Origin: Candidatus Endomicrobiellum trichonymphae
Lineage (GTDB): Bacteria; Elusimicrobiota; Endomicrobiia; Endomicrobiales; Endomicrobiaceae
Direction of reading: 5' to 3'
Assembly: GCF_002355835.1 (NCBI RefSeq)
Contig: NZ_AP017459.1
Location: 620,001-684,000, forward strand
DNA length: 64,000 nt
Below the pieces are notes generated by a model. The model did no database searches, had not been told where the DNA came from, and was given only the letters and a program-made list of their open reading frames with translations. Below, piece by piece: positions 1 through 64,000 of this stretch. Each line of letters begins with the position of its first letter. The stretch's first letter is position 1. A program made the position numbers and the translations under genes.

Positions 1-608
1 ATTACTTATATGGAACCCTTGATTCAAAATCAACAGATGGCATAACCATCGATGTTAACGGCATCGGTTATGAAATATCAGTCCCGATTTCAACTTTTTT
101 AAAACTTCCTGAAACTAGAAATCCGATAAAAATATATATAGTTGAATCTACCGCGGGAATGTATGGCGGAGTTATCTCTTTGTACGGTTTTTTTACAATA
201 GAAGAAAGAGAGATGTATCTTCTCATAAAAGATAAAGTTCATGGAATCGGTGCCAAAAAAGCTATGGAATATACCGACAAAATTTCCAAATCTTTTGCGA
301 ATTTCAAAACTGCGATAATTTCAAAAAATCCGTCAATGCTAAATGAAATATTTGGTTTTACAAAAAAAACTGCGGACAAACTTATTGTCGCTTTAAAAGA
401 CAAAATATCCACAGTAAATGTTTTAAACAAAGAAAAACAGACAGGTGCAGAGACAATTAAAAATACTATGGTTTCGGAAGCCATAGCAGGTCTTATAACT
501 TTGGGGTACAAAATGCAGCAGGCAAGAGTTGCAGTAACCAATGTTTACGAAAACAATGAAAATATTACTCTGGAAGACTTAATAAAAAAATCTCTGCAGT
601 ATTTATAA
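1..608 (+). CDS. ruvA: Holliday junction branch migration protein RuvA, 5' end cut by window
   Basis: RuvA is the tetrameric Holliday-junction-binding subunit that loads the RuvB motor during recombinational repair. The reading frame is open from position 3 with no stop, so the start lies just outside the window and the first visible ATG at 159 is internal. The N-terminal OB-fold signature is clear (YGTLDSKS, DVNGIGYEISVP, then SLYGFFTIEEREMY), followed by helix-hairpin-helix motifs (KVHGIGAKKAMEY, IFGFTKKTADKLIVALK) and a C-terminal domain III that would bind RuvB. About 200 codons are visible, the normal length. The usual partner ruvB is 1.2 kb downstream instead of adjacent, because a methylase remnant sits between them. 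Confidence 0.93.
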   Translation, partial: YLYGTLDSKSTDGITIDVNGIGYEISVPISTFLKLPETRNPIKIYIVESTAGMYGGVISLYGFFTIEEREMYLLIKDKVHGIGAKKAMEYTDKISKSFANFKTAIISKNPSMLNEIFGFTKKTADKLIVALKDKISTVNVLNKEKQTGAETIKNTMVSEAIAGLITLGYKMQQARVAVTNVYENNENITLEDLIKKSLQYL

Positions 609-681
609 CCTGAAAATATCTCATTCTCAAAACTTATTATTTGAAATTTGTTTTTGTTATTTTAAAAAGTAAAAGAACACA

Positions 682-1727
682 GTGAAGTCATTGCTTATGA
701 CTACGATTGTTAGACAATCTGATTTAGCGCAGGCATTTGAAGAAGTGAAGGACGAGTATGTTAAAAAAGAACCAAAAACAAAAGAAGAAATTGAAAAAGC
801 GTTGAAGAAATATCCGGGACCAAAAAAACTTGCGCTACCCAAGGGTTCAGACGTCGATACTGTTGACAAGCTATTCAGCGACATACAAATGGTGCGGCTT
901 GCGTTATTAAAATCAATAATAAAAAAGCAGAAAAATGAAAATATTAAAAGTTCATTATTATTGATGTTTTCAGGACTGGTCACAAGAGTTAATTTAACTT
1001 ATCATGCTTCAAGCTATGTAAAAACAGAAAATGGCGGCAATGTTGCTGCATTTCAGTATTATCGATATAGGATAGCTCCAGTTCCTAAAGATGTGAATTT
1101 CATTAAAACTTTTGAACTTCGCTATAAAAAGGTAAGCGAGGCAAAAAAAGAAATGGAATATTTTATAAATGATAAAACAATTTCAAACGTACAGATTTTA
1201 AAAGGTACGGCGGCAGATTTATCTTTTTGGGATAATGAAAGCGAATTTAGGTATGGATATAGCTGATATAGTTACGCAGACGATAGAGGGGATAATTGCA
1301 AAAAACAATGGCGCAACTTTAGAACAGATAAACGACGAGTTAATTATTAAGGGACTGGAGCTTGGTTTTCTTGATTTGTTAAAGAAGGAATATTCAGATC
1401 TTACGACTTTGCTTCGTGAAAGTTTTGACTACGACGAACAAACAAAAATTTTTACAATAAAAGAGAATGCAAAATTTCAGACGCATATTGACGTTAAATT
1501 GCGTATTAGATATTACCTAATTAGCTATCTGCGCAGAATGGAAAGAGAAAAAAGAAATCCGACTTTTGACGAAACAGTGTTACATATATTGCCGCTTTTG
1601 AAAAACGGTGTAACGACTGAAAATCAAACTATATTGAACGTACTTGAAGATTATTGCCGATGAAGTAGGTAACAACGACTGGAAACTTAAACAAGATGGA
1701 CAGCTTTCATTGAGCGGGCTGTACTGA
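682..1727 (+). pseudogene. Broken DNA (adenine) methyltransferase remnant between ruvA and ruvB
   Basis: Two overlapping open stretches in different frames (682-1266 and 1235-1663), plus a third-frame tail, read as consecutive pieces of one large DNA methyltransferase. Piece 1 carries the conserved region around LLMFSGLVTRVN and NVQILKGTAADLSFWDNES. The catalytic DPPY that should follow directly is missing, consistent with an internal deletion near 1240. Piece 2 is the helical C-terminal region. The tail (DEVGNNDWKLKQDGQLSL, about 1660-1715) is in another frame and ends at TGA 1725-1727. The N-terminal part of the family is also absent. The target sequence is unknown. The wreck is stranded between two recombination genes and has no intact restriction partner in the window. 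Confidence 0.7.
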
Positions 1728-1772
1728 TATAGACGACAATTACGTTCTGAGAGTACTTAAAAGGGTTAAATT

Positions 1773-2795
1773 ATGAACGAAATAAAAAGAATTGTAGAAG
1801 GTTCAAAACTTACTGAAGAAAACAGAATAGAAAATTCTTTAAGACCTCAGATTCTTGACGATTTTATAGGTCAGGATAAACTCAAAAATAATCTTAAAAT
1901 TTTTATAGAAGCTGCAAAAAAAAGACATGAAGCTTTAGATCACTGCTTGTTTTATGCGCCACACGGACTAGGCAAAACAACTCTTTCTCATATAATCGCA
2001 AAAGAAATGGGCTGTAATTTGAGAATAACGTCGGGACCGGTTTTAGAAAGGGTCGGAGATTTGGCGGCAATACTGACAAATCTTTCTGACGGCGATGTTT
2101 TTTTTATAGATGAAATCCACAGAATGAATCACTTTGTCGAAGAATCTTTATATCCGGTTATGGAGGACTTTGAACTTGATATTATAATAGGACAAGGTCC
2201 TTCAGCGAGAACAATCAAACTACCAGTTCCACGCTTTACGTTGATAGGCGCAACAACAAGGGCAGGACTTTTATCAAGCCCTTTGAGAGATAGATTTGGG
2301 ATTATAGAGCATCTTGATTTCTACGCTATAAAAGAACTTGAGCATATAGTTAACCGCTCTGCGGCAATAATGAACATTGGTGTTGACGAAGATGCGGGCA
2401 AAGAAATCGCAAGACGCTCAAGAGGAACGCCAAGAATAGTAAACAGGCTTTTAAAAAGAGTAAGAGATTTTGCCGAAGTAAGAGGCGGCAAAATTACGCA
2501 TGCAATAGCAAAAGAAGCGCTGAATGCTTTGGAAGTCGACAGTGCGGGACTGGATAAAATAGACAGACTTATTCTTACCGTTTTAATTGAGAAATTCGGC
2601 GGCGGTCCCGTAGGTATTGATACTATTGCAACAGCCGTAGCGGAAGAGTCGGATACTATAACTGACGTCTATGAGCCGTATCTTATACAATCAGGTTTTG
2701 TAGCAAGAACGCCAAGAGGCAGAGTTGTTACCTCAGACGGATACAAACATATAGGCATTGATCCTCCAAAAAACTCCCAAAGAGAGCTTTTGTGA
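1773..2795 (+). CDS. ruvB: Holliday junction branch migration ATPase RuvB
   Basis: AAA+ hexameric motor that drives branch migration with RuvA; 340 residues, full length. Visible motifs: Walker A GLGKTTLS (about residues 65-72), Walker [11 protein letters not shown], sensor 1 [18 protein letters not shown] with the arginine finger, sensor 2 [15 protein letters not shown], and a C-terminal winged helix ending in [11 protein letters not shown]. The residues just before the P-loop lysine read APHGLGKT where most RuvB proteins have GPPGLGKT, a noticeable substitution, but the catalytic Lys-Thr is kept. An AAGGG-like ribosome site precedes the ATG. The queH remnant begins immediately after it, suggesting a former ruvA-ruvB-queH-spoIID-queA operon. 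Confidence 0.96.
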
Positions 2796-2796
2796 A

Positions 2797-3316
2797 GTGA
2801 AAAAGAAAGTTTTACTTCATATCTGTTGCGATCCATATTCGGCATCCGCAGTAAAAATGTTCTGTGACGGATATAATATTTTTTCTATTGGTATAATCCC
2901 AATATTTACAGCGAGCAGGAATATAAAAACAGAAAAGAGGCGGCGGTAAAGTACGCAGAAGAACTAAACGTTCCATTTTATGAAGAAATGTGTTTTTTTA
3001 TAACTATGGCAAATGGAAAATAAAAGTTCTGAAAAATGCAACATTTGCTATACATTAAAACTAGAAAAAACCGCAATGTTTGCACGGCAAAATAAATTTG
3101 ATTTTTTTCCACTTTGCTTCTTTCAAGCCCCTTACCAAAAACATGACTTAATAAAACAAACTGTCGGCAATTTTGCCTATAAATAAAATATATGATAAAT
3201 TTCTTATATGATGATTTCAGAATATGGTTTATGAAAGTAAAAATTCTTTAAGGCAAAAAGGGTATTATATAAAATATTGCGGTTGCAATAAATCACTAAA
3301 CAAAAGGTTAAAGTAA
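2797..3316 (+). pseudogene. queH: Broken epoxyqueuosine reductase QueH (DUF208)
   Basis: QueH reduces epoxyqueuosine to queuosine at the tRNA wobble position, the last step of queuosine synthesis. Reading across frames from a GTG at 2797 recovers nearly the whole family: KKVLLHICCDPYSA, EYKNRKEAAVKYAEELNVPF, KCNICYTLKLEKTA, SPYQKHDLIKQTVGNFAY, and YCGCNKSLNKRLK ending at TAA 3314-3316. All cysteine motifs (HICC, CNIC, CGC) are still recognisable, but at least three frameshifts (near 2895, 3000 and 3100) and an in-frame stop prevent a full product. Decay is therefore recent. queA, the preceding pathway step, is also broken 1.2 kb downstream. Confidence 0.85.
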
Positions 3317-3420
3317 AAAAAGTCTGGGGTCGTCCTGGCACTGCGCAATAATGAAAGAATCAGGGAAGACAGAGTGCTTCAAAGCCCTGTTTTTTCACTA
3401 TGGCATATTAACGAAATCAA

Positions 3421-4545
3421 ATGAACATTAAAGGTTTATTACTATTTATTGTCTTTTTTTTATGCTGTAACATATATGCATCATACGACGCGCAAGAAAC
3501 CATAAATGTCGGCATAATACTTAATACCTCTTCTTTTACAACAGGCAGTTTAGAGGATTTTTTTATCTCTGACGCATCAAATAAAAAATTAAGACTTACT
3601 AAAGGCACTGTTGAAGTTTTATGTTCTGAAGAAGGCATCAGCATAAAAAAACATCTTTTGTCACCGCCTGTAAAAATAGAATCTTCAAACGGCCGCATTT
3701 TTGCTAATTCCAAACTCTATAGAGGATATCTAATGATAATAAAATCAGAGAATAAAATGAATATTATTAATGTTTTGCCCATAGAAGATTATATAAAAAG
3801 CGTTTTGCCTAAAGAAGCAGTAGCTAACTGGAACATAGAAGCCTTAAAATCTCAAGCTGTAATAAGCAGAACATACGCGATTACAAATTTAAACAAACAT
3901 TCGTCTCAAGGATTTGATATATGTTCTACAACTCATTGTCAGGTTTACGATGGTGCCAGCGTTGAAGTCGACTCCTGCAATAAAGCAGTTTTAGAAACTC
4001 AATGCAAAGTTTTAAGCTATGACGGAAAATTTGCACAGACTGTTTTCCATGCAAACTGCGGCGGACATACCGAAGATCCAAAATATATATGGAATTGGAA
4101 AGATATGCCTCCGTACTTAAAAGGGGTAAAATGCGGTTATTGCGATACGGCTCCGCATACAAAATGGGAAAAAACGTTGGATGAAAGTTTTATAAGAAAA
4201 CAACTTTCAAATAATAACATCGGAAAAATTAAAAGTATCAAAATCAAAGGAAAAACTCCCACAGGTGCCGCAAAGGAATTAAAAATAACACACTCAAAAG
4301 GAGAAGTTACATTAAACGCCTATCAATTTCGTCTCGCGGTTGACACATGGTATATAAAAAGCCACACTTTCGACTTTATAAAAACAGACGGCAATAAATT
4401 TTATTTTAAAGGCAGAGGGTGGGGACATAAAGTAGGCTTATGCCAATGGGGTGCTAAAGGTATGGCGGAAAAAGGCAAAACCTACAAAGAGATTTTAGCT
4501 CATTTTTATCCCGGAACAACAATTAAAAAGGTTGTTTATAAATGA
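3421..4545 (+). CDS. SpoIID/LytB-domain protein, exported
   Basis: 374 residues with an N-terminal hydrophobic signal segment (MNIKGLLLFIVFFLCC), so exported or lipid-anchored. The SpoIID/LytB domain is complete: LPIEDYIKSVLPKEA, the ALKSQAVISRTYA block, a cysteine-containing middle (CGGHTEDPKY, CGYCDTAPH), and the C-terminal GRGWGHKVGLCQWGAKGMA followed by ILAHFYPGTTIKKV. In Bacillus SpoIID is a lytic transglycosylase/amidase partner in peptidoglycan remodelling; in non-sporulating Gram-negatives the role is taken to be cell-wall remodelling. It lies intact between two broken queuosine genes and its stop overlaps the queA start by 4 nt, so selection has kept it while both neighbours died. 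Confidence 0.9.
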   Translation: MNIKGLLLFIVFFLCCNIYASYDAQETINVGIILNTSSFTTGSLEDFFISDASNKKLRLTKGTVEVLCSEEGISIKKHLLSPPVKIESSNGRIFANSKLYRGYLMIIKSENKMNIINVLPIEDYIKSVLPKEAVANWNIEALKSQAVISRTYAITNLNKHSSQGFDICSTTHCQVYDGASVEVDSCNKAVLETQCKVLSYDGKFAQTVFHANCGGHTEDPKYIWNWKDMPPYLKGVKCGYCDTAPHTKWEKTLDESFIRKQLSNNNIGKIKSIKIKGKTPTGAAKELKITHSKGEVTLNAYQFRLAVDTWYIKSHTFDFIKTDGNKFYFKGRGWGHKVGLCQWGAKGMAEKGKTYKEILAHFYPGTTIKKVVYK

Positions 4546-5330
4546 CATACAAGGAAGATCTTTTATTTAATTATGATTATGAAATTCCGGAAGAGTTAAT
4601 TGCACATGCACAAAAACCGGTTGAAAATAGACAGGATTCAAAACTTTTTGTCGTCAACAGGAAAACGCAAAAATTTTGTCACAGAAAATTTTCTGACGTT
4701 GTCGAATATTTCAGCACCGGCGACTGTCTTATAATCAATATTACAAAAGTTGTTCCGTCAAGGCTTTTCGGCAGAAAAAAAGCGGAGGGAAAGTAGAAAT
4801 ACTATTTCTTGATCCATGTCAAAAAGATGAACACTATAAAGTTTTGATAAAACCAAAGCATATTTTGAAAATGGTTATGAATGCGAGATAATGTCAAAAA
4901 CAGAACCAGGTGAAACTATAGTTAAATTTAACAAGCCTGGAATTTTACAGGAACATGGTATTATGCCGCTGCCACCCAAAAGAAAAGGCAGACTTGCGCG
5001 GAAACTATCAGACTTTGATAGACCAACAAAAGGTATCAAACAGTTTACGCCAAAACTTTAGGCGCTATTGCAGCTCCTACAGCAGGTCTCCACTTTACCG
5101 AAAATATTTTAAAATTTTTTAAAGAAAAAGGCATAAATATTGCGACGCTAACTCTTCATGCGAGATGGGAAACTTTTAAATATATAACTGCTCTTAATAT
5201 TCCCAAATTAACACCTCTTATTATAATGGCAAGCGCTTTTTCTTCAAGAGAAATTATGCTCAAGGCTTACAAGGAAGCCGTAAAAAAATATAGATTCTTT
5301 TCCTATGGTGATTCAATGCTCATCTTATAG
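4542..5330 (+). pseudogene. queA: Broken S-adenosylmethionine:tRNA ribosyltransferase-isomerase QueA
   Basis: QueA transfers and isomerises the ribosyl of AdoMet onto preQ1-tRNA to make epoxyqueuosine. The first 84 codons (YDYEIPEELIAHAQKPVENR, LFGRKK) are intact to a TAG near 4794. Beyond it, shifted frames recover KVEILFLDPCQ, NKPGILQEHGIMPLPP, GAIAAPTAGLHFTENILKFF, and the C-terminus MASAFSSREIMLKAYKEAV then YRFFSYGDSML, ending at TAG 5328-5330. The segment between TFKYI and LNIPKL (near 5185) is much shorter than in the family, so an internal deletion removed the TTSVRTLE region. The product would be non-functional. Confidence 0.88.
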
Positions 5331-5440
5331 CACAATCATCACGACAAATACACTCACATCACATAATATAAATCCAAGCAGTACAGGATTTGTAAAATAA
5401 TGCAATTTAATGTACAATTTTAATATAATATTGTAAAAGA
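5331..5440. other. AT-rich spacer after queA remnant
   Basis: No coding potential seen. It holds the end of the queA wreck and leads into the hairpin at 5441. An AT-rich stretch (TTTAATATAATATTG near 5418-5433) could serve as part of a promoter, but no convincing -35/-10 pair can be assigned. Confidence 0.4.
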
Positions 5441-5487
5441 AAATTTGCGGCACGGTATGGGTCAATGCCGAATGTCGCAAATTTTTT
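5441..5487 (+). terminator. Strong hairpin plus T-run upstream of leuA (terminator or leucine attenuator)
   Basis: Arms AAATTTGCG (5441-5449) and CGCAAATTT (5476-5484) are perfect complements. The stem continues inward with GCA/TGT and CGGTA/TGCCG pairs around a loop near 5458-5465, with two unpaired A residues at 5471-5472, and is followed by a run of T. This is a Rho-independent terminator shape. It lies about 140 nt before the leuA start, so it either ends transcription from the ruv-spoIID side or acts as an attenuator of the leu operon. No leucine-codon-rich leader peptide was recognised before it, so simple termination is the safer reading. Confidence 0.65.
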
Positions 5488-5628
5488 ATAATATATGCAT
5501 AAACATAAAAATGAAAACAAAAATGATTATAAAAACATTATCAAAACTAAATGATATTTTAAAGTATTGGCAACTTAGTCTGTGATTATTTTTGTAATAC
5601 TAAAAAAATAATTATGAGAGAAATAAAA

Positions 5629-7179
5629 ATGGAAAAAGACACTATAATATTTTTTGATACAACATTAAGAGACGGAGAACAATCGCCGGGCGCAAGTATG
5701 AATTTAAAAGAAAAACTGCTTGTTGCAAACCAGCTTGCGGCTTTGGGCGTCGATGTTATTGAAGCAGGATTTCCAATTTCCAGTCAGGGAGACTTCGAAG
5801 CTGTAAAAACAATATCGCAGCAGATTAAAACATCTTCAATCGCAGGGCTGTGCAGAGCTTCCGAAAAAGATATTACTACATGCTGGAATGCCGTAAAATA
5901 TGCAAAAAAGCCCAGAATACACATATTTTTAGCAACTTCCGATTTACATATTGAAAAGAAGCTCCAAAAAACCAGGGCACAAATATTAGATATGGCTGTA
6001 AAAACCATTAAATATGGAAAAAGTTTATGTAAAGACGTAGAATTTTCAGCTGAGGACGCAGGAAGATCTGATATGGATTTTTTGTGTAAAGTTGTAGAAG
6101 CTGTTATAGATGCAGGCGCGACTACAGTAAATATTCCTGACACGGTAGGCTATACAACTCCTATTGAATTCGGCAATAAAATAGCTGAAATTAAGAGAAG
6201 AGTTCCCAATGTAAATAAAGCAATTATAAGCGTTCATTGTCATAATGATTTAGGTCTTGCGGTTGCAAATTCTTTATCTGCAATCGAAAATGGTGCAAGG
6301 CAGATTGAATGCACAATTAACGGTATAGGGGAAAGAGCAGGAAATACATCCCTTGAAGAAATTGCAATGACATTGAAAGTAAGACATCATTACTACAACG
6401 TGAAACATACACTTAAGACAAACGAATTATACAATACAAGCAAGCTTGTTTCAAGGTTAACCGGAATTTTAGTGCAGGTAAACAAAGCTGTTGTCGGAGC
6501 AAACGCTTTTGCTCACGAATCTGGAATTCATCAAGACGGAGTTCTTAAAGCAAGGGAAACTTATGAAATTATGAGTCCTGCCGATGTAGGTGTTCCCGAA
6601 AGTTTGTTGGTCTTAGGCAAACACTCAGGCAGACATGCATTTTTTAAAAGAATTAAAGATTTAGGCTATAAATTAGATGAGAAAACCTTAGAACATCTAT
6701 TTGAAAAATTTAAAATTCTAGCTGACAAAAAGAAAACAGTTTTTGATGATGACATAATTGCTCTAATTGAGGAAGATACCTCTTCGGGAAAAGAGACTTT
6801 TATTTTGAATTACTTAAGCGCTACCTCAGGCACCGGAACAATACCTACAGCAACTGTAAAAATATCAAAAAGCGAAGGCAACAAAAAAACAAAATCCATA
6901 ACTTTACAGGCAGCAGCCTGCGGTTCAGGACCTGTTGATGCGACATATAAAGCAATAGATAAAATAATAAATATGGATATTAAACTTACGGATTTCTCAT
7001 TAAGATCCGTTTCTTCAGGAGAAGATGCCCTCGGAGAGGTTGTTTTAAAAGCAGAATATAAAGGAACGATTTATTCAGGCAAAGGAACTTCAACGGATAT
7101 AATTGAGGCAAGCGCAAAAGCTTATATACAGGCAATTAATAAAGCAAAATTATTTTATGACAATAAAAAGGGGAAATAA
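5629..7179 (+). CDS. leuA: 2-isopropylmalate synthase
   Basis: First committed step of leucine synthesis: 2-oxoisovalerate plus acetyl-CoA to 2-isopropylmalate. The TIM-barrel catalytic domain shows [14 protein letters not shown] near the N-terminus and the metal-binding [26 protein letters not shown] and [12 protein letters not shown] follow. The C-terminal third is the leucine-responsive regulatory domain. An ATG at 5614 is in frame, but GAGAG lies between it and the ATG at 5629 at ribosome-site spacing, so the second start (516 aa) is preferred. It heads leuA-leuC-leuD-leuB-asd, with 3 nt to leuC. Confidence 0.95.
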
Positions 7180-7182
7180 TAA

Positions 7183-8445
7183 ATGGGCAATACTATTACA
7201 GAAAAAATATTGGCCTCACACTGCGGAAAAAAAGTTGTTGAGCCCGGTGAGTTTATAGAGCCAAAAATTGATATAGCTCTTTCAAACGATGTTACGGCGC
7301 CTTTGGCAGTAAAAGAATTTAGAAAAACAGGAATAAAAAAGGTTTTTGATAAAAACAAAATAGCTTTAGTTATGGATCATTTTACGCCCAATAAAGATAT
7401 TTTAAGTGCAGAACACGTCAAATTTGTAAGAGAATTCGCAAAAGAGCATAAAATAAAACATTACTACGAAGGCGGAAATGTAGGTGTAGAACATGCCTTG
7501 CTTCCTGAAAAAGGCATTGTAGTTCCGGGAGATGTTATTATAGGTGCAGATTCACATACGTGTACTTACGGAGCATTAGGAGCATTTTCAACGGGAGGAG
7601 GTTCAACAGACATTGCAGCCGCTATGGCAACCGGAAAAATATGGTTTAAAGTTCCCAATTCAATTAAGTTTATTTTAAACAGAAAATTAAATAAATGGGT
7701 AAGCGGCAAAGATATTATACTTTATATAATCGGACTCATCGGCGTCGACGGAGCACTTTATAACTCAATGGAGTTCGACGGTCCTTTATGTAAAAAACTC
7801 ACAATGGCTGACAGATTTACGATAACTAATATGGCTATTGAAGCAGGCGGGAAAAACGGTATTTTTACGCCTGACGGAACCACCGAAAATTATGTGGCAA
7901 AAAGAGCACAAAGAAAATACAAATTTTATATAAGCGATAAAGATGCGAAATATTTAAAAATATATGAAATAGACTGCAGTAAAATTTTACCCCAAGTATC
8001 AATGCCTTTTTTACCATCAAATACTAAAGCCGTAAAAGATATTAAAAAAACTTATATAGATCAGGTCGTAATAGGTTCTTGTACTAACGGCAGAATTGAG
8101 GATTTAAGAGTTGCAGCATCGATTATAAAGAAAGGCAAAAAAGTAAATTCTAATGTTAGAACGCTTATAATCCCTGCTACGCCGGAAGTTTACTCTCAAG
8201 CTTTAGATGAAGGACTACTCAGGATATTTATGGACGCCGGAGCCATAATTTCTGCACCGACGTGCGGACCTTGTCTTGGCGGACATATGGGAATACTCGC
8301 ATCAGGGGAAAAGTGCGCTTCAACTACAAATAGAAATTTTAGAGGAAGAATGGGACATGTTGAATCTCAGTTATTTTTGGTAAACCCAGCGGTAGCGGCA
8401 GCATCAGCAATAAAAGGCTATATAGCATCACCGGATGAGATTTAA
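7183..8445 (+). CDS. leuC: 3-isopropylmalate dehydratase large subunit
   Basis: Aconitase-family [4Fe-4S] enzyme converting 2- to 3-isopropylmalate, acting with LeuD. The 420-residue length is typical of the archaeal/short bacterial type rather than the roughly 466-residue enterobacterial LeuC. Cluster ligands are visible at GSCTNGR (about residue 295-301) and in the [10 protein letters not shown] block; [22 protein letters not shown] is the substrate/cluster region (quoted here as two parts: [12 protein letters not shown] and [10 protein letters not shown]). It follows leuA by 3 nt, so the two are co-translated. All expected catalytic residues appear present. Confidence 0.95.
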
Positions 8446-8532
8446 TGCGAAACCCAGCAAAAAAAATGAATTACTACTGAAATGATAATTAAATCGAAAG
8501 CCCTAAAATCAAAAAGGAGCACAAGGAGCACT

Positions 8533-9030
8533 ATGATGATGTCTGACATAATTCTAAAAGGTAAAGTTCATAAATACGGTTCAAACGTAAACACAGACGA
8601 AATAATACCAGCAAGATATTTAAATACAACAGATCCTGCAATACTTTCAAAATACTGTATGGAAGATATAGATAAAAATTTCGTAAAGAATGTAAAAGCA
8701 GGAGATATAATAGTTGCAGAAAATAATTTTGGATGCGGATCTTCAAGAGAACATGCGCCGATAGCAATTAAAGCTTCAGGCATTTCAGCCGTAATAGCAA
8801 ACTCTTTTGCAAGAATATTTTTTAGAAATTCAATAAATATAGGACTTCCGATTTTGGAATCCCAGAAAGCTGTAAAAGCAATAGAAAATGGCGACGCTGT
8901 TGAAATAAATTTAACCAAAGGCATTATAAAAAATATAACTAAAAATGAGTCCTATCAGTCTCAGCCTTTTCCCGAATTTATGCAGAAAGTCATAAAATCC
9001 GGTGGACTTTTGGGATATATAAAAAGCTGA
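8533..9030 (+). CDS. leuD: 3-isopropylmalate dehydratase small subunit
   Basis: Swivelling-domain partner of LeuC. Motifs: [20 protein letters not shown] at the N-terminus and [12 protein letters not shown] in the active-site loop, ending at 165 residues, the normal size for the short LeuD type. The frame is open further upstream to 8482, but an ATGATGATG cluster at 8533-8541 is preceded by AAGGAG (8523-8528), and conservation begins just after it, so the start is in that cluster. A second AAGGAG copy nine bases further up makes an unusual tandem ribosome-binding site. Confidence 0.93.
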
Positions 9031-9074
9031 TATAAAAATCTTAAAATAATAATTAAGTAAGGAGACTATGTGAG

Positions 9075-10136
9075 ATGTCTAAAACTTATAAAATAGCGAT
9101 TATTCCCGGCGACGGGACAGGCCCAGAAGTAATAAAAGAAGGTATAAAAATAATTGAAACTGCGGCAAAAAAAAATGATTTTAAACTTGATTTTACAGAC
9201 TATGATCTCGGCGGACAGAGATATTTAAAAACAGGCGAAATTCTTCCAGAAAGCGTTATAGAAGAGTTTAAAAAATTCGATGCAATGTATTTAGGGGCAA
9301 TAGGACATCCCGACGTAAAACCGGGAATTCTCGAAAAAGGCATTCTTTTAAAACTTCGTTTTGAACTCGATCAGTATATAAATCTGCGTCCGGTCAAACT
9401 TTATCCCAATGTCGAAACTCCTTTAAAGGATAAGAAACCCGAAGATATAGACATGGTAATTGTTCGCGAAAATACTGAAGGTTTATACACAGGAGCAGGC
9501 GGATTTCTTAAGAAAGACACGCCACAGGAAGTAGCAATCCAAGAATCTATAAATACAAGATTTGGCATTGAGAGATGTATACGTTATGCATTTAAACTTA
9601 CCCAAAATAGAGCAAAAAATAATAAACTGACCTTGTGCGGCAAAACAAATGTTCTAACTTATGCCTCAGATTTATGGCAGCGGACTTTCAATGCTGTTGC
9701 AAAAGAATATCCGCAGCTAAAAAGCGATTATGTAAATGTCGATGCAACATGTATGTGGTTTGTAAAAAATCCCGAATGGTTTGATGTCGTTGTCACCGAT
9801 AATCTTTTCGGCGACATTATTACGGATTTAGCCGCTATGATTCAGGGCGGTATGGGTGTTGCGGCAGGAGGAAATATCAATCCCGAAGGTGTGTCAATGT
9901 TTGAACCTATGGGCGGATCCGCTCCTAAATATACGGGATTAAACATAATAAACCCCATAGCAAGCATCAATGCAGGTGCAATGATGCTTGAAAAAATCGG
10001 CGAATCTAAAGCTGCAAAAGATATAGATAATGCGGTTATCAAAGCTTTGGAATTAGGTAAAATTAAAAGCATGTCGGCCGGGAAAATGGGACTTTCAACA
10101 ACAGAAGTCGGTGATTTAATCGCTTCATTCATATAA
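9075..10136 (+). CDS. leuB: 3-isopropylmalate dehydrogenase (isocitrate/isopropylmalate dehydrogenase family)
   Basis: NAD-dependent oxidative decarboxylation of 3-isopropylmalate. Motifs: [15 protein letters not shown] at the N-terminus, [30 protein letters not shown], the metal-binding [17 protein letters not shown], and [18 protein letters not shown] in the cofactor loop. At 353 residues it is the compact form also used for homoisocitrate or isocitrate in some lineages, but the leuACD neighbourhood makes the leucine assignment secure. A GGAGACT ribosome site sits before the ATG. Confidence 0.93.
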
Positions 10137-10215
10137 CCTGTAAACTAATTTTGTGTAAAAATACACTCTTCAAGTACTAATTTAGTTGCTTATCTTAAAA
10201 TCGCAGAGGAAAGAA

Positions 10216-11244
10216 ATGAAGAAACTCAAAGTAGCAGTAGCCGGTGCAACCGGTGCAGTAGGACTTGAAATTATTAAAATGCTTGAAAACAGAAATTTCC
10301 CTGTAGAAAGCATAAAATTTTTAGCTACGGAACGTTCCGTAGGCAAAAAATTGATATATAAAGGTAAAGAAGTCACAGTTGAATTACTTAAAAAAAACAG
10401 CGGAAAAGGCATTAATATTGCACTTTTCAGTGCTGGCGCAACGGTTTCTAAAGAATTTGCACCTTGCTTTGCGAGTGATGGATGTTTTGTTATAGATAAT
10501 TCAAGTGCATGGAGAATGAATAAAGAAATTCCTTTAGTTGTTCCAGAAGTAAACCCGCATGATTTAAAAAAAGAGAAAAAACTCATCGCAAATCCTAATT
10601 GTTCAACAATTCAAATGGTCGTAGCGTTAAAACCTTTGCATAATTTTGCAAAAATAAAAAGGGTTATCGTTTCAACATACCAAGCAGTTTCAGGTGCAGG
10701 GCAAAAAGGCATTAACGAACTTAAAGAGCAAACAAAAGCATGGGCTAAAGGTGAAATAATCCCTGAAGCAAACAAATTCCAGTACCAGATAGCTTTTAAC
10801 CTTATACCTCAGATAGATGTTTTCACAGAAAACGGATATACAAAAGAAGAAATGAAAATGACAAACGAAACAAAAAAAATTATAGGAGATAATTCAATAG
10901 AAGTCAGCGCAACATGCGTAAGAGTTCCTGTATTCCGTTCACATTCAGAAAGCGTATGGATTGAAACTGAAAAACCTCTTTCTCCTGGCCAAGCAAAAGA
11001 ATTGCTCTCAAAAACAGATGGAATCCAGCTTTTAGATGATCCTGAAAATAAAAAATATCCAATGCCTCTATTTGCAGAAAATATGCAAATAACCTATGTC
11101 GGAAGAATTCGTTCAGACATATCAACTATTTCAACAAAAAATAACGCCTTAACGTTTTGGATAGTATCTGATAATCTCTTAAAAGGTGCTGCGTTAAATG
11201 CAGTCCAAATTGCAGAAACACTTCTAAAAAAAGAACTGCTATAA
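10216..11244 (+). CDS. asd: Aspartate-semialdehyde dehydrogenase
   Basis: Reduces aspartyl phosphate to aspartate semialdehyde, branch point to lysine/diaminopimelate, threonine and methionine. N-terminal Rossmann motif VAVAGATGAVGLEIIKML; catalytic cysteine in NPNCSTIQMVVAL; active-site region TYQAVSGAGQKGINEL; 342 residues, normal. The frame opens at 10186, but GAGGAAAGAA directly before the ATG at 10216 and the start of conservation fix the start there. It is the last gene of the leu operon and converges on the polyamine genes, whose first reaction uses aspartate semialdehyde as a substrate. Confidence 0.95.
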   Translation: MKKLKVAVAGATGAVGLEIIKMLENRNFPVESIKFLATERSVGKKLIYKGKEVTVELLKKNSGKGINIALFSAGATVSKEFAPCFASDGCFVIDNSSAWRMNKEIPLVVPEVNPHDLKKEKKLIANPNCSTIQMVVALKPLHNFAKIKRVIVSTYQAVSGAGQKGINELKEQTKAWAKGEIIPEANKFQYQIAFNLIPQIDVFTENGYTKEEMKMTNETKKIIGDNSIEVSATCVRVPVFRSHSESVWIETEKPLSPGQAKELLSKTDGIQLLDDPENKKYPMPLFAENMQITYVGRIRSDISTISTKNNALTFWIVSDNLLKGAALNAVQIAETLLKKELL

Positions 11245-11313
11245 AAAAAAGAACATATCAAAATTCTCTCTTAACTGAATTCCTAATCAAAAATTAAAAT
11301 TACTAATTAAATT

Positions 11314-11360
11314 AAATCAAGTGTAGTAGCCGGCTTTTTATTCTGCCACATTTGATTTTT
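11314..11360 (+). terminator. Terminator of the leu-asd operon
   Basis: A 16-nt arm at 11314-11329 pairs with 11343-11358 (only one mismatch, two G-T wobbles) around a GC-containing loop (CCGGC), and the 3' arm runs into T-rich sequence. It sits 70 nt after the asd stop. With the minus-strand terminator at 11603-11646 it insulates two convergent operons. Confidence 0.7.
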
Positions 11361-11602
11361 TAGATTATTTTATTTCTTTATGAGAGTGCTATTTAATAAC
11401 AGTTAAAGATAAATATAATTATAATCAAAATTATTTATATTTATAAATATAAATTTGATTTAATATAACAATTTACTTTATTGTTTATAACTTACAAAAC
11501 CCTTTACTGTACTTAACATAATATATGTTATCGGACAATATAAAACATTAAAAACTATTAAGATTTAAAAAAATAAGGATTTTTAATGGACTTTTAAATA
11601 AA
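11361..11602. other. AT-only spacer between convergent operons
   Basis: Extremely AT-rich, with no ORF, gene remnant or RNA signature that I can recognise. It separates the two opposing terminators. Confidence 0.5.
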
Positions 11603-11646
11603 AAAGCAGTCTGAAATTTTAAAGTTTAAAAAATCCAGACTGCTTT
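11603..11646 (-). terminator. Terminator of the carboxynorspermidine operon
   Basis: Perfect 11-bp arms AAAGCAGTCTG (11603-11613) and CAGACTGCTTT (11636-11646) with a 22-nt AT loop. On the minus strand the hairpin is followed by a T-run (TTTTATTT), and it lies about 20 nt after the stop of the dehydrogenase gene. Confidence 0.75.
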
Positions 11647-11667
11647 AAAAGTTGAGATTTTGTCTAA

Positions 11668-12885
11668 TTAAATTGTCATTGTTTCAGTTGAAATACCCAT
11701 GTCTTTAAGCAAGTCAAGATAAGGATCAGGCACAAGTTCTTCAACATTTACCATTTTCTTGACATCCCAGTCCCCTTTGGCAATTAAAATAGCTGCCGCA
11801 ATAACCGGAGTACCTGCAGTATAACTGATAGCTTGAGATTCTACTTCTTCATAACAAAATCTATGATCACATACACTATATATTAAAAACTCTTTCCTGC
11901 GTCCATCTTTTGTTCCTACTATCAAATCTCCTATACAAGTTTTACCTCTATAGTAAGGAGCAAGAGTTTTAGGATCAGGGAGACAGGCTTTTACCACTTT
12001 CAAAGGTACTACTTCAACTCCTTCAGCCGTTCTTACAGGTTTTTCCGACAAAAGTCCTATATTTTTAAGTACATTGAAACAATTTATATAGTGATCACTG
12101 AACCCCATCCAAAACCTTATTGAATTTGCATCAATATTTTTTGAAAGAGAGTGAATTTCATCATGACCGGTTAAATATATAGTCTGCTTGCCCACTACAG
12201 GAAAATCGTATACTTTCTTTTCAGAATGAATTGGCTTACACACCCATTGTCTGTCTATCCATGTCCAAACTTTTACGAATTCTCTGAAATTTATCTCAGG
12301 ATCAAAATTTGTAGAAAAATATCTACCATGATTTCCGGCATTGACATCCATAATATCTATCGTATCTATGTCGTCAAAAAAATGCCTCTTCGCATACGCT
12401 ACATAAGCATTTACAACGCCAGGATCAAATCCAGCGCCCAAAATTGCAGTTATACATTTATCCTGACAGCGGTCTTTACGTTTCCACTCATAGTTTGCAT
12501 ACCATGGTGGATCTTCGCACACTTTATTCGGTTCTTCGTGTATTGCCGTATCTATATATGCTGAACCGGTTTCTATACAAGCTTCCAGTATCGACATATT
12601 GCAAAATACCGACACTAAATTTACGGTAATGGAAATTTTAAGATCTTTCATCAACTTTACCATCTCGGGAATATTTAAAGCATCTATTTGTCTGATTTGT
12701 ATTTTTTTTGAAGTATTCTTATAATTCTTTTTGCGTTCTATGCTTTCCAATATTTGCTCGCAGTTTTCAAGCGAACGCGAAGCTAAATAAATATCTCCAA
12801 ATAAATCATTGTTTTGCGCAAGTTTATGGGCAGCAACATGAGATACGCCGCCCGCTCCCAACAAAAGTATGTTTCTTTTTCCCAT
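11668..12885 (-). CDS. Carboxynorspermidine/carboxyspermidine dehydrogenase (Lys1/saccharopine dehydrogenase-like)
   Basis: Reductively condenses aspartate semialdehyde with a diamine to carboxy(nor)spermidine, the step before NspC. N-terminal Rossmann motif LLLGAGGVSHVAAHKLAQN, then ASRSLENCEQ and the ILGAGFDPGVVNAYVAYA block typical of the carboxynorspermidine synthase branch of the saccharopine dehydrogenase family. An upstream GTG (12906) overlapping the nspC stop as GTGA is possible, but an AGGAGGG lies between it and the ATG at 12885, and the Rossmann fold starts there. Annotation as lysine dehydrogenase is the common alternative; the adjacent nspC argues against it. Confidence 0.85.
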   Translation of the reverse strand: MGKRNILLLGAGGVSHVAAHKLAQNNDLFGDIYLASRSLENCEQILESIERKKNYKNTSKKIQIRQIDALNIPEMVKLMKDLKISITVNLVSVFCNMSILEACIETGSAYIDTAIHEEPNKVCEDPPWYANYEWKRKDRCQDKCITAILGAGFDPGVVNAYVAYAKRHFFDDIDTIDIMDVNAGNHGRYFSTNFDPEINFREFVKVWTWIDRQWVCKPIHSEKKVYDFPVVGKQTIYLTGHDEIHSLSKNIDANSIRFWMGFSDHYINCFNVLKNIGLLSEKPVRTAEGVEVVPLKVVKACLPDPKTLAPYYRGKTCIGDLIVGTKDGRRKEFLIYSVCDHRFCYEEVESQAISYTAGTPVIAAAILIAKGDWDVKKMVNVEELVPDPYLDLLKDMGISTETMTI

Positions 12886-12902
12886 CTCCGGTAAATCCCT
12901 CC

Positions 12903-14009
12903 TCACGACAAATCTTTTAAAAAGTCATTATATAAAAACTTCTTTATAATTTCCATTTTCCCATCGAGTTTCTTAACGACAATGGAAGGCATTTTAAGTC
13001 CGTTAAACCAATTTTTCTTAACCATCGTATATCCAGCAGCATTGGCAAAATGCACTGTAGAACCGACTTTAAGTTTGTCCGCAAGCTTATACTCGCCGAA
13101 TATATCTCCGGCAAGACAAGATCTGCCGGCAATAATATATTCGTTTTTACCATCTTTAGCATTAATTTCTGCAGGAGTTCTATATATAAGCAAATCAAGC
13201 ATATGCGCTTCAATAGAAGCATCAACTATAGCGATATCTTTTACATTTTTTACAATGTCTAAAATTGTAGTAATAAGCTCGCAACTTTTTGTAATTGCGG
13301 TTTCACCTGGTTCCAAATAAACCAAAACGTTATGCTTCTTGCTAAAGCTTTTTAATTTTTTACAGAATTTATCCAAAGGATACCCGTCTTTTGTAAAATA
13401 CAATCCGCCGCCAAGGCTAACCCATTCGACTTTATTTAAAACTTTCTCATATTTTGCAGCTATTTCATCGAGCATTACGCTAAAACTTTTAAAATCATCA
13501 TTTTCGCAGTTATAGTGGAACATCAATCCGCTTATCTTATCTAAAACCGACATAATTTCTTCTTCCAAAGTGACACCGAGCCTTGAATATTTTCTTGAAG
13601 GATCAGCCAAATCAAAACGCGAATAACTTATTCCCGGATTTATTCTTAAACCAACCTTAATATGTTTTATATCATTATAAAACATATTAAGCTGCGATAC
13701 GGAGTTAAATATAATTTTGTCAGCAATATTTTTCAGCGCTTTAACATCGTCCGAAGAGTAAGCGACGCTGAAAGCATGCGTTTCTTTTCCGAACTTCTCA
13801 TGGCCAAGTTTTGCTTCATAAAAGGAACTACTAGTTGTGCCATCCATGTATTTACTCATTAAATCAAACACAGCCCATGTAGAGAAACATTTCAACGCCA
13901 GAACTGATTTAGCTCCGCTATTATCTCTTACATATTTAATCTTCTTCAGATTTCTAAGTAATTTTCTTTCGTCAATCAAGTAATACGGAGTTTCTATTTT
14001 TTTATTCAT
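12903..14009 (-). CDS. nspC: Carboxynorspermidine decarboxylase
   Basis: PLP-dependent alanine-racemase-fold decarboxylase making norspermidine or spermidine from its carboxy precursor. Substrate-side N-terminus ETPYYLIDERKLLRNL; PLP lysine in SVLALKCFSTWAVF; GLRINPGISYS; FHYNCEND; SLGGGLYFTKDGYP; and the C-terminal dimer-interface cysteine region IIAGRSCLAGDIFGEY. 368 residues, full length. It precedes the dehydrogenase with a 4-nt junction. Its middle (13185-13457) is duplicated, inverted and identical, inside the neighbouring methylase remnant. Confidence 0.94.
   Translation of the reverse strand: MNKKIETPYYLIDERKLLRNLKKIKYVRDNSGAKSVLALKCFSTWAVFDLMSKYMDGTTSSSFYEAKLGHEKFGKETHAFSVAYSSDDVKALKNIADKIIFNSVSQLNMFYNDIKHIKVGLRINPGISYSRFDLADPSRKYSRLGVTLEEEIMSVLDKISGLMFHYNCENDDFKSFSVMLDEIAAKYEKVLNKVEWVSLGGGLYFTKDGYPLDKFCKKLKSFSKKHNVLVYLEPGETAITKSCELITTILDIVKNVKDIAIVDASIEAHMLDLLIYRTPAEINAKDGKNEYIIAGRSCLAGDIFGEYKLADKLKVGSTVHFANAAGYTMVKKNWFNGLKMPSIVVKKLDGKMEIIKKFLYNDFLKDLS
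13185..13457 (-). repeat. Inverted repeat arm A: middle of nspC (273 bp)
   Basis: Coding segment of nspC from AKYEKVLNKVEW to EAHMLDLLI. Read on the opposite strand, it matches 14393-14665 with no mismatch that I could find by eye across all 273 positions. The arms are separated by 935 bp and point towards each other. Confidence 0.93.
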
Positions 14010-14118
14010 TCTATTCCCAAAAATAAGAGACTGCGCGTTTTATCCCTTTTTCTCTAAAATATGTAAAAATTCATAATTATGTTCTGATTTATAATTTCTG
14101 TTTTCCGTCTTATCTGAT

Positions 14119-14821
14119 TTAAACCTTTGATATTTTTGTTTCACTAATCACTTTAATTTCTTTTATATTCATCAACCCTTCGTTATTATAACTTAAAAAA
14201 ATATATCTGAACTGCCTTGTATTATAAGGAGGATCTAAATACAATATATCTCCAGAAATTTCTTTAATTAATTTATTGCTATCTTTATTATAAACTTTAT
14301 GCCTATTGTTGTTTACTTCAAAAAAAGCAGGTTCCAAGACAATATCCTTTAATGATTGCTTTATACTCTTGAGAAATGCTCCATATATAGATGCAAAATA
14401 TGAGAAAGTTTTAAATAAAGTCGAATGGGTTAGCCTTGGCGGCGGATTGTATTTTACAAAAGACGGGTATCCTTTGGATAAATTCTGTAAAAAATTAAAA
14501 AGCTTTAGCAAGAAGCATAACGTTTTGGTTTATTTGGAACCAGGTGAAACCGCAATTACAAAAAGTTGCGAGCTTATTACTACAATTTTAGACATTGTAA
14601 AAAATGTAAAAGATATCGCTATAGTTGATGCTTCTATTGAAGCGCATATGCTTGATTTGCTTATAACCTTTTTAACTTCTTTCTTAAATAGTCTTCAGGA
14701 CAACACCTGTACCCGCAAATAAATCGCAGAATATCATATTTGACAGATTATGTCCGACAATAGAATACACCGTTTCTTTTATAAAAGATAATAATTTGTA
14801 TTTTGATCCGATATAGTTCAT
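14119..14821 (-). pseudogene. Broken D12-class N6-adenine DNA methyltransferase, split by an nspC fragment
   Basis: Two halves of one methylase flank the nspC copy. On the minus strand from 14821: MNYIGSKYKLLSFIKETV and FCDLFAGTGVV (AdoMet-binding motif I), then the foreign 273 bp, then YFASIYGAFLKSIKQSLKDI, PAFFEVNNNRHKVYNKD and DILYLDPPYNTRQF (catalytic DPPY motif) near 14230. A frameshift follows motif I, and the remaining spacer is shorter than in the family, so native sequence was lost when the fragment arrived. It is the third gene of a decayed restriction-modification operon. Confidence 0.85.
14393..14665 (+). repeat. Inverted repeat arm B: perfect copy of the middle of nspC inside a methylase
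   Basis: Identical to nspC 13185-13457 but on the other strand. The left edge shares ATATTTTGCA-type microhomology with the methylase sequence and the right edge shares TATAAG, so neither junction carries insertion-sequence ends or target-site duplications. A plus-strand frame (14306-14722) reads through it but encodes only this fragment plus antisense methylase, so it is not a gene. Confidence 0.93.
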
Positions 14822-14828
14822 TTATCAG

Positions 14829-15445
14829 CTATTCTTCCTTTTCATTAGATAATATCATTGAAAACTGATTTCTTGACTTTGCCAACTTAGATTGAGTTGA
14901 AAACACAACTTGAGACATAAATTCTATAACATTCAAAATCTGACTATCAATATTTTATTTCCACTTTTCACTTCCTTTGTACCAATAATATATTCCTAGA
15001 AAATCCCCACGAATATTATTACTTACACATTTTTCACAATATCTTGACTTGAGTAAATTATTCGGTCTGGTCAGTAAAATAAATTTACTTTTTATCATTT
15101 CTTCACTCATATTGTCATTATTAATATTTTCATCTTTTGACCATCTTATTTGTGGAAATTTATGGTCTACTTCAAGTTCTCCTTATAACATCGCTTCTTC
15201 AAAACCATATATTTCTTTTACTTTTTTTGATAGTTTAAGCGATATACCCGATCTTAATTTTGTTTCTTGCAAGATTTCCAAAGATTTTAGTTTTCTATGA
15301 ATAGTTTTATTATTACATTTTTTACAAAAAACTTTTTTATAGAATTTCCCCTCTTCATCAGTGTCCAACTGTATTCCTTTTTGTCTCCATATCTGCCAAG
15401 TTTTTGCTTGACTTGAGTTAAGTCCACATTTTGCACAATTTTAAA
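14829..15445 (-). pseudogene. Broken HNH-type type II restriction endonuclease
   Basis: Reading the minus strand gives CAKCGLNSSQAKTWQIWRQK, YKKVFCKKCNNKTIHRKL (zinc-finger-like cysteine pairs), LEVDHKFPQIRW (HNH-like His in DHKFP), RPNNLLKSRYCEKC, and, after an in-frame TAA at 14955-14957, QILNVIEFMSQVVFSTQSKL ending at TAG 14829-14831. A second stop follows FGFEEAML (15183). Two nonsense mutations inactivate it. It lies between two methylase remnants in the same orientation, giving the classic M-R-M order. Endonuclease assignment rests on the Cys/HNH pattern and context. Confidence 0.7.
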
Positions 15446-15971
15446 AAGAAAATAGTCGCTTTTGAGCGGCTCTACACTTCCACATAAAGTTCACTCCAAA
15501 CTTTCCTCTATTTCCTTCAATATTTTTTATTACAATTCCCTTTAACTTTACTTTAAAATTTTTTTATCATATCCATGCAATAAAAACTTAAAGGAACAAC
15601 TTCACTTTTTTATATATATCGCCAATAACTAATGCAAAATATTTATTTGTCTCCAAATATTACAACAAATTTTCGCATACTGTTTTTCATAATAGGCATC
15701 TTGCATATTACCTTTTATGTAATCAATCATATTCTTATTTATGTTAAAACCTATATATCTGCGATTTAATTTTTCACATTCATACAATGTCGTACCACTT
15801 CCTGCAAATGCCTCTAAAACAATATCATTTTCATTCGTGTACCTTCTTAATTAACTGACTTGGTATCTGTAGAATAAAATCACCATGATAAATATTCTTG
15901 TGTTTTTCGATTTTCTTTCTCTCTTTAATATTTTCTTCATTTGAAAATATATTCGTATGACCTTTATTCAT
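15446..15971 (-). pseudogene. Broken type II DNA methyltransferase (FAGSGTT type)
   Basis: Starts at an ATG (15969-15971) with MNKGHTNIFSNEENIKERKK, then, after a stop and frameshift near 15850, NENDIVLEAFAGSGTTLYE (AdoMet motif I), KLNRRYIGFNINKNMIDYI, and later LSFYCMDMIKK, GIVIKNIEGNRGKFGVN, WKCRAAQKRLFSF, matching the C-terminal region of N4-cytosine/N6-adenine methylases with circularly permuted motifs. Several frameshifts, and the catalytic region between YYEKQY and the C-terminus is shortened. First gene of the decayed M-R-M operon. Confidence 0.75.
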
Positions 15972-16012
15972 AAACTCTCAAATTGTAAATGATTTAATCT
16001 ATATTCAAGACA

Positions 16013-16303
16013 TTAAAAAATTCTCTCAAGCACTTCCAAAACTGACATTCCGGGCTTTATTCCGACTTTCTGCGCATGCGTAGTAGAACTTACAATATTT
16101 TTTTTCAACATACCGTCAACAGTTTTTACACCGGTGACGACAGCCGCAATATTTCTCATTCTTTCAGCAGTTTCAAGGTTCAAATATCCGCACATTATAA
16201 AACCGTTATTTCCTTTTATAAAAACCAAATTGCTGCCGCTGAATAATTCACACTCAAAACCATAATACTTTTTTCTTTTTACAATGAACTCTTTTAATTG
16301 CAT
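16013..16303 (-). CDS. DUF1805 domain protein
   Basis: 96-residue protein matching the DUF1805 pattern: NGFIMCGYLNLETAERM, IAAVVTGVKTVDGMLKKNI and GIKPGMSVLEVLE. Members are small soluble proteins found in archaea and anaerobic bacteria; the biochemical role is not established. It is intact although the restriction operon beside it is ruined, and has a GGGGAAAAT ribosome-site-like sequence before the ATG. Function unknown. Confidence 0.8.
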   Translation of the reverse strand: MQLKEFIVKRKKYYGFECELFSGSNLVFIKGNNGFIMCGYLNLETAERMRNIAAVVTGVKTVDGMLKKNIVSSTTHAQKVGIKPGMSVLEVLERIF

Positions 16304-16504
16304 TTTCCCCTCTTTTTACAGCTTAGTTCATTATGACTTTAATAAATCTCTCACCACCGAACACCGCAATTAGCAACAGAACTATATAGAATTTTTTAAC
16401 AATCTCCATTCAAATCAAATTATTTTAAATAAAATTTGACCGTTTGATCAAAATTTGCTAATCTTAAAAAGTTTTAAAATTAAAAACAACAGAGAAACAA
16501 ACAA

Positions 16505-18340
16505 ATGAATTACAAATTTTGGTTCTGGGTTGTAAATATCGTTTCAACAGTCTTAAGATTCCTTGTAACAAGCAAAATTGATATTACAATAGACGAAGTT
16601 TATCGACATTTAAATCTTTTTTATTTTGACCATTCGCCGATTACAGCATATTTGACTAAAGCATCAATACTCATTTTCGGAAACAATGAACTTGCAGTAA
16701 GATTTCCTACAGCTTTAATTTTCTTTTTTATATGCTGGATTTTCTTTATATGCACAAAAAAACTTTACAATGAAAGAACAGCTTTTACAGGAGTGTTATT
16801 GCTGAATATTCTGCCCGCTTTTTCGCTTTGGGGATTCGCCATTACTCTGCTGAATTCTCTTTTTGCCTTCTTTTGGATATCGACATTACTTGTCTTTATC
16901 ATATTAATTGAAACCGACAATAAAAACTACTGGTACTTACTCGGCATTATAACAGGTTTTACAATGCTTTCAGGATATAATAACGCACTAATATCTTTTT
17001 CAGTCTTTACACCCCTCATTCTTTTGCCGTCGCACAGGTATTGGTTTAAAAGAAAAGAGCCGTATTTAGCACTTATTATATCCGCATTAATATTTTTGCC
17101 AGTAACAATATGGAATATTGGAAACAACAGTTTAAGCCACAGCACCGGTATCTTACCGCCAAAATTCTCTCTCACTCTTTTAGAAACATCACTCGCTGTG
17201 CAGGCATGCTACTATATATCCCCGTTTCTGTTTTTAATTTTTATTGCCGCTGCGCTTTTATGCGTAAAAGAAGTTTATCAAAAAAAAGACCGTGCCGCTA
17301 TCATTATTGCATGTTTTTCATTCCCCGCTTTTTTCACGATAAAAGGAATTGCCGTTTTTAACGAAATATTGCCGCACTGGACTACTGCAACAGGCTATTT
17401 GGTTTTGTCAATTTACGCAGTTCATTTAACATTAAAATTCTGGCATATAAAATGGTTCAGAGTATACTCTTATGCGGCATGGGGATTTGCACTGTTTACA
17501 CTTATCACAGTTTCGATGCATACATATCCGACAGAAAAATTTTTGCCCACTAATCAAAGACATGTTATTTCTGAACCTGAAAAAATCTATATAAAAAATG
17601 AATTTCACAATTGGGGAAATACAGTAAGAATAATGAACCTAAAAGAAAAACCTTTTATATTTATGTATAAAAGTTATCCTGCAAGCAAATTTGTATCTAG
17701 CGATAATAACGATGCTTACGGCATACAGCAGAAATACTTAAATTCTCATACTGCAGATGTCTTAAAACCAGAGAAAGATTTGCGGCAAAAACTTATAGAA
17801 TTTGATCACAGTGTTTTTAAATTCATAAACTCCAATTTAAAATCCAAATTTTTAGACTTTTACATATCACTGATATCTTATTGCGATTCCACGTATTTTA
17901 ATTTGAGTTTTTTTGTGATACTAATAATATCCATAGGAATACTCTGGAACAATAAGAAAGAGCGTTTTTGGACTGCCCTGATCTTCTTAGCAAGCGTAGT
18001 GGCAATAGGAGCTGTCATAACGTTTTTCTTAAAATATTATTTTGAAAGACCGCGTCCTTTAAAAGTATTAGGGGACAAAAATGTAAACACATTCTTTGAA
18101 AAACTATACTTCAATGCCTTTCCGTCAGGACATGCGCAAATTGCGTTTTCTATATGTACTTTTATGTTTATAGTAGTAAAAAAATATTGGTATTGGTACC
18201 TGATTCTAGCTTTAGGAGTAAGTTTCGAGAGAATATATGCAGGATCTCATTTCCCTTTTGACGTTTTGGCAGGAGCAATAATAGGAATAATTTTCTCTTA
18301 TGCAACGGTCGCTTTGTTCAGGCAATATTTTAAAATATAA
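16505..18340 (+). CDS. Membrane glycosyltransferase (GT39/ArnT-like) fused to PAP2 phosphatase
   Basis: 611 residues, two parts. Residues about 1-330 are a multi-pass GT39/ArnT-type mannosyl/aminoarabinosyl transferase module: acidic residues in DITIDEVYRHL in the first loop and at least eight hydrophobic segments. Residues about 410-611 are a PAP2 (type 2 phosphatidic acid phosphatase) module with the full signature KYYFERPRP, FPSGHAQIAF and SFERIYAGSHFPFDVLAG (quoted separately as ERIYAGSH and FPFDVLAG). Both use lipid-linked phosphates: the transferase consumes polyprenyl-phosphate sugar and the phosphatase could recycle or dephosphorylate the carrier or lipid A. The fusion is uninterrupted. 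Confidence 0.8.
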   Translation: MNYKFWFWVVNIVSTVLRFLVTSKIDITIDEVYRHLNLFYFDHSPITAYLTKASILIFGNNELAVRFPTALIFFFICWIFFICTKKLYNERTAFTGVLLLNILPAFSLWGFAITLLNSLFAFFWISTLLVFIILIETDNKNYWYLLGIITGFTMLSGYNNALISFSVFTPLILLPSHRYWFKRKEPYLALIISALIFLPVTIWNIGNNSLSHSTGILPPKFSLTLLETSLAVQACYYISPFLFLIFIAAALLCVKEVYQKKDRAAIIIACFSFPAFFTIKGIAVFNEILPHWTTATGYLVLSIYAVHLTLKFWHIKWFRVYSYAAWGFALFTLITVSMHTYPTEKFLPTNQRHVISEPEKIYIKNEFHNWGNTVRIMNLKEKPFIFMYKSYPASKFVSSDNNDAYGIQQKYLNSHTADVLKPEKDLRQKLIEFDHSVFKFINSNLKSKFLDFYISLISYCDSTYFNLSFFVILIISIGILWNNKKERFWTALIFLASVVAIGAVITFFLKYYFERPRPLKVLGDKNVNTFFEKLYFNAFPSGHAQIAFSICTFMFIVVKKYWYWYLILALGVSFERIYAGSHFPFDVLAGAIIGIIFSYATVALFRQYFKI

Positions 18341-18424
18341 CATCATTTCGCCACTTTTACGTTAAAATCAGGATTTAAAACATTTTAAATGGCAAAACAG
18401 AAATACTGTCTTTTCACGCTACTA

Positions 18425-19851
18425 TTAAAGACTACACATTTATCACTCCTATCCGCCGTACCGGTCAAAACGCCTGCTCCGGGCATTGGATAACCTGCTG
18501 TAAGCTCATCTGGCATTGCCTACTACCTATTTGCTAACTGTAACAAAACTATTTAGTTCTCATGTGTTTTGCGCATCATCGGTAAATATTTTATCTTTAT
18601 AAAAAAGATTTACAGATCAAGTTTGTACGTTAAAATCTTTTTTGTTTTCTTATTTTCTGATTTGAGATATGTATAATTTAACTTACAATTTAGGGATATA
18701 TACTGCTTCAAACTCAAAACCATATTGTCTTGATTTATCTATATTTTAACTTGAAATCTCTCATTAGCATAATCCTTTACTATCAATAAATAATAAGCGG
18801 TTTGCCAACTTTACTTTATTATGTGAATATTCAGTGTCAAAATTCATTCGATATGCCATGTTCAAGTTTTAAATCCGGATTTCCGTACATTCTATAATCC
18901 GGCTAATTCCAGTAAAGATATGTAAAGACAGGTGATCTCCATACTTTTCTCTATAATCTTTCCAATTGGAAAATTGAACTGTATATTAAATAGCATAATT
19001 TCTCATACTTTTATTTAAACTACATCCTGATAAATTTTCATTGTTAGAGAATATACGCTAAGATTTAAAAAGCTTTTATCAGCCATATTAAAAGCACTTT
19101 ATGTATTTATTATTATCTTTCTGTTCATTTTTTAGAGTAGGAGATGACAACTGTCTGGGAACTCCATATTTACTTTCATAAATATTTCCGCTCAAAGATA
19201 ACTTTGATTTCCCGAATATATCAAAAATGCCCGCTGAAAAAAGTATTCATACCCATCATAAACTTTGAATTTTCTCTGTCTCCACCACTTGAAATATTGA
19301 ATTTGTCAGTTAAATAATAAGTATCATTAAAACAAGACTAAATGTATTAAAAGTCCCGTAAGACACTGAAACGTCAACAACCGGAGAGATTTCAGTTGCT
19401 TTTTTTGTTATAACGACGTTAGCACCTAATCCAAAAGCACCCGTTCCATAAGCTGCCACGCCCAAACCTCTTATAATTTCAACTCTTTCAATAATATTTT
19501 ACCGGTATTGCTGTACGCCTACTCCTCTCCTATATCGTTAATTCTGCCCCGTCAACTGCTAACACCAAAGCCTACGAAGAGATGCGCCGCGTATTGAAAT
19601 ACTCGCATTTGCACCTGTTGTCCCGTTACTTTTAAAATCGATACCAACCTGATTTTGCAAAAGTTCGTCGAGTGTTTCAAAGTATCTCTCTTTCATAGTT
19701 TTCTGCGCAATAGCAATAACGTAATATTTGCAGGAAGTTTTTTATACCTCTCATCATACTTTGTTAAAGTTACAAAAATATCCTGCGCTAAAACAATATT
19801 CGCCGCAAAAGCAAGGTAAAATAGGACACTTAATATTTTTTCATTTCTCAC
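18425..19851 (-). pseudogene. btuB: Broken TonB-dependent outer-membrane receptor (BtuB-like)
   Basis: From a GTG at 19849-19851 (after GAGGTAAAAA): a signal peptide ILSVLFYLAFAANIVLAQ, the plug domain in pieces (TLDELLQNQVGIDF, ANASISIRGAS, IIERVEIIRGLGVAAYG, GAFGLGANVVITKKA), then barrel pieces (DTYYLTDKFNISSGGDREN, GNIYESKYGVPRQL, NPDLKLEHGISNEF) and the C-terminal YPMPG motif near 18480. Many frameshifts and stops. It follows btuD by 3 nt in the B12 operon, so it most likely was the cobalamin receptor. Substrate specificity itself cannot be read from the wreck. Confidence 0.8.
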
Positions 19852-19854
19852 TTT

Positions 19855-20640
19855 TTACCTCTTTCCGGTTTTACTCACCGGTATAACATATGGTCTATTT
19901 GAAATCGGGTTTGTTTTTACAACAACTGTCGTATTGTAAACTCTTTCAATATCTCTATAATTTAAAACTTCTTCAGCTGTTCCCTGCCTGCAAACCGAAC
20001 CATTTTCTATTAAAACCAGTTTGCTGCAGAATTCGCCTGCCGCATTCAAATCATGCAAACTTAAGATTATCGTTTTATCACATTTTTCATTTAAATCTTT
20101 TAAAATCTCTAAAATATCATTCTGATTTCCTATATCCAAATGCGATGTAGGCTCATCAAAAACAATAATATCAGTTTCCTGGACTAAAACTTGAGCTATT
20201 AAAACTATTTGCTTTTCTCCTCCCGAAAGTTCGTTGATATTTTTCTCTGCAAAGTTTTTTATACACAAAAAGTTCATAACTTTTTTTATTGCAGCATAAT
20301 CGTCATCTGACGGAATTTTAAACATATTCATATAAGGATATCTTCCAAACATAATAAATTCAGAGACGGTAAAAGATAATGAAGTATCTATGTGTTGAGG
20401 TAAAAAAGAAATTGTTTTTGCAAATTCTTTTCTTGAAAAAGAATTTATATTTCTACCATCTATAAACACATTTCCGGAATATGGTTTAATTAAATTACAA
20501 AGAACTCTTAATAAGGTGCTTTTGCCCGTACCGTTTTTTCCGATTATACCGAAAAAATCTTTTTTATCTATATCGCATGAAATATTTTTTAAAATTTCTT
20601 TATTTAAGTAGCCTGCTGAAATATTTTCTATTCTTATCAC
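19855..20640 (-). CDS. btuD: Cobalamin/Fe3+-siderophore ABC transporter ATP-binding protein
   Basis: 261 residues, ABC ATPase of the FecCD/BtuD class: Walker A GKNGTGKSTLLRVL, Q-loop SFLPQHIDTSLSF, signature LSGGEKQIVLIAQVL, Walker B DIIVFDEPTSHLDI, switch His in LSLHDLNAAG. It energises import of corrinoid by the BtuC permease in the inner membrane. It is transcribed with btuF and btuC and a corrinoid adenosyltransferase, which makes B12 the likeliest cargo; haem or siderophore is the alternative. Confidence 0.88.
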   Translation of the reverse strand: MIRIENISAGYLNKEILKNISCDIDKKDFFGIIGKNGTGKSTLLRVLCNLIKPYSGNVFIDGRNINSFSRKEFAKTISFLPQHIDTSLSFTVSEFIMFGRYPYMNMFKIPSDDDYAAIKKVMNFLCIKNFAEKNINELSGGEKQIVLIAQVLVQETDIIVFDEPTSHLDIGNQNDILEILKDLNEKCDKTIILSLHDLNAAGEFCSKLVLIENGSVCRQGTAEEVLNYRDIERVYNTTVVVKTNPISNRPYVIPVSKTGKR

Positions 20641-20695
20641 AATATTTGAGTCCTTTTCAAACTTGCCGTTTAGTTTGCGGTCAATACCGCTCTTT

Positions 20696-21688
20696 TTATT
20701 TTCTATCCGGTTTTAGAAGTAAACAAATAAAGAATAACCCGCCTATTATGCTTGTAATTACGCCGACGGGGATTAACACTGGCGAAAACAACATTCTGCT
20801 TAAAGTATCGCAAAGCGGTAAAAAAAACGCTCCGGCAAAAGCTGAAGCCGGTATCAAAATTACATTATTAGTCCCTGTAATTTTTCTCATTATATGCGGT
20901 ATCATTAAACCGACAAAACCTATAACACCGCAAATTGAAACTGTTGCCGCCGTAACAAAGGATGCCGTAAGAAATAAAAACTTTATATTTCTTTCAATAT
21001 TTATACCGAAAGTTTTTGACTTTTCACCGCCCAAAGACACAGCGTTGATAATATTTCCCGATAAAGACAAAATTATTATGCTTATAAGCACAACAACAGT
21101 AATAAACGGAAGCAATCTCTCATCAAAAGACGAAAAATTTCCCATAAGCCATAAAAAAGCAGTCTGCACACTGTTTTCAGTCGATAACGCAAACATAAGC
21201 ATTACAGCAGATGAAAAAATATAACTCACAACTATGCCTGATAAAATCATTGCATTGGAATTAAATCTCTTCTGCATACTCAGTAAATACACAACCGATA
21301 CTGAAACTATCATACCGGCAAAAGCGCAAAAAGGAATAAAAAAACTCCTTATAGCTGCAAGACCGGAAATAAAAGCTACCGATGTGCCCAAAGACGCTCC
21401 ACCTGAAATGCCTAAAGTAAAGGGATCTGCCAGCGGATTTTTTAATATTGCCTGAAACACACAACCGCTTATAGCAAGCCCCGCGCCTACCATACAAGCC
21501 ATAAAAATTCTCGGGAGACGTATCTGTTTTATCATTACGACAACATTCCCATCTGCGCCCTCAAATAATGCCTTTACAACATCAACAAATGATATTCCGT
21601 CTAAACCGATTGTTAAAGAAAATAAAAACACTACAAGAACCGATACCGGCATTAATATATAAACAAACAAAAACTTCTTATTTGCCAT
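20696..21688 (-). CDS. btuC: Cobalamin ABC transporter permease (FecCD family)
   Basis: 330 residues with about ten hydrophobic segments. Family motifs GAGLAISGCVFQAILKNPLA, DPFTLGISGGASLGTS and the C-terminal GVIGFVGLMIPHIMRKITG (the ATPase-coupling loop) are all present. Start ATG is 1 nt into the end of btuF, and a 55-nt gap separates it from btuD. Forms the inner-membrane channel with BtuD and receives substrate from BtuF. No damage seen. Confidence 0.9.
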   Translation of the reverse strand: MANKKFLFVYILMPVSVLVVFLFSLTIGLDGISFVDVVKALFEGADGNVVVMIKQIRLPRIFMACMVGAGLAISGCVFQAILKNPLADPFTLGISGGASLGTSVAFISGLAAIRSFFIPFCAFAGMIVSVSVVYLLSMQKRFNSNAMILSGIVVSYIFSSAVMLMFALSTENSVQTAFLWLMGNFSSFDERLLPFITVVVLISIIILSLSGNIINAVSLGGEKSKTFGINIERNIKFLFLTASFVTAATVSICGVIGFVGLMIPHIMRKITGTNNVILIPASAFAGAFFLPLCDTLSRMLFSPVLIPVGVITSIIGGLFFICLLLKPDRK

Positions 21689-22518
21689 TAAAAGACATCC
21701 TCATAAATAACTTTTGCAAGTATTGCCACCCCTTTTACAAATGTCAGCGGCGTAGGCGTAAATATGTCACCGGCATAAATCATAATAACTTTACTATTTC
21801 TTACGGCTTTTATCATTTTATATTTGTTCCAGTTTCTTATTTCTTCACTGTTGATATCTACACCAGCATTTACAAGCACTATAATATCAGGGTTACGTTT
21901 AATAATATCTTCAATATTAACAGCAAGATATCGCATATCAGCATCTTTATACAAATTTACGGTTTTAGTATAGTAATTGTAATCGTTTACAAAACTCTGT
22001 TTCCCTGCCGTGTACAATGGTCTTGCTCCTATTTCCCAAAATACTTTTAACCTGTTAAGAGCATTTATTTTACCATAAACTTCTTCTATCGAATGCTTTG
22101 CAGCATTTATTATTTTTTCTGCTTCTTTTTTTCTGTCAAGTTTTTTTGCCAGATTATAATAATTAACGCATATCTCGTTAAAATTTTTTGCTGTTTCCAC
22201 AACGTACACTTCAAAACCGAAACGCTTAAGTTGTTCAACCACCGCTTTACTGTTTCCTTCTTTAGTCGAAATAATTAAATCGGGATTAAGTAAAGCTATT
22301 TTTTCTATATCAGGTTCTAAAAGCGTACCTATAATTTCTTTTTCAGTCATTCCTTTAGAGCAATAAATTGTTATGCCTTTAACAAATTGTTCAACTCCGA
22401 GTTCATAGAGGCTTTCTGTAATTGACGGCGCCAGAGAAATAATACGCCTATATTCTTCAGTACAAGCAATATCTGCAAATAAAAATAGAAATGCGATAAT
22501 ATAAACAATTATTCTCAT
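21688..22518 (-). CDS. btuF: Cobalamin ABC transporter periplasmic binding protein
   Basis: Signal peptide MRIIVYIIAFLFLFADIACT, then RRIISLAPSITESLYELGV (BtuF N-terminal signature), LNPDLIISTKEG, ARPLYTAGKQSFVND, and NPDIIVLVNAG near the C-terminus. About 276 residues. The frame is open to 22620 but would begin there with TTG and put a second hydrophobic stretch before the signal peptide; ATG 22518 gives a normal signal sequence, though no strong ribosome site is visible. Captures corrinoid in the periplasm and docks on BtuC. Confidence 0.82.
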   Translation of the reverse strand: MRIIVYIIAFLFLFADIACTEEYRRIISLAPSITESLYELGVEQFVKGITIYCSKGMTEKEIIGTLLEPDIEKIALLNPDLIISTKEGNSKAVVEQLKRFGFEVYVVETAKNFNEICVNYYNLAKKLDRKKEAEKIINAAKHSIEEVYGKINALNRLKVFWEIGARPLYTAGKQSFVNDYNYYTKTVNLYKDADMRYLAVNIEDIIKRNPDIIVLVNAGVDINSEEIRNWNKYKMIKAVRNSKVIMIYAGDIFTPTPLTFVKGVAILAKVIYEDVF

Positions 22519-22629
22519 AAACAGTATACAACCAATCCCAGATATAATCCACTTAATTTTAAATATGTTTTTTTGTCGTTTCTGCATATTTAATGTCACA
22601 ATAAGTAAGCGGCATTTCAAACTAACATA

Positions 22630-23145
22630 TTAATATTCTATACCTCTTTGCGACTGTACTCCCTTTTTATAAGGGTGCTTAATCTCTTTCATTTCAGTAA
22701 CTAAATCCGCAATATCAATCAACGACTGCGGAGCACCTCTGCCAGTTACTATTACATTTGATTTCTGTGATAACCGTTTTATAATATCAATAAATTCATT
22801 TTCATCAATGAATTTATCCCTTAATGCGATGTTAAATTCTTCCAAAACAATTAAATCATACTTTTCAGGAACATCGGCAAGGTCTCTCAATTTTTTCACA
22901 GCGGAACGGCATTGACTTACAACTTTATCAAGATTAACACCTTTAATACAGTCCGGATGTTCTTTTGCGAAGGGGAAAAAATCTAAATTGTCTAATTTAA
23001 CTAAAATTTTCTGTTCTCCGTAAAAATTCTCGCCTTTAAACAATTGTATAAGGCAAACTCTAAATTCATACCCTAAAGAACGAATTATCTGCCCTACAGC
23101 AGAAGTTGTTTTTCCTTTGCCATTACCTGTATTTAAAATTATCAT
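22630..23145 (-). CDS. cobO: Corrinoid adenosyltransferase (CobA/CobO/BtuR type)
   Basis: 171 residues. ATP-binding P-loop GNGKGKTTSAVGQIIRSLG at the very N-terminus, VCLIQLFKGEN, DLIVLEEFNIALRDKFI and VIVTGRGAPQSLIDIADLV identify the CobA/CobO family, which adenosylates cob(I)alamin to coenzyme B12. It opens the minus-strand operon cobO-btuF-btuC-btuD-(btuB remnant). The cell therefore still imports a corrinoid across the inner membrane and makes adenosyl-B12. No cobalamin riboswitch was recognised upstream. Confidence 0.9.
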   Translation of the reverse strand: MIILNTGNGKGKTTSAVGQIIRSLGYEFRVCLIQLFKGENFYGEQKILVKLDNLDFFPFAKEHPDCIKGVNLDKVVSQCRSAVKKLRDLADVPEKYDLIVLEEFNIALRDKFIDENEFIDIIKRLSQKSNVIVTGRGAPQSLIDIADLVTEMKEIKHPYKKGVQSQRGIEY

Positions 23146-24253
23146 GAATACCCTCTTGATAAAATGTCCACTGTTTATGTGCAGTAAACAAGTTAATAAT
23201 AGCTATGAATAAATCATTAAGTCGTACAGAAAGAACTAATCATGGTTATAGGACAAATATATTATTAGTCGTCTTATAAGTGGAATAAGACAGGGGGGGG
23301 TATAGGTTTTTTAACTTGCCTTTCAACTTATCGTACTTCTTTACTCTCTGCTAAAGCTTCAATTCCTGTTTTTCAATCCGCTCTGTCAGACTGGGATTTA
23401 TTTTCATTGGCGGTTCTCAAGTTTTATGTCTACACTTTAAGGCTTTTTATAGTCTCAGTTTCTTCGTTAATTGTTTCCGTCTGCTTGGTTTATCTGATTT
23501 TCCTGCTGCGCTTAAGACAGTCCTTCACTGGCTTGTAAAATAAAAACGACATACTGCAAATAAAGATAATAGCTGTGTTTTCTGCTTCGTTTATATTTTA
23601 TTCATCATCCTTGCTTTTATACTAAAATTATACTTGTTTGCACACATTATTTATATATCCGCATCATTTTATACTTAGAGTCACTGTAGTTTCATTTTCT
23701 TTTGCGGCGGTTTCCTTTGTTTAAGCATCATCTATATATATGTTACAAATGAGCCCTCAACTTCTCGGGTTATTTCAATTTTTCTTTTTCTTCCTTTGTC
23801 TCCTTTTTTCATGCGTATACCCTAACTTTTTTAGCATTTATAACTTATCCGCAACAACGGGCAGTTTTTTATTGATAAGTTTGCAAGCAGATTGATATAT
23901 TTTTTTTGTATATTTTATAATTATTGCGTATATTCTAACACATTATTCCCCGGCGGATTATCTTTTTCATCCGTATAATCTAGACCTTGATTTTAATTTT
24001 ATGTTACAAATTCAAATAATACAAGTAATAGCAGTCATATAAAAGACCTTGTTTGACACCCAAAAGACAAAAGATAAATATTGAATTATTAAATGTATTT
24101 TGTCAAGTTTTCCTATAATACAAACAAAAAAGGAGAATAACAGCTTATTAACTTTTTTGAGTTCAATTTGACATTTATTATAATTGTTATAAATAGTGTT
24201 GTTGTATATAGAGCATCTATTAGCAAAACATATGTGAATTTCTATACAGGGCA
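23146..24253. other. 1.1-kb stretch with no intact gene; G8 tract and decayed coding sequence
   Basis: No ORF of convincing quality on either strand. A G8 tract sits at 23293-23300 (followed by TATA). On the minus strand around 23700-23830, frame-hopping yields a patch ENETTVTLSIKDADINNV that resembles the N-domains of secretins, so part of the stretch may be an old, badly eroded gene, but this is weak. TTGACA at 24168-24173 with TATAAA at 24188-24193 (14-nt spacer) may be a sub-optimal promoter for the small ORF at 24254. Confidence 0.35.
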
Positions 24254-24502
24254 ATGAAAACGAAAAAAATTAGCTTTAGTAGTTATGTCGCGTGTTGTTT
24301 TATTGCGTTTATTCATTTAAATTCGATTGTGAAAGGGCTAAACAGAGATGTAAATACTACAGAGCATACTATTAACCAGACAAGAGAGGGGTGGGGGGGG
24401 GGTAACTCTGGTCAGAGTTGGGAAATATCCCTTGCAGGGGATGGTCAGGCTATGGTCCTGCTTATCTTGATTGCAGAGACAAAGCAACATATAAACAATT
24501 AA
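24254..24502 (+). CDS. Small putative exported protein with an internal G10 tract
   Basis: 82 codons: basic N-terminus MKTKKISF, hydrophobic segment SSYVACCFIAFIHL, then a polar chain with NTTEHTINQTREGWGGGNSG. I do not recognise a family. A GGG before the ATG could be a weak ribosome site. The G10 run at 24393-24402, preceded by GGGG-T, lies in the codons for Gly-Trp-Gly-Gly-Gly, so gain or loss of one G would change everything after residue 46. It could be a phase-variable exported peptide or a chance ORF; no homology support. Confidence 0.35.
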   Translation: MKTKKISFSSYVACCFIAFIHLNSIVKGLNRDVNTTEHTINQTREGWGGGNSGQSWEISLAGDGQAMVLLILIAETKQHINN

Positions 24503-24629
24503 AAAATGCAACTTCTTGCTTTTTTCGAGGTTTTCAAATTTCCCCACTTACATATAGAGCATAGCTTGATGTAAGTCGTCTTTATAAGCTAAAATACTGC
24601 CTGTAGAAAAAACGAGAAACAATAAAAAC

Positions 24630-25550
24630 TTACTTAGCAACTTTTGCTAATTTAGGTGTATCTTTAAACAGTTCTGCTACAGCGCCGATTGAAGCGGTAA
24701 CTCCGGATGTTTCTAAAGGCATGAAAATTTTTGTCGCCTGCCCGTCGGCAACCTTACCAAGCGCTTCAAGGTATTTGATAGCAATAAGATCATTAGTCGG
24801 CTTGCCTTCGTGTATTGCGTTATAAACTACTTCAATTTTATATTTTTCGGCTTCTGCAACTTTTCTTATTGCTTCAGCTTCGCCAGTAGCTTCCAAAATC
24901 TGTTTCTCTTTTACAGCTTCTGCATCAAGAATAATTGCTTGTTTTGCGCCTTCCGCTTTAAGAATTGCAGCTTGTCGTAAACCCTCTGCTTCCAGAATAT
25001 TTGCTCTTTTCTCTCTTTCAGCTTTCATCTGTTTTGACATAGCATCAGTTATATCTCTGGGAGGATCAATTTTTTGTATTTCGACTCTTGTAACTTTTAC
25101 GCCCCATTTATCTGTAGCTTCATCCATTACAACTCTCAGCTGAGTGTTAATTTTCTCTCTTGATGTGAGAGTACTGTCCAATTCCATATCACCGATTACA
25201 TTTCTCAAATTTGTTTGCGCAAGTTTTAAAGCGGCAATTGCAAAATTCTCAATATTATAAACAACTTTTACAGGATCTGTAACCTGAAAATAAACAATTG
25301 CATCTACAACCACAGAAACATTGTCTTTTGTAATAACGCTTTGCGGCGGAACGTCAATAACACGTTCTCTCATATCAACTCTCAGAATTCTCTGAAATAT
25401 CGGAATAATAATATTTGCACCAGAGTCTTTTGTGCCTGTATATTTACCTAAAGTTTCAACAAGCCCCTTTTCGTACTGCCTTATTATTTTTACTGAATTT
25501 GCTATAAAAATAACTGCAAAAGCTACAATTGCCAAAATAAGCACTGCCAT
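24630..25550 (-). CDS. SPFH/band-7 membrane protein (slipin/QmcA-like)
   Basis: One N-terminal transmembrane segment (AVLILAIVAFAVIFI), then a complete band-7/SPFH domain (VKIIRQYEKGLVETLGKY, RERVIDVPPQSVITKDNVSV, VDAIVYFQVTDPVKVVYNIE) and a long helical coiled coil rich in EA repeats (KAEGAKQAIILDAEAVKEKQ). Flotillin-like scaffold of membrane microdomains, usually paired with an NfeD protein, as here. A GTG at 25562 is in frame, but GGAGGT lies 5 nt before the ATG at 25550, fixing the start. Confidence 0.9.
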   Translation of the reverse strand: MAVLILAIVAFAVIFIANSVKIIRQYEKGLVETLGKYTGTKDSGANIIIPIFQRILRVDMRERVIDVPPQSVITKDNVSVVVDAIVYFQVTDPVKVVYNIENFAIAALKLAQTNLRNVIGDMELDSTLTSREKINTQLRVVMDEATDKWGVKVTRVEIQKIDPPRDITDAMSKQMKAEREKRANILEAEGLRQAAILKAEGAKQAIILDAEAVKEKQILEATGEAEAIRKVAEAEKYKIEVVYNAIHEGKPTNDLIAIKYLEALGKVADGQATKIFMPLETSGVTASIGAVAELFKDTPKLAKVAK

Positions 25551-25649
25551 TATGACCTCCACTTTTACTTCTCTGTTACAATTTTCTTAACAAAATAAAA
25601 ATAAATCTTTGTAAATTATTAAATTATCAAGAAATAGTATTTATCCGCA

Positions 25650-26069
25650 TCATTTTCTAACCGTAAGAGTCGTTCCATCAATATTTTTTATTTTTACTAT
25701 TTCACCTGTTTCAAGTTCCAGATCGGATTCGGCCCTCCATATTTCGCCTGAAACTTTTACAAGTCCGGTTTTTAAAGGCGTTATTTTTTCAGTGACTACC
25801 GCTGTTGCTCCTATAAGTACATCAATATTTGAATTTACAGTTTCAGATTTGCTCATCACTCTTTTAAATATCGGTCTTATAAGGTACAGGGATAAGATGG
25901 AAACAACTATAAAAATAATAAATTCAATCCAGCTTGAAAAATTAAAATAAGCCGACGCTGCCGCAAAGACAGAACCTGTGGCAAGACAGGTAAAGAAAAA
26001 AACCGATGAAGTTAATATTTCAAAAATTATAAGAACAGCCGCAATTATAAGCCACGTAATCCAAATCAT
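25650..26069 (-). CDS. NfeD-family membrane protein
   Basis: Short NfeD: three or four transmembrane helices (WITWLIIAAVLIIFEILTS at the start) and a C-terminal OB-fold beta domain (IDVLIGATAVVTEKI, GLVKVSGEIWRAES, IVKIKNIDGTTLTV). Partner of the slipin gene 100 nt downstream; together they are thought to shape or survey membrane domains. The start ATG overlaps the lepB stop as ATGA, and GGAGGAT precedes it, so the TTG four codons upstream is not the start. Confidence 0.88.
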   Translation of the reverse strand: MIWITWLIIAAVLIIFEILTSSVFFFTCLATGSVFAAASAYFNFSSWIEFIIFIVVSILSLYLIRPIFKRVMSKSETVNSNIDVLIGATAVVTEKITPLKTGLVKVSGEIWRAESDLELETGEIVKIKNIDGTTLTVRK

Positions 26070-26839
26070 ATTATCCTCCAACGCTTAACTGGCCAATATA
26101 AGAACAGTGCCTTGCCCTTTATATATTTATCAGACAGGGGCCCCCAAAAACGTGAATCAAAAGAAAAATCTCTATTGTCACCCATCATCATATAATGTCC
26201 CTCTGGAACGACTACAGGTCCAAAATTATCTCTTATAAAAAACGTAGAAATTAAAGTAAATTTACCTTTTTCCCAAGCTTTTTGATATTCTTTCCGAGTA
26301 TTAAATAAATTGAATTTCTGAAAAATCGCATAGTCGCCAAAAGTTGCATATGTATCATTTATAAATATATTATTTATATACAATTTTTTATCTTTTATTT
26401 CAACTTTATCGCCTGCCACGGCCACGCATCTTTTTATATAATCTTTTTTTATTCCTGACTCTCTTTCGGAAATTGTCAAAGCTTCAGGAGGACACTGGAA
26501 AATAACAATATCGCCGCGTCTTACTTTTTTTAAAGCTGCATACTTCTTTCCGTTAGAAGTAAACGGAATGCGGAACCCGTAAATAAATTTATTTGCAAAA
26601 AGGTGGTCGCCTTCTAAAAGAGTTTCTCTCATACTGCCTGACGGAATTTTGAAAGCCTGTATAAAGAAAAACATAATAAAAGACGCTATTATAAGAGCGG
26701 TCCATCCCGTATCAAGCCATGAATAGACTTTTTTAAAAAGTCTTTGCGATAGCGATGTTTTAAAATATTTTTTTACGGCAAGCATAAACATAGCTGTAAA
26801 AAAAAGAACGCAGCCTATAAGAAAAAGTCTCAGTTCCAT
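26066..26839 (-). CDS. lepB: Signal peptidase I
   Basis: Membrane-anchored serine/lysine protease that cleaves Sec signal peptides. Two N-terminal hydrophobic segments; catalytic serine in KIPSGSMRETLLEGD (about residue 70); general-base lysine in KKDYIKRCVAVAGDKVEI; substrate-pocket motif MMGDNRDFSFDSRFWG near the C-terminus. 257 residues. It is the first gene of lepB-nfeD-slipin and lies just after lepA on the same strand. Complete. Confidence 0.94.
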   Translation of the reverse strand: MELRLFLIGCVLFFTAMFMLAVKKYFKTSLSQRLFKKVYSWLDTGWTALIIASFIMFFFIQAFKIPSGSMRETLLEGDHLFANKFIYGFRIPFTSNGKKYAALKKVRRGDIVIFQCPPEALTISERESGIKKDYIKRCVAVAGDKVEIKDKKLYINNIFINDTYATFGDYAIFQKFNLFNTRKEYQKAWEKGKFTLISTFFIRDNFGPVVVPEGHYMMMGDNRDFSFDSRFWGPLSDKYIKGKALFLYWPVKRWRII

Positions 26840-26938
26840 ATAATTATAATCCTCTTAAGTAAAACAGCAAACAAACCGGTGGGCAGACGGCACAGATCGC
26901 CGCAATGCCTGTATCTACACACACACGTCCTTCGATTG

Positions 26939-28726
26939 CTACCCGTCTATTTTCAATACTGCAATAAAAGCTTCTGGCGGTATATCCACTTTACCGAACC
27001 GTCTCATTTTGCGTTTACCTTCTTTTTGTTTCTCAAGAAGTTTGCGTTTCCTTGTTATGTCGCCGCCGTAACATTTTGCAAGAACGTCTTTGCGTACTAC
27101 CGATATGGTTTCTCTGGCAATTATTTTATTATTTACTTTTGCCTGTATGGGAACTTCAAACATATGCCTAGGGATAATATCTCTTAATTTTTCAGTGAGA
27201 TAATGCGCAATGGACTGTGCTTTATCTTTATGAGTTATAACGGTAAAAGCGTCGACAACTTCTGCATTTATCATAATTTCAAGTTTGACTAAATCCCCAA
27301 GTTGCGGATTAATATGCACATAATCAAAAGAAGCGTACCCTTTTGAAGCCGATTTTAAAGCATCATAAAAACCGATAATAATTTCCGCAAGTGGTATATG
27401 ATACTTCAATATCACAATTTTAGTGTTCATATATTTCATCAGCATCTGCTTTCCTCTTCTTTTCCGGCATAAATCAAGTATAGAACCCAGATAATCTACG
27501 GGACAGACTATCGTTGCTTCAACGTAAGGCTCCCAAATTTCTTCAATATCTGAACTATTAAGAAATTTTGCAGGATTGTCTATTTTGACAAATTTATCTT
27601 TAGACTTTGCTTTGTATATAACATTCGGAGCCGTAACCAATATGTTTAAACCAAACTCTCTTTCGAGTCTTTCTTTAACTATCTCTAAATGCAGAGATCC
27701 CAAGAATCCGCACCTGAATCCAAAACCCAAAGCAACCGAAGTTTCAGGAAAATAAACAAGTGAAGAATCCGAAAGTTTTAATTTTCCCAAAGCCGTTTTT
27801 AAACCGTCATACTCAGAGGTCATGTTAGGATAAAGTCCCGCAAAAACAAAAGGATTTATTTCTTTATATCCTTTATGTGGATGTCTTGTTGGATTTTCGC
27901 TTTCGGTAATCGTATCGCCGATTTTTATGTTGTGTATATCTTTTATTCTAGCAACCACATATCCGACTTCGCCTGATGAAAGTTCGTCGGATTCAATCAT
28001 TTTCATTTTTATATATCCGACTTCAAGCACTTCATATTCTGCATCAGACACCATAAATTTCACTTTCATGCCTTTCCTTATTTTTCCTGCAAAAACTCTT
28101 ATAATGACTATAACGCCGCGATAAGAATCGTAGAATGAATCAAAAACTAAAGCCGACAGCGGATCCTCTTTTACAACTTTTGCCGGAGGAACATTTGCGA
28201 TTACGGAGTCAACTATCTCTCTTATGCCTAAGCCCTCTTTTGCACTTGCAAGTATGGGGTCTGCGTCAACTTCAAGTCCCTCTTTCATCTGCTCGTATGC
28301 ACTATTTGCATCGGCAGTAGGCAAATCTATTTTATTTATAACCGGTATGATTTTAAGTTTTGCGTTTCTTGCAAGCATAGTATTTGCGAGTGTCTGGGCT
28401 TCTACGCCCTGTGTTGCGTCAATTACCAAAATTGCACCCTCGCATGCGGCAAGAGATCTTGAGACCTCATAAGTAAAATCCACATGACCGGGAGTGTCAA
28501 TCAGATTAAGTATATACTTTACGCCGTTCTTGTCTGTATAATCCATTCTTACAACTTTGGCTTTTATGGTTATTCCTCTTTCTCTTTCAAGTTCCATATC
28601 GTCAAGAATCTGATCTTTCATTTCCCTGCGGGAAATTGTCCCAGTATATTCAAGAAGCCTGTCAGCAAGCGTACTTTTCCCATGATCTATATGTGCTATA
28701 ATGCAAAAGTTTCTTATATTAGACAT
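26939..28726 (-). CDS. lepA: Elongation factor 4 (LepA)
   Basis: Ribosome back-translocase GTPase. 595 residues, full length. G1 IIAHIDHGKSTLADRLLEY at the N-terminus, G2/G3 ERERGITIKA and LIDTPGHVDF, G4 VINKIDLP, G5 SAKEGLG; LepA-specific C-terminal domain near GRQMLMKY-like sequence and DYVHINPQLGDLVKLEI with KCYGGDITRKRKLLEKQKEG (the last motif split here: KCYGGDIT, RKRKLLEKQK). Directly upstream of lepB, the classic lepA-lepB arrangement. Confidence 0.96.
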   Translation of the reverse strand: MSNIRNFCIIAHIDHGKSTLADRLLEYTGTISRREMKDQILDDMELERERGITIKAKVVRMDYTDKNGVKYILNLIDTPGHVDFTYEVSRSLAACEGAILVIDATQGVEAQTLANTMLARNAKLKIIPVINKIDLPTADANSAYEQMKEGLEVDADPILASAKEGLGIREIVDSVIANVPPAKVVKEDPLSALVFDSFYDSYRGVIVIIRVFAGKIRKGMKVKFMVSDAEYEVLEVGYIKMKMIESDELSSGEVGYVVARIKDIHNIKIGDTITESENPTRHPHKGYKEINPFVFAGLYPNMTSEYDGLKTALGKLKLSDSSLVYFPETSVALGFGFRCGFLGSLHLEIVKERLEREFGLNILVTAPNVIYKAKSKDKFVKIDNPAKFLNSSDIEEIWEPYVEATIVCPVDYLGSILDLCRKRRGKQMLMKYMNTKIVILKYHIPLAEIIIGFYDALKSASKGYASFDYVHINPQLGDLVKLEIMINAEVVDAFTVITHKDKAQSIAHYLTEKLRDIIPRHMFEVPIQAKVNNKIIARETISVVRKDVLAKCYGGDITRKRKLLEKQKEGKRKMRRFGKVDIPPEAFIAVLKIDG

Positions 28727-28913
28727 CTTTTTTTTCCTTAAACGCGGTTTGCTCGCCGGAGAGTTTTTCCTTTTATTAAAATATGACTAAAAAAACAACA
28801 GTGCGGATCAGTACTCAAACTGAGTTTGTCCAAAATAACGACAAAAGATAAAAAGATAATAACAATTTGGAAATATTTCCCCTTTTTTCTTTAAGAGATG
28901 AGAAAAGATATTT

Positions 28914-30650
28914 TTATTGCATTTGAATAGTACTTATAATTTTTGAGATTGAATCTCTATCACCGCAATTTAAAATTTCTTCTGCAATTCTTTGGACATT
29001 TCCAAAAGAAATATTTCTTATAACTCTTTTAATTTTTGGAATCTGTGCCGACGCTACGCTGAATTCATCAAGTCCTAATCCCAAAAGAACAGGTGTATAA
29101 TACGGATCTCCTGCCATTTCACCACACATACCTACGGCTATTCCAGCTTTATGACTTTCATCTATAATTCGCTTAATAAACCTTAAAATTGTGGGATGCA
29201 GCGGATCATAGAGACTTGCAACGTTTTCATTTACTCTGTCAACGGCAAGCGTATACTGTATCAAATCATTGGTTCCTATTGAAACAAAATCAACTTCTTT
29301 GGCTATAGCCTCGATTATCATAGCAGCGGACGGCACTTCTATCATTGAACCTACTTCTATTTTTTCATCAAATTTTATATGTTCTTTCTTTAAATCTTGT
29401 TTTACTTTTTCAAGAATTCTATTGGCTTCATGGAGTTCCTCAAGTGTCGATATCATAGGGTACATAAGTTTGATTTTCCCATAAGCCGACGCTTTAAGAA
29501 CAGCTCTTAACTGATCGACAAAAATATCGGGATATTTAAGACAGAGTCTTATAGCTCTTAGACCTAAAAAAGGATTTTCTTCATGTTTCATACTTAAAAG
29601 ACCCATTCTTGTAAGCTTATCACCACCCAAATCAATAGTCCTTATAATGGTAGGATAAGGCGATATTGCTTCCGCAACCTTGAAGTATTCTTCAAAATGA
29701 TCTTTTTCAGACGGCATAGTCTTGCGATTAAAATACATAAATTCCGTTCTGTAAAGACCTATGCCCATTGCCCCGCTGTCTAATACCGACTGTACTTCGT
29801 CAGGATTGTCAATATTTGCAAAAATTAAAACTTTATGACTATCGATTGTTTCAGCTGGCAAATCTTTTAGCTTTTCAAGTTCTTTTCTTTTTGCAAACTG
29901 CATATCGCATTCTTTTTTGTATTTCGTTAAAATTTCCGCCGACGGATTTAAAATAATTTCGCCTTTATTTCCGTCGACAATTATAGTATCACCGGTTTTT
30001 GCTTGCGAGGATATTACTTTTAACCCTGCAACAGCTGGAATCGCAAGTCCCTGCGCAACAATTGCGGTATGCGAAGTTTTTCCACCGATGTCTGTAGCAA
30101 AACCTTTAACTAATTTTTCTTTTATCGCAACGGTATCAGCAGGAGCTAAGTTATGGGAGACAACTATCGAATCTTCGTTTGAACTCGCAAGAGTTGTCCT
30201 TTGTTTTCCGAGAAGATTCCTGAGAACTTTTTTTCCTATATCTTGAATATCAAGTATTCTTTCCTTAAAATAATCATCTTTTATGGTTTCAAAAGAACGG
30301 ACAATTTTATCTATAACCATAAAAACGGAATATTCTGCGTTAACGCCCTCGTCTATAAACTTATCAACATCTTTTCTTATTGACGGATCATCTAAAATTA
30401 AAAGATAAACATTAGTTATCTGAGCGTAATTTTTACCGAGAATGCCGTTAATTTTATCATGAGTTATTTTAAGTTCAGCTTTAGTTTTTTCAATAGCATC
30501 ATTTAGACGTTTTTTTTCGTCTTTCCTTTCATTTTGAGGTATTTCCTTGTGAACAAGGCAAAAATCATCATTTTCAAAAAGAAAAGCCTTTCCAATGGCA
30601 ATTCCCGGTGATGCTGCAACACCTTTGATGATAATATCTTTATCAGGCAT
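28914..30650 (-). CDS. ptsI: PTS enzyme I (phosphoenolpyruvate-protein phosphotransferase)
   Basis: Transfers phosphate from PEP to HPr. 578 residues. Phosphohistidine in GGKTSHTAIVAQGLAIPAV (about residue 190), then the PEP-binding barrel with GIGLYRTEFMYFNR, IRTIDLGGDKLT, EENPFLGLRAIRLCL, FVSIGTNDLIQYTLAVDRVN and the catalytic CGEMAG near the C-terminus. It follows ptsH by 8 nt and ends the long PTS operon on the minus strand. Complete. Confidence 0.96.
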   Translation of the reverse strand: MPDKDIIIKGVAASPGIAIGKAFLFENDDFCLVHKEIPQNERKDEKKRLNDAIEKTKAELKITHDKINGILGKNYAQITNVYLLILDDPSIRKDVDKFIDEGVNAEYSVFMVIDKIVRSFETIKDDYFKERILDIQDIGKKVLRNLLGKQRTTLASSNEDSIVVSHNLAPADTVAIKEKLVKGFATDIGGKTSHTAIVAQGLAIPAVAGLKVISSQAKTGDTIIVDGNKGEIILNPSAEILTKYKKECDMQFAKRKELEKLKDLPAETIDSHKVLIFANIDNPDEVQSVLDSGAMGIGLYRTEFMYFNRKTMPSEKDHFEEYFKVAEAISPYPTIIRTIDLGGDKLTRMGLLSMKHEENPFLGLRAIRLCLKYPDIFVDQLRAVLKASAYGKIKLMYPMISTLEELHEANRILEKVKQDLKKEHIKFDEKIEVGSMIEVPSAAMIIEAIAKEVDFVSIGTNDLIQYTLAVDRVNENVASLYDPLHPTILRFIKRIIDESHKAGIAVGMCGEMAGDPYYTPVLLGLGLDEFSVASAQIPKIKRVIRNISFGNVQRIAEEILNCGDRDSISKIISTIQMQ

Positions 30651-30658
30651 TTTCTCTC

Positions 30659-30922
30659 CTATTCGCCAAACTTGGATTTAAACAAGTTTTCAATCGCACT
30701 TAAAACTTCGTTTTCGTCAAGGCCGTCAGCAACAAAATTTAATTTACTTCCTTGTCCCGCAGTCAAAGTCATTACACCCATAATGCTTTTTGCATCAACT
30801 TCAAAACCATCCTTTAAAATTTTAACACTAGAATGATATTCATTTATAATCTGCACAAGCATAGCTGCAGGTCTTGCGTGTAACCCCATTTTATTTAAAA
30901 CAACAATGATTTTTTCTTTCAT
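30659..30922 (-). CDS. ptsH: PTS phosphocarrier protein HPr
   Basis: 87 residues. Catalytic His-15 region LNKMGLHARPAAMLVQII and the regulatory serine region AKSIMGVMTLTAGQGSKL, both consensus. Ser-46 is the target of HPr kinase/phosphorylase in bacteria that have it; here that kinase gene (34704-35394) is broken, so the serine is conserved without a visible kinase. Located between the mannose-type EIID gene and ptsI. Confidence 0.95.
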   Translation of the reverse strand: MKEKIIVVLNKMGLHARPAAMLVQIINEYHSSVKILKDGFEVDAKSIMGVMTLTAGQGSKLNFVADGLDENEVLSAIENLFKSKFGE

Positions 30923-30945
30923 TTTTTATAAATCCTAGATAGACA

Positions 30946-31722
30946 TTACGCGATACACGTTAATATTGTGGCATAAAACAAAAAAGTCGGACTGAATTTC
31001 TTCGGCACAAAAATTGAAAGTACAAGTACAATGCCATATATAAACACAATATTTATGGTGATTTTGGGTAATATGCTGTTTGCTGCGGGTCCAAATCCAA
31101 AAACTTTCAAGTATAAAAATAATGCGGCAGCAGAAATTATAAATTTGCTGACGTTTCCCATCTTCCATAAAAGCTTAAAATCAAATTTTGATAACCTGAC
31201 AATACTTTCTCTGTCAAATATAAGACCCACAAACATAAGCCGGTATCTTACAAAAATATGTACAGCATTATAGAGAAAAATAAACAATAAAGGAACTAAA
31301 ACGTTATATGCTCCAAACCAACTATCAGATGTTTTTAAAAAGATTAACATAAATACGCTTATAAGCGCCGCTAAAGGTCTTAATGTTCCCCCAAAAAAAG
31401 AATCGCCTATTGCAGCTAAAGGCCCCTCCATTGCACTTTTAACCGCACTTATGTCAGAAACTTTTTCATTACTACTGCCTTTGGCCATTTTTTGCTCCAA
31501 GTTTGCTATAATTGCAATTATCAAATTAGCCATATAAGGATGTGTGTTAAAATATTCCGTATGTCTTAAAAGTGCTTTTTTTCTTTCGTCTTTATTTAAA
31601 TAAATTTTATATAAAAAAGGTTTTAATATGAATAAAAATCCAATGTTTTGCATTCTTTCATAATTCCATAATGCTTGTATGAAAAAAGCCCTTATAAACA
31701 TTTTGAAATATATTTTAATCAT
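30946..31722 (-). CDS. PTS mannose/sorbose-family EIID component
   Basis: Membrane subunit of a mannose-class permease. Family signature near the N-terminus: AFFIQALWNYERMQNIGFLF; then HTEYFNTHPYMANLIIAIIA and GPLAAIGDSFFGGTLRPLAA, with C-terminal hydrophobic helices. 258 residues, slightly short of the usual 270-300. The first six codons may be extra; an internal ATG at 31701 (MFIRAFF) is an alternative start. Start overlaps the end of the EIIC gene by 8 nt, so the pair is translationally coupled. Confidence 0.88.
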   Translation of the reverse strand: MIKIYFKMFIRAFFIQALWNYERMQNIGFLFILKPFLYKIYLNKDERKKALLRHTEYFNTHPYMANLIIAIIANLEQKMAKGSSNEKVSDISAVKSAMEGPLAAIGDSFFGGTLRPLAALISVFMLIFLKTSDSWFGAYNVLVPLLFIFLYNAVHIFVRYRLMFVGLIFDRESIVRLSKFDFKLLWKMGNVSKFIISAAALFLYLKVFGFGPAANSILPKITINIVFIYGIVLVLSIFVPKKFSPTFLFYATILTCIA

Positions 31723-32362
31723 CTCTATGCCTCAAAAACGGAGTTTTTACATTCCTGAAGTTATGTATAACCATTCCGAAACCGGATACAGGCAGCAAAT
31801 ACCAAGCTTTTTTAAAACACTCAAGAACAAGTTCAGAAAACTGCAAATAGATATTTGCATATATCCATCCACCTATAATCATTGCAAATATATAAAACAA
31901 AAATGCTCTTGAGACAAAAAAGAACAAACCTGAAGCTATTCCAAAATTTATCCGTCCATCTTTTCCGTTTTGTATTCCTTTCTCTACCCAATGCATTATT
32001 TTAACATTAAAGTTTCTTCCCCATACGTCTATCCATCTATATAAATACGCAAATGGAACGGCTAAAATCAAACCCCATATTGCAGCTTCATGCAAACCCA
32101 TAAAATATTTACAAACCCAAAAAGTAGATAAAATGCTTATTGAGGAAATATCTATAGGCACAGCTACGCCCATAGGTATTGCATCTATCCAGATCATTTC
32201 GACTATCATTCCTATCCAAAGAGCTGTGCCAATATCATCCATAAGAAAGCCTATAAGAGAAGCGCAGAATATCGGGCTACAAATCATAAACTGTCCAAAC
32301 CCTATTATATCCACAGTACATAAAGCTGCAATAAATGCAAGAAAAATGACATTTTCCGACAT
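31715..32362 (-). CDS. PTS mannose/sorbose-family EIIC component
   Basis: 215 residues, hydrophobic throughout. EIIC motifs DIIGFGQFMICSPIFCASLI, GFLMDDIGTALWIGMIVEMI (given as two parts: GFLMDDIGTAL, WIGMIVEMIW) and PMGVAVPIDIS match the sorbose/mannose EIIC family. Shorter than typical (about 250), but start and end look natural. Forms the sugar channel with EIID. Sugar specificity cannot be told from sequence; mannose, glucose, glucosamine or a related sugar are candidates. Confidence 0.87.
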   Translation of the reverse strand: MSENVIFLAFIAALCTVDIIGFGQFMICSPIFCASLIGFLMDDIGTALWIGMIVEMIWIDAIPMGVAVPIDISSISILSTFWVCKYFMGLHEAAIWGLILAVPFAYLYRWIDVWGRNFNVKIMHWVEKGIQNGKDGRINFGIASGLFFFVSRAFLFYIFAMIIGGWIYANIYLQFSELVLECFKKAWYLLPVSGFGMVIHNFRNVKTPFLRHRDD

Positions 32363-32489
32363 AATTATCCATTTATAATCGTTTTAAAATAAAACTTTTT
32401 AAGTTTTCCGGGACAGCTGATAAATTTTTTTAATCCAATCGAAGTTTCCATCTTAACAGTAACTGTGCATATAAAAAATAATTTTTATT

Positions 32490-32993
32490 TTACCGCCTAT
32501 GCATTGATCTATATTCTTTTTCTATTAGAGGCATAATATCTTTTTTCTCATCTTCAGGAAGGATTCGTCCTTCTATTTCAACAGATTTAATATGTATTTT
32601 GTGTAGACTTTCCACATCGTTATCGTTTACGCAGAGATTGCGTAAAAGCTGTCTTTTCCCGCTTATAAAATGCATTCCGCCGACATTTACAGATTTAAAG
32701 TCCGCTCCGGCTTCTATCATATATAATATGTCAGAGGGACTTACCGCCAAAATCATAACTCTTTCTTTGTCGTATTGTCCGTTTGTAATTCCGTTTGTCG
32801 CATTTTTAAGATTTTTTATATCAAGTTTTATATTGTCTGGCACAGCCATAGTCATAAGCATTTGCTGCATAGTATCCAAAGTCACTATATCTGAAACAAC
32901 TAATATGATATTAACATCTAATATTTTCAGCCACCCCTGCACTATTTGTCCGTGCACTAACCTGTCATCTATTCTCACCAAAACTATAGGCAT
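32490..32993 (-). CDS. PTS mannose/sorbose-family EIIB component
   Basis: 167 residues, cytosolic. Active-site histidine in VRIDDRLVHGQIVQGWLK at the N-terminus, then LVVSDIVTLDTMQQMLMTMA and VGGMHFISGKRQLL, all standard for EIIB of the mannose class. It receives phosphate from EIIA and passes it to the sugar. A 127-nt gap to EIIC contains no feature that I recognise. Confidence 0.92.
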   Translation of the reverse strand: MPIVLVRIDDRLVHGQIVQGWLKILDVNIILVVSDIVTLDTMQQMLMTMAVPDNIKLDIKNLKNATNGITNGQYDKERVMILAVSPSDILYMIEAGADFKSVNVGGMHFISGKRQLLRNLCVNDNDVESLHKIHIKSVEIEGRILPEDEKKDIMPLIEKEYRSMHRR

Positions 32994-33079
32994 TATTATT
33001 GTTCCTCGCTTTATTCAATAAATCGAAGTTTACAACCTTACACTGGTACGGCACAATAAAGAGCAATTGAAAAAATACA

Positions 33080-33490
33080 TTATTTTATTTTATTAAATAA
33101 CATTTTTTTTACATTTATTATACTTTTCTGTCCGTCAAGCAAGACTTTTTCCGCCAGATCTGAAACAGTTTTTGTATTTTTGCTTAAAAATATCGCGGAT
33201 AATACCATTGGAAGATTGACGCCGGAAAGAATCTCCGTATTAAGAGATCTACACGTCGAAGCAGAGGCACTGCACGGACTCCCTCCAATCATGTCAGTAA
33301 GTATCAGAATTCCGTCTTCATCATTTATGCTTTTTAAAAGATTATTTATTCTATTTTGCATCTGTACTAGACTATCGTTGTCACTTTTTTTAACAACATA
33401 GAGATTAGACTGTTTTCCGGCAACAACTTCTGCGGAGTTTACAAGTTCCTGTGCCAATTTGCCGTGTGCCGAGACAACGACTTTAATCAT
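33080..33490 (-). CDS. PTS mannose-family EIIA component
   Basis: About 136 residues. Phosphorylated His in VVVSAHGKLAQELV at the N-terminus, ILILTDMIGGSPCSASAST and LSGVNLPMVLSA. The frame is open to 33511, but conservation starts at the ATG at 33490 (MIKVVVSAHG). It lies downstream of rapZ and upstream of EIIB in the operon. Complete. Confidence 0.92.
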   Translation of the reverse strand: MIKVVVSAHGKLAQELVNSAEVVAGKQSNLYVVKKSDNDSLVQMQNRINNLLKSINDEDGILILTDMIGGSPCSASASTCRSLNTEILSGVNLPMVLSAIFLSKNTKTVSDLAEKVLLDGQKSIINVKKMLFNKIK

Positions 33491-33756
33491 CTTTCGGATT
33501 CTCCTATCCAAGTTTATGGTTTTAACGAATATTTATCGCTTTAAACCTCTAAGTGAGCAGTGTATTTTCATAGCTTCTTTGTAAGTCGTCACAACACAGT
33601 CAGTCGTTATTTCGTAAGCATGATTTTCTATCGTTTTAAATTGATCTGAAAGTTTAGAGTTTTTCACTCGACAAAACATGCGCCATAAAGATCAAAAATC
33701 TGGAGGAAGACGCAAAATACTTAGGTAGTCTACCTACTATTTCATCTTATCAAACA
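33491..33756. other. Spacer between rapZ and EIIA with a 15-nt palindrome
   Basis: No gene. It contains the palindrome TAGGTAG-T-CTACCTA at 33722-33736. The 11-mer GTAGTCTACCT inside it recurs at 34646-34656, on the other side of rapZ, so two copies bracket that gene. Confidence 0.45.
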
Positions 33757-34620
33757 TCAGTTATCATGCCGCAAAATATCCCTATGATTGAGTTTCACTT
33801 TATATTTTTTGCTCTTTAAAAATCCGGCAAGTTTCTCAGCTGTAAAAACTGATCTGTGCTGTCCTCCCGTACATCCTATCGCTATAGTCAGATGACTTTT
33901 GCTTTCTTTAATATATCCTGGAAGAGTTGTTTCTATGAGTTTTGAGAATATATTAAAGAAAACACTGAATTCTTTTTGCTTTTCTATATATTTTCTAACA
34001 GCTTCATCTCTGCCAGTTTTAAATTTCAATCCATGAACATAATTGGGATTTGTTATAAAACGCACATCATAAACTATGTCGGCATCATTTGGCAGTCCGT
34101 ATTTATACCCAAAAGAAAGAATTGAAGTATTTAAGTATTGTTTTCCGGACTGGCAGATGTCTGCAAGCATTGAGATTACTTTTTTTAATTCTCCTATCGT
34201 GAGGTCTGAAGTATCTATAATTTCATCCGCAACAGTAAAAATCCTATCCATAATTTTTCTTTCAAGTTTTATTCCTTCAGACACTGATTTGCCCAAAGGA
34301 TGACGGCGACGAGTTTCCGAATACCGTCTGAGCAGAACAGAATCAGTAGCATTAAAAAAAATAATTTTATAGCCGATATTTTTCTTTTTGAAAACAATAA
34401 GCAGATCTTTAAAAGATGTAAGCGATTTTCCAGCACGTGAATCTACGCTTATTGCCACATTTTTGTATCTGATGGAATCTTTAAGGCATATATCGATAAA
34501 ATCAGCGACTATTTGAATAGGTATATTATCAACACAGACGAAACCGAAATCCTCAAAAATTTTTAGAGCCTGACTCTTTCCAGCGCCCGACATTCCAGAA
34601 ATTATATACAATTTTATCAT
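33757..34620 (-). CDS. rapZ: RNase adapter protein / P-loop nucleotide-binding protein RapZ
   Basis: 287 residues. N-terminal Walker A SGMSGAGKSQALKIFEDFG followed by VDNIP; middle ATDSVLLRRYSETRRRHPL; C-terminal RNA/metabolite-binding domain FGYKYGLPNDADIVYDVRF and IGCTGGQHRSVFTAEKLA. In enterobacteria RapZ directs small RNAs controlling amino-sugar synthesis to RNase E; in other phyla its role is less clear. It sits in the usual hpf-ptsN-hprK-rapZ neighbourhood and remains intact although hprK and hpf are broken. Confidence 0.93.
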   Translation of the reverse strand: MIKLYIISGMSGAGKSQALKIFEDFGFVCVDNIPIQIVADFIDICLKDSIRYKNVAISVDSRAGKSLTSFKDLLIVFKKKNIGYKIIFFNATDSVLLRRYSETRRRHPLGKSVSEGIKLERKIMDRIFTVADEIIDTSDLTIGELKKVISMLADICQSGKQYLNTSILSFGYKYGLPNDADIVYDVRFITNPNYVHGLKFKTGRDEAVRKYIEKQKEFSVFFNIFSKLIETTLPGYIKESKSHLTIAIGCTGGQHRSVFTAEKLAGFLKSKKYKVKLNHRDILRHDN

Positions 34621-34703
34621 AGAATGTTTCTGCTTATCTCCTTTTGTAGTCTACCTCTTAAATCCATAACCGTAGAATAATCCCTTGCTTTTAAGCCTTG
34701 GGT

Positions 34704-35394
34704 TTAAACTTGCTGTTTCAACAATCCCAGCGATATTCCTCTGCCGGGGACTATCGGAATTGTAATTTCAGGAACTTTTACACTCAAAAATTCAGCATAA
34801 TATTCGTTAATTCCCAGTCTCTCGTATTTCTTTAAGGGATCCCATTCCTCAAGTTTTATTACGAGTTCTAGAACGTTTCCTATATCGAAAAGATCTTTTA
34901 CATTTATTATCCCAATGCCTCGTTTTTTACAATTTCCATGCTGCTTCCCACTAAAGTTTGCCCGGAACATTCCCTTATGTTTATGATATCATCGGCGACA
35001 AGCTTATGTCCTCTTTTACAAGTTCAAGAGCACATTCTGACTTGCCTATTCAAGTTTTCCATCTAAATACGCTTATAAACAAAGAGAAACTTAATTCCGT
35101 TCTCAAAAGTGGAATGTCAAGATCAGTAAAAACTTTCATCATTGCATCAGTCGGTTCAAGTCCTTTTGTTAAAATACAGCATACAGCATTTTTGTGAGAA
35201 AATATCTTATTTAACATTTTCACCTGAACGTCATAATCCATATGCTTTAACGCTTGTTCCTATAATCTGCATACGCTCGTATGGGAAATGTCCAAAAAAT
35301 CCGGTAAGCGCAAGACCCGGTCTGTTGATAGAAGTTCAAGTTTAAAATATCCGCTCTTCTCTTTAAGAAGCGTATTTACATCTATAGTGGACAT
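34704..35394 (-). pseudogene. hprK: Broken HPr(Ser) kinase/phosphorylase
   Basis: Starts at an ATG (35392-35394) with MSTIDVNTLLKEKSGYF, then RPGLALTGFFGHFPYERMQI, ILTKGLEPTDAMMKVFTDLD, PLLRTE. The P-loop region survives only partly, in another frame (IGKSECALELVK); the GESG half is gone. After SGQTLVGSSMEI the C-terminal piece GIGIINVKDLFDIGNVLELV, KLEEWDPLKKYERLG, PGRGISLG is open. Frameshifts near 35240, 35070 and 34965 plus loss of the first half of Walker A make it dead. Its substrate serine on HPr is still conserved. Confidence 0.87.
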
Positions 35395-35852
35395 TAACAA
35401 GTATCCTCTTGCTCTATTATTTTTACAACTTCTTCCGCTGCTACGGCATCTTTTATAGCCTGCCTTAAAAATTTGTCCTTAAAGAGTCTTGAAATTTTTG
35501 ACAGCGCTTTCAGATGCTGCCCCGCCACTTCAACAGGTCCGACCAAAAGGAAAATTATATGAACTAGTTCTCCGTCAAGAGAATTAAATTCTATACCCTT
35601 ATGCGAAGTACCAAGCACGCCCATATGTTCCTGCAAAACATTGGTTTTTCCATGAGGTATTGCAACACCTTGTCCAATTCCTGTAGAACCGAGTTTTTCT
35701 CGTTCCCAAATAATGCTAATGATCTCGTCTGTTTTTTTGACTTTTTTTGTTTTTTTTAAAGTTTCTACAAGTTCGATGATTGCTGATTTTTTATCTGTCG
35801 ACTTCATATCTATAATTATTGCATCCTTACTCAAAAAATCCATAATTTTCAT
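35394..35852 (-). CDS. ptsN: PTS EIIA of the fructose/nitrogen class (PtsN-like)
   Basis: About 152 residues, EIIA-Ntr/fructose fold: MKIMDFLSKDAIIIDMKS, GSTGIGQGVAIPHGKTNVL (phosphohistidine in PHGK), HIIFLLVGPVEVAGQHLKAL. The frame opens at 35870, but AGAGGT 8 nt before ATG 35852 gives the start. The stop overlaps the broken hprK start by 1 nt (TAATG). Typically a regulatory phosphocarrier rather than a sugar transporter; in other genomes it is found beside rpoN and hpf, but no rpoN is present here. Confidence 0.9.
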   Translation of the reverse strand: MKIMDFLSKDAIIIDMKSTDKKSAIIELVETLKKTKKVKKTDEIISIIWEREKLGSTGIGQGVAIPHGKTNVLQEHMGVLGTSHKGIEFNSLDGELVHIIFLLVGPVEVAGQHLKALSKISRLFKDKFLRQAIKDAVAAEEVVKIIEQEDTC

Positions 35853-35887
35853 TTCTTTTACCTCTCTCATATCCCATTATTTACGTT

Positions 35888-36141
35888 TCATTTTGATCTA
35901 AAAGAATTTAAGAAACTTTTATCTTTTGAATCTTCCATAATATCGCAAAAAAATGCTTTTTCAATGCTGTGTTTTTTATTTCTTAAAACTTTTAATCTGT
36001 CTGTTTTTTTCAGTGGATAAAATCACATGCATCCACGCATTGTCACCGTTATAGAGTTTGCTGACTTTTACAGTTTTTTCAGATATAGGAGCCAATTGAA
36101 TCAGACAGTTTTAGATATCTTACCGTAATATTAATCTGCAT
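35888..36141 (-). pseudogene. hpf: Broken ribosome hibernation promoting factor
   Basis: From ATG 36139-36141 with the clear HPF/RaiA N-terminus MQINITVRYLKLSDSIGSYI, then a TGA; one frame over, EKTVKVSKLYNG and AWMHVILSTEKNRQ continue the beta-sheet core, and a further frame change leads to HSIEKAFF and a stop at 35888-35890. About half the normal length with at least two frameshifts. It is in the conserved lptB-(rpoN)-hpf-ptsN position. The assignment rests on the N-terminal motif and context. Confidence 0.65.
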
Positions 36142-36349
36142 TCTTTTCTCCTCTATTGCAAAATGATACTACCCCCCCCCTACCCCATTATGGGAATATA
36201 CAAAATTTACTCTGATTATTACAATTCAGTTAATCTCTGAATTACAATAATTCCAAAACCGGTCATTGTCGTTTATTCTTTTTCTAGTTATGCTGTTTTA
36301 AGACTGTTGATAATTCTGATTTTCAAAACGCGGGTTAAATAATATACAA
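36142..36349. other. Spacer where rpoN would be expected; C9 tract
   Basis: Contains C9 at 36172-36180 followed by TA and CCCC, so the minus strand reads GGGGTA then G9 then TAGT. AATTCAG/CTGAATT arms near 36225-36245 form a small hairpin. No recognisable sigma-54 gene residue remains, although rpoN commonly sits between lptB and hpf. Confidence 0.45.
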
Positions 36350-37069
36350 TCACATCTTGAAATTATCGCCTAGATACACTTTTCTGGCTTTGGGATTCTC
36401 AAGCAACTCTTTTGCACTTCCTTCAAACATAATTTTCCCTTCATGAATTATATACACTCTGTCAATAATTTCGAGAGTTTCTCTGACGTTGTGATCTGTT
36501 ATAAGAATACCGAGACCTTTTTCTTTTAACTTTTTAGTAACTTTCTGCACGTCATAAGTCGTTATCGGGTCAATTCCGATGAATGGTTCATCTAAAAGCA
36601 AAAATTTTGGATTTGTTATCAAAGCTCTTGCAATCTCAAGTCTTCTTTTCTCTCCGCCAGACAGTGTGATGCTTAATTGTTTGCACTGTTTTGTTAGTCC
36701 GAAATCCTCAAGCATCAAATTGACTTTTTCTTTCTGTTCAGCTTTTGAAACGGGAAGCATCTGGGCTATGGACATAAGATTATCTTCAACAGTAAGTCCT
36801 CTAAATATTGACGATTCTTGGGAAAGATATCCAATTCCGGCTCTCGCTCTCTTATACATAGGCCAGTTCGTTATTTCTGTATCGTCAAGATAAACACTAC
36901 CGTCATAAGGCTTTATGATCCCGACCATCATATAAAAAGTTGTGGTTTTTCCTGCGCCGTTAGGACCGAGCAACCCTATAATTTCGCCTTGTCTTACGCT
37001 TATGTTTACACCGTTTACAATCGTTCTGTGTTTGTATCTTTTGAATAAATCTTTGGTTCTAAGTATCAT
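36350..37069 (-). CDS. lptB: LPS export ABC transporter ATP-binding protein
   Basis: 239 residues. Walker A GLLGPNGAGKTTTFYMMVGI, Q-loop GYLSQESSIFRGLTVEDNL (LptB-typical), signature LSGGEKRRLEIARALITNP, Walker B KFLLLDEPFIGIDPI, H-loop ITDHNVRETL. Drives LPS extraction from the inner membrane with LptFG. Its start overlaps the lptA end by 4 nt. Complete, which implies the cell still exports some lipid A-like glycolipid even though kdsA and hldD are broken. Confidence 0.94.
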   Translation of the reverse strand: MILRTKDLFKRYKHRTIVNGVNISVRQGEIIGLLGPNGAGKTTTFYMMVGIIKPYDGSVYLDDTEITNWPMYKRARAGIGYLSQESSIFRGLTVEDNLMSIAQMLPVSKAEQKEKVNLMLEDFGLTKQCKQLSITLSGGEKRRLEIARALITNPKFLLLDEPFIGIDPITTYDVQKVTKKLKEKGLGILITDHNVRETLEIIDRVYIIHEGKIMFEGSAKELLENPKARKVYLGDNFKM

Positions 37070-37752
37070 TTTGTTTTATCTTCCATTTCAATTTTTCCTG
37101 CGACTCCTCCGTTCATGATTATTTTTTTATTGTCAGAGGCAATATTAAAGATCATTTCATCTGCCTCGTAAAATCCTTTTCTATCGTCATAAGAAATATG
37201 AGCAATTGGTCTTTTTTTATATTTTTGAAAGATTGCATTGAGAGTTTTCCCGTTAAAAACGGCATTATCTGAATAAACCGTACCTGATGAAGTCTCAATT
37301 ATGACGTTATCATAAGCACTTAAAGTTTCCAGATTCCTGTCAATATAAATTTTCTGTGCATGTAAAATAATAGGTAGAGTTAAACTCGAATTCTGCGCAA
37401 AATATTTAGCTACGGTATTATCTCCCCAGAATTTCCCTTTTTTGTCATTTATATAATAATTTGCAAAATTCCCGCACACTTCAAACCGTTCGCCACTTTG
37501 CATTTTTGACAGCAATATAACATTATCAAACGCTGAAAGAATAGAATTTTTTTTATCATAAATCATTTTAGAAGCTGTCATAACATTTCCATCTGTAACA
37601 ACTTTTGAATTGCCTTTTAGAATCGTAATTTCTCCGGCTTTTCTTACCTCCATTTCCTTTCCCGTTATAAGAGTTTTTCCAGAAATACCGCCGGCAAAAG
37701 AAATAACGGTAAATATAAAAACAATAAATAATGCAATGTTTAATTTAATCAA
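37066..37752 (-). CDS. lptA: LPS transport periplasmic protein LptA/OstA-like
   Basis: 228 residues with signal peptide (LNIALFIVFIFTVISFAGG) and a beta-jellyroll of repeated strands such as GEITILKGNSKVVTDGNVM and TLSAYDNVIIETSSGTVYSD, the OstA domain pattern. Bridges LPS across the periplasm. It sits between lptC and lptB with short overlaps at both ends. Sequence of the family is loosely conserved, so the call leans on fold pattern and context. Confidence 0.8.
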   Translation of the reverse strand: MIKLNIALFIVFIFTVISFAGGISGKTLITGKEMEVRKAGEITILKGNSKVVTDGNVMTASKMIYDKKNSILSAFDNVILLSKMQSGERFEVCGNFANYYINDKKGKFWGDNTVAKYFAQNSSLTLPIILHAQKIYIDRNLETLSAYDNVIIETSSGTVYSDNAVFNGKTLNAIFQKYKKRPIAHISYDDRKGFYEADEMIFNIASDNKKIIMNGGVAGKIEMEDKTK

Positions 37753-38281
37753 TTAAAATCCTTTGGTTTTTAATAACTATCTTATCTAATTTTGTATCGG
37801 ACCTAAAACTTGTACCGCATACAGTTCCGCTCGGTCTTGTAATCTTAACGTTATTATTACTGTAAATCAGTTCTTCTTTTGCATTATATATTAAACTCTC
37901 AGTCTGGAGATATTCATTGTTTGCGCTGTTTACGGTACACTTACCATTGCCTTTAATATCGTAAGTATCCATATTTATATCGGCACTTTCAGCAACAAAA
38001 GTTGAAATATAACTGCCTTTGTCATAAAACTTTATTACGGGGAGTTTTAAATGAGCGATATTTTCGCTTTCATTTACAATGGCAGACTCCGCTTTTAAAA
38101 TCATTTCCAATTCCCCTTCATGTGTTTCCGTTATTGTAAACTCTTCTATAATCTGTTCAGCTATGGGCAGAGTTTCCTCAATAGCAGTTTTTTTCGCGCT
38201 GCAAATAAAAAACCTAAAAACAGAAAGAAAAAGAATTATAATCATTAAAAACCATATAACATATCTTTTAGAAAAATTCAT
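37745..38281 (-). CDS. lptC: LPS export system protein LptC
   Basis: About 178 residues: an N-terminal transmembrane anchor (YVIWFLMIIILFLSVFRFF), then OstA-like beta repeats (EGELEMILKAESAIVNES, DINMDTYDIKGNGKCTV, LIYNAKEELIYSNNNVKI). The frame is open to 38338, overlapping kdsC; the ATG at 38281 just before the anchor, preceded by GGGAA, is preferred. It ends overlapping lptA by 8 nt. Links LptB/F/G to LptA. Confidence 0.8.
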   Translation of the reverse strand: MNFSKRYVIWFLMIIILFLSVFRFFICSAKKTAIEETLPIAEQIIEEFTITETHEGELEMILKAESAIVNESENIAHLKLPVIKFYDKGSYISTFVAESADINMDTYDIKGNGKCTVNSANNEYLQTESLIYNAKEELIYSNNNVKITRPSGTVCGTSFRSDTKLDKIVIKNQRILID

Positions 38282-38301
38282 AACGGTTCCCATTTTATAA
38301 G

Positions 38302-38844
38302 TCATGTCGATATATATCTGTTCAAAGATTTTTTCCACTTGCCTTTTGCTTTCACAATAAGTTCTATTACTTCCCTTACAACGCCTTTCCCGCCGCTGAG
38401 AACTGAAACATAATCAACATATTTTTTTACTTCTTCACAGGCATCTATAGGACATACTGAAAGTCCTGCCACCCTTAATACCGGTATATCTATTATATCG
38501 TCGCCTATATATGCCGCTTCGGACGTTTTAAAACCGTTTTCTTTTAATATTCTTTCCAAAGCCACCACTTTGCTTGTACAGTTTTGGACAAGATAATCAA
38601 TGCTCATATCCTTTGCGTGTTTTTCGACCTGAAAAGACCGCCTGCCCGTTATCCATGCGGTTTTTATTTCCGGAGACATTTTTAAAAGTTCATTATATCC
38701 CATTCCATCTCTAACATTCCATATTTTTATCTCTTCGCCACTGTTTAACAATATTATTTCACCGCGCGTTAAAACACCATCGATGTCACAAGCCAAAAGT
38801 TTAATGTTTTTTGCTCTTTTTATAATATCTTTTTTATTTTTCAT
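38302..38844 (-). CDS. kdsC: 3-deoxy-D-manno-octulosonate 8-phosphate phosphatase KdsC
   Basis: 180 residues, HAD family: motif I LLACDIDGVLTRGEI, motif II AWITGRRS, lysine motif NCTSKVVALERILKE, motif IV AAYIGDDIIDIPVLRVAG. The C-terminal tail GGKGVVREVIELIV is the KdsC-type substrate lid. Produces free KDO for lipid A core. It remains intact although the enzyme that makes its substrate, KdsA, is broken immediately upstream, leaving a possible moonlighting role or ongoing decay. Confidence 0.92.
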   Translation of the reverse strand: MKNKKDIIKRAKNIKLLACDIDGVLTRGEIILLNSGEEIKIWNVRDGMGYNELLKMSPEIKTAWITGRRSFQVEKHAKDMSIDYLVQNCTSKVVALERILKENGFKTSEAAYIGDDIIDIPVLRVAGLSVCPIDACEEVKKYVDYVSVLSGGKGVVREVIELIVKAKGKWKKSLNRYIST

Positions 38845-38912
38845 TTAACGGTTTTAAAATCAAAAATATGCTAGAAAACTGTTCAGTCAGTATTTTTTTT
38901 AACTTCTAAATT

Positions 38913-39347
38913 TCATTTTAGCACATTGTCTATAACTTTTATATATTCAAGTATCTGTTTAAAATATTTTAAGTTGACGCTGTTTGAGCCGTCGGAAAGA
39001 GCTCTATCGGGATTCTCATGAACTTCCAAAAATAATGCGGCGATCCCTATCGCTGCCGTCGCTTTTGAAAGAGGCAAAATAAACTCTCTATTCCCGCCGA
39101 TACGTGTTCTATGTCCGCCGAGGATCTGAACACTGTGCGTAGCATCAAAGATAACCGGATATCCCGATTGTTTCATTATTTCCAAGATCCTGAAATCTAC
39201 AACAAAATTGTGGTATCCAAAAGAGCTCCTCTCTCGGTAAGGGATAAATTTTTACTACCAAATTTTTCGGCTTTTTTAACGACGCTAAACATACCTTCTC
39301 AGGAGCCAGAAACTGTCCTTTTTTTATATTGATAGGTTTGCTCGTAA
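38913..39347 (-). pseudogene. kdsA: Truncated KDO-8-phosphate synthase KdsA (N-terminus lost)
   Basis: Minus-strand pieces: KPINIKKGQFLAPE, then in a shifted frame KKAEKFGSKNLSLTERGALF and GYHNFVVDFRILEIMKQS, continuing as the open stretch YPVIFDATHSVQILGGHR, REFILPLSKATAAIGIAALF, LEVHENPDRALSDG. These are residues from about 110 onward of the usual 280; the catalytic N-terminal part is absent and replaced directly by hldD sequence. One frameshift near 39300. Dead. Confidence 0.88.
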
Positions 39348-39733
39348 ATCACCTTTATGGTATTCATTTGGACCGAAAACATTGAAAAATTTTATACCGG
39401 TAGCTTTATTGAAATAATTGTTATTCAAAAGCCACAAATCAAACATATGCAACATATGCTTTGAAAAACTGTACATATTTAAAGGGATAAAATTTTTATT
39501 TTCGATATGTCGTCGTGTCATAGTCGTATTTTTTGTTTCCATACGTTGCAGCGGATGAAGCGTAGATAAAAGGAAATCCAAGTTTAAAAGCCCAGAGGAA
39601 AAGAACTTTAGAATATTCATAATTGTTTTTTATATAATGATTGGCATTTGAAAAAATTGTCGAGCTGCATGCACCAAGATGTACAATGGCTTGGGGTTAT
39701 AAAACCCGCACCGCCGGTTAGTACTATCATAAA
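39348..39733 (-). pseudogene. hldD: Truncated ADP-heptose epimerase HldD fused by deletion to kdsA remnant
   Basis: From an ATG at 39731-39733: MIVLTGGAGFI (Rossmann N-terminus), then KPQAIVHLGACSSTIF, NNYEYSKVLFLWAFKLGFPF, IYASSAATYGN with the catalytic Ser-Ser-Ala-Ala, then LNMYSFSKHML (catalytic Tyr/Lys) and KFFNVFGPNEYHKGDLRA, after which the sequence jumps into kdsA. The region between GAGFI and KPQAIV is missing and several frameshifts occur. HldD makes the heptose for LPS inner core. Confidence 0.85.
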
Positions 39734-39937
39734 AACCCCTTACATTTCCGAGTATATATTGTATAAAAGATACTTTTATCTGTCAATTTATTCATGGGTT
39801 TTAGACAGGCGGCAATGAACTGTAAAAAAACTGCAGAACAAGCGATATAGCTACATAGCGGCAATAATATATCCTCACTGTCTTTTTTTGATGATAAATG
39901 ATATTTTGTCATTCTATTGCGGCAACGTTTTATATGA
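39734..39937. other. Spacer before hldD remnant, no gene
   Basis: A minus-strand frame (39727-39960) exists but has no family features and overlaps the end of mfd. Nothing further seen. Confidence 0.4.
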
Positions 39938-42900
39938 TTAAGTTCGTATATAAAATACAAGGCAGGACAGGAATTTTTCGAGATATTCTACAGTATTTGT
40001 ATCAATCATATCTTTTTTTAATTTAAATGCATAATATTTACCTGTTATAAATTCTATTATTCTTGAATAATCATTTGTAAGTTTGGTTATGTCTGCTTTT
40101 GAAAAATCCGCTTTTCGCGAAAAATATAGGTATATATAATTATTATCTTCAGCTATTCTTTCAATATCAAGTTTTTCAGCAGTAAGTTTTAAATTCGTTA
40201 TCTCAAATAACATTTGTGTTTCATTCGGAATTTTTCCGAAACGGTCAAGAAGTTCGTTCTTTATATTTTCTATCGCTTTGATATTCTGTGCATTAGAAAG
40301 TTTTCTATAAAATAAAATTCTTATATCTTCGCCTTCAATATATGTAGGTGGAATTAACGCATTAATCTGCAAATCTATTACAGTGTTCTTTTTTTCTTGC
40401 GATTCAACCGCATCTCCTTTAACTCTTTTCCCCTCTTCTTCAAGGAGTTTTGCAAACATATCGTAACCTATATCCCTTACAAAACCGTGTTGACTTGAAG
40501 AAAGTATGCCACCTGCTCCTCTTATTTCCAGATCTTTAAGAGCAAGTCTAAAACCCGATCCCAATTCGCCAAATTCTCTAATAGCTTCGAGTCTTTTAAC
40601 GGCTTCATCGCTCAAAGTCTTGTCTTTATAAAATAAATAACAGTACGCTTTTTTTCTGTCTCTGCCTATTCTGCCTCTTAACTGGTAAAGCTGTGAAAGT
40701 CCGAAATTTTCCACTTCTTCAATTATCATCGTGTTAACCGACGGTATATCCAAGCCGGATTCTATTATTGTCGTCGCCAGCAAAACATCCAATTCCATAT
40801 TTATAAATTTCCACATAATTTCTTCAATATCTTTTGCTTTCATCTGACCGTATATGATCCCAAGTTTTATGCCCGGCACAAGTTCTCTGATACTTGCAGC
40901 TTTTGTAAGAATTGTTTCAATTTTATTATAAACATAAAAAACCTGACCGTTTCTTGAAAGTTCCGCTTCAATAATATTTTTAATTAGATTCTCGTCATAT
41001 AACGAAATACTTGTCTCTATAGGCAGTCTGCCAAACGGCGGAGTTTCTATTACCGACAAGTCTCTAAAACCCGATAACGACGAAGATAAAGTTCTGGGAA
41101 TAGGAGTTGCCGAAAGCATTAAAATATCAATATTTTTTTTCATTGACTTAATCTTTTCTTTCTGCTTTACGCCGAACCTGTGTTCTTCGTCAATTACCAA
41201 TAAACCCAAATTTTTAAATTTCACGTCTTTTTGTAAAAGTCTGTGTGTTCCGATTATAATATCAATCAGTCCGTTTTCCAAATCCTGAGTTATCTCTTTT
41301 TGTTTTGCTTTAGTCTGAAATCTACTAAGCACAGCGACTTTTATCGGAAAAGGAGAAAGCCTGTCACAGAAAGTATTGTAATGCTGCTGTGCCAGAACAG
41401 TGGTAGGAACTAAAATGGCAGTCTGCATGCTTTCATGAACTGCTTTAAATGCAGCACGCACAACAACTTCCGTTTTGCCGTATCCAACATCACCGCAGAC
41501 AAGCCTTTCCATGGGGTAGGGTTTAAGAAAATCGTTTTTTATGTCTTCAATAGCTTTTAGTTGGCCAGGCGTTTCATCGTAAGGAAATGTATTTTCAAGT
41601 TCTTTTTCCCATGCCGTCCCCGGACCAAAAGGTTTTCTTTTTATCAAGCTTCTTTGAACATAAAGTTTTAAAAGTTCTTCCGCAAATTTTGCAGCGGCTT
41701 CGCGCGCTCTTGATTTTACTCTTTCCCATGCGAGCGTATCCATAGAATACAGTTTAGGTTTAACGCCCTCAACGCCGATATATTTTTTTATGGTTTTTAT
41801 TTGTTCTGGCGGGATATAGAGTTTATCGCCGTTTTTATATTCTATGCATAAATATTCCGAGATGCTGTTTTCTCTTGAAATGGTTTTAAGTCCTATATAA
41901 CGCCCAATTCCGTATTTTTCATGAACTACATAGTCGCCCGCCAATATTTCCCAAATACCCTCTAAACGACTGCCCCCCCTTATTTTTGGAAAACTTACAG
42001 GCTTTTTCTTATAAAGCATTTCGCGGCTTGAAATACATGTAACTTTTGCATTTTCCAAATAAAATCCCCGCGACAGACTGCCATATAAAAATTCAGGATT
42101 TTTATAATTCCAGCGGTTTTCGTAAAATAGGTCTAAAATACGTTCGCGGTCGCTATCGTTTGCACAGTAAATTTTTATTTTTACATCATTTTCGGCAAAA
42201 TCTTTAAGGGAATTAAAAAAAAGATTTACATTGCCTTGGAATCCCGTAAAACTTTTATAACCCTGATACTGCGACATGGCATTTAATGGATCGTTTATGA
42301 TAAGTTCATATTTATCAAACGATTTTTCCGCTTCTTCACCAATCAGATAATCAAAATACAACATGGTGTTCTCTTTGTCATTGATGTCAAAATAGTCTTT
42401 GATTGTCGAATTGCATTCTGAAAAACTGACAGGTAGTATTTTGATTTCGCTGATAAAAACATTTGAAAGCTGACTTTCCGGATCAAAAACTCTTATGGCT
42501 TCGACTGTATTATATTTAAAAAGTATTCTGACAGGCATCTCACCTGCGACAGTCCAAACATCTATTATTTCGCCTCTTACCGCAAATTGCAGTTTGTCTT
42601 CAACAAAGCTTGTTCTTGTGTAACCAAAAGAGGAAAGAGATGTCACTAAATTGCTGAAATCACATTTTTGATTTTGTGCAACGTTAATACCGATATTGTT
42701 TTTGGAATCTAGTACTGGAGAATTAATTGAAATGTCCGTAGCGCACACAATAAAACTTTTTAGATTTTTTATTTTGTCTGTCGCGAAAGTTCTCTGCTGC
42801 ATGTTGTCTGAAGGGAGAATAAAGATATCAGGAGCAGAGTGCGAAGATTTAACGACAGGAACATCGAGTTCACAGTCCTGAGGTGTATGGAAAGCGGAAT

Positions 42901-43084
42901 TAAAAAAAGAATGCAAATCGTCATAAAAAGAACTGAGTTCCTCATCTTTGACAAAAGCAAACATCCGAAAATCCGAAACTTCATTAATATCACCACCGAT
43001 GCTGCTTCGCATTTCGGATATGCGTCTAAATAAATAATGGGCTTTACCGCTGCCACCAATTCCTGATAAATAGATTTTATTCAA
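39938..43084 (-). CDS. mfd: Transcription-repair coupling factor Mfd
   Basis: 1048 residues, about 100 shorter than most Mfd proteins but with all parts: UvrB-like N-terminal region (GGSGKAHYLFRR, FSNLVTSLSSFGYTR, RGEIIDVWT), CarD-like RNA-polymerase-binding domain (GDYVVHEKYGIGRYIGL), RecG-type translocase (CGDVGYGKTEVVVRAAFKA, DEEHRFGVKQKEKIK, LSATPIPRTLSSSLSG, TTIIESGLDIPSVNTMI, QLRGRIGRDRKKAYCYLFY) and the C-terminal TRCF domain. Displaces stalled RNA polymerase and recruits UvrA. A C7 run falls inside the frame near 41970. Confidence 0.95.
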   Translation of the reverse strand: MNKIYLSGIGGSGKAHYLFRRISEMRSSIGGDINEVSDFRMFAFVKDEELSSFYDDLHSFFNSAFHTPQDCELDVPVVKSSHSAPDIFILPSDNMQQRTFATDKIKNLKSFIVCATDISINSPVLDSKNNIGINVAQNQKCDFSNLVTSLSSFGYTRTSFVEDKLQFAVRGEIIDVWTVAGEMPVRILFKYNTVEAIRVFDPESQLSNVFISEIKILPVSFSECNSTIKDYFDINDKENTMLYFDYLIGEEAEKSFDKYELIINDPLNAMSQYQGYKSFTGFQGNVNLFFNSLKDFAENDVKIKIYCANDSDRERILDLFYENRWNYKNPEFLYGSLSRGFYLENAKVTCISSREMLYKKKPVSFPKIRGGSRLEGIWEILAGDYVVHEKYGIGRYIGLKTISRENSISEYLCIEYKNGDKLYIPPEQIKTIKKYIGVEGVKPKLYSMDTLAWERVKSRAREAAAKFAEELLKLYVQRSLIKRKPFGPGTAWEKELENTFPYDETPGQLKAIEDIKNDFLKPYPMERLVCGDVGYGKTEVVVRAAFKAVHESMQTAILVPTTVLAQQHYNTFCDRLSPFPIKVAVLSRFQTKAKQKEITQDLENGLIDIIIGTHRLLQKDVKFKNLGLLVIDEEHRFGVKQKEKIKSMKKNIDILMLSATPIPRTLSSSLSGFRDLSVIETPPFGRLPIETSISLYDENLIKNIIEAELSRNGQVFYVYNKIETILTKAASIRELVPGIKLGIIYGQMKAKDIEEIMWKFINMELDVLLATTIIESGLDIPSVNTMIIEEVENFGLSQLYQLRGRIGRDRKKAYCYLFYKDKTLSDEAVKRLEAIREFGELGSGFRLALKDLEIRGAGGILSSSQHGFVRDIGYDMFAKLLEEEGKRVKGDAVESQEKKNTVIDLQINALIPPTYIEGEDIRILFYRKLSNAQNIKAIENIKNELLDRFGKIPNETQMLFEITNLKLTAEKLDIERIAEDNNYIYLYFSRKADFSKADITKLTNDYSRIIEFITGKYYAFKLKKDMIDTNTVEYLEKFLSCLVFYIRT

Positions 43085-43627
43085 ACTATTGTCTCTTCAT
43101 CAACTTGTAAAAATTTTATCCGTTTCTCATATTCACTTTTTTATCTTTCACCTTTCCCAACTATCAATTTCTTTAAAAACGTTCTGGGCTTTATAAAGAT
43201 AAACTATTTTTTGCACATAACCACCACTACACTAATTTCGTAATTGCGCCCAAATCTTTAAGTAATTTGTCACTTACCGGCGTTTTATTCTTAATTTTCT
43301 TTGCTTTTAACTTTACCGCTCCGCCAACAAAAAGCTCATATACTGAAAGCAGCACATCTCAAAGTCCAGTTGTCAAGCGCATTCAAAATAGTTGTTTTTG
43401 TTGTTCTTTCGAGCGTTTTGAGAATCTTATTAAGTATTAAGTTCTTCACAAAACACTAAAAATTTGGATTTTAACAATTCAAAATCGTATTTTTTCTGCA
43501 TCATTTTTCTTTCCTTTTTATCTGACACAATAAGATTTTCTGCCTATAAGTCTTTTATTCTTGCAAACTCTTTCGTAGAAAGAACTTTTATAGCAGATTT
43601 TATTGTACATCTTTTTACAAAAGCTGC
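43085..43627. other. Eroded sequence between mfd and the rloB remnant
   Basis: No intact gene. Minus-strand frame-hopping gives short coding-like patches (MMQKKYDFELLKSKFLVF near 43500, LSVYELFVGGAVKLKAKKIK near 43330) that I cannot assign to a family. Base composition looks like old coding sequence, so probably a further decayed accessory gene. Confidence 0.35.
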
Positions 43628-44025
43628 TAATTTATAAATTCATTAAGCCTTTTAACTAAATTAACTGTAATTGCAAGATTTTTTTTATTATTTGACATTG
43701 CTATCGTATTCACGCAATAATTTCTCAGCAAAATATATTGCATTCTCTTGTCTTTATTTTAAAAATGTATACATTTTTTCATCATTTTTCTTATATCTTT
43801 TAGAGTTTTCATTGTACTTTCTTATGGCAATATCAACTAAACTCAACGTGTTTGCACCAGTACCGCATATCTCTCTACTTCATATATTCCTTATTGATAA
43901 TCTCTTTCTTGAACAGTTTAAAATAATTTGGTTCTGCTTTTTCTCCTTCACAAACTATTAAAATAACTCTAGTTTTCATGGTATTTATTTTACGCTTTTT
44001 TCCATTCATGTACAAATTTATTCAT
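43628..44025 (-). pseudogene. rloB: Broken RloB-like protein of an Abi-type ATPase pair
   Basis: From an ATG at 44023-44025 (MNKFVHGKKRKINTMKTR) into RVILIVCEGEKAEPNYFKLF, the TOPRIM-like N-terminal motif of RloB, then after a stop REICGTGANTLSLVDIAIRK, and further RQENAIYFAEKLLREYDSN and the conserved end TVNLVKRLNEFIN with TAG at 43628-43630. Three frameshifts, and the FDRDDF section is deleted. RloB accompanies an AAA15-type ATPase (RloA) in restriction-linked loci; its partner wreck is directly upstream. Confidence 0.75.
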
Positions 44026-44513
44026 TTATTTACCCTCAAGATTTACCAAAAAGGATTCAATATTTCCTACAAACGAAATTGTATCATATATTCTTTATCG
44101 TAAGAAGCATTATTTTCACTTTAAAATCAGATAATTAATAAAGGCAAGACATCCCGCATCTATCTTTTTCAGTAAACCAGATTTGGACTCTTCTAGAAAT
44201 TTGCCCACCAAACTTTGCGCAAACGGTTAAAAATAATACTTCTCCTCTTGTTCTCTTATTTAATCCTTTTCCTTTTTGAAACTCTTCCGAGCATGATATT
44301 GTTTTAAATTCTCTTGAATACAATGGTATTTTTTCTTCGTTTTTTTTCGTTCTAAAAAGCCACTTTTTAATAACTTTACTATCCGTTTAACTCACATCCA
44401 AACTTGTATTTTTCTTTATCAATCAGGACGGTCTCTGGTAATCAGTCCTCTTTCACGCATCCATTTATTTAATCGTGGTAAAACCTGTCTTTTTATGTCT
44501 GGCATTCTTTCCT

Positions 44514-44963
44514 TTATTTTGCTTTAACAGCAATGTTGTTGGGGTCAACTGTCTTCAAAAGATCGCCGTTTGTGTTATAGAAACCGTAATGTCCATTTAT
44601 ACGAATAATGTTTCCATTAGAGTCCCTGACATAAAAATAATCAGGCTTCCCACTTCTGATATTATACCACACATCCACGATGTTTCCGTCGCCATCTAAA
44701 GGCACATCTGCAGAAAGACCCTTTAGGACACCGTCGTACCCTATCTCTATCCAAAATCCGCTAACGCCAACTGGATAGATAGACTTCCCTGTGTTGTCGA
44801 ATTTCCATCCCGTTATAGAGTTCAAATTTAGCTGCTTTGAATATTTCTTTCCCATATCTTTTAGCTGATCCAATGTTTTTGCGTCTGGTGCAACTCCTTT
44901 CACTGCGGATGCTACGTTTACAAACATCAACAACAACATTAAGCCTGCGATTAACTTTTTCAT
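44514..44963 (-). CDS. Exported protein of unknown function inserted within the rloA remnant
   Basis: 149 residues, intact. Signal peptide MKKLIAGLMLLLMFVNVASA, then a mature domain of about 125 residues with two similar beta-rich segments (GFWIEIGYDGVLKGLSAD; YFYVRDSNGNIIRINGHYG, then YNTNGDLLKTVDP). No cysteines in the mature part. GGAGGAA lies 6 nt before the ATG. I do not recognise the family. It is the only undamaged gene between 43.1 and 45.6 kb, sits inside a dead ATPase gene and is less AT-rich than its surroundings, which suggests later arrival and continued selection. Confidence 0.7.
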   Translation of the reverse strand: MKKLIAGLMLLLMFVNVASAVKGVAPDAKTLDQLKDMGKKYSKQLNLNSITGWKFDNTGKSIYPVGVSGFWIEIGYDGVLKGLSADVPLDGDGNIVDVWYNIRSGKPDYFYVRDSNGNIIRINGHYGFYNTNGDLLKTVDPNNIAVKAK

Positions 44964-45028
44964 TTACTGTTCCTCCCTTTATTTATTTTATAGTCTACTT
45001 CTCTTTAAACGATTCAGCTGTCACTTCC

Positions 45029-45190
45029 ATCCTTTGCCTCCTTTTTTGACAGACAGTATCTTTTCAAACGTCTCGACCATCTTCTGGACGTCTGTGGCTG
45101 TATCTGACAGCCACAGACTGTGTGTTTCTGGCGCGGACACAGTTCCCACACCGTTTTCTTTAGAAGACACCACAGCTTTGCTTTATAACT
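45029..45190 (-). pseudogene. Fragment of an unknown gene in the insert, with a 12-bp palindrome
   Basis: Minus-strand frame AVVSSKENGVGTVSAPETHS, LWLSDTATDVQKMVETFEKI, LSVKKGGKGWK ending in TGA near 45029. It has coding-like composition but no start and no family that I recognise. It lies just upstream of the exported-protein gene within the segment that interrupts rloA. Confidence 0.35.
45090..45118. repeat. Perfect 12-bp inverted repeat with 5-nt loop
   Basis: GTCTGTGGCTGT (45090-45101), loop ATCTG, ACAGCCACAGAC (45107-45118). GC-rich for this genome and without a T-run, so not an ordinary terminator. It lies in the foreign insert and might be a relic of a recombination site or an mRNA structure. 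Confidence 0.7.
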
Positions 45191-45644
45191 GCTCTGCGCA
45201 CTGGAGCGTCTGCGTGGTACTGCTTTAAACCTTAAACAATTCTATTTCAAAAGGCGCAGGCACTTCATCATACTTACTGCCAAATGCATATTTGTCAAAT
45301 TTTTAGTTTCATTGCATCATATAGATGAAATTGCAAGTTTTTTAAAAAAATTAATGACTTTAAAAGACTACTTTTTCCACTGGCATTCGCTCTGTATATA
45401 ACAGCTTTTTAAGTAGTTTTAAGTTATTATTTATTAATTTTGCGTATATTGTTATCTATGTTCTTTTAAAGCGGTCGAAGTCATATCTAAAGTTGCTTCT
45501 TCAGCAAAAGATAAATAATTTGCAACCGAAAATCTGATAAGCACCCTTTCCTCTTTTATATTTTTATACAAAAATTCAATGCTTTTGTTATTTTTGAAGT
45601 TTTTCTCAAATTAAATTTATTTACTATTCAAAATGAAATCCTTA

Positions 45645-46472
45645 CTATATACAGAAGTTTTCTTCTGCCAAATAAGAGCTGCGGACATATCTGCCGGAGG
45701 CAACTTGTTTTATTCCTGATGAAACGGCAAAAATTTCCATTGTTTTAAATTCTGCCGGACTGTATTCTCTGATTACGGGATAATGTTCCTTTGTCGGAGC
45801 AAGATACTGCCCTATTGTAAGAGTATCGATATTTGTGCTTTTTATATCCTCAATCGTTTCAAAAACTTGTGTTTCAGTCTCACCCAGTCCCAACATTATT
45901 CCCGTTTTAACTTTGAAACCTGCAGCTTTTGCATGTCTTAAAACTTTAAGGGAACGTTTATAATTGGCTCCTTTTCTTACTTTGCCGTATAGAGCGGGGA
46001 CTGTCTCCAAATTATGCGAAAAAACATCAGGCTTTGCATTTAAAACAATATCAATGGATTTTGTATTGCCTAAAAAATCGGGAACAAGAACTTCAACTTT
46101 ACTTTCAGGAATAAGAGTTTTTATTTCATTGATAGTCTTTGCAAAATGTTCTGCCCCTCCATCCGACAAATCATCTCTTGTCACAGAAGTGATAACGCTG
46201 TATGAGAGTCCGAGCCGCTTAATGGCTTTTGCAATTTTTGCCGGTTCGTTTATATCTACAAGTTCGGGATTATGTTTCTCTACAGCGCAGAAATCGCATT
46301 CTCTGGTGCAGTATTCGCCCAGTATCAGGAAAGTTGCAGTTCTTTTTTTAAAACATTCGCCTATATTAGGACATTTTGCGCTTTGACATATCGTATTGAT
46401 TCCCTTAAAACCAAAATACTTTTTTAACAACGTTATGTCCGAAACGGTAATTTTCTTTTTTTTCTGTTTCAT
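45645..46472 (-). CDS. lipA: Lipoyl synthase
   Basis: Radical-SAM enzyme inserting sulfur into octanoyl groups to form lipoate. 275 residues. Auxiliary cluster cysteines in CQSAKCPNIGECF; radical-SAM cluster CTRECDFC; SVTRDDLSDGGAEHFA; SHNLETVPALYGKVRKGANY; GLGETETQVFETI; C-terminal serine motif SGRYVRSSY. Complete. Lipoate is needed by the glycine cleavage H protein, whose T protein (gcvT) is also in the window, and by 2-oxoacid dehydrogenases. Confidence 0.95.
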   Translation of the reverse strand: MKQKKKKITVSDITLLKKYFGFKGINTICQSAKCPNIGECFKKRTATFLILGEYCTRECDFCAVEKHNPELVDINEPAKIAKAIKRLGLSYSVITSVTRDDLSDGGAEHFAKTINEIKTLIPESKVEVLVPDFLGNTKSIDIVLNAKPDVFSHNLETVPALYGKVRKGANYKRSLKVLRHAKAAGFKVKTGIMLGLGETETQVFETIEDIKSTNIDTLTIGQYLAPTKEHYPVIREYSPAEFKTMEIFAVSSGIKQVASGRYVRSSYLAEENFCI

Positions 46473-47387
46473 TTTTTCATTAAAACTTCTTTAATAATTT
46501 CTTTTAATTATTATTCTTGATTTTCTAAAATTCCTAAATCTTTAATTCCGCGCTTCTTCAACTATTTCTTCTGCAGTTTTTATAAACATTTCTTCCATTT
46601 CATTTATTTTTTCTTTCATTTTATTTTTATCTTACTTTTTCAAGTTTTTCAAGCAGAAATATACATATAATAAAATAAGTCCAAAATTCAGTAGAAAAAA
46701 TGCCATTAGCGTATGTGTTGTATAAGGAAGAAGATATTTTAGAAAATCCAAAGTGGAACAACATTAGCACTGTCCCATATATCAACCACCAATATTTTAC
46801 TTTTATAGTTTTCGTCTCATCTTGTTCACTTAGAGAAGGGAAAAATTAAGATCCAACAAAAAAGGAACAAGTAGTCACCAGTCACTACTGCCTATACGTG
46901 CATCCTGCCAACCAATACCACTGTAAAAACTGCAAAGAGCAAAAACATAAAGTAAGAAATCAACAAACCATCAACATAGCCCAACACATTAATCAAAATA
47001 ACTAAAGGAATAATTGTAAATAACCATTTCCTGTTTAACCTAAAAGCAAATCTATTTTTTCATCCATTTAATAAAATCCTTTTCGGCTATTTTTCTCCTT
47101 AAAAAATCCCACTCAGCGTCCTTACACAAATACGCCAGTATGCGTATCAATGGCTTGTGTATGGTTGCCGTCGTGTACGCCACCTTAAGCTGTAGTTACT
47201 CAAAAACTGCACTCGGCTTAGGTTCAACTCTTTTCACTTTCTCTCTAAATAAAATATTAATCCCAAACATATCTTCTTCAATAACTTTTTTCTAAAGCAT
47301 TTTTATTGTAACATGGCACCGTTAGCGAATAAATTCAACCGGCACAACGTCAAAACTTTTTACGCCTTCATAGTCTTGATTCTCATA
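46473..47387. other. 0.9-kb gene-poor stretch with eroded fragments
   Basis: No convincing gene. Minus-strand patches: MKEKINEMEEMFIKTAEEIV (46542-46619, 25 codons, a possible truncated or tiny ORF), a hydrophobic piece WLFTIIPLVILINVLGYVDG near 46980-47040, and KVIEEDMFGINILFREKVKR near 47240-47290. They suggest at least two decayed genes of unknown family. Confidence 0.35.
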
Positions 47388-48944
47388 TCAATGTCTGAAG
47401 TGCCTCATACCTGCAGCAATCATCGCTATATTTCTGTCATCTGCAGATTTAATTGATTCATTGTCCTTTACTGAGCCTCCGGGCTGCACTATTGCTGTAA
47501 CGCCGACTTTAGCGGATTCTTCAACCACATCCGGAAAAGGGAAGAAAGCATCTGAAGCAAGGACAAGCGGGAATAGTCTTTCATCTAATCCGTGTTTGAC
47601 GCTTTTCATTTTTTCAGCCGCTATCTTTAATGAATCAATGCGGCTCATCTGCCCTGCGCCTACGCCTACTGTCTGTGTTCCTCTTGCAAGAATAATAGCG
47701 TTTGATTTAACGTGTTTGGAAACTTTCCATGCAAAATCCAAAGCTTCACTTTCCGTTTTTGTAGGCTGGCGTTTTGTCATAAGTTTTATTTCATTCAAAA
47801 GTTGATTATCTCTATCCTGCGCAAGCATCCCATGAGACATTATTCTGTATTCAACAGAATTTTTTTCCTCTTGATATGGTATTGTTTGTATTAAAAGCCT
47901 GATGTTTTTTTTCTGCGTCAGGATATCAAGCGCCTCTTTAGAATAATCAGGAGCTATAACGCACTCAACGAATAATTTGCTTACTTCGACAGCCGTATCT
48001 TTTTCAACAGCTTTGTTGAACGCTATTATTCCGCCGAAAGTACTTACGGGGTCACAATCTAAAGCTTTTAAATAAGCATCCTTTATATCCGTGCTTTCCG
48101 CACAGCCGCAGGGATTATTATGTTTGATGACGGCGCATGCCGGATTATTAAATTCATGCACCAGCTGCCATGCGGCTTCTAAATCAAGATAGTTGTTATA
48201 AGACAACTCTTTTCCGTGAAGCTGTTTTGCAGATATTACAACAGACTTATCCTGTTCTATGCCATTAGAATATAATGCGGCTTCCTGATGCGGATTTTCG
48301 CCGTACCTTAATTTTGAAAGCTTTCTGAGCGGTATTGCGATCTGCATCGGGAATTTTTCATAAGTTAAGTAAGTTGAAATTAAAGAATCGTAATATGCCG
48401 TATGACGAAAAGCTTTTGCCGCCATAGCGAGTTTCAATTCTTCCGTAATAGAATTATTTTTCAGATTTTTAATAACAACTTTATAGTCGTTTAAATCGCA
48501 TATAACGATGACATCTTTATAATTTTTTGCTGCAGCTCTTAAAAGAGCGACTCCGCCGATATCTATATTTTCTATAACGTTTTGATCTATTTTTTTATCT
48601 GCCGGTTTTGGTATTTTGTTTATAGCTGCTTCAAAAGGATATAAACTTACAACCACTATGTCTATTGTTCCTATCCCGTGACGTTTTAACTGCTCAATAT
48701 GATCAGTTTTGTTCCTTATTGCAAGAATTCCCCCGTGAATTTTAGGATTTAACGTTTTTACTCTGCCACCTAAAATTTCAGGAAACTCCGTAACTTCTGA
48801 TATTTCCCGACACTCAATGGAATTTTCTTTTAAAATCTTTGCCGTTCCGCCACTGGAAATTATATTCCAACCCAGATTTTTCAATTCCTTTGCAAAATCA
48901 ATGATTCCTGTCTTGTCTGAAACGCTAAGCAGTGCTGTTGACAT
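47388..48944 (-). CDS. purH: Bifunctional AICAR transformylase/IMP cyclohydrolase
   Basis: Final two steps of IMP synthesis. 518 residues, full length. N-terminal cyclohydrolase domain: LLSVSDKTGIIDFAKELKNL, ISSGGTAKILKE, HGGILAIRNK, NIDIGGVALLRAAAKNY. Transformylase domain: RYGENPHQEAALYS, CAVIKHNNPCGCA (catalytic KH), STFGGIIAFN, GAGQMSRIDS, LASDAFFPFPD. Ends in AMIAAGMRHFRH. Intact, matching retention of purine synthesis. Confidence 0.96.
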   Translation of the reverse strand: MSTALLSVSDKTGIIDFAKELKNLGWNIISSGGTAKILKENSIECREISEVTEFPEILGGRVKTLNPKIHGGILAIRNKTDHIEQLKRHGIGTIDIVVVSLYPFEAAINKIPKPADKKIDQNVIENIDIGGVALLRAAAKNYKDVIVICDLNDYKVVIKNLKNNSITEELKLAMAAKAFRHTAYYDSLISTYLTYEKFPMQIAIPLRKLSKLRYGENPHQEAALYSNGIEQDKSVVISAKQLHGKELSYNNYLDLEAAWQLVHEFNNPACAVIKHNNPCGCAESTDIKDAYLKALDCDPVSTFGGIIAFNKAVEKDTAVEVSKLFVECVIAPDYSKEALDILTQKKNIRLLIQTIPYQEEKNSVEYRIMSHGMLAQDRDNQLLNEIKLMTKRQPTKTESEALDFAWKVSKHVKSNAIILARGTQTVGVGAGQMSRIDSLKIAAEKMKSVKHGLDERLFPLVLASDAFFPFPDVVEESAKVGVTAIVQPGGSVKDNESIKSADDRNIAMIAAGMRHFRH

Positions 48945-48990
48945 AATATCATCCTTGTTATTTAATAAAATATTTTTATTATATTCTTTA

Positions 48991-49614
48991 TCAGCGTGAG
49001 CGTGAACACAATCTAAACGCTTTTACTATATCTTGAGAAGAAAAACCTCTTCTTAAAAAGAATGATGCCGTTCTTCTTATTTCGTTTTTATCTTTTCCGC
49101 TGAACTTTTTAAATTTTGTTTTTAATATCTTAATAATCTGCTCGTAAGGCTCTATATCTGCTTTAATTGTTTCTAAAATGTCATTTATTAAACTTTTTTC
49201 TATGCCTTGTTTTTCAAGTTCAGCTTTTATTACAAATTCCCCTTCCCCTTTTTGTGACAAATAAGCCGCATAGACTTTTGCAAATTTTTTATCGTTGACG
49301 TAGTTCAATTCCTCCAGTTTCTTAACAGCTTTTGCCGCAGTTTCAGGCTCACAACCTTTTTGAATAAGTTTCACCTGCAAATTTTTGGAACTGTATGATC
49401 GTTTTGACACTAAAGCCAATGCATAAGAGACTGCTCCGACTGATTTATCATAATATGCAAATTCTTTAAATTCATTTTCTGAAATATCGCATCCCGTTTT
49501 AATACCGAATTTGACAATACTGTCAGCAAAAACCGCCAAACTTTTACCGTTTTCTAAAAATACTTTAAACATATCCTTTTTGGATTTTATTTTTTCAATT
49601 TTCTCAATATTCAT
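48991..49614 (-). CDS. recX: Regulatory protein RecX
   Basis: 207 residues built of three-helix repeats: AVSYALALVSKRSYSSKNLQ, VKLIQKGCEPETAAKAVKKL, EELNYVNDKKFAKVYAAYLS, FFLRRGFSSQDIVKAFRL. Modulates RecA filaments. Located upstream of purH on the same strand with a 46-nt gap. recA itself is not in the window. Confidence 0.88.
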   Translation of the reverse strand: MNIEKIEKIKSKKDMFKVFLENGKSLAVFADSIVKFGIKTGCDISENEFKEFAYYDKSVGAVSYALALVSKRSYSSKNLQVKLIQKGCEPETAAKAVKKLEELNYVNDKKFAKVYAAYLSQKGEGEFVIKAELEKQGIEKSLINDILETIKADIEPYEQIIKILKTKFKKFSGKDKNEIRRTASFFLRRGFSSQDIVKAFRLCSRSR

Positions 49615-49698
49615 TTTCTCACACTGTGAATATAAAATCGTCTGGCTCTTGTTTTAACAAAATAAACTGTTTAACACTGAGTCTGCCTTTCCCTGCAG

Positions 49699-50751
49699 TT
49701 ATAAAATATATTTTATCAGCTCATAATCTCTGCTTCCTAACCCCAATTCTTGCGCATATTTTAACTGAATCGTCGGGTCAATTTCAGGAAAAATTTCTTT
49801 AAAGAAATTTTTCCCGAAAGCTTTGTTTACCAAATCATAGCTTGCTTGATCCACAGCGACGGGATCAATTCCGGCAACAATTCCAATGTCACTCATAAGC
49901 GGTTCATTTTTTGCAAGAGCAAAACAGTCGCAGTATTTGCTTATATGATTTAAAAAGTTTATATATGCGCTTTTTTTATCTTTCAAAACGCCTGACGCAT
50001 ATTCAATCATTTTTTCCTGAACTGCCGGAGGATCTTCATTCCACTTTAATTTAAAAACTTTAAATACACAGTTTACTATACACTGACCGCAGCCAGCACA
50101 TTTTTCTTTATCCATAACTATTTTATTACTTACAATCGACAATGCTTTTTGGCAACAGTATTTAACACATGTTCTACAGCCACTGCAAAGTTTTTGACTT
50201 ACGGTAGGTTTTGACAAATGGTGCATAGCGTATTTGCCGGCTTTGCTACCGCAGCCCATGCCTATGTTTTTTAACGCTCCGCCAAACCCTGTTATTTCAT
50301 GTCCTTTAAAGTGACTCATAAATATAAAATTGTCAGCATTATATATTTCCCGCGCTATGGCAACTGTTTTAAAATATTTTAAATTGACTTCAATTTCTTC
50401 TTCGGTATTACCTCTTAATCCATCTGCAATAATTATGGGACATCCGCATTTTTCAACGGTAAATCCGTGTTTATTTGCAGTAAGAATATGATGATATGCA
50501 TCAGATCTTTTGCCCACATAAATCGTACTTGCGTCGGTTAAAAACGGATAAGCGGTTTTTTCTCTGGCAATTTTTACTACAGGCAAAACATATTCGGGCT
50601 TAATATATCCTTCGTTGCCGTCTTCGCCGAAATGTATTTTCACTGCCAAAAGGTTTCTTGCTTTTACATGATTAAATATCATTGCGGCTTTTAAAAAATT
50701 ATACAATTCATTTCTCATGTCCCAAGAAAGAAAATATACTTTGCTTGTCAT
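49699..50751 (-). CDS. DUF362 protein with two [4Fe-4S] ferredoxin motifs
   Basis: 350 residues. DUF362 N-terminal part (LLAVKIHFGEDGNEGYIKPE, TDASTIYVGKRSDAYHH, HFKGHEITGFGGALKNIGMG) followed by two ferredoxin clusters (CSGCRTCVKYCCQKAL and CAGCGQCIVNCVFKVF) and a C-terminal tail containing VAGIDPVAVDQASYDLVNKA. Members are iron-sulfur proteins of unknown reaction, common in anaerobes. Intact. Confidence 0.88.
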   Translation of the reverse strand: MTSKVYFLSWDMRNELYNFLKAAMIFNHVKARNLLAVKIHFGEDGNEGYIKPEYVLPVVKIAREKTAYPFLTDASTIYVGKRSDAYHHILTANKHGFTVEKCGCPIIIADGLRGNTEEEIEVNLKYFKTVAIAREIYNADNFIFMSHFKGHEITGFGGALKNIGMGCGSKAGKYAMHHLSKPTVSQKLCSGCRTCVKYCCQKALSIVSNKIVMDKEKCAGCGQCIVNCVFKVFKLKWNEDPPAVQEKMIEYASGVLKDKKSAYINFLNHISKYCDCFALAKNEPLMSDIGIVAGIDPVAVDQASYDLVNKAFGKNFFKEIFPEIDPTIQLKYAQELGLGSRDYELIKYIL

Positions 50752-50885
50752 TTTATATGCTCCTCATTTTTAACTGAGCTTATTTCCAGTCAGTCTGCCG
50801 TTTCAATTCTGCTACAGGATTAGCGGTCATTATTTGTCGTCTGCCGTAATTTCAAGTGTGAAAAAGAAAAGGCAGAAAAAAAGTA

Positions 50886-51620
50886 TTATCTCCCATATTT
50901 GCGTAGTTGTTTTACCGCAACTTCAAAATCTTTAGCTAACGCCGCTTCAAAAGTTTTTTCTTCGCCGCTTCCCGGCAATATTAAAGTTAAAGCTGCAGCG
51001 TGAAGCGTAAGTCTTGAAATGAGCGGATTTTCAGTTTTGCCTTTTTTTATTTTATAGCCGCGTTTGAACGACGATAAAAATATAGGATCTAAAGTGCCGT
51101 ATTCACCGTCTATCGCTAGCGGATGCCCAAGACTCCAAAAATGTATTCTTATCTGATGTCTTTTGACGGTAAGAGGCAGAGCGTTAACTAAAGTATAGCT
51201 ACGAAAATTTTCTAAAACTTTAAAATCGGTTATTGATTCTTTCCCCGTTATGTCAATGCGTACGTTTTTTCCGGAAATAATAAGAGGCTTATTTATCGTT
51301 CCTTCATTTTCTTCTAAGACTCCTGACAACAAAGCAATATATTTCTTGCGGATTTTTGAGTTTTCAAACTGCGCACTGATATTCCTGTGGGTTTCAGGAT
51401 TCTTTGCAAACACCAAAACCCCGCTAGCATCACGGTCAATTATGTGAACCACCCATAATTTTTGCTTTAGCTGGTTTCTCAATATTTCGACAAGCGTTTC
51501 GTTTTCATAAATGTTCCTGCCCGGAATAACGAACATACCGGATGGCTTATTTACGACTAAAATATTTTCATCCTGATAAATTATCTCAATTTGCTGTTTC
51601 ATTTTTGCGCACTGCTTCAT
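50886..51620 (-). CDS. RluA-family RNA pseudouridine synthase
   Basis: 244 residues, no S4 domain visible. Motifs: IIYQDENILVVNKPSGMFVI, catalytic aspartate in VVHIIDRDASGVLVFAKN, KKYIALLSGVL, and VKRHQIRIHFWSLGHPLAID. The catalytic loop reads HIIDRDASG where most members have HRLDRxTSG: the aspartate and following arginine are kept but neighbouring residues are divergent. Substrate (23S rRNA or tRNA position) cannot be told. An internal ATG at 51602 is an alternative start. Confidence 0.85.
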   Translation of the reverse strand: MKQCAKMKQQIEIIYQDENILVVNKPSGMFVIPGRNIYENETLVEILRNQLKQKLWVVHIIDRDASGVLVFAKNPETHRNISAQFENSKIRKKYIALLSGVLEENEGTINKPLIISGKNVRIDITGKESITDFKVLENFRSYTLVNALPLTVKRHQIRIHFWSLGHPLAIDGEYGTLDPIFLSSFKRGYKIKKGKTENPLISRLTLHAAALTLILPGSGEEKTFEAALAKDFEVAVKQLRKYGR

Positions 51621-51675
51621 TGCAAGACTGCGTATAATTAGGAAACCTAATATTTTAACAAAACAGTCTGCTTTT

Positions 51676-53757
<2,082 letters not shown>

Positions 53758-54186
53758 TTATTCTAAATTTTTTTGATTTTTCTGCGTTCTTATCTTTTTA
53801 AGCTTATCTAAAATGCCGTTGACAAATTTACTTGAATCTTTTGTAGAATACTTTTTAGAAATTTCTACAGCTTCGTCTATTATAACCCTGATTGGAATAT
53901 TTGTAGTAGCCATAATTTCATAAGTTGCAAGACGTATAATGTTGCGATCAACAGCTGCCATTCTTTCAATTTCCCAGTTTTTTGCGCACTGCTTAATCAA
54001 AGAGTCTAAATCTTCTTTATTATCGCAAACTCCTTTAAACAAATCTAATGCAAACATTCTATAAGCTTCACCTTTAGGGAAATACACGGCAAAAGAATTG
54101 TATATGCTTTCAATTGGAACATTACAGTTATCCACTGCATAAAGCATATGCAAAGAACATTCTCTTGCTTTTCTTCGGGTACCCAT
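53758..54186 (-). CDS. nusB: Transcription antitermination factor NusB
   Basis: 142 residues, all-helical NusB: GTRRKARECSLHMLYAVDN, MFALDLFKGVCDNKEDLDSL, WEIERMAAVDRNIIRLATYE, IPIRVIIDEAVEISKKYST, KFVNGILDKL. Acts with NusE in rRNA antitermination. Followed by ligA on the same strand after a 57-nt gap. Complete. Confidence 0.93.
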   Translation of the reverse strand: MGTRRKARECSLHMLYAVDNCNVPIESIYNSFAVYFPKGEAYRMFALDLFKGVCDNKEDLDSLIKQCAKNWEIERMAAVDRNIIRLATYEIMATTNIPIRVIIDEAVEISKKYSTKDSSKFVNGILDKLKKIRTQKNQKNLE

Positions 54187-54252
54187 ATTTTCATCCTAGT
54201 CTCATCCTAGCGCTTTTTAGTTAAGAAATTCTATAAAAATTAGAATATGGTT

Positions 54253-55305
54253 TCAATAGCCTAATTGTCCGCAGGCGGCGTTAATATTCGCCCCTTTTGA
54301 CTGTCTTACGTTAACTGTAATACCGTTAAGTTTCAGTATACTTTTAAATTTGTTAATTGATTTCTTATCCGGTCTTTGAAATTGCACGTCAGTTACAGGA
54401 TTAAAAGGTATCAGATTTACCTGAACGTCAGAATTAATAAGGTCGCACCGTTTCAGCAGTCTTGCAAGCTTATGTGCGTCTGCTGAGGATACGTTAATTC
54501 CTTTCACGAGAACGTATTCTATTGTAAGATGTGAGTTTGTTTTTTTAAGATAGTATTTTCCCGCTTTCAATATATCTTCAATGCTAAAACCGAGATTGTC
54601 CGGAACTAATTTTTTTCTTTGTCTTTCATCGACAGCATGCAGAGAAAGAGCAAGTCGAACACCGAAATTGTCATCTGCGAGTTTTTTTACTGCTGGAACG
54701 ATACCTACGCTTGAAACCGTTATATGTCTTTTGCCTATGCCAAACTCTTTGCTCGATAAAAGCGAATTTAAAACGGAAATAAGGTTATTAAAATTAAGCA
54801 TAGGCTCGCCCATACCCATAAATAAAATACCTGAGATTTTTTCTTTAGTATCGTTCTCAACCTGTAAAATCTGTTCTATTATTTCCCCTCTGCTTAAATT
54901 TCTTGCAAGTTTGGTTTTTCCTGACGAACAGAAAGCACACATTATTGGACAGCCTATCTGCGACGAAATACACACCGAATTTTTACCGTTTGCAGGAAGA
55001 AAAACGGCAAAAAAATATTTTTTGTCTGCTGTCCGGAAAGTATATCTTATTGTACTGTCAATTAGAGATTTTTCTTTCTTTACTATTTTTAATGTTCTTA
55101 AGAAAAACTTTTCGTCAAGTTTGTTCCTCAGTTCTTTCGGAATATTTGTAAAACTTTCAAAAGAGACAGCCTTTTTTGCATAAATCCATTCAATAATCTG
55201 ATTTATTCTATAGTCTTGCTCAATTATGGGTTTTACAGCCCTATTAAACTGTGCATCATTTAGATCTAATATGTATTTTTTATAATTCTGTTTCAAGAGT
55301 TGCAT
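54253..55305 (-). CDS. rlmN: 23S rRNA/tRNA adenine-C2 methyltransferase RlmN
   Basis: Radical-SAM methylase modifying A2503 of 23S rRNA and A37 of some tRNAs. 350 residues. Cluster motif IGCPIMCAFCSSGKTKLARN, GILFMGMGEPMLNFNNLISV, HITVSSVGIVPAVKKLA, RLALSLHAVDERQRKKLVP, VNLIPFNPV, and the C-terminal methyl-acceptor cysteine in NINAACGQL. Complete, in contrast to the queuosine tRNA-modification genes of this window. Confidence 0.95.
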   Translation of the reverse strand: MQLLKQNYKKYILDLNDAQFNRAVKPIIEQDYRINQIIEWIYAKKAVSFESFTNIPKELRNKLDEKFFLRTLKIVKKEKSLIDSTIRYTFRTADKKYFFAVFLPANGKNSVCISSQIGCPIMCAFCSSGKTKLARNLSRGEIIEQILQVENDTKEKISGILFMGMGEPMLNFNNLISVLNSLLSSKEFGIGKRHITVSSVGIVPAVKKLADDNFGVRLALSLHAVDERQRKKLVPDNLGFSIEDILKAGKYYLKKTNSHLTIEYVLVKGINVSSADAHKLARLLKRCDLINSDVQVNLIPFNPVTDVQFQRPDKKSINKFKSILKLNGITVNVRQSKGANINAACGQLGY

Positions 55306-55312
55306 TATGCAG

Positions 55313-56956
55313 CTATTTTTTGTTGGAATTGAAAATTTTTATTAAATTTTTTGTTGAATTATCATGATTATTGTCGGTTTGCCCTTTAAGTTCAGGCAGA
55401 ATAACATTTGCCAAAACTTTTCCAAGCTCGACTCCCCACTGATCAAAACTGTTGATGCGCCACATAATTCCTTGAGTGAATATTTTATGTTCGTATAATG
55501 CAATCAAAGCTCCTAGAGTTCTAGGTGTAAGCTCATCAAATAATATACTATTTGTAGGTTTATTGCCTTCAAATATTTTATGCGGAGTAAGAATTTTTAT
55601 ATCTGCAGGAGAAATACCAGCTTTTTTCAGATTTTTAGTAGCTTCCTCTTTAGTAAGTCCGAAAGCCAAAGCTTCCGTCTGGGCAAAATAGTTTGCCATA
55701 AGTTTTTCGTGATGATCGCCGATTTTTTCAGGCGGGTTTACAAAACCTATAAAATCACATGGAATAAATTTTGTTCCTTGATGAATAAGCTGGTAAAAAG
55801 AATGCTGTCCGTTCGTACCCGACTCGCCCCAAATTATCGGTCCGGTTCCATAATCAACTCTACGCCCTTCAAAATTTATAGTTTTACCGTTGCTTTCCAT
55901 ATCTCCCTGTTGCAGATATGCGGGAAATTTGTTCAGATACTGGCTGTAAGGCAGAACTGCGTGGCTTGAAGCTCCAAAAAAATTGTTATACCAAACACCT
56001 AAAGCAGCCATAATCACGGGTATATTTTTTTCATAAGGAGCATTTAAGAAATGCTGATCTATATAGTAAGCGCCATCTAAAAGTTCGATAAATTTATCAA
56101 AACCGACATAACAGGCAATCGGCAAACCTATTGCAGACCATAGCGAATATCTACCGCCGACAAAACTCCAGAATTCAAACATATTGTTTTCGTCAATACC
56201 GAACTCTTTAACTTTTTTTACGTTCGTGGAAAGAGCAACAAAGTGATTTGCAACAGCTTTATCGCCGAGCTTATCAGTAAGCCACTTTCTTGCGGTCAAA
56301 GCATTTGTAATCGTTTCAAGAGTTGTGAAAGTTTTTGAAGCAACTATAAAAAGAGTAGTTTCCGGATTTAATTTTTTTAATACTTCGTATATATCTGCGC
56401 CGTCAATGTTGGATACAAAATAAACATTCGGCCCGTCGGCATAGTATTTTAGCGACTCACAAACCATTTTAGGACCTAAATCCGATCCGCCTATACCGAT
56501 GTTTACAACATCCGTAACTTTTTTGCCTGTTGCACCAACCCATTTGCCGCTTCTTAAATCATTGCTGAAATTCTCCATTTTTTTAAGAACTGCCTTGATT
56601 TCAGGCATAACGTCTTTTCCGTTAACATAAATGGGCATATTGCTTCTATTTCTGAGAGCCGTATGCAAAACAGCTCTTTTTTCAGTCCAGTTTATCTTTT
56701 CTCCCGAAAACATCTTTTTTGCGTATTCTGTTACCTTTGCAGCTTTTACAAATTCTATCAAGAGTTTGAAAGTATCTGAATTTATGATATTTTTTGAATA
56801 ATCAAAGGTTATGCCTAAATCGTTGTCACGTATAGAAAACTTGTTAAATCTGTTTTCATCTTTAAACAACTCTCTTAAATGAATCTTTTTAATTTCTCTA
56901 TAATTCTTCTCAAGACCTTGCCATTGCGGTGTGTTCTTAAGCCCAAATTTGCTCAT
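55313..56956 (-). CDS. pgi: Glucose-6-phosphate isomerase
   Basis: 547 residues from the preferred start: [123 protein letters not shown] (all family signatures). AGGGAG lies 7 nt before ATG 56956. The frame is also open 30 codons further to ATG 57046, itself preceded by AAGGA; those codons encode a signal-peptide-like segment ([20 protein letters not shown]). Confidence 0.93.
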
Positions 56957-57046
56957 ACGTTTCTCCCTATATGCGGAAAATCCTAAAACAGAAAATAAAA
57001 GAATCAAACAAACACTGATAATTAAAGACTTAAAGTATATCCTCAT
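56957..57046 (-). other. In-frame signal-peptide-like extension upstream of pgi
   Basis: Basic start MRIYFK, 15-residue hydrophobic core, LGFSA-like cleavage region, then YREKR leading into the Pgi start. It has its own ribosome site (AAGGA, 7 nt before ATG 57046). Either the remains of an exported-protein gene fused in frame, or a real alternative N-terminus. Confidence 0.5.
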
Positions 57047-57666
57047 CTATTCATCCTTGTTGTTTATATATTTTGAATTTCAGCCGGACATGTTTTTGTC
57101 TTTTTGAATATTTTGTATTTTATTCTTACATTATAAACGCAAAAAGTCAAATAGGATTGTGCGACTTTTTAGAACTGGAGTTTTCGCAATTAAAGACAGA
57201 GCAGAAAACAAAAGATAAAATATAAATGCAGGCTAATTTTTTCATTACTTGCGCCACAGACAGCAACAAGGGCAGCCTCTTATAAAACCAGTAGATTGAA
57301 CCCGTAATCACAACTCTAGCCGGTAAGATTAATAGATACGTACCGGCGTCGCCGTATGTCGTTCTCATAGTCAGTGCAGGTGGTCCCCACCAACATCCCC
57401 GGTGCCTCCCCCCTTGTGCAAGCCAATTCACTAACATCATCGTGCCAATCCAGTTCTATCTACAGTGTATTTTGATATTATACATCAGAATAAACTACAA
57501 TTGATTACTTTTTTATACTTTTCTTTTTGCAAAAAATGGAAATACTTAGTATACCTCAAATAAACACAGATATTTAATCTTTTTTAGCTTCTTGCTTCTT
57601 TGTAATTTCATTCTACTCCTTTAGTTTTTCCTCAAAATTGATAGGCTGTAAAAAGCATAGCTTTTA
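57047..57666. other. 0.6-kb stretch without a supported gene
   Basis: A minus-strand frame at 57147-57440 has no family features; the segment 57330-57430 is unusually GC-rich for this genome (includes GGGGGGAGGCACCGGGG on the minus strand) and may be foreign. The remainder is AT-rich filler after pgi's upstream end. Confidence 0.35.
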
Positions 57667-58145
57667 TCAATTTGTACAGCCATGTATGAAAATCACTTTC
57701 GTTGGCACAAAACTTTTTCTATCAGTGCGGGTCGGATATTCGGCTCTGACAACGCCAAAATTGCTTAATATATTTTCTAGCAACTTTTTTCCCCCAAGAG
57801 AATCCAGTTTAATTCCAGACTTACACAAATCGTTTATAATATATCCATCATCTGTTAAAATTACCCAATGTTCATCTGGGTGTTTTGTTGCTTTTACTAA
57901 AACTGTTATAAATTCATCATGATTATCGACAAAAGCTGTGTGTATTTGAATATGACATTCTTTCCCTTTTGTAAGTTTTTGCTGCCGTCTATGTACGTGC
58001 AATCTTTAAGCCAGTTGTAATGCCCCCGCATTAAACTTTTTATTACTCTTTTGAGTTTATTCTCCCCACTCCCCGCATCCACGAAAAGACTTCTGCCACT
58101 AACAACCCTGCAATGCCCACCATACTTAGCAGAAGTATCAGTCAT
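57667..58145 (-). pseudogene. Frameshifted DUF1828-domain protein
   Basis: From ATG 58145: MTDTSAKYGGHCRVVSGRSL, then HYNWLKDCTYIDG (DUF1828 N-terminal helix); a one-base shift near 57965 moves the frame to IQIHTAFVDNHDEFITVLVK, HWVILTDDGYIINDLCKSGI and GGKKLLENILSNFGVVRAE, the DUF1828 core (LTDDGYTINDL-type motif). The C-terminus is also altered by a second shift. DUF1828 proteins are small, often phage- or plasmid-borne, of unknown role. Confidence 0.6.
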
Positions 58146-58749
58146 TTCATTTTTTCTCCTCTCTTTTTATTACAGCTTCGGCAACAGCAGACGTTAGCTC
58201 CTCGACATTAGGGTGGTAATATTTTTTTACTTTTCCAAATCTGTTCTTAAATCTACTATTTCTACCAACTGCTCTTTAGTCGCCAAAGCATCCGGCGATA
58301 GATTCGGCTTTGAAACTATTGCTCCCGAATTATCGTGGTTATCGTGTGATCTGCGGAGCTGCGTCAATAACTATAGCGTAAGAGCTACACACGCCCATTA
58401 TCTGAGCCTTATCGTTATCTTTTTTGAGGTTAGAGTTTCTTTTCAATTTGCGGTCAAAAAAACAACTGCATCTTTGACATACTATCTTATACCCGATTAA
58501 TACGACCTCGGCATCTAAACCGATTATGAATTCTTCTGACGGCATCTTTTTTACTACTTCTAAGATATCTTCGCAGTTTCTGTAATCGTAGTCCCGAAAT
58601 TTGCTCTTTAATATAAGAAACTGGGTTCCTCTCAGATTCAAGCGAAAACTGTTCCCATAAGATAATTTGTCTTTTCTTTTATCACTTCTCTTATCTGTTC
58701 TTTCACCGTTTTTTTTATAGTTTCCTATTCCCTCACCATTAGCGTCCAC
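58146..58749 (-). pseudogene. Frameshifted gene of unknown family upstream of the DUF1828 remnant
   Basis: Open 58339-58749: MDANGEGIGNYKKNGERTDK, then GTQFLILKSKFRDYDYRNCE, SEEFIIGLDAEVVLIGYKIV, a CQRC pair, and a stop after VIDAAPQITR. Two further frames continue with coding-like text (IVSKPNLSPDALATKEQLVE; YHPNVEELTSAVAEAVIKRE) up to the DUF1828 start, so one longer gene seems to have been cut by frameshifts. The lysine-rich charged N-terminus and the short dense packing would fit a phage-derived segment, but I recognise no family. Confidence 0.4.
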
Positions 58750-58981
58750 TATGCATTAAGAAATGTAACTGTCCTCAAGGGTTGGGTGGTAACTGCCATT
58801 TTTTGCACAGCTTTTTTATCTTTTCTCTGAGCGGTATAGGTATTCGCCGCATACCGAACGACACAGAGCGGTGAGAGTTGACGAAATTGCTTTCGGCATT
58901 ATCAACGTTCTTTGATTACCCACATAAAAATATGTCTTACTACAAGTACCTCATTGGATAATCGTTTAGTTCCGATTATTT

Positions 58982-59325
58982 TTAAATAGTTATCTGATTT
59001 GATTTTTTAAAATATTTTTCGACGGGTTGATTTGTCAGAAAGAACAAAAAGCAAAAGATTAAAACTGCTTGTTCCAAAAACTGCGGCAGGATAAAAAAAT
59101 GTAAGATAATTATTCTTTCTCCTATGCCCTTCTTTATAATGATATTTATTTCTTGTAACAGCTGCTGAATGCATTGCAACAAACGCGGCTTCATTTGCAA
59201 TTATATCATTAACAGTTATAATATAAACCTGTATAAATGCAAACATTACAAAAGTAATAAATATAACTACAAACAGTACTTATAAGAGACCGACTGTTAT
59301 TTACAGGCATATTTTTTATCATTTA
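58982..59325 (-). pseudogene. Remnant of a TadE-like pilus-assembly membrane protein
   Basis: Minus strand near 59300-59150: VLFVVIFITFVMFAFIQVYI then ITVNDIIANEAAFVAMHSAA and VTRN: a hydrophobic helix followed by a polar segment, the layout of TadE/TadF-type pseudopilins. The following sequence is frameshifted (HYKEGHRRKNN or HYKEGIGERII). It lies directly downstream of a secretin remnant, which fits a former Tad/Flp-like locus. Call depends on context. Confidence 0.35.
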
Positions 59326-59334
59326 ACGTAACTC

Positions 59335-59900
59335 ACTAATGGGACCAGCTAAAACCATTGTATATTCGTCTTTTATCTGAAGACGCGAATGAGCTTGTTT
59401 TTTCAATATTTCCGGAAACATCCAACGGAGACACTGTTGTTAATTCTTGAAAGTTCACTGTTAATGACAATGTAATCTTATTGTCTCTTATGACCGTTGG
59501 AGTAATTTTCATCATTATTACGTATTTTTTTCATTTTACTGAAGAGTTACCAATAATTCCAGTCACTGTAATGGGAAATTCTTCGCCAACCATAAATTCA
59601 GTACTCGTACCCGATTTTGTAATAAGTTTAGGCTTTGGCAAAATTTTTGCAGCACCGTTTTCTTACAAAATTTTTAGAGTTACTGAAAGTTGATTTCTTA
59701 TTTCTGTAAACTTTGATTCAAAAACAGCTGGAGTATTGGATCTACTTATCGAAATTGCGTCGGTTCATTTAATGCCAATATCCCTATTTTCGTTTTCATT
59801 GATCTCGGTGATTTCTACGTCAATTTCTATCATTTGTTCGTTCTGATGCGTGCGCAACAACTGCAAGAAACAAAAATGAAACGATAACTAATTTTTTCAT
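59335..59900 (-). pseudogene. Broken secretin-domain protein (Tad/type II/IV pilus outer-membrane channel)
   Basis: Starts at an ATG overlapping the gcvT stop (ATGA) with signal peptide MKKLVIVSFLFLAVVAHAS. Then MIEIDVEITEINENENRDIG, TPAVFESKFTEIRNQLSVTL, ENGAAKILPKPKLITKSGTS, TEFMVGEEFPITVTGIIGNS, MMKITPTVIRDNKITLSLTV and TMVLAGPISE: the conserved secretin fold. Damage: a frameshift after the signal peptide, TGA at two apparent Trp codons (GIK-stop-TDA and SVK-stop-KKY), TAA in TLKIL-stop-ENG, and a shortened N-terminus. Confidence 0.78.
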
Positions 59901-60961
59901 TTTTGTTTCTTATAAAACGGTTTAGTAACTGTTTTTATCTTTTTTCTGTTATTATGAATCTCAACTTCCAATTCATCCGTGCCGGCATCGGCATCAATCA
60001 ACGCTATACCTATTGCTTTTTTTAATGTGGGAGAAAAAGAACCGCTTGTTACATATCCGACTTTTTTATTCCCCGAAAAAATTTCATTTGAATTTCTTGC
60101 AATACCTGATGTACATTCAAACGCTATTGATTTTTTCATAGACTTATCTTTTAGAAGCAACAGCCTGTTTTTACCTATGAAATCGTTATCCCAATTTATT
60201 ATCTTTTGAAATCCGGCGTCAATAGGATTTATATTCTCGCCAATTTCATGTCCGTGTAAAGGCATACAAGCTTCTAATCTCAAAGTATCGCGACAGCCGA
60301 GTCCGCAGGGTTTTACCGAAAGACTCATAAGTTTTTTCCAAAATTTATTTACCTGCTCTTTTGAGATAAAAATTTCAAAGCCATCTTCTCCCGTATAACC
60401 AGTTCTTGCAACTCTGTAAAAATCTACACTAATATCTTTCAGTTTTAATATTGAAACTGTAAAATATTTCATACTTTTTATATCTGTTTCAGAAACGCTT
60501 TGTAATATTTCGGCAGACTTAGGACCTTGTATCGCGATAAGAGAAATATCGCTGCTTATATTTTTTATTTCGACTTTTTCCATTTTATGTTTGCTTAACC
60601 AGTTAAAATCTTTTTCCAGATTTCCGGCATTTACTACAATCATATATTCACTGCCGAATTTATAAACTATAATATCGTCTTTTATGCCTCCTTCTTCATT
60701 TAATATCATTGAGTATCTTGCTTTTTTATCAGGCAGTCCAGATATATTTCCAAGCGTAACATAATTCAAAAACTTTTCAGCATTTTCTCCGGTTACTGCA
60801 AAAGTTCCCATATGAGCCGTATCAAATACACCGACATTTGTTCTCACGGCATTATGCTCGTCAATAATTGATGTATATTGCACCGGCATTTCCCAGCCGC
60901 CGAATTCAGTAAATTTTGCTCCAAGCTTTTTATGCTCGTCAAACAAATACGTTCTTTTCAT
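59897..60961 (-). CDS. gcvT: Aminomethyltransferase (glycine cleavage T protein)
   Basis: 354 residues. KRTYLFDEHKKLGAKFTEFG, GWEMPVQYTSIIDEHNAVRT, GVFDTAHMGTFAVTG, NEEGGIKDDIIVYKFGSEYM, ARTGYTGEDGFEIF, GLGCRDTLRLEACMPLHGHE, and the C-terminal barrel GYVTSGSFSPTLKKAIGIAL. Transfers the methylene of glycine from lipoyl-GcvH to tetrahydrofolate. GcvH and GcvP are not in the window. Intact, though its downstream neighbour, the secretin, is dead. Confidence 0.95.
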   Translation of the reverse strand: MKRTYLFDEHKKLGAKFTEFGGWEMPVQYTSIIDEHNAVRTNVGVFDTAHMGTFAVTGENAEKFLNYVTLGNISGLPDKKARYSMILNEEGGIKDDIIVYKFGSEYMIVVNAGNLEKDFNWLSKHKMEKVEIKNISSDISLIAIQGPKSAEILQSVSETDIKSMKYFTVSILKLKDISVDFYRVARTGYTGEDGFEIFISKEQVNKFWKKLMSLSVKPCGLGCRDTLRLEACMPLHGHEIGENINPIDAGFQKIINWDNDFIGKNRLLLLKDKSMKKSIAFECTSGIARNSNEIFSGNKKVGYVTSGSFSPTLKKAIGIALIDADAGTDELEVEIHNNRKKIKTVTKPFYKKQK

Positions 60962-61097
60962 TTTTTATGTTCCTCTTTACTTATTTTTAAGACTACTTAC
61001 AGCTAAAAATCATATCTGCTTTTTTGTCATTAACAGCTTAGCGACCAACACACTATCTATGCATCAGAAACACTATATTTTTGACAAATGACGTAAT

Positions 61098-62102
61098 TTA
61101 TCTAGCAAGTTTTTCATCAAGTAAATAACAATTACCCTTTGTTCTTGAAATTGCAACATAGAGTTTATTTTTTGTTCGTGGGCTTAATTCATTAAGTTTT
61201 TCTTCTTTCCAAAATTTTGCAGTTTTTTTATTTAAAATAATGCAAGTATCATCATAATCATCTTCACCTTTGCATTCGCCCCAATTCTTTGATTTAAAGC
61301 TTTCACTATTGCTTTTTTTATCATAAACGAGTTTAATTACTGCATTGTTTCTTAAAATAGTCAAAGCGGAATTTTTATCTTTAATAGGTATTATTTTAGT
61401 TATATCTTTTCTATTTGAATATATTTCAATCCCAATCTTATCCCTTATGAAATTGCAAATTGTTGGACTGCATCTATAACTATTTTTAAGTGTTTTTTAT
61501 CAATCAACACATTTTTTTTGTTTAAGTTTACGGCAATATTTTTCTAAATCTTTGTATAGATTGCAATTTACGCTCCTGTCATCACTTGTCACATAAGTGT
61601 TTTGAAAAAAATCTCCGACAAATAAAAAACCAATATTTGCTTGAGCAATTTGAGTTATAAAATTAAAATCATGACCGCCTAAATCCTGAAACTCATCAAA
61701 AAACAAATAATCGTAAAATCTCTCAAGTCTCGCCTTTATATCATCAATTATACCTTCGTCTTCAGCAAATTTACCCAAACGATTGTAATAAAAACGTCTT
61801 TCCTCATTTATACATTCTTGCGAATACAATCTTTTCGGTCTGTTAAAACATATTCCTTTTACTTTATATTTAAAAAGTACAAAAGGCTTAATGCAAAAAT
61901 TGTATAAAAACCCAAAATATTCTTGAGTTCTGATATTATCTGGATAATACCCAAATCTTTTTACAATTCTATTTTTTATTAAATTGAGGTTTGTATTTGT
62001 ATATGTAACAATGACAAATCGTTCTTTCAAATTTAAACGATCTATTAAGTACTTAGTTTTCCCTGAACCTGCTACAGCTAATATTAGTTTTCTCTCAACC
62101 AT
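61098..62102 (-). pseudogene. UvrD-like helicase of an OLD-nuclease operon, interrupted by tandem stops
   Basis: Short superfamily-1 helicase: Walker A LILAVAGSGKTKYLIDRL at the N-terminus, motif Ia VIVTYTNTNLNLIKNRI, Walker B DYLFFDEFQDLGGHDF, then VGDFFQNTYVTS. At 61497-61502 two adjacent stops (TGA TAA) break it; the same frame continues SYRCSPTICNFIRDKIGI (motif IV-like), DDYDDTCIILNKKTA and NKLYVAISRTKGNCYLLDEK (motif VI). Without those stops it would be about 330 residues. Its ATG lies within the last 19 nt of the OLD gene. Resembles the GajB partner of Gabija-type systems but is smaller. Confidence 0.78.
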
Positions 62103-63398
62103 TTGATTGACTCTTTAATATATTCGGGAACTGCCAACTCATCCCCCTTTTTATCAAGTAATTCAAGCGCATACTCTGTTTTTTTATTAAGCATATATTG
62201 TTCAACATTTTTATTTTCTGTTAATTTTTTTGAAAAAATATCATTACAGATTTCCTTATTACTATTATATAAAGATAATTCAAATGTATATATATCATTT
62301 TTTTTGATAGTCCTTATCATTGTCCGTAATGACAGCTGTCTTTATTTTTAATAGCCTAGCTACTTCCATATATCTTTTGAATCTCTTTCCTCCAACAGAA
62401 ATAATATGCATATCTGATAAATTTGATTTTTTCCCCAGTTTCTAATTCAAAAAACTTCTCAAGCAATATATATTCTGTGTCACCTTCAACAAGAATTACT
62501 TTACTTGACAATATAAATTCTAATATGTTGTTGTATGGTGATTTAATAAAAAATTTCACTGTTTCTTCACTTAATTTCTCTAGGTCAATAGATTCTTTGC
62601 TACTACTGTTTAACAAAGTAGAATTACGCAAATCCAATTGAGCACTAATCAAACTATTATGCGTCGTTATAAATAACTGTTTATTTGGGGATTTATTAAG
62701 TCTTTCTATCAAATTCAGCATATTGATATGACTTAAATGATTTTCAGGTTCTTCTAACAGAATTATATCAAGTTCATCTTCATTTTTTATGAAACATTGT
62801 CTTCCTTTAACATGATTTTGTAAATCAATATCGTCTTCGATAATTGTCAAATCTGTCTCAAGATTAGATTTTGTATTATTTTTTATTGAAAACTCATATT
62901 TGCCTTTAGATATCCTGTCATTTAAACATTTTAGTATACTTTCTTTAAATTTTAATTTAGAATTACGATATTCATTTAAATGTTTATTTTTTCAATTTTC
63001 GAAACGGAACAGTTATAAAGCTTTTTTACAAATAAGTTGGTAGCATATTCATTGTCTATCATTGTATTATCCAATAAAATATGTTTGAATTGTTTTTTAA
63101 ACCCCCAAGCTGAATGTCATGAAAGAAATTGAATAGTACTCATATGGGGAATTATTGGTGATCTGTTTTAATATATCTGAAATATCCTTGCTGAGTTCTT
63201 CTCTCGGAGAACAAATTAAACTAATCCCAGTGTTTCAATTTTATGTATACTTCCCGATAAAACTAAGTCTATTGCCGATAGAATAGAACTTTTACCCGAT
63301 TCATTATCTCCAACAATGACGTTAATATTTTGTTTAAAATTGATTTCAATAAAACTGAACCTCTTAAAATTAAATACTATGAGTTTTTTAATTTTCAT
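62084..63398 (-). pseudogene. Broken OLD-family ATPase/TOPRIM nuclease (GajA-like)
   Basis: From ATG 63396-63398: KIKKLIVFNFKRFSFIEINF and NVIVGDNESGKSSILSAIDL (Walker A). After a stop near 63216 the middle is compressed and frameshifted; it resumes with LDIILLEEPENHLSHINMLN (Walker B), KQLFITTHNSLISAQLDLRN, then the TOPRIM part VILVEGDTEYILLEKFFELE, and in other frames HIISVGGKRFKRYMEVARLL, KTAVITDNDKDY, ending with YIKESIKWLREN. At least four frame changes. Start overlaps the upstream nuclease stop as ATGA, and its end overlaps the helicase start, marking one operon. Confidence 0.82.
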
Positions 63399-64000
63399 TT
63401 TACCACAAATATTATATCCGCCAAAGCCGAAAATCCATGAGATCTGCCATTGAATTCAAAAGATATATTCAAATCTTCTGTTTTTTTGCTTTTAAAACTG
63501 TCCAAATATGAAATAACCGCTGGTTTCAATAAGTTAATATTTCGTTTCAATTTCCATGAATTATTAAAGTCGTCTGTGTCAACAAGAATAAGAAACAAGC
63601 GATTTTCTGAACCGAATCGCATTTCTCCCTGATTCTCATAAAGCCACTTTATTAAAATTTCCGGCTTTTCTTGCACTTCTTTCAAAATTTCCAATTTTTC
63701 AGCTTTTAATTTTGTCAGTACTTGACTGCAAAACACGTCATTTTTATCTTTCATTTTCTCTGTTATTTCGTAAAGAATATCAGTTGGTTTTGCATTTTTG
63801 TCAAATACGATTCCTGCTTCTGCTGCTTTCTTTTTTAGGTAGGTTAATTCAATTGGCAAACCTTTTTCTTTACGCTTACACTTAACGTATTCAGATGGCA
63901 AGTAGGTAACTTTCAAATCAAATGGAATGTCATTGATAAAGAAATCGACGTTTTTTATTTGGCCAACCGTAGGCAATACAGCAGGATGTAATTTAAAAAT
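63395..64000 (-). CDS. Putative PD-(D/E)XK-type nuclease, 5' end beyond the window
   Basis: Open across the whole visible 201 codons to the window edge, so the start is outside (the first in-frame candidate at 63976 is not convincing because coding-like sequence KLHPAVLPTVGQ continues upstream). VDFFINDIPFDLKVTYLP holds an aspartate followed by D-L-K, the PD-(D/E)XK core pattern; then KGLPIELTYLKKKAAEAGIV, ENRLFLILVDTDDFNNSWKL, and the C-terminus FEFNGRSHGFSALADIIFVV. Probably a restriction-type endonuclease. It is upstream of, and overlaps, the OLD gene. It may be the only undamaged part of the operon in view. Confidence 0.55.
   Translation of the reverse strand: MFKLHPAVLPTVGQIKNVDFFINDIPFDLKVTYLPSEYVKCKRKEKGLPIELTYLKKKAAEAGIVFDKNAKPTDILYEITEKMKDKNDVFCSQVLTKLKAEKLEILKEVQEKPEILIKWLYENQGEMRFGSENRLFLILVDTDDFNNSWKLKRNINLLKPAVISYLDSFKSKKTEDLNISFEFNGRSHGFSALADIIFVVK

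Follow-up and report, generated by a model that had tools for sequence, protein, structure and literature searches.

A perfect inverted copy of part of nspC within a decayed methylase gene of Candidatus Endomicrobiellum trichonymphae: a template-switch scar possibly formed during DNA amplification or assembly

The window, by which the whole 64-kb stretch analysed is meant, comprises bases 620001-684000 of contig C1 (1,114,532 bases) in the 1.13-Mb, four-contig genome of Candidatus Endomicrobiellum trichonymphae (labelled G000 here). The locus described in this article contains an intact gene for carboxynorspermidine decarboxylase (nspC), its partner, a carboxynorspermidine synthase-like gene which overlaps it by 4 nt, and the remains of a D12 DNA methylase in which part of nspC recurs on the opposite strand. 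The features, in window coordinates, are the following:

11668-12906, minus strand: carboxynorspermidine synthase-like gene (NF043000 458 bits, below the curated cut-off of 800; Pfam Sacchrp_dh_NADP and Sacchrp_dh_C)
12903-14009, minus strand: nspC, carboxynorspermidine decarboxylase, intact, 368 aa (TIGR01047 equivalog, 421.8 bits, above the cut-off)
13185-13463, plus strand: arm 1 (source), in the middle of nspC; perfect over 13185-13458, 278/279 over the full arm
13459-14391, no strand: 933-nt segment between the perfect arms, with the promoter side and first half of nspC and the 3' part of the methylase remnant
14119-14391, minus strand: 3' remnant of the D12 methylase (PF02086; DPPYN motif), with an internal deletion of ~53 aa by comparison with homologues
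14387-14394, minus strand: left junction, GCA[T]CTAT; the source reads GCA[G]CTAT, one base different, and the junction codes for A-S-I-Y as in methylase homologues
14387-14665, minus strand: arm 2 (inverted copy) within the methylase remnant; perfect over 14392-14665
14657-14665, minus strand: right junction, TATAAGCAA; up to 9 nt common to the source and, judging from the V-I-S-N-D motif, to the original methylase
14666-14821, minus strand: 5' remnant of the D12 methylase (MNYIGSKYKLL...FAGTGVV), frameshifted before the patch

The perfect inverted run extends over 274 nt (13185-13458 versus 14392-14665) and is followed by one mismatch (13459, G/T) and four further matches, which gives arms of 279 nt with 278 identical positions (BLAST E = 1.7e-143). 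An earlier reading made from the sequence alone had described a perfect 273-bp inverted copy flanking a 935-bp segment; the copy is real and perfect, its length was given one base short, and the spacer measures 933 nt between the perfect arms or 923 nt between the 279-nt arms. No comparable repeat was found elsewhere in the 64-kb window. What was inserted is nothing but coding sequence of nspC, and the hallmarks of insertion sequences or transposons (terminal inverted repeats, target-site duplication, transposase) were not seen; flanking repeats and further copies are lacking, in agreement with the earlier observation that insertion-sequence ends do not occur here, and a search of the plasmid collection returned distant nspC homologues only. 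Elsewhere in the window, a 971-nt stretch (681-1651) is repeated at 99.9% identity ~286 kb away on the other strand (C1 907762-908732), and its two ORFs matched no Pfam or NCBIfam family.

The target of the copy is the methylase remnant (PF02086), whose N part lies at 14681-14815 and C part at 14155-14403. Two further lesions had been overlooked: a frameshift after ...FAGTGVV, separate from the patch, and a deletion that leaves ~14 aa between the DPPYN and SYNNEG motifs, compared with 67 aa in the homologues that have SYNNEG. Because these are present as well, the methylase is not a working gene that was knocked out by the copy event alone.

Since no uninterrupted orthologue was found at this locus in the genus, the junctions were compared with methylase homologues from elsewhere. 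On the right side, read in the methylase direction, the K-K-V of the 5' remnant runs on into I-S-N across the junction, where homologues have K-K-I-I-[STA]-N-D or close variants. With the motif continuing in this way, the original target very likely had TATAAGCAA there too, the 9 nt with which the patch begins, and this supports the microhomology suspected at this end. For the left junction the sequence-only reading had proposed microhomology over ATATTTTGCA; GCA and CTAT around the mismatch do fit a target encoding A-S-I-Y, and the rest may belong to the source only. The two junction points are 285-288 nt apart in those homologues that come nearest to the 5' remnant (~366 nt in two others) and 258 nt apart here, so that the patch replaced a slightly longer piece. 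On the sequence, this anatomy establishes a two-sided, microhomology-mediated inverted template switch, and it is silent on which polymerase made the switch. The earlier suggestion of a replication template switch at microhomology is thus supported by the TATAAGCAA junction and by two more patches of the same kind described below.

The locus was compared across the genus. The inverted copy was sought in 41 other genomes and was absent from all of them, and nspC is intact and usually single in the other members; in G021 a second, partial nspC (codons 224-368, 80% identity to the protein of the window) occurs on a separate contig (G021:C6:21119-21502). The closest relative, Hs463_bin80 (L046 in G063; 93.6% DNA identity), has an intact nspC and lacks a counterpart of 14166-15208, and TA26 (L047) lacks the whole restriction-modification stretch. 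An uninterrupted orthologous methylase, for which a comparison with related strains had been proposed, was found at this place in no member of the genus, the stretch being absent in G063 and TA26. Since the relatives carry nspC intact without the copy (0/41), the present orientation of nspC is, by this comparison of genomes, ancestral and the copy private to this assembly.

These observations bear directly on the proposal that the arms form an accidental on/off switch for polyamine synthesis, in which a RecA-dependent flip would cost nspC its last 93 codons (OFF) and a flip back would restore them (ON). Identical inverted arms do surround the first half of nspC with its promoter, their 274 identical nt would suffice for homologous recombination, and a flip could happen because an intact recA is present; the flipped gene would consist of the first 275 codons plus ~18 foreign ones (ORF 14306-14722). 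That inversion of 13459-14391 would switch nspC off follows from the anatomy, but no other genus genome has the arms, the present orientation is ancestral (L046), and the single assembly contains one orientation. Moreover, arm 2 lies in dead sequence without regulatory content, and the comparable patches at other places of the chromosome surround nothing that resembles a switch. The genes inspected near the locus included no recognisable recombinase; recA is present in the genome. A polyamine-synthesis switch would, if true, matter more than a scar; it has no support, and we give it hardly any credence.

A scan for local inverted repeats, which covered 864 kb of the 1,114,532-base chromosome with the window included, revealed two further clear local, inverted, perfect patches:

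L148 12847-13053 / 13269-13475 (C1 112847-113475), inverted: patch of 207 nt, perfect, breaking a PolyA_pol/HD gene
L150 9789-9833 / 11061-11105 (45 nt) and 9446-9468 / 11107-11129 (23 nt) (C1 209446-211129), inverted: complex patch

The L148 junctions, compared with the relative G063, share 7-8 nt (ACCGACA) and ~10 nt (AAAATGATAT) with the original target, the chance of a microhomology run of at least 8 being ~3e-4 per junction. The complex patch of L150 extends over 9446-11233 in all (C1 209446-211233). Its two inverted pieces derive from 1.2-1.7 kb away and are enclosed by the copies of a 90-nt duplication, where a Maf-like gene has its 3' end; G063 has neither patch nor duplication at this locus. 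All three patches are inverted and ~0.2-1.7 kb from their source, and in the two large events the replaced and inserted lengths are alike (~288 to 258 nt for the nspC patch and, relative to G063, 223 to 200 nt for L148). An all-against-all comparison returned no distant patches of 40-350 nt save one 40-nt match; the remainder were gene-sized duplicates. Two other repeats of the chromosome were recorded. A long CRISPR-like array (repeat GTCGCGCCCCGTGTGGGCGCGTGAATTGAAAT) occupies L184 ~7357-15841 (C1 327357-335841), and two of its spacers have a 27-nt stretch in common in opposite orientation (10300-10326 and 13145-13171); this 27-nt hit, being between CRISPR-like spacers, was left out of the patch count. 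A 3.2-kb direct duplication of 99.5% identity, with 2.4 kb between its copies, occurs at L189 7220-10379 and 12796-15966 (C1 577220-585966).

Control samples were taken from six relatives (340 kb of G063, 400 kb of G062, 396 kb of G041, and 400 kb for G018, G007 and G044). None of the three patches is shared with G063, and no patch occurs in the 340 kb sampled from it. The 400 kb of G062 contain one (L225 960-1321, 53 nt perfect, intergenic, from the 5' end of a purF-like gene). In the 396 kb of G041, a genome obtained by whole-genome amplification (WGA), there is one of 90 nt with two mismatches (L251 7624-8184, 97.8%, intergenic, exonuclease III-like source) besides an array at a contig end, and a large perfect patch inside a gene is absent. 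No repeat above 21 nt was found in the 400 kb of G018, G007 and G044. The WGA and MAG genomes compared are too few for a significant difference in rate.

The perfect cores of the patches of G000 amount to 549 nt and show zero differences, which corresponds to a divergence of at most 0.54% (95%), or ~8.5% of the 6.4% DNA divergence from G063. If patches had arisen evenly since the split from G063, three this young would be expected with p ~6e-4, a rough value which ignores purging, conversion and differing rates and depends on patches that were defined by their perfect cores. A very recent event, one of the two causes that had been proposed for the perfect identity, is supported: the cores are without divergence and the copy occurs in no relative. 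Active gene conversion, the other cause of identity then considered, was rejected as unnecessary, the 45- and 23-nt arms elsewhere in the chromosome being equally identical. Patches with 1-15% divergence, of which a steady process would be expected to leave more, were sought in 864 kb of G000 and 340 kb of G063. None was found, and this speaks against a steady build-up of patches in the cell. Inheritance would appear as sharing with a close relative or as a series of ages, and the search for these yielded only the one 97.8% patch of G041.

The L148 patch is informative on account of the gene it breaks, a member of the tRNA-nucleotidyltransferase family whose remaining parts carry no other lesion. 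Most genomes of the genus, including reduced ones of 200-500 kb, have two PolyA_pol genes with long open frames, and only in G000 is the second copy shortened, by the patch, to 150 codons. An encoded CCA is absent in 17/17 tRNA genes checked. The break need not be lethal, since the genome also has an intact paralogue (C1 233285) with the full CCA-adding-type domain set. Very recent loss of a gene kept almost universally is nevertheless less likely than a wrong consensus. The sequence-only reading had named an assembly artefact as the main alternative, and that alternative is stronger than was thought, because a like patch in the same assembly breaks this conserved gene.

We lean, with confidence barely past even, towards a non-functional template-switch scar formed during amplification or assembly. 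A strand that was copying the methylase remnant would have stalled at TATAAGCAA and moved over ~1.2 kb to the inverted match of this site in nspC. It would then have copied nspC in reverse for ~275 nt before it came back to the methylase at GCA/CTAT, and a methylase segment of similar length would have been passed over. In the leading placement the event would have occurred outside the cell, as a phi29 chimera of multiple displacement amplification (MDA) or an equivalent gap-filling error that entered the assembled consensus. The template-switch anatomy can be read in the DNA itself; the copying direction and the placement outside the cell are what we infer. Chimeras made by phi29 are 85% inverted, join sites mostly less than 10 kb apart and carry 2-21 nt of microhomology (PMC1855051), and phi29 WGA DNA has been the source of symbiont genomes from single termite protists (PMC7608387; PMC8809381). 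The patches fall within this description, with inverted sources less than 10 kb away and microhomology of up to 9 nt plus GCA/CTAT at nspC, and of 7-8 and 10 nt at L148. By our own reasoning, mate reads placed into a gap in the wrong orientation would likewise leave a nearby inverted piece of about the length of the gap. Several points oppose an artefact: many symbiont copies are amplified at once in the WGA of one protist, and a chimera should then normally remain in the minority; the nspC patch lies in dead DNA, which would tolerate a real mutation; short inverted copies of a comparable kind occur between genes in G062 and G041, and the two mismatches of the one in G041 suggest that such events can be real and lasting; and G041, although itself a WGA genome, shows no large perfect patch inside a gene in its 396 kb.

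That the same scar was formed very recently in a living cell, and fixed without function by drift in a clonal endosymbiont under weak purifying selection, is a serious contender to which we assign somewhat less than an even chance. With the methylase already in decay, the patch would have been neutral; it lies in a pseudogene, within a restriction-modification region in decay whose 14166-15208 part has no counterpart in the closest relative. Similar inverted copies in other members of the genus, one of them diverged by two changes, and the closeness of replaced and inserted length at nspC (~288 to 258 nt) and at L148 (223 to 200 nt) also agree with an origin in the cell. The gene recJ, for a single-stranded DNA (ssDNA) exonuclease, was undetected in G000, where recA and xseA are present, and this combination permits an in vivo event without singling it out. 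As a cause, recJ loss was rejected as non-discriminating, since recJ is missing or broken also in G063, G062, G007, G044 and G018, which have few or no patches. Across the genus, recJ scores above the cut-off in only 13/42 genomes, and broken remnants in G019, G007, G061 and G041 indicate loss in progress. An in vivo origin is further opposed by the L148 patch, which breaks an otherwise intact gene kept almost universally, and by the scan of 864 kb, which brought to light neither an older patch nor one that G063 has as well; the missing age series lowers this claim, although a single very recent event need not show one.

Short-patch double illegitimate recombination, in which a short ssDNA fragment anneals at the replication fork, has been described for Acinetobacter baylyi and is suppressed by recJ. 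Such a fragment, in place of a jumping nascent strand, would account for the two-sided microhomology and the near-equal replacement lengths, and recJ was undetected in G000; but donors from the whole genome in either orientation would then be expected, whereas all short patches here are local (<2 kb) and inverted, and the all-against-all comparison gave only one distant match, of 40 nt, in the 40-350 nt range. We therefore consider this route very improbable.

If the scar of amplification or assembly that we favour is the correct reading, at least one conserved gene of the reference symbiont genome (C1 112847-113475, tRNA-nucleotidyltransferase family) is wrongly scored as broken, and perfect inverted repeats within 2 kb would offer a simple quality check for assemblies of amplified DNA. 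If the patches are real, they would show that template switching takes part in the decay of genes in an obligate endosymbiont. A wider claim, which we think rather unlikely, is that the patches are real and that genes of this endosymbiont lineage are repeatedly put out of action by inverted template switches, two-sided ones which overwrite 200-290 nt of a gene with a reversed piece from nearby at near-constant length, a decay route independent of transposons.

Three known systems can be compared with the locus. Chimeras of MDA (Lasken and Stockwell, 2007; PMC1855051) share with the patch the inverted join, the distance below 10 kb, the microhomology of 2-21 nt and the lack of transposon ends; unlike them, the patch has two junctions instead of one, returns to its target, and stands in the consensus assembly and not only in single reads. 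Invertible phase-variation segments resemble the locus in that inverted repeats enclose a promoter together with the beginning of a gene, whereas here the arms are not conserved, no recombination site was seen, arm 2 lies in a pseudogene and nothing points to two states. Template-switch mutations of the quasipalindrome, FoSTeS and MMBIR types are known to arise in vivo. The patch is longer and its spacing wider than in classical quasipalindrome events, and G000 shows no age spectrum; in common with in vivo template-switch mutations it has a local inverted source and microhomology at its junctions, and the complex patch with its duplication at L150 is of the same character.
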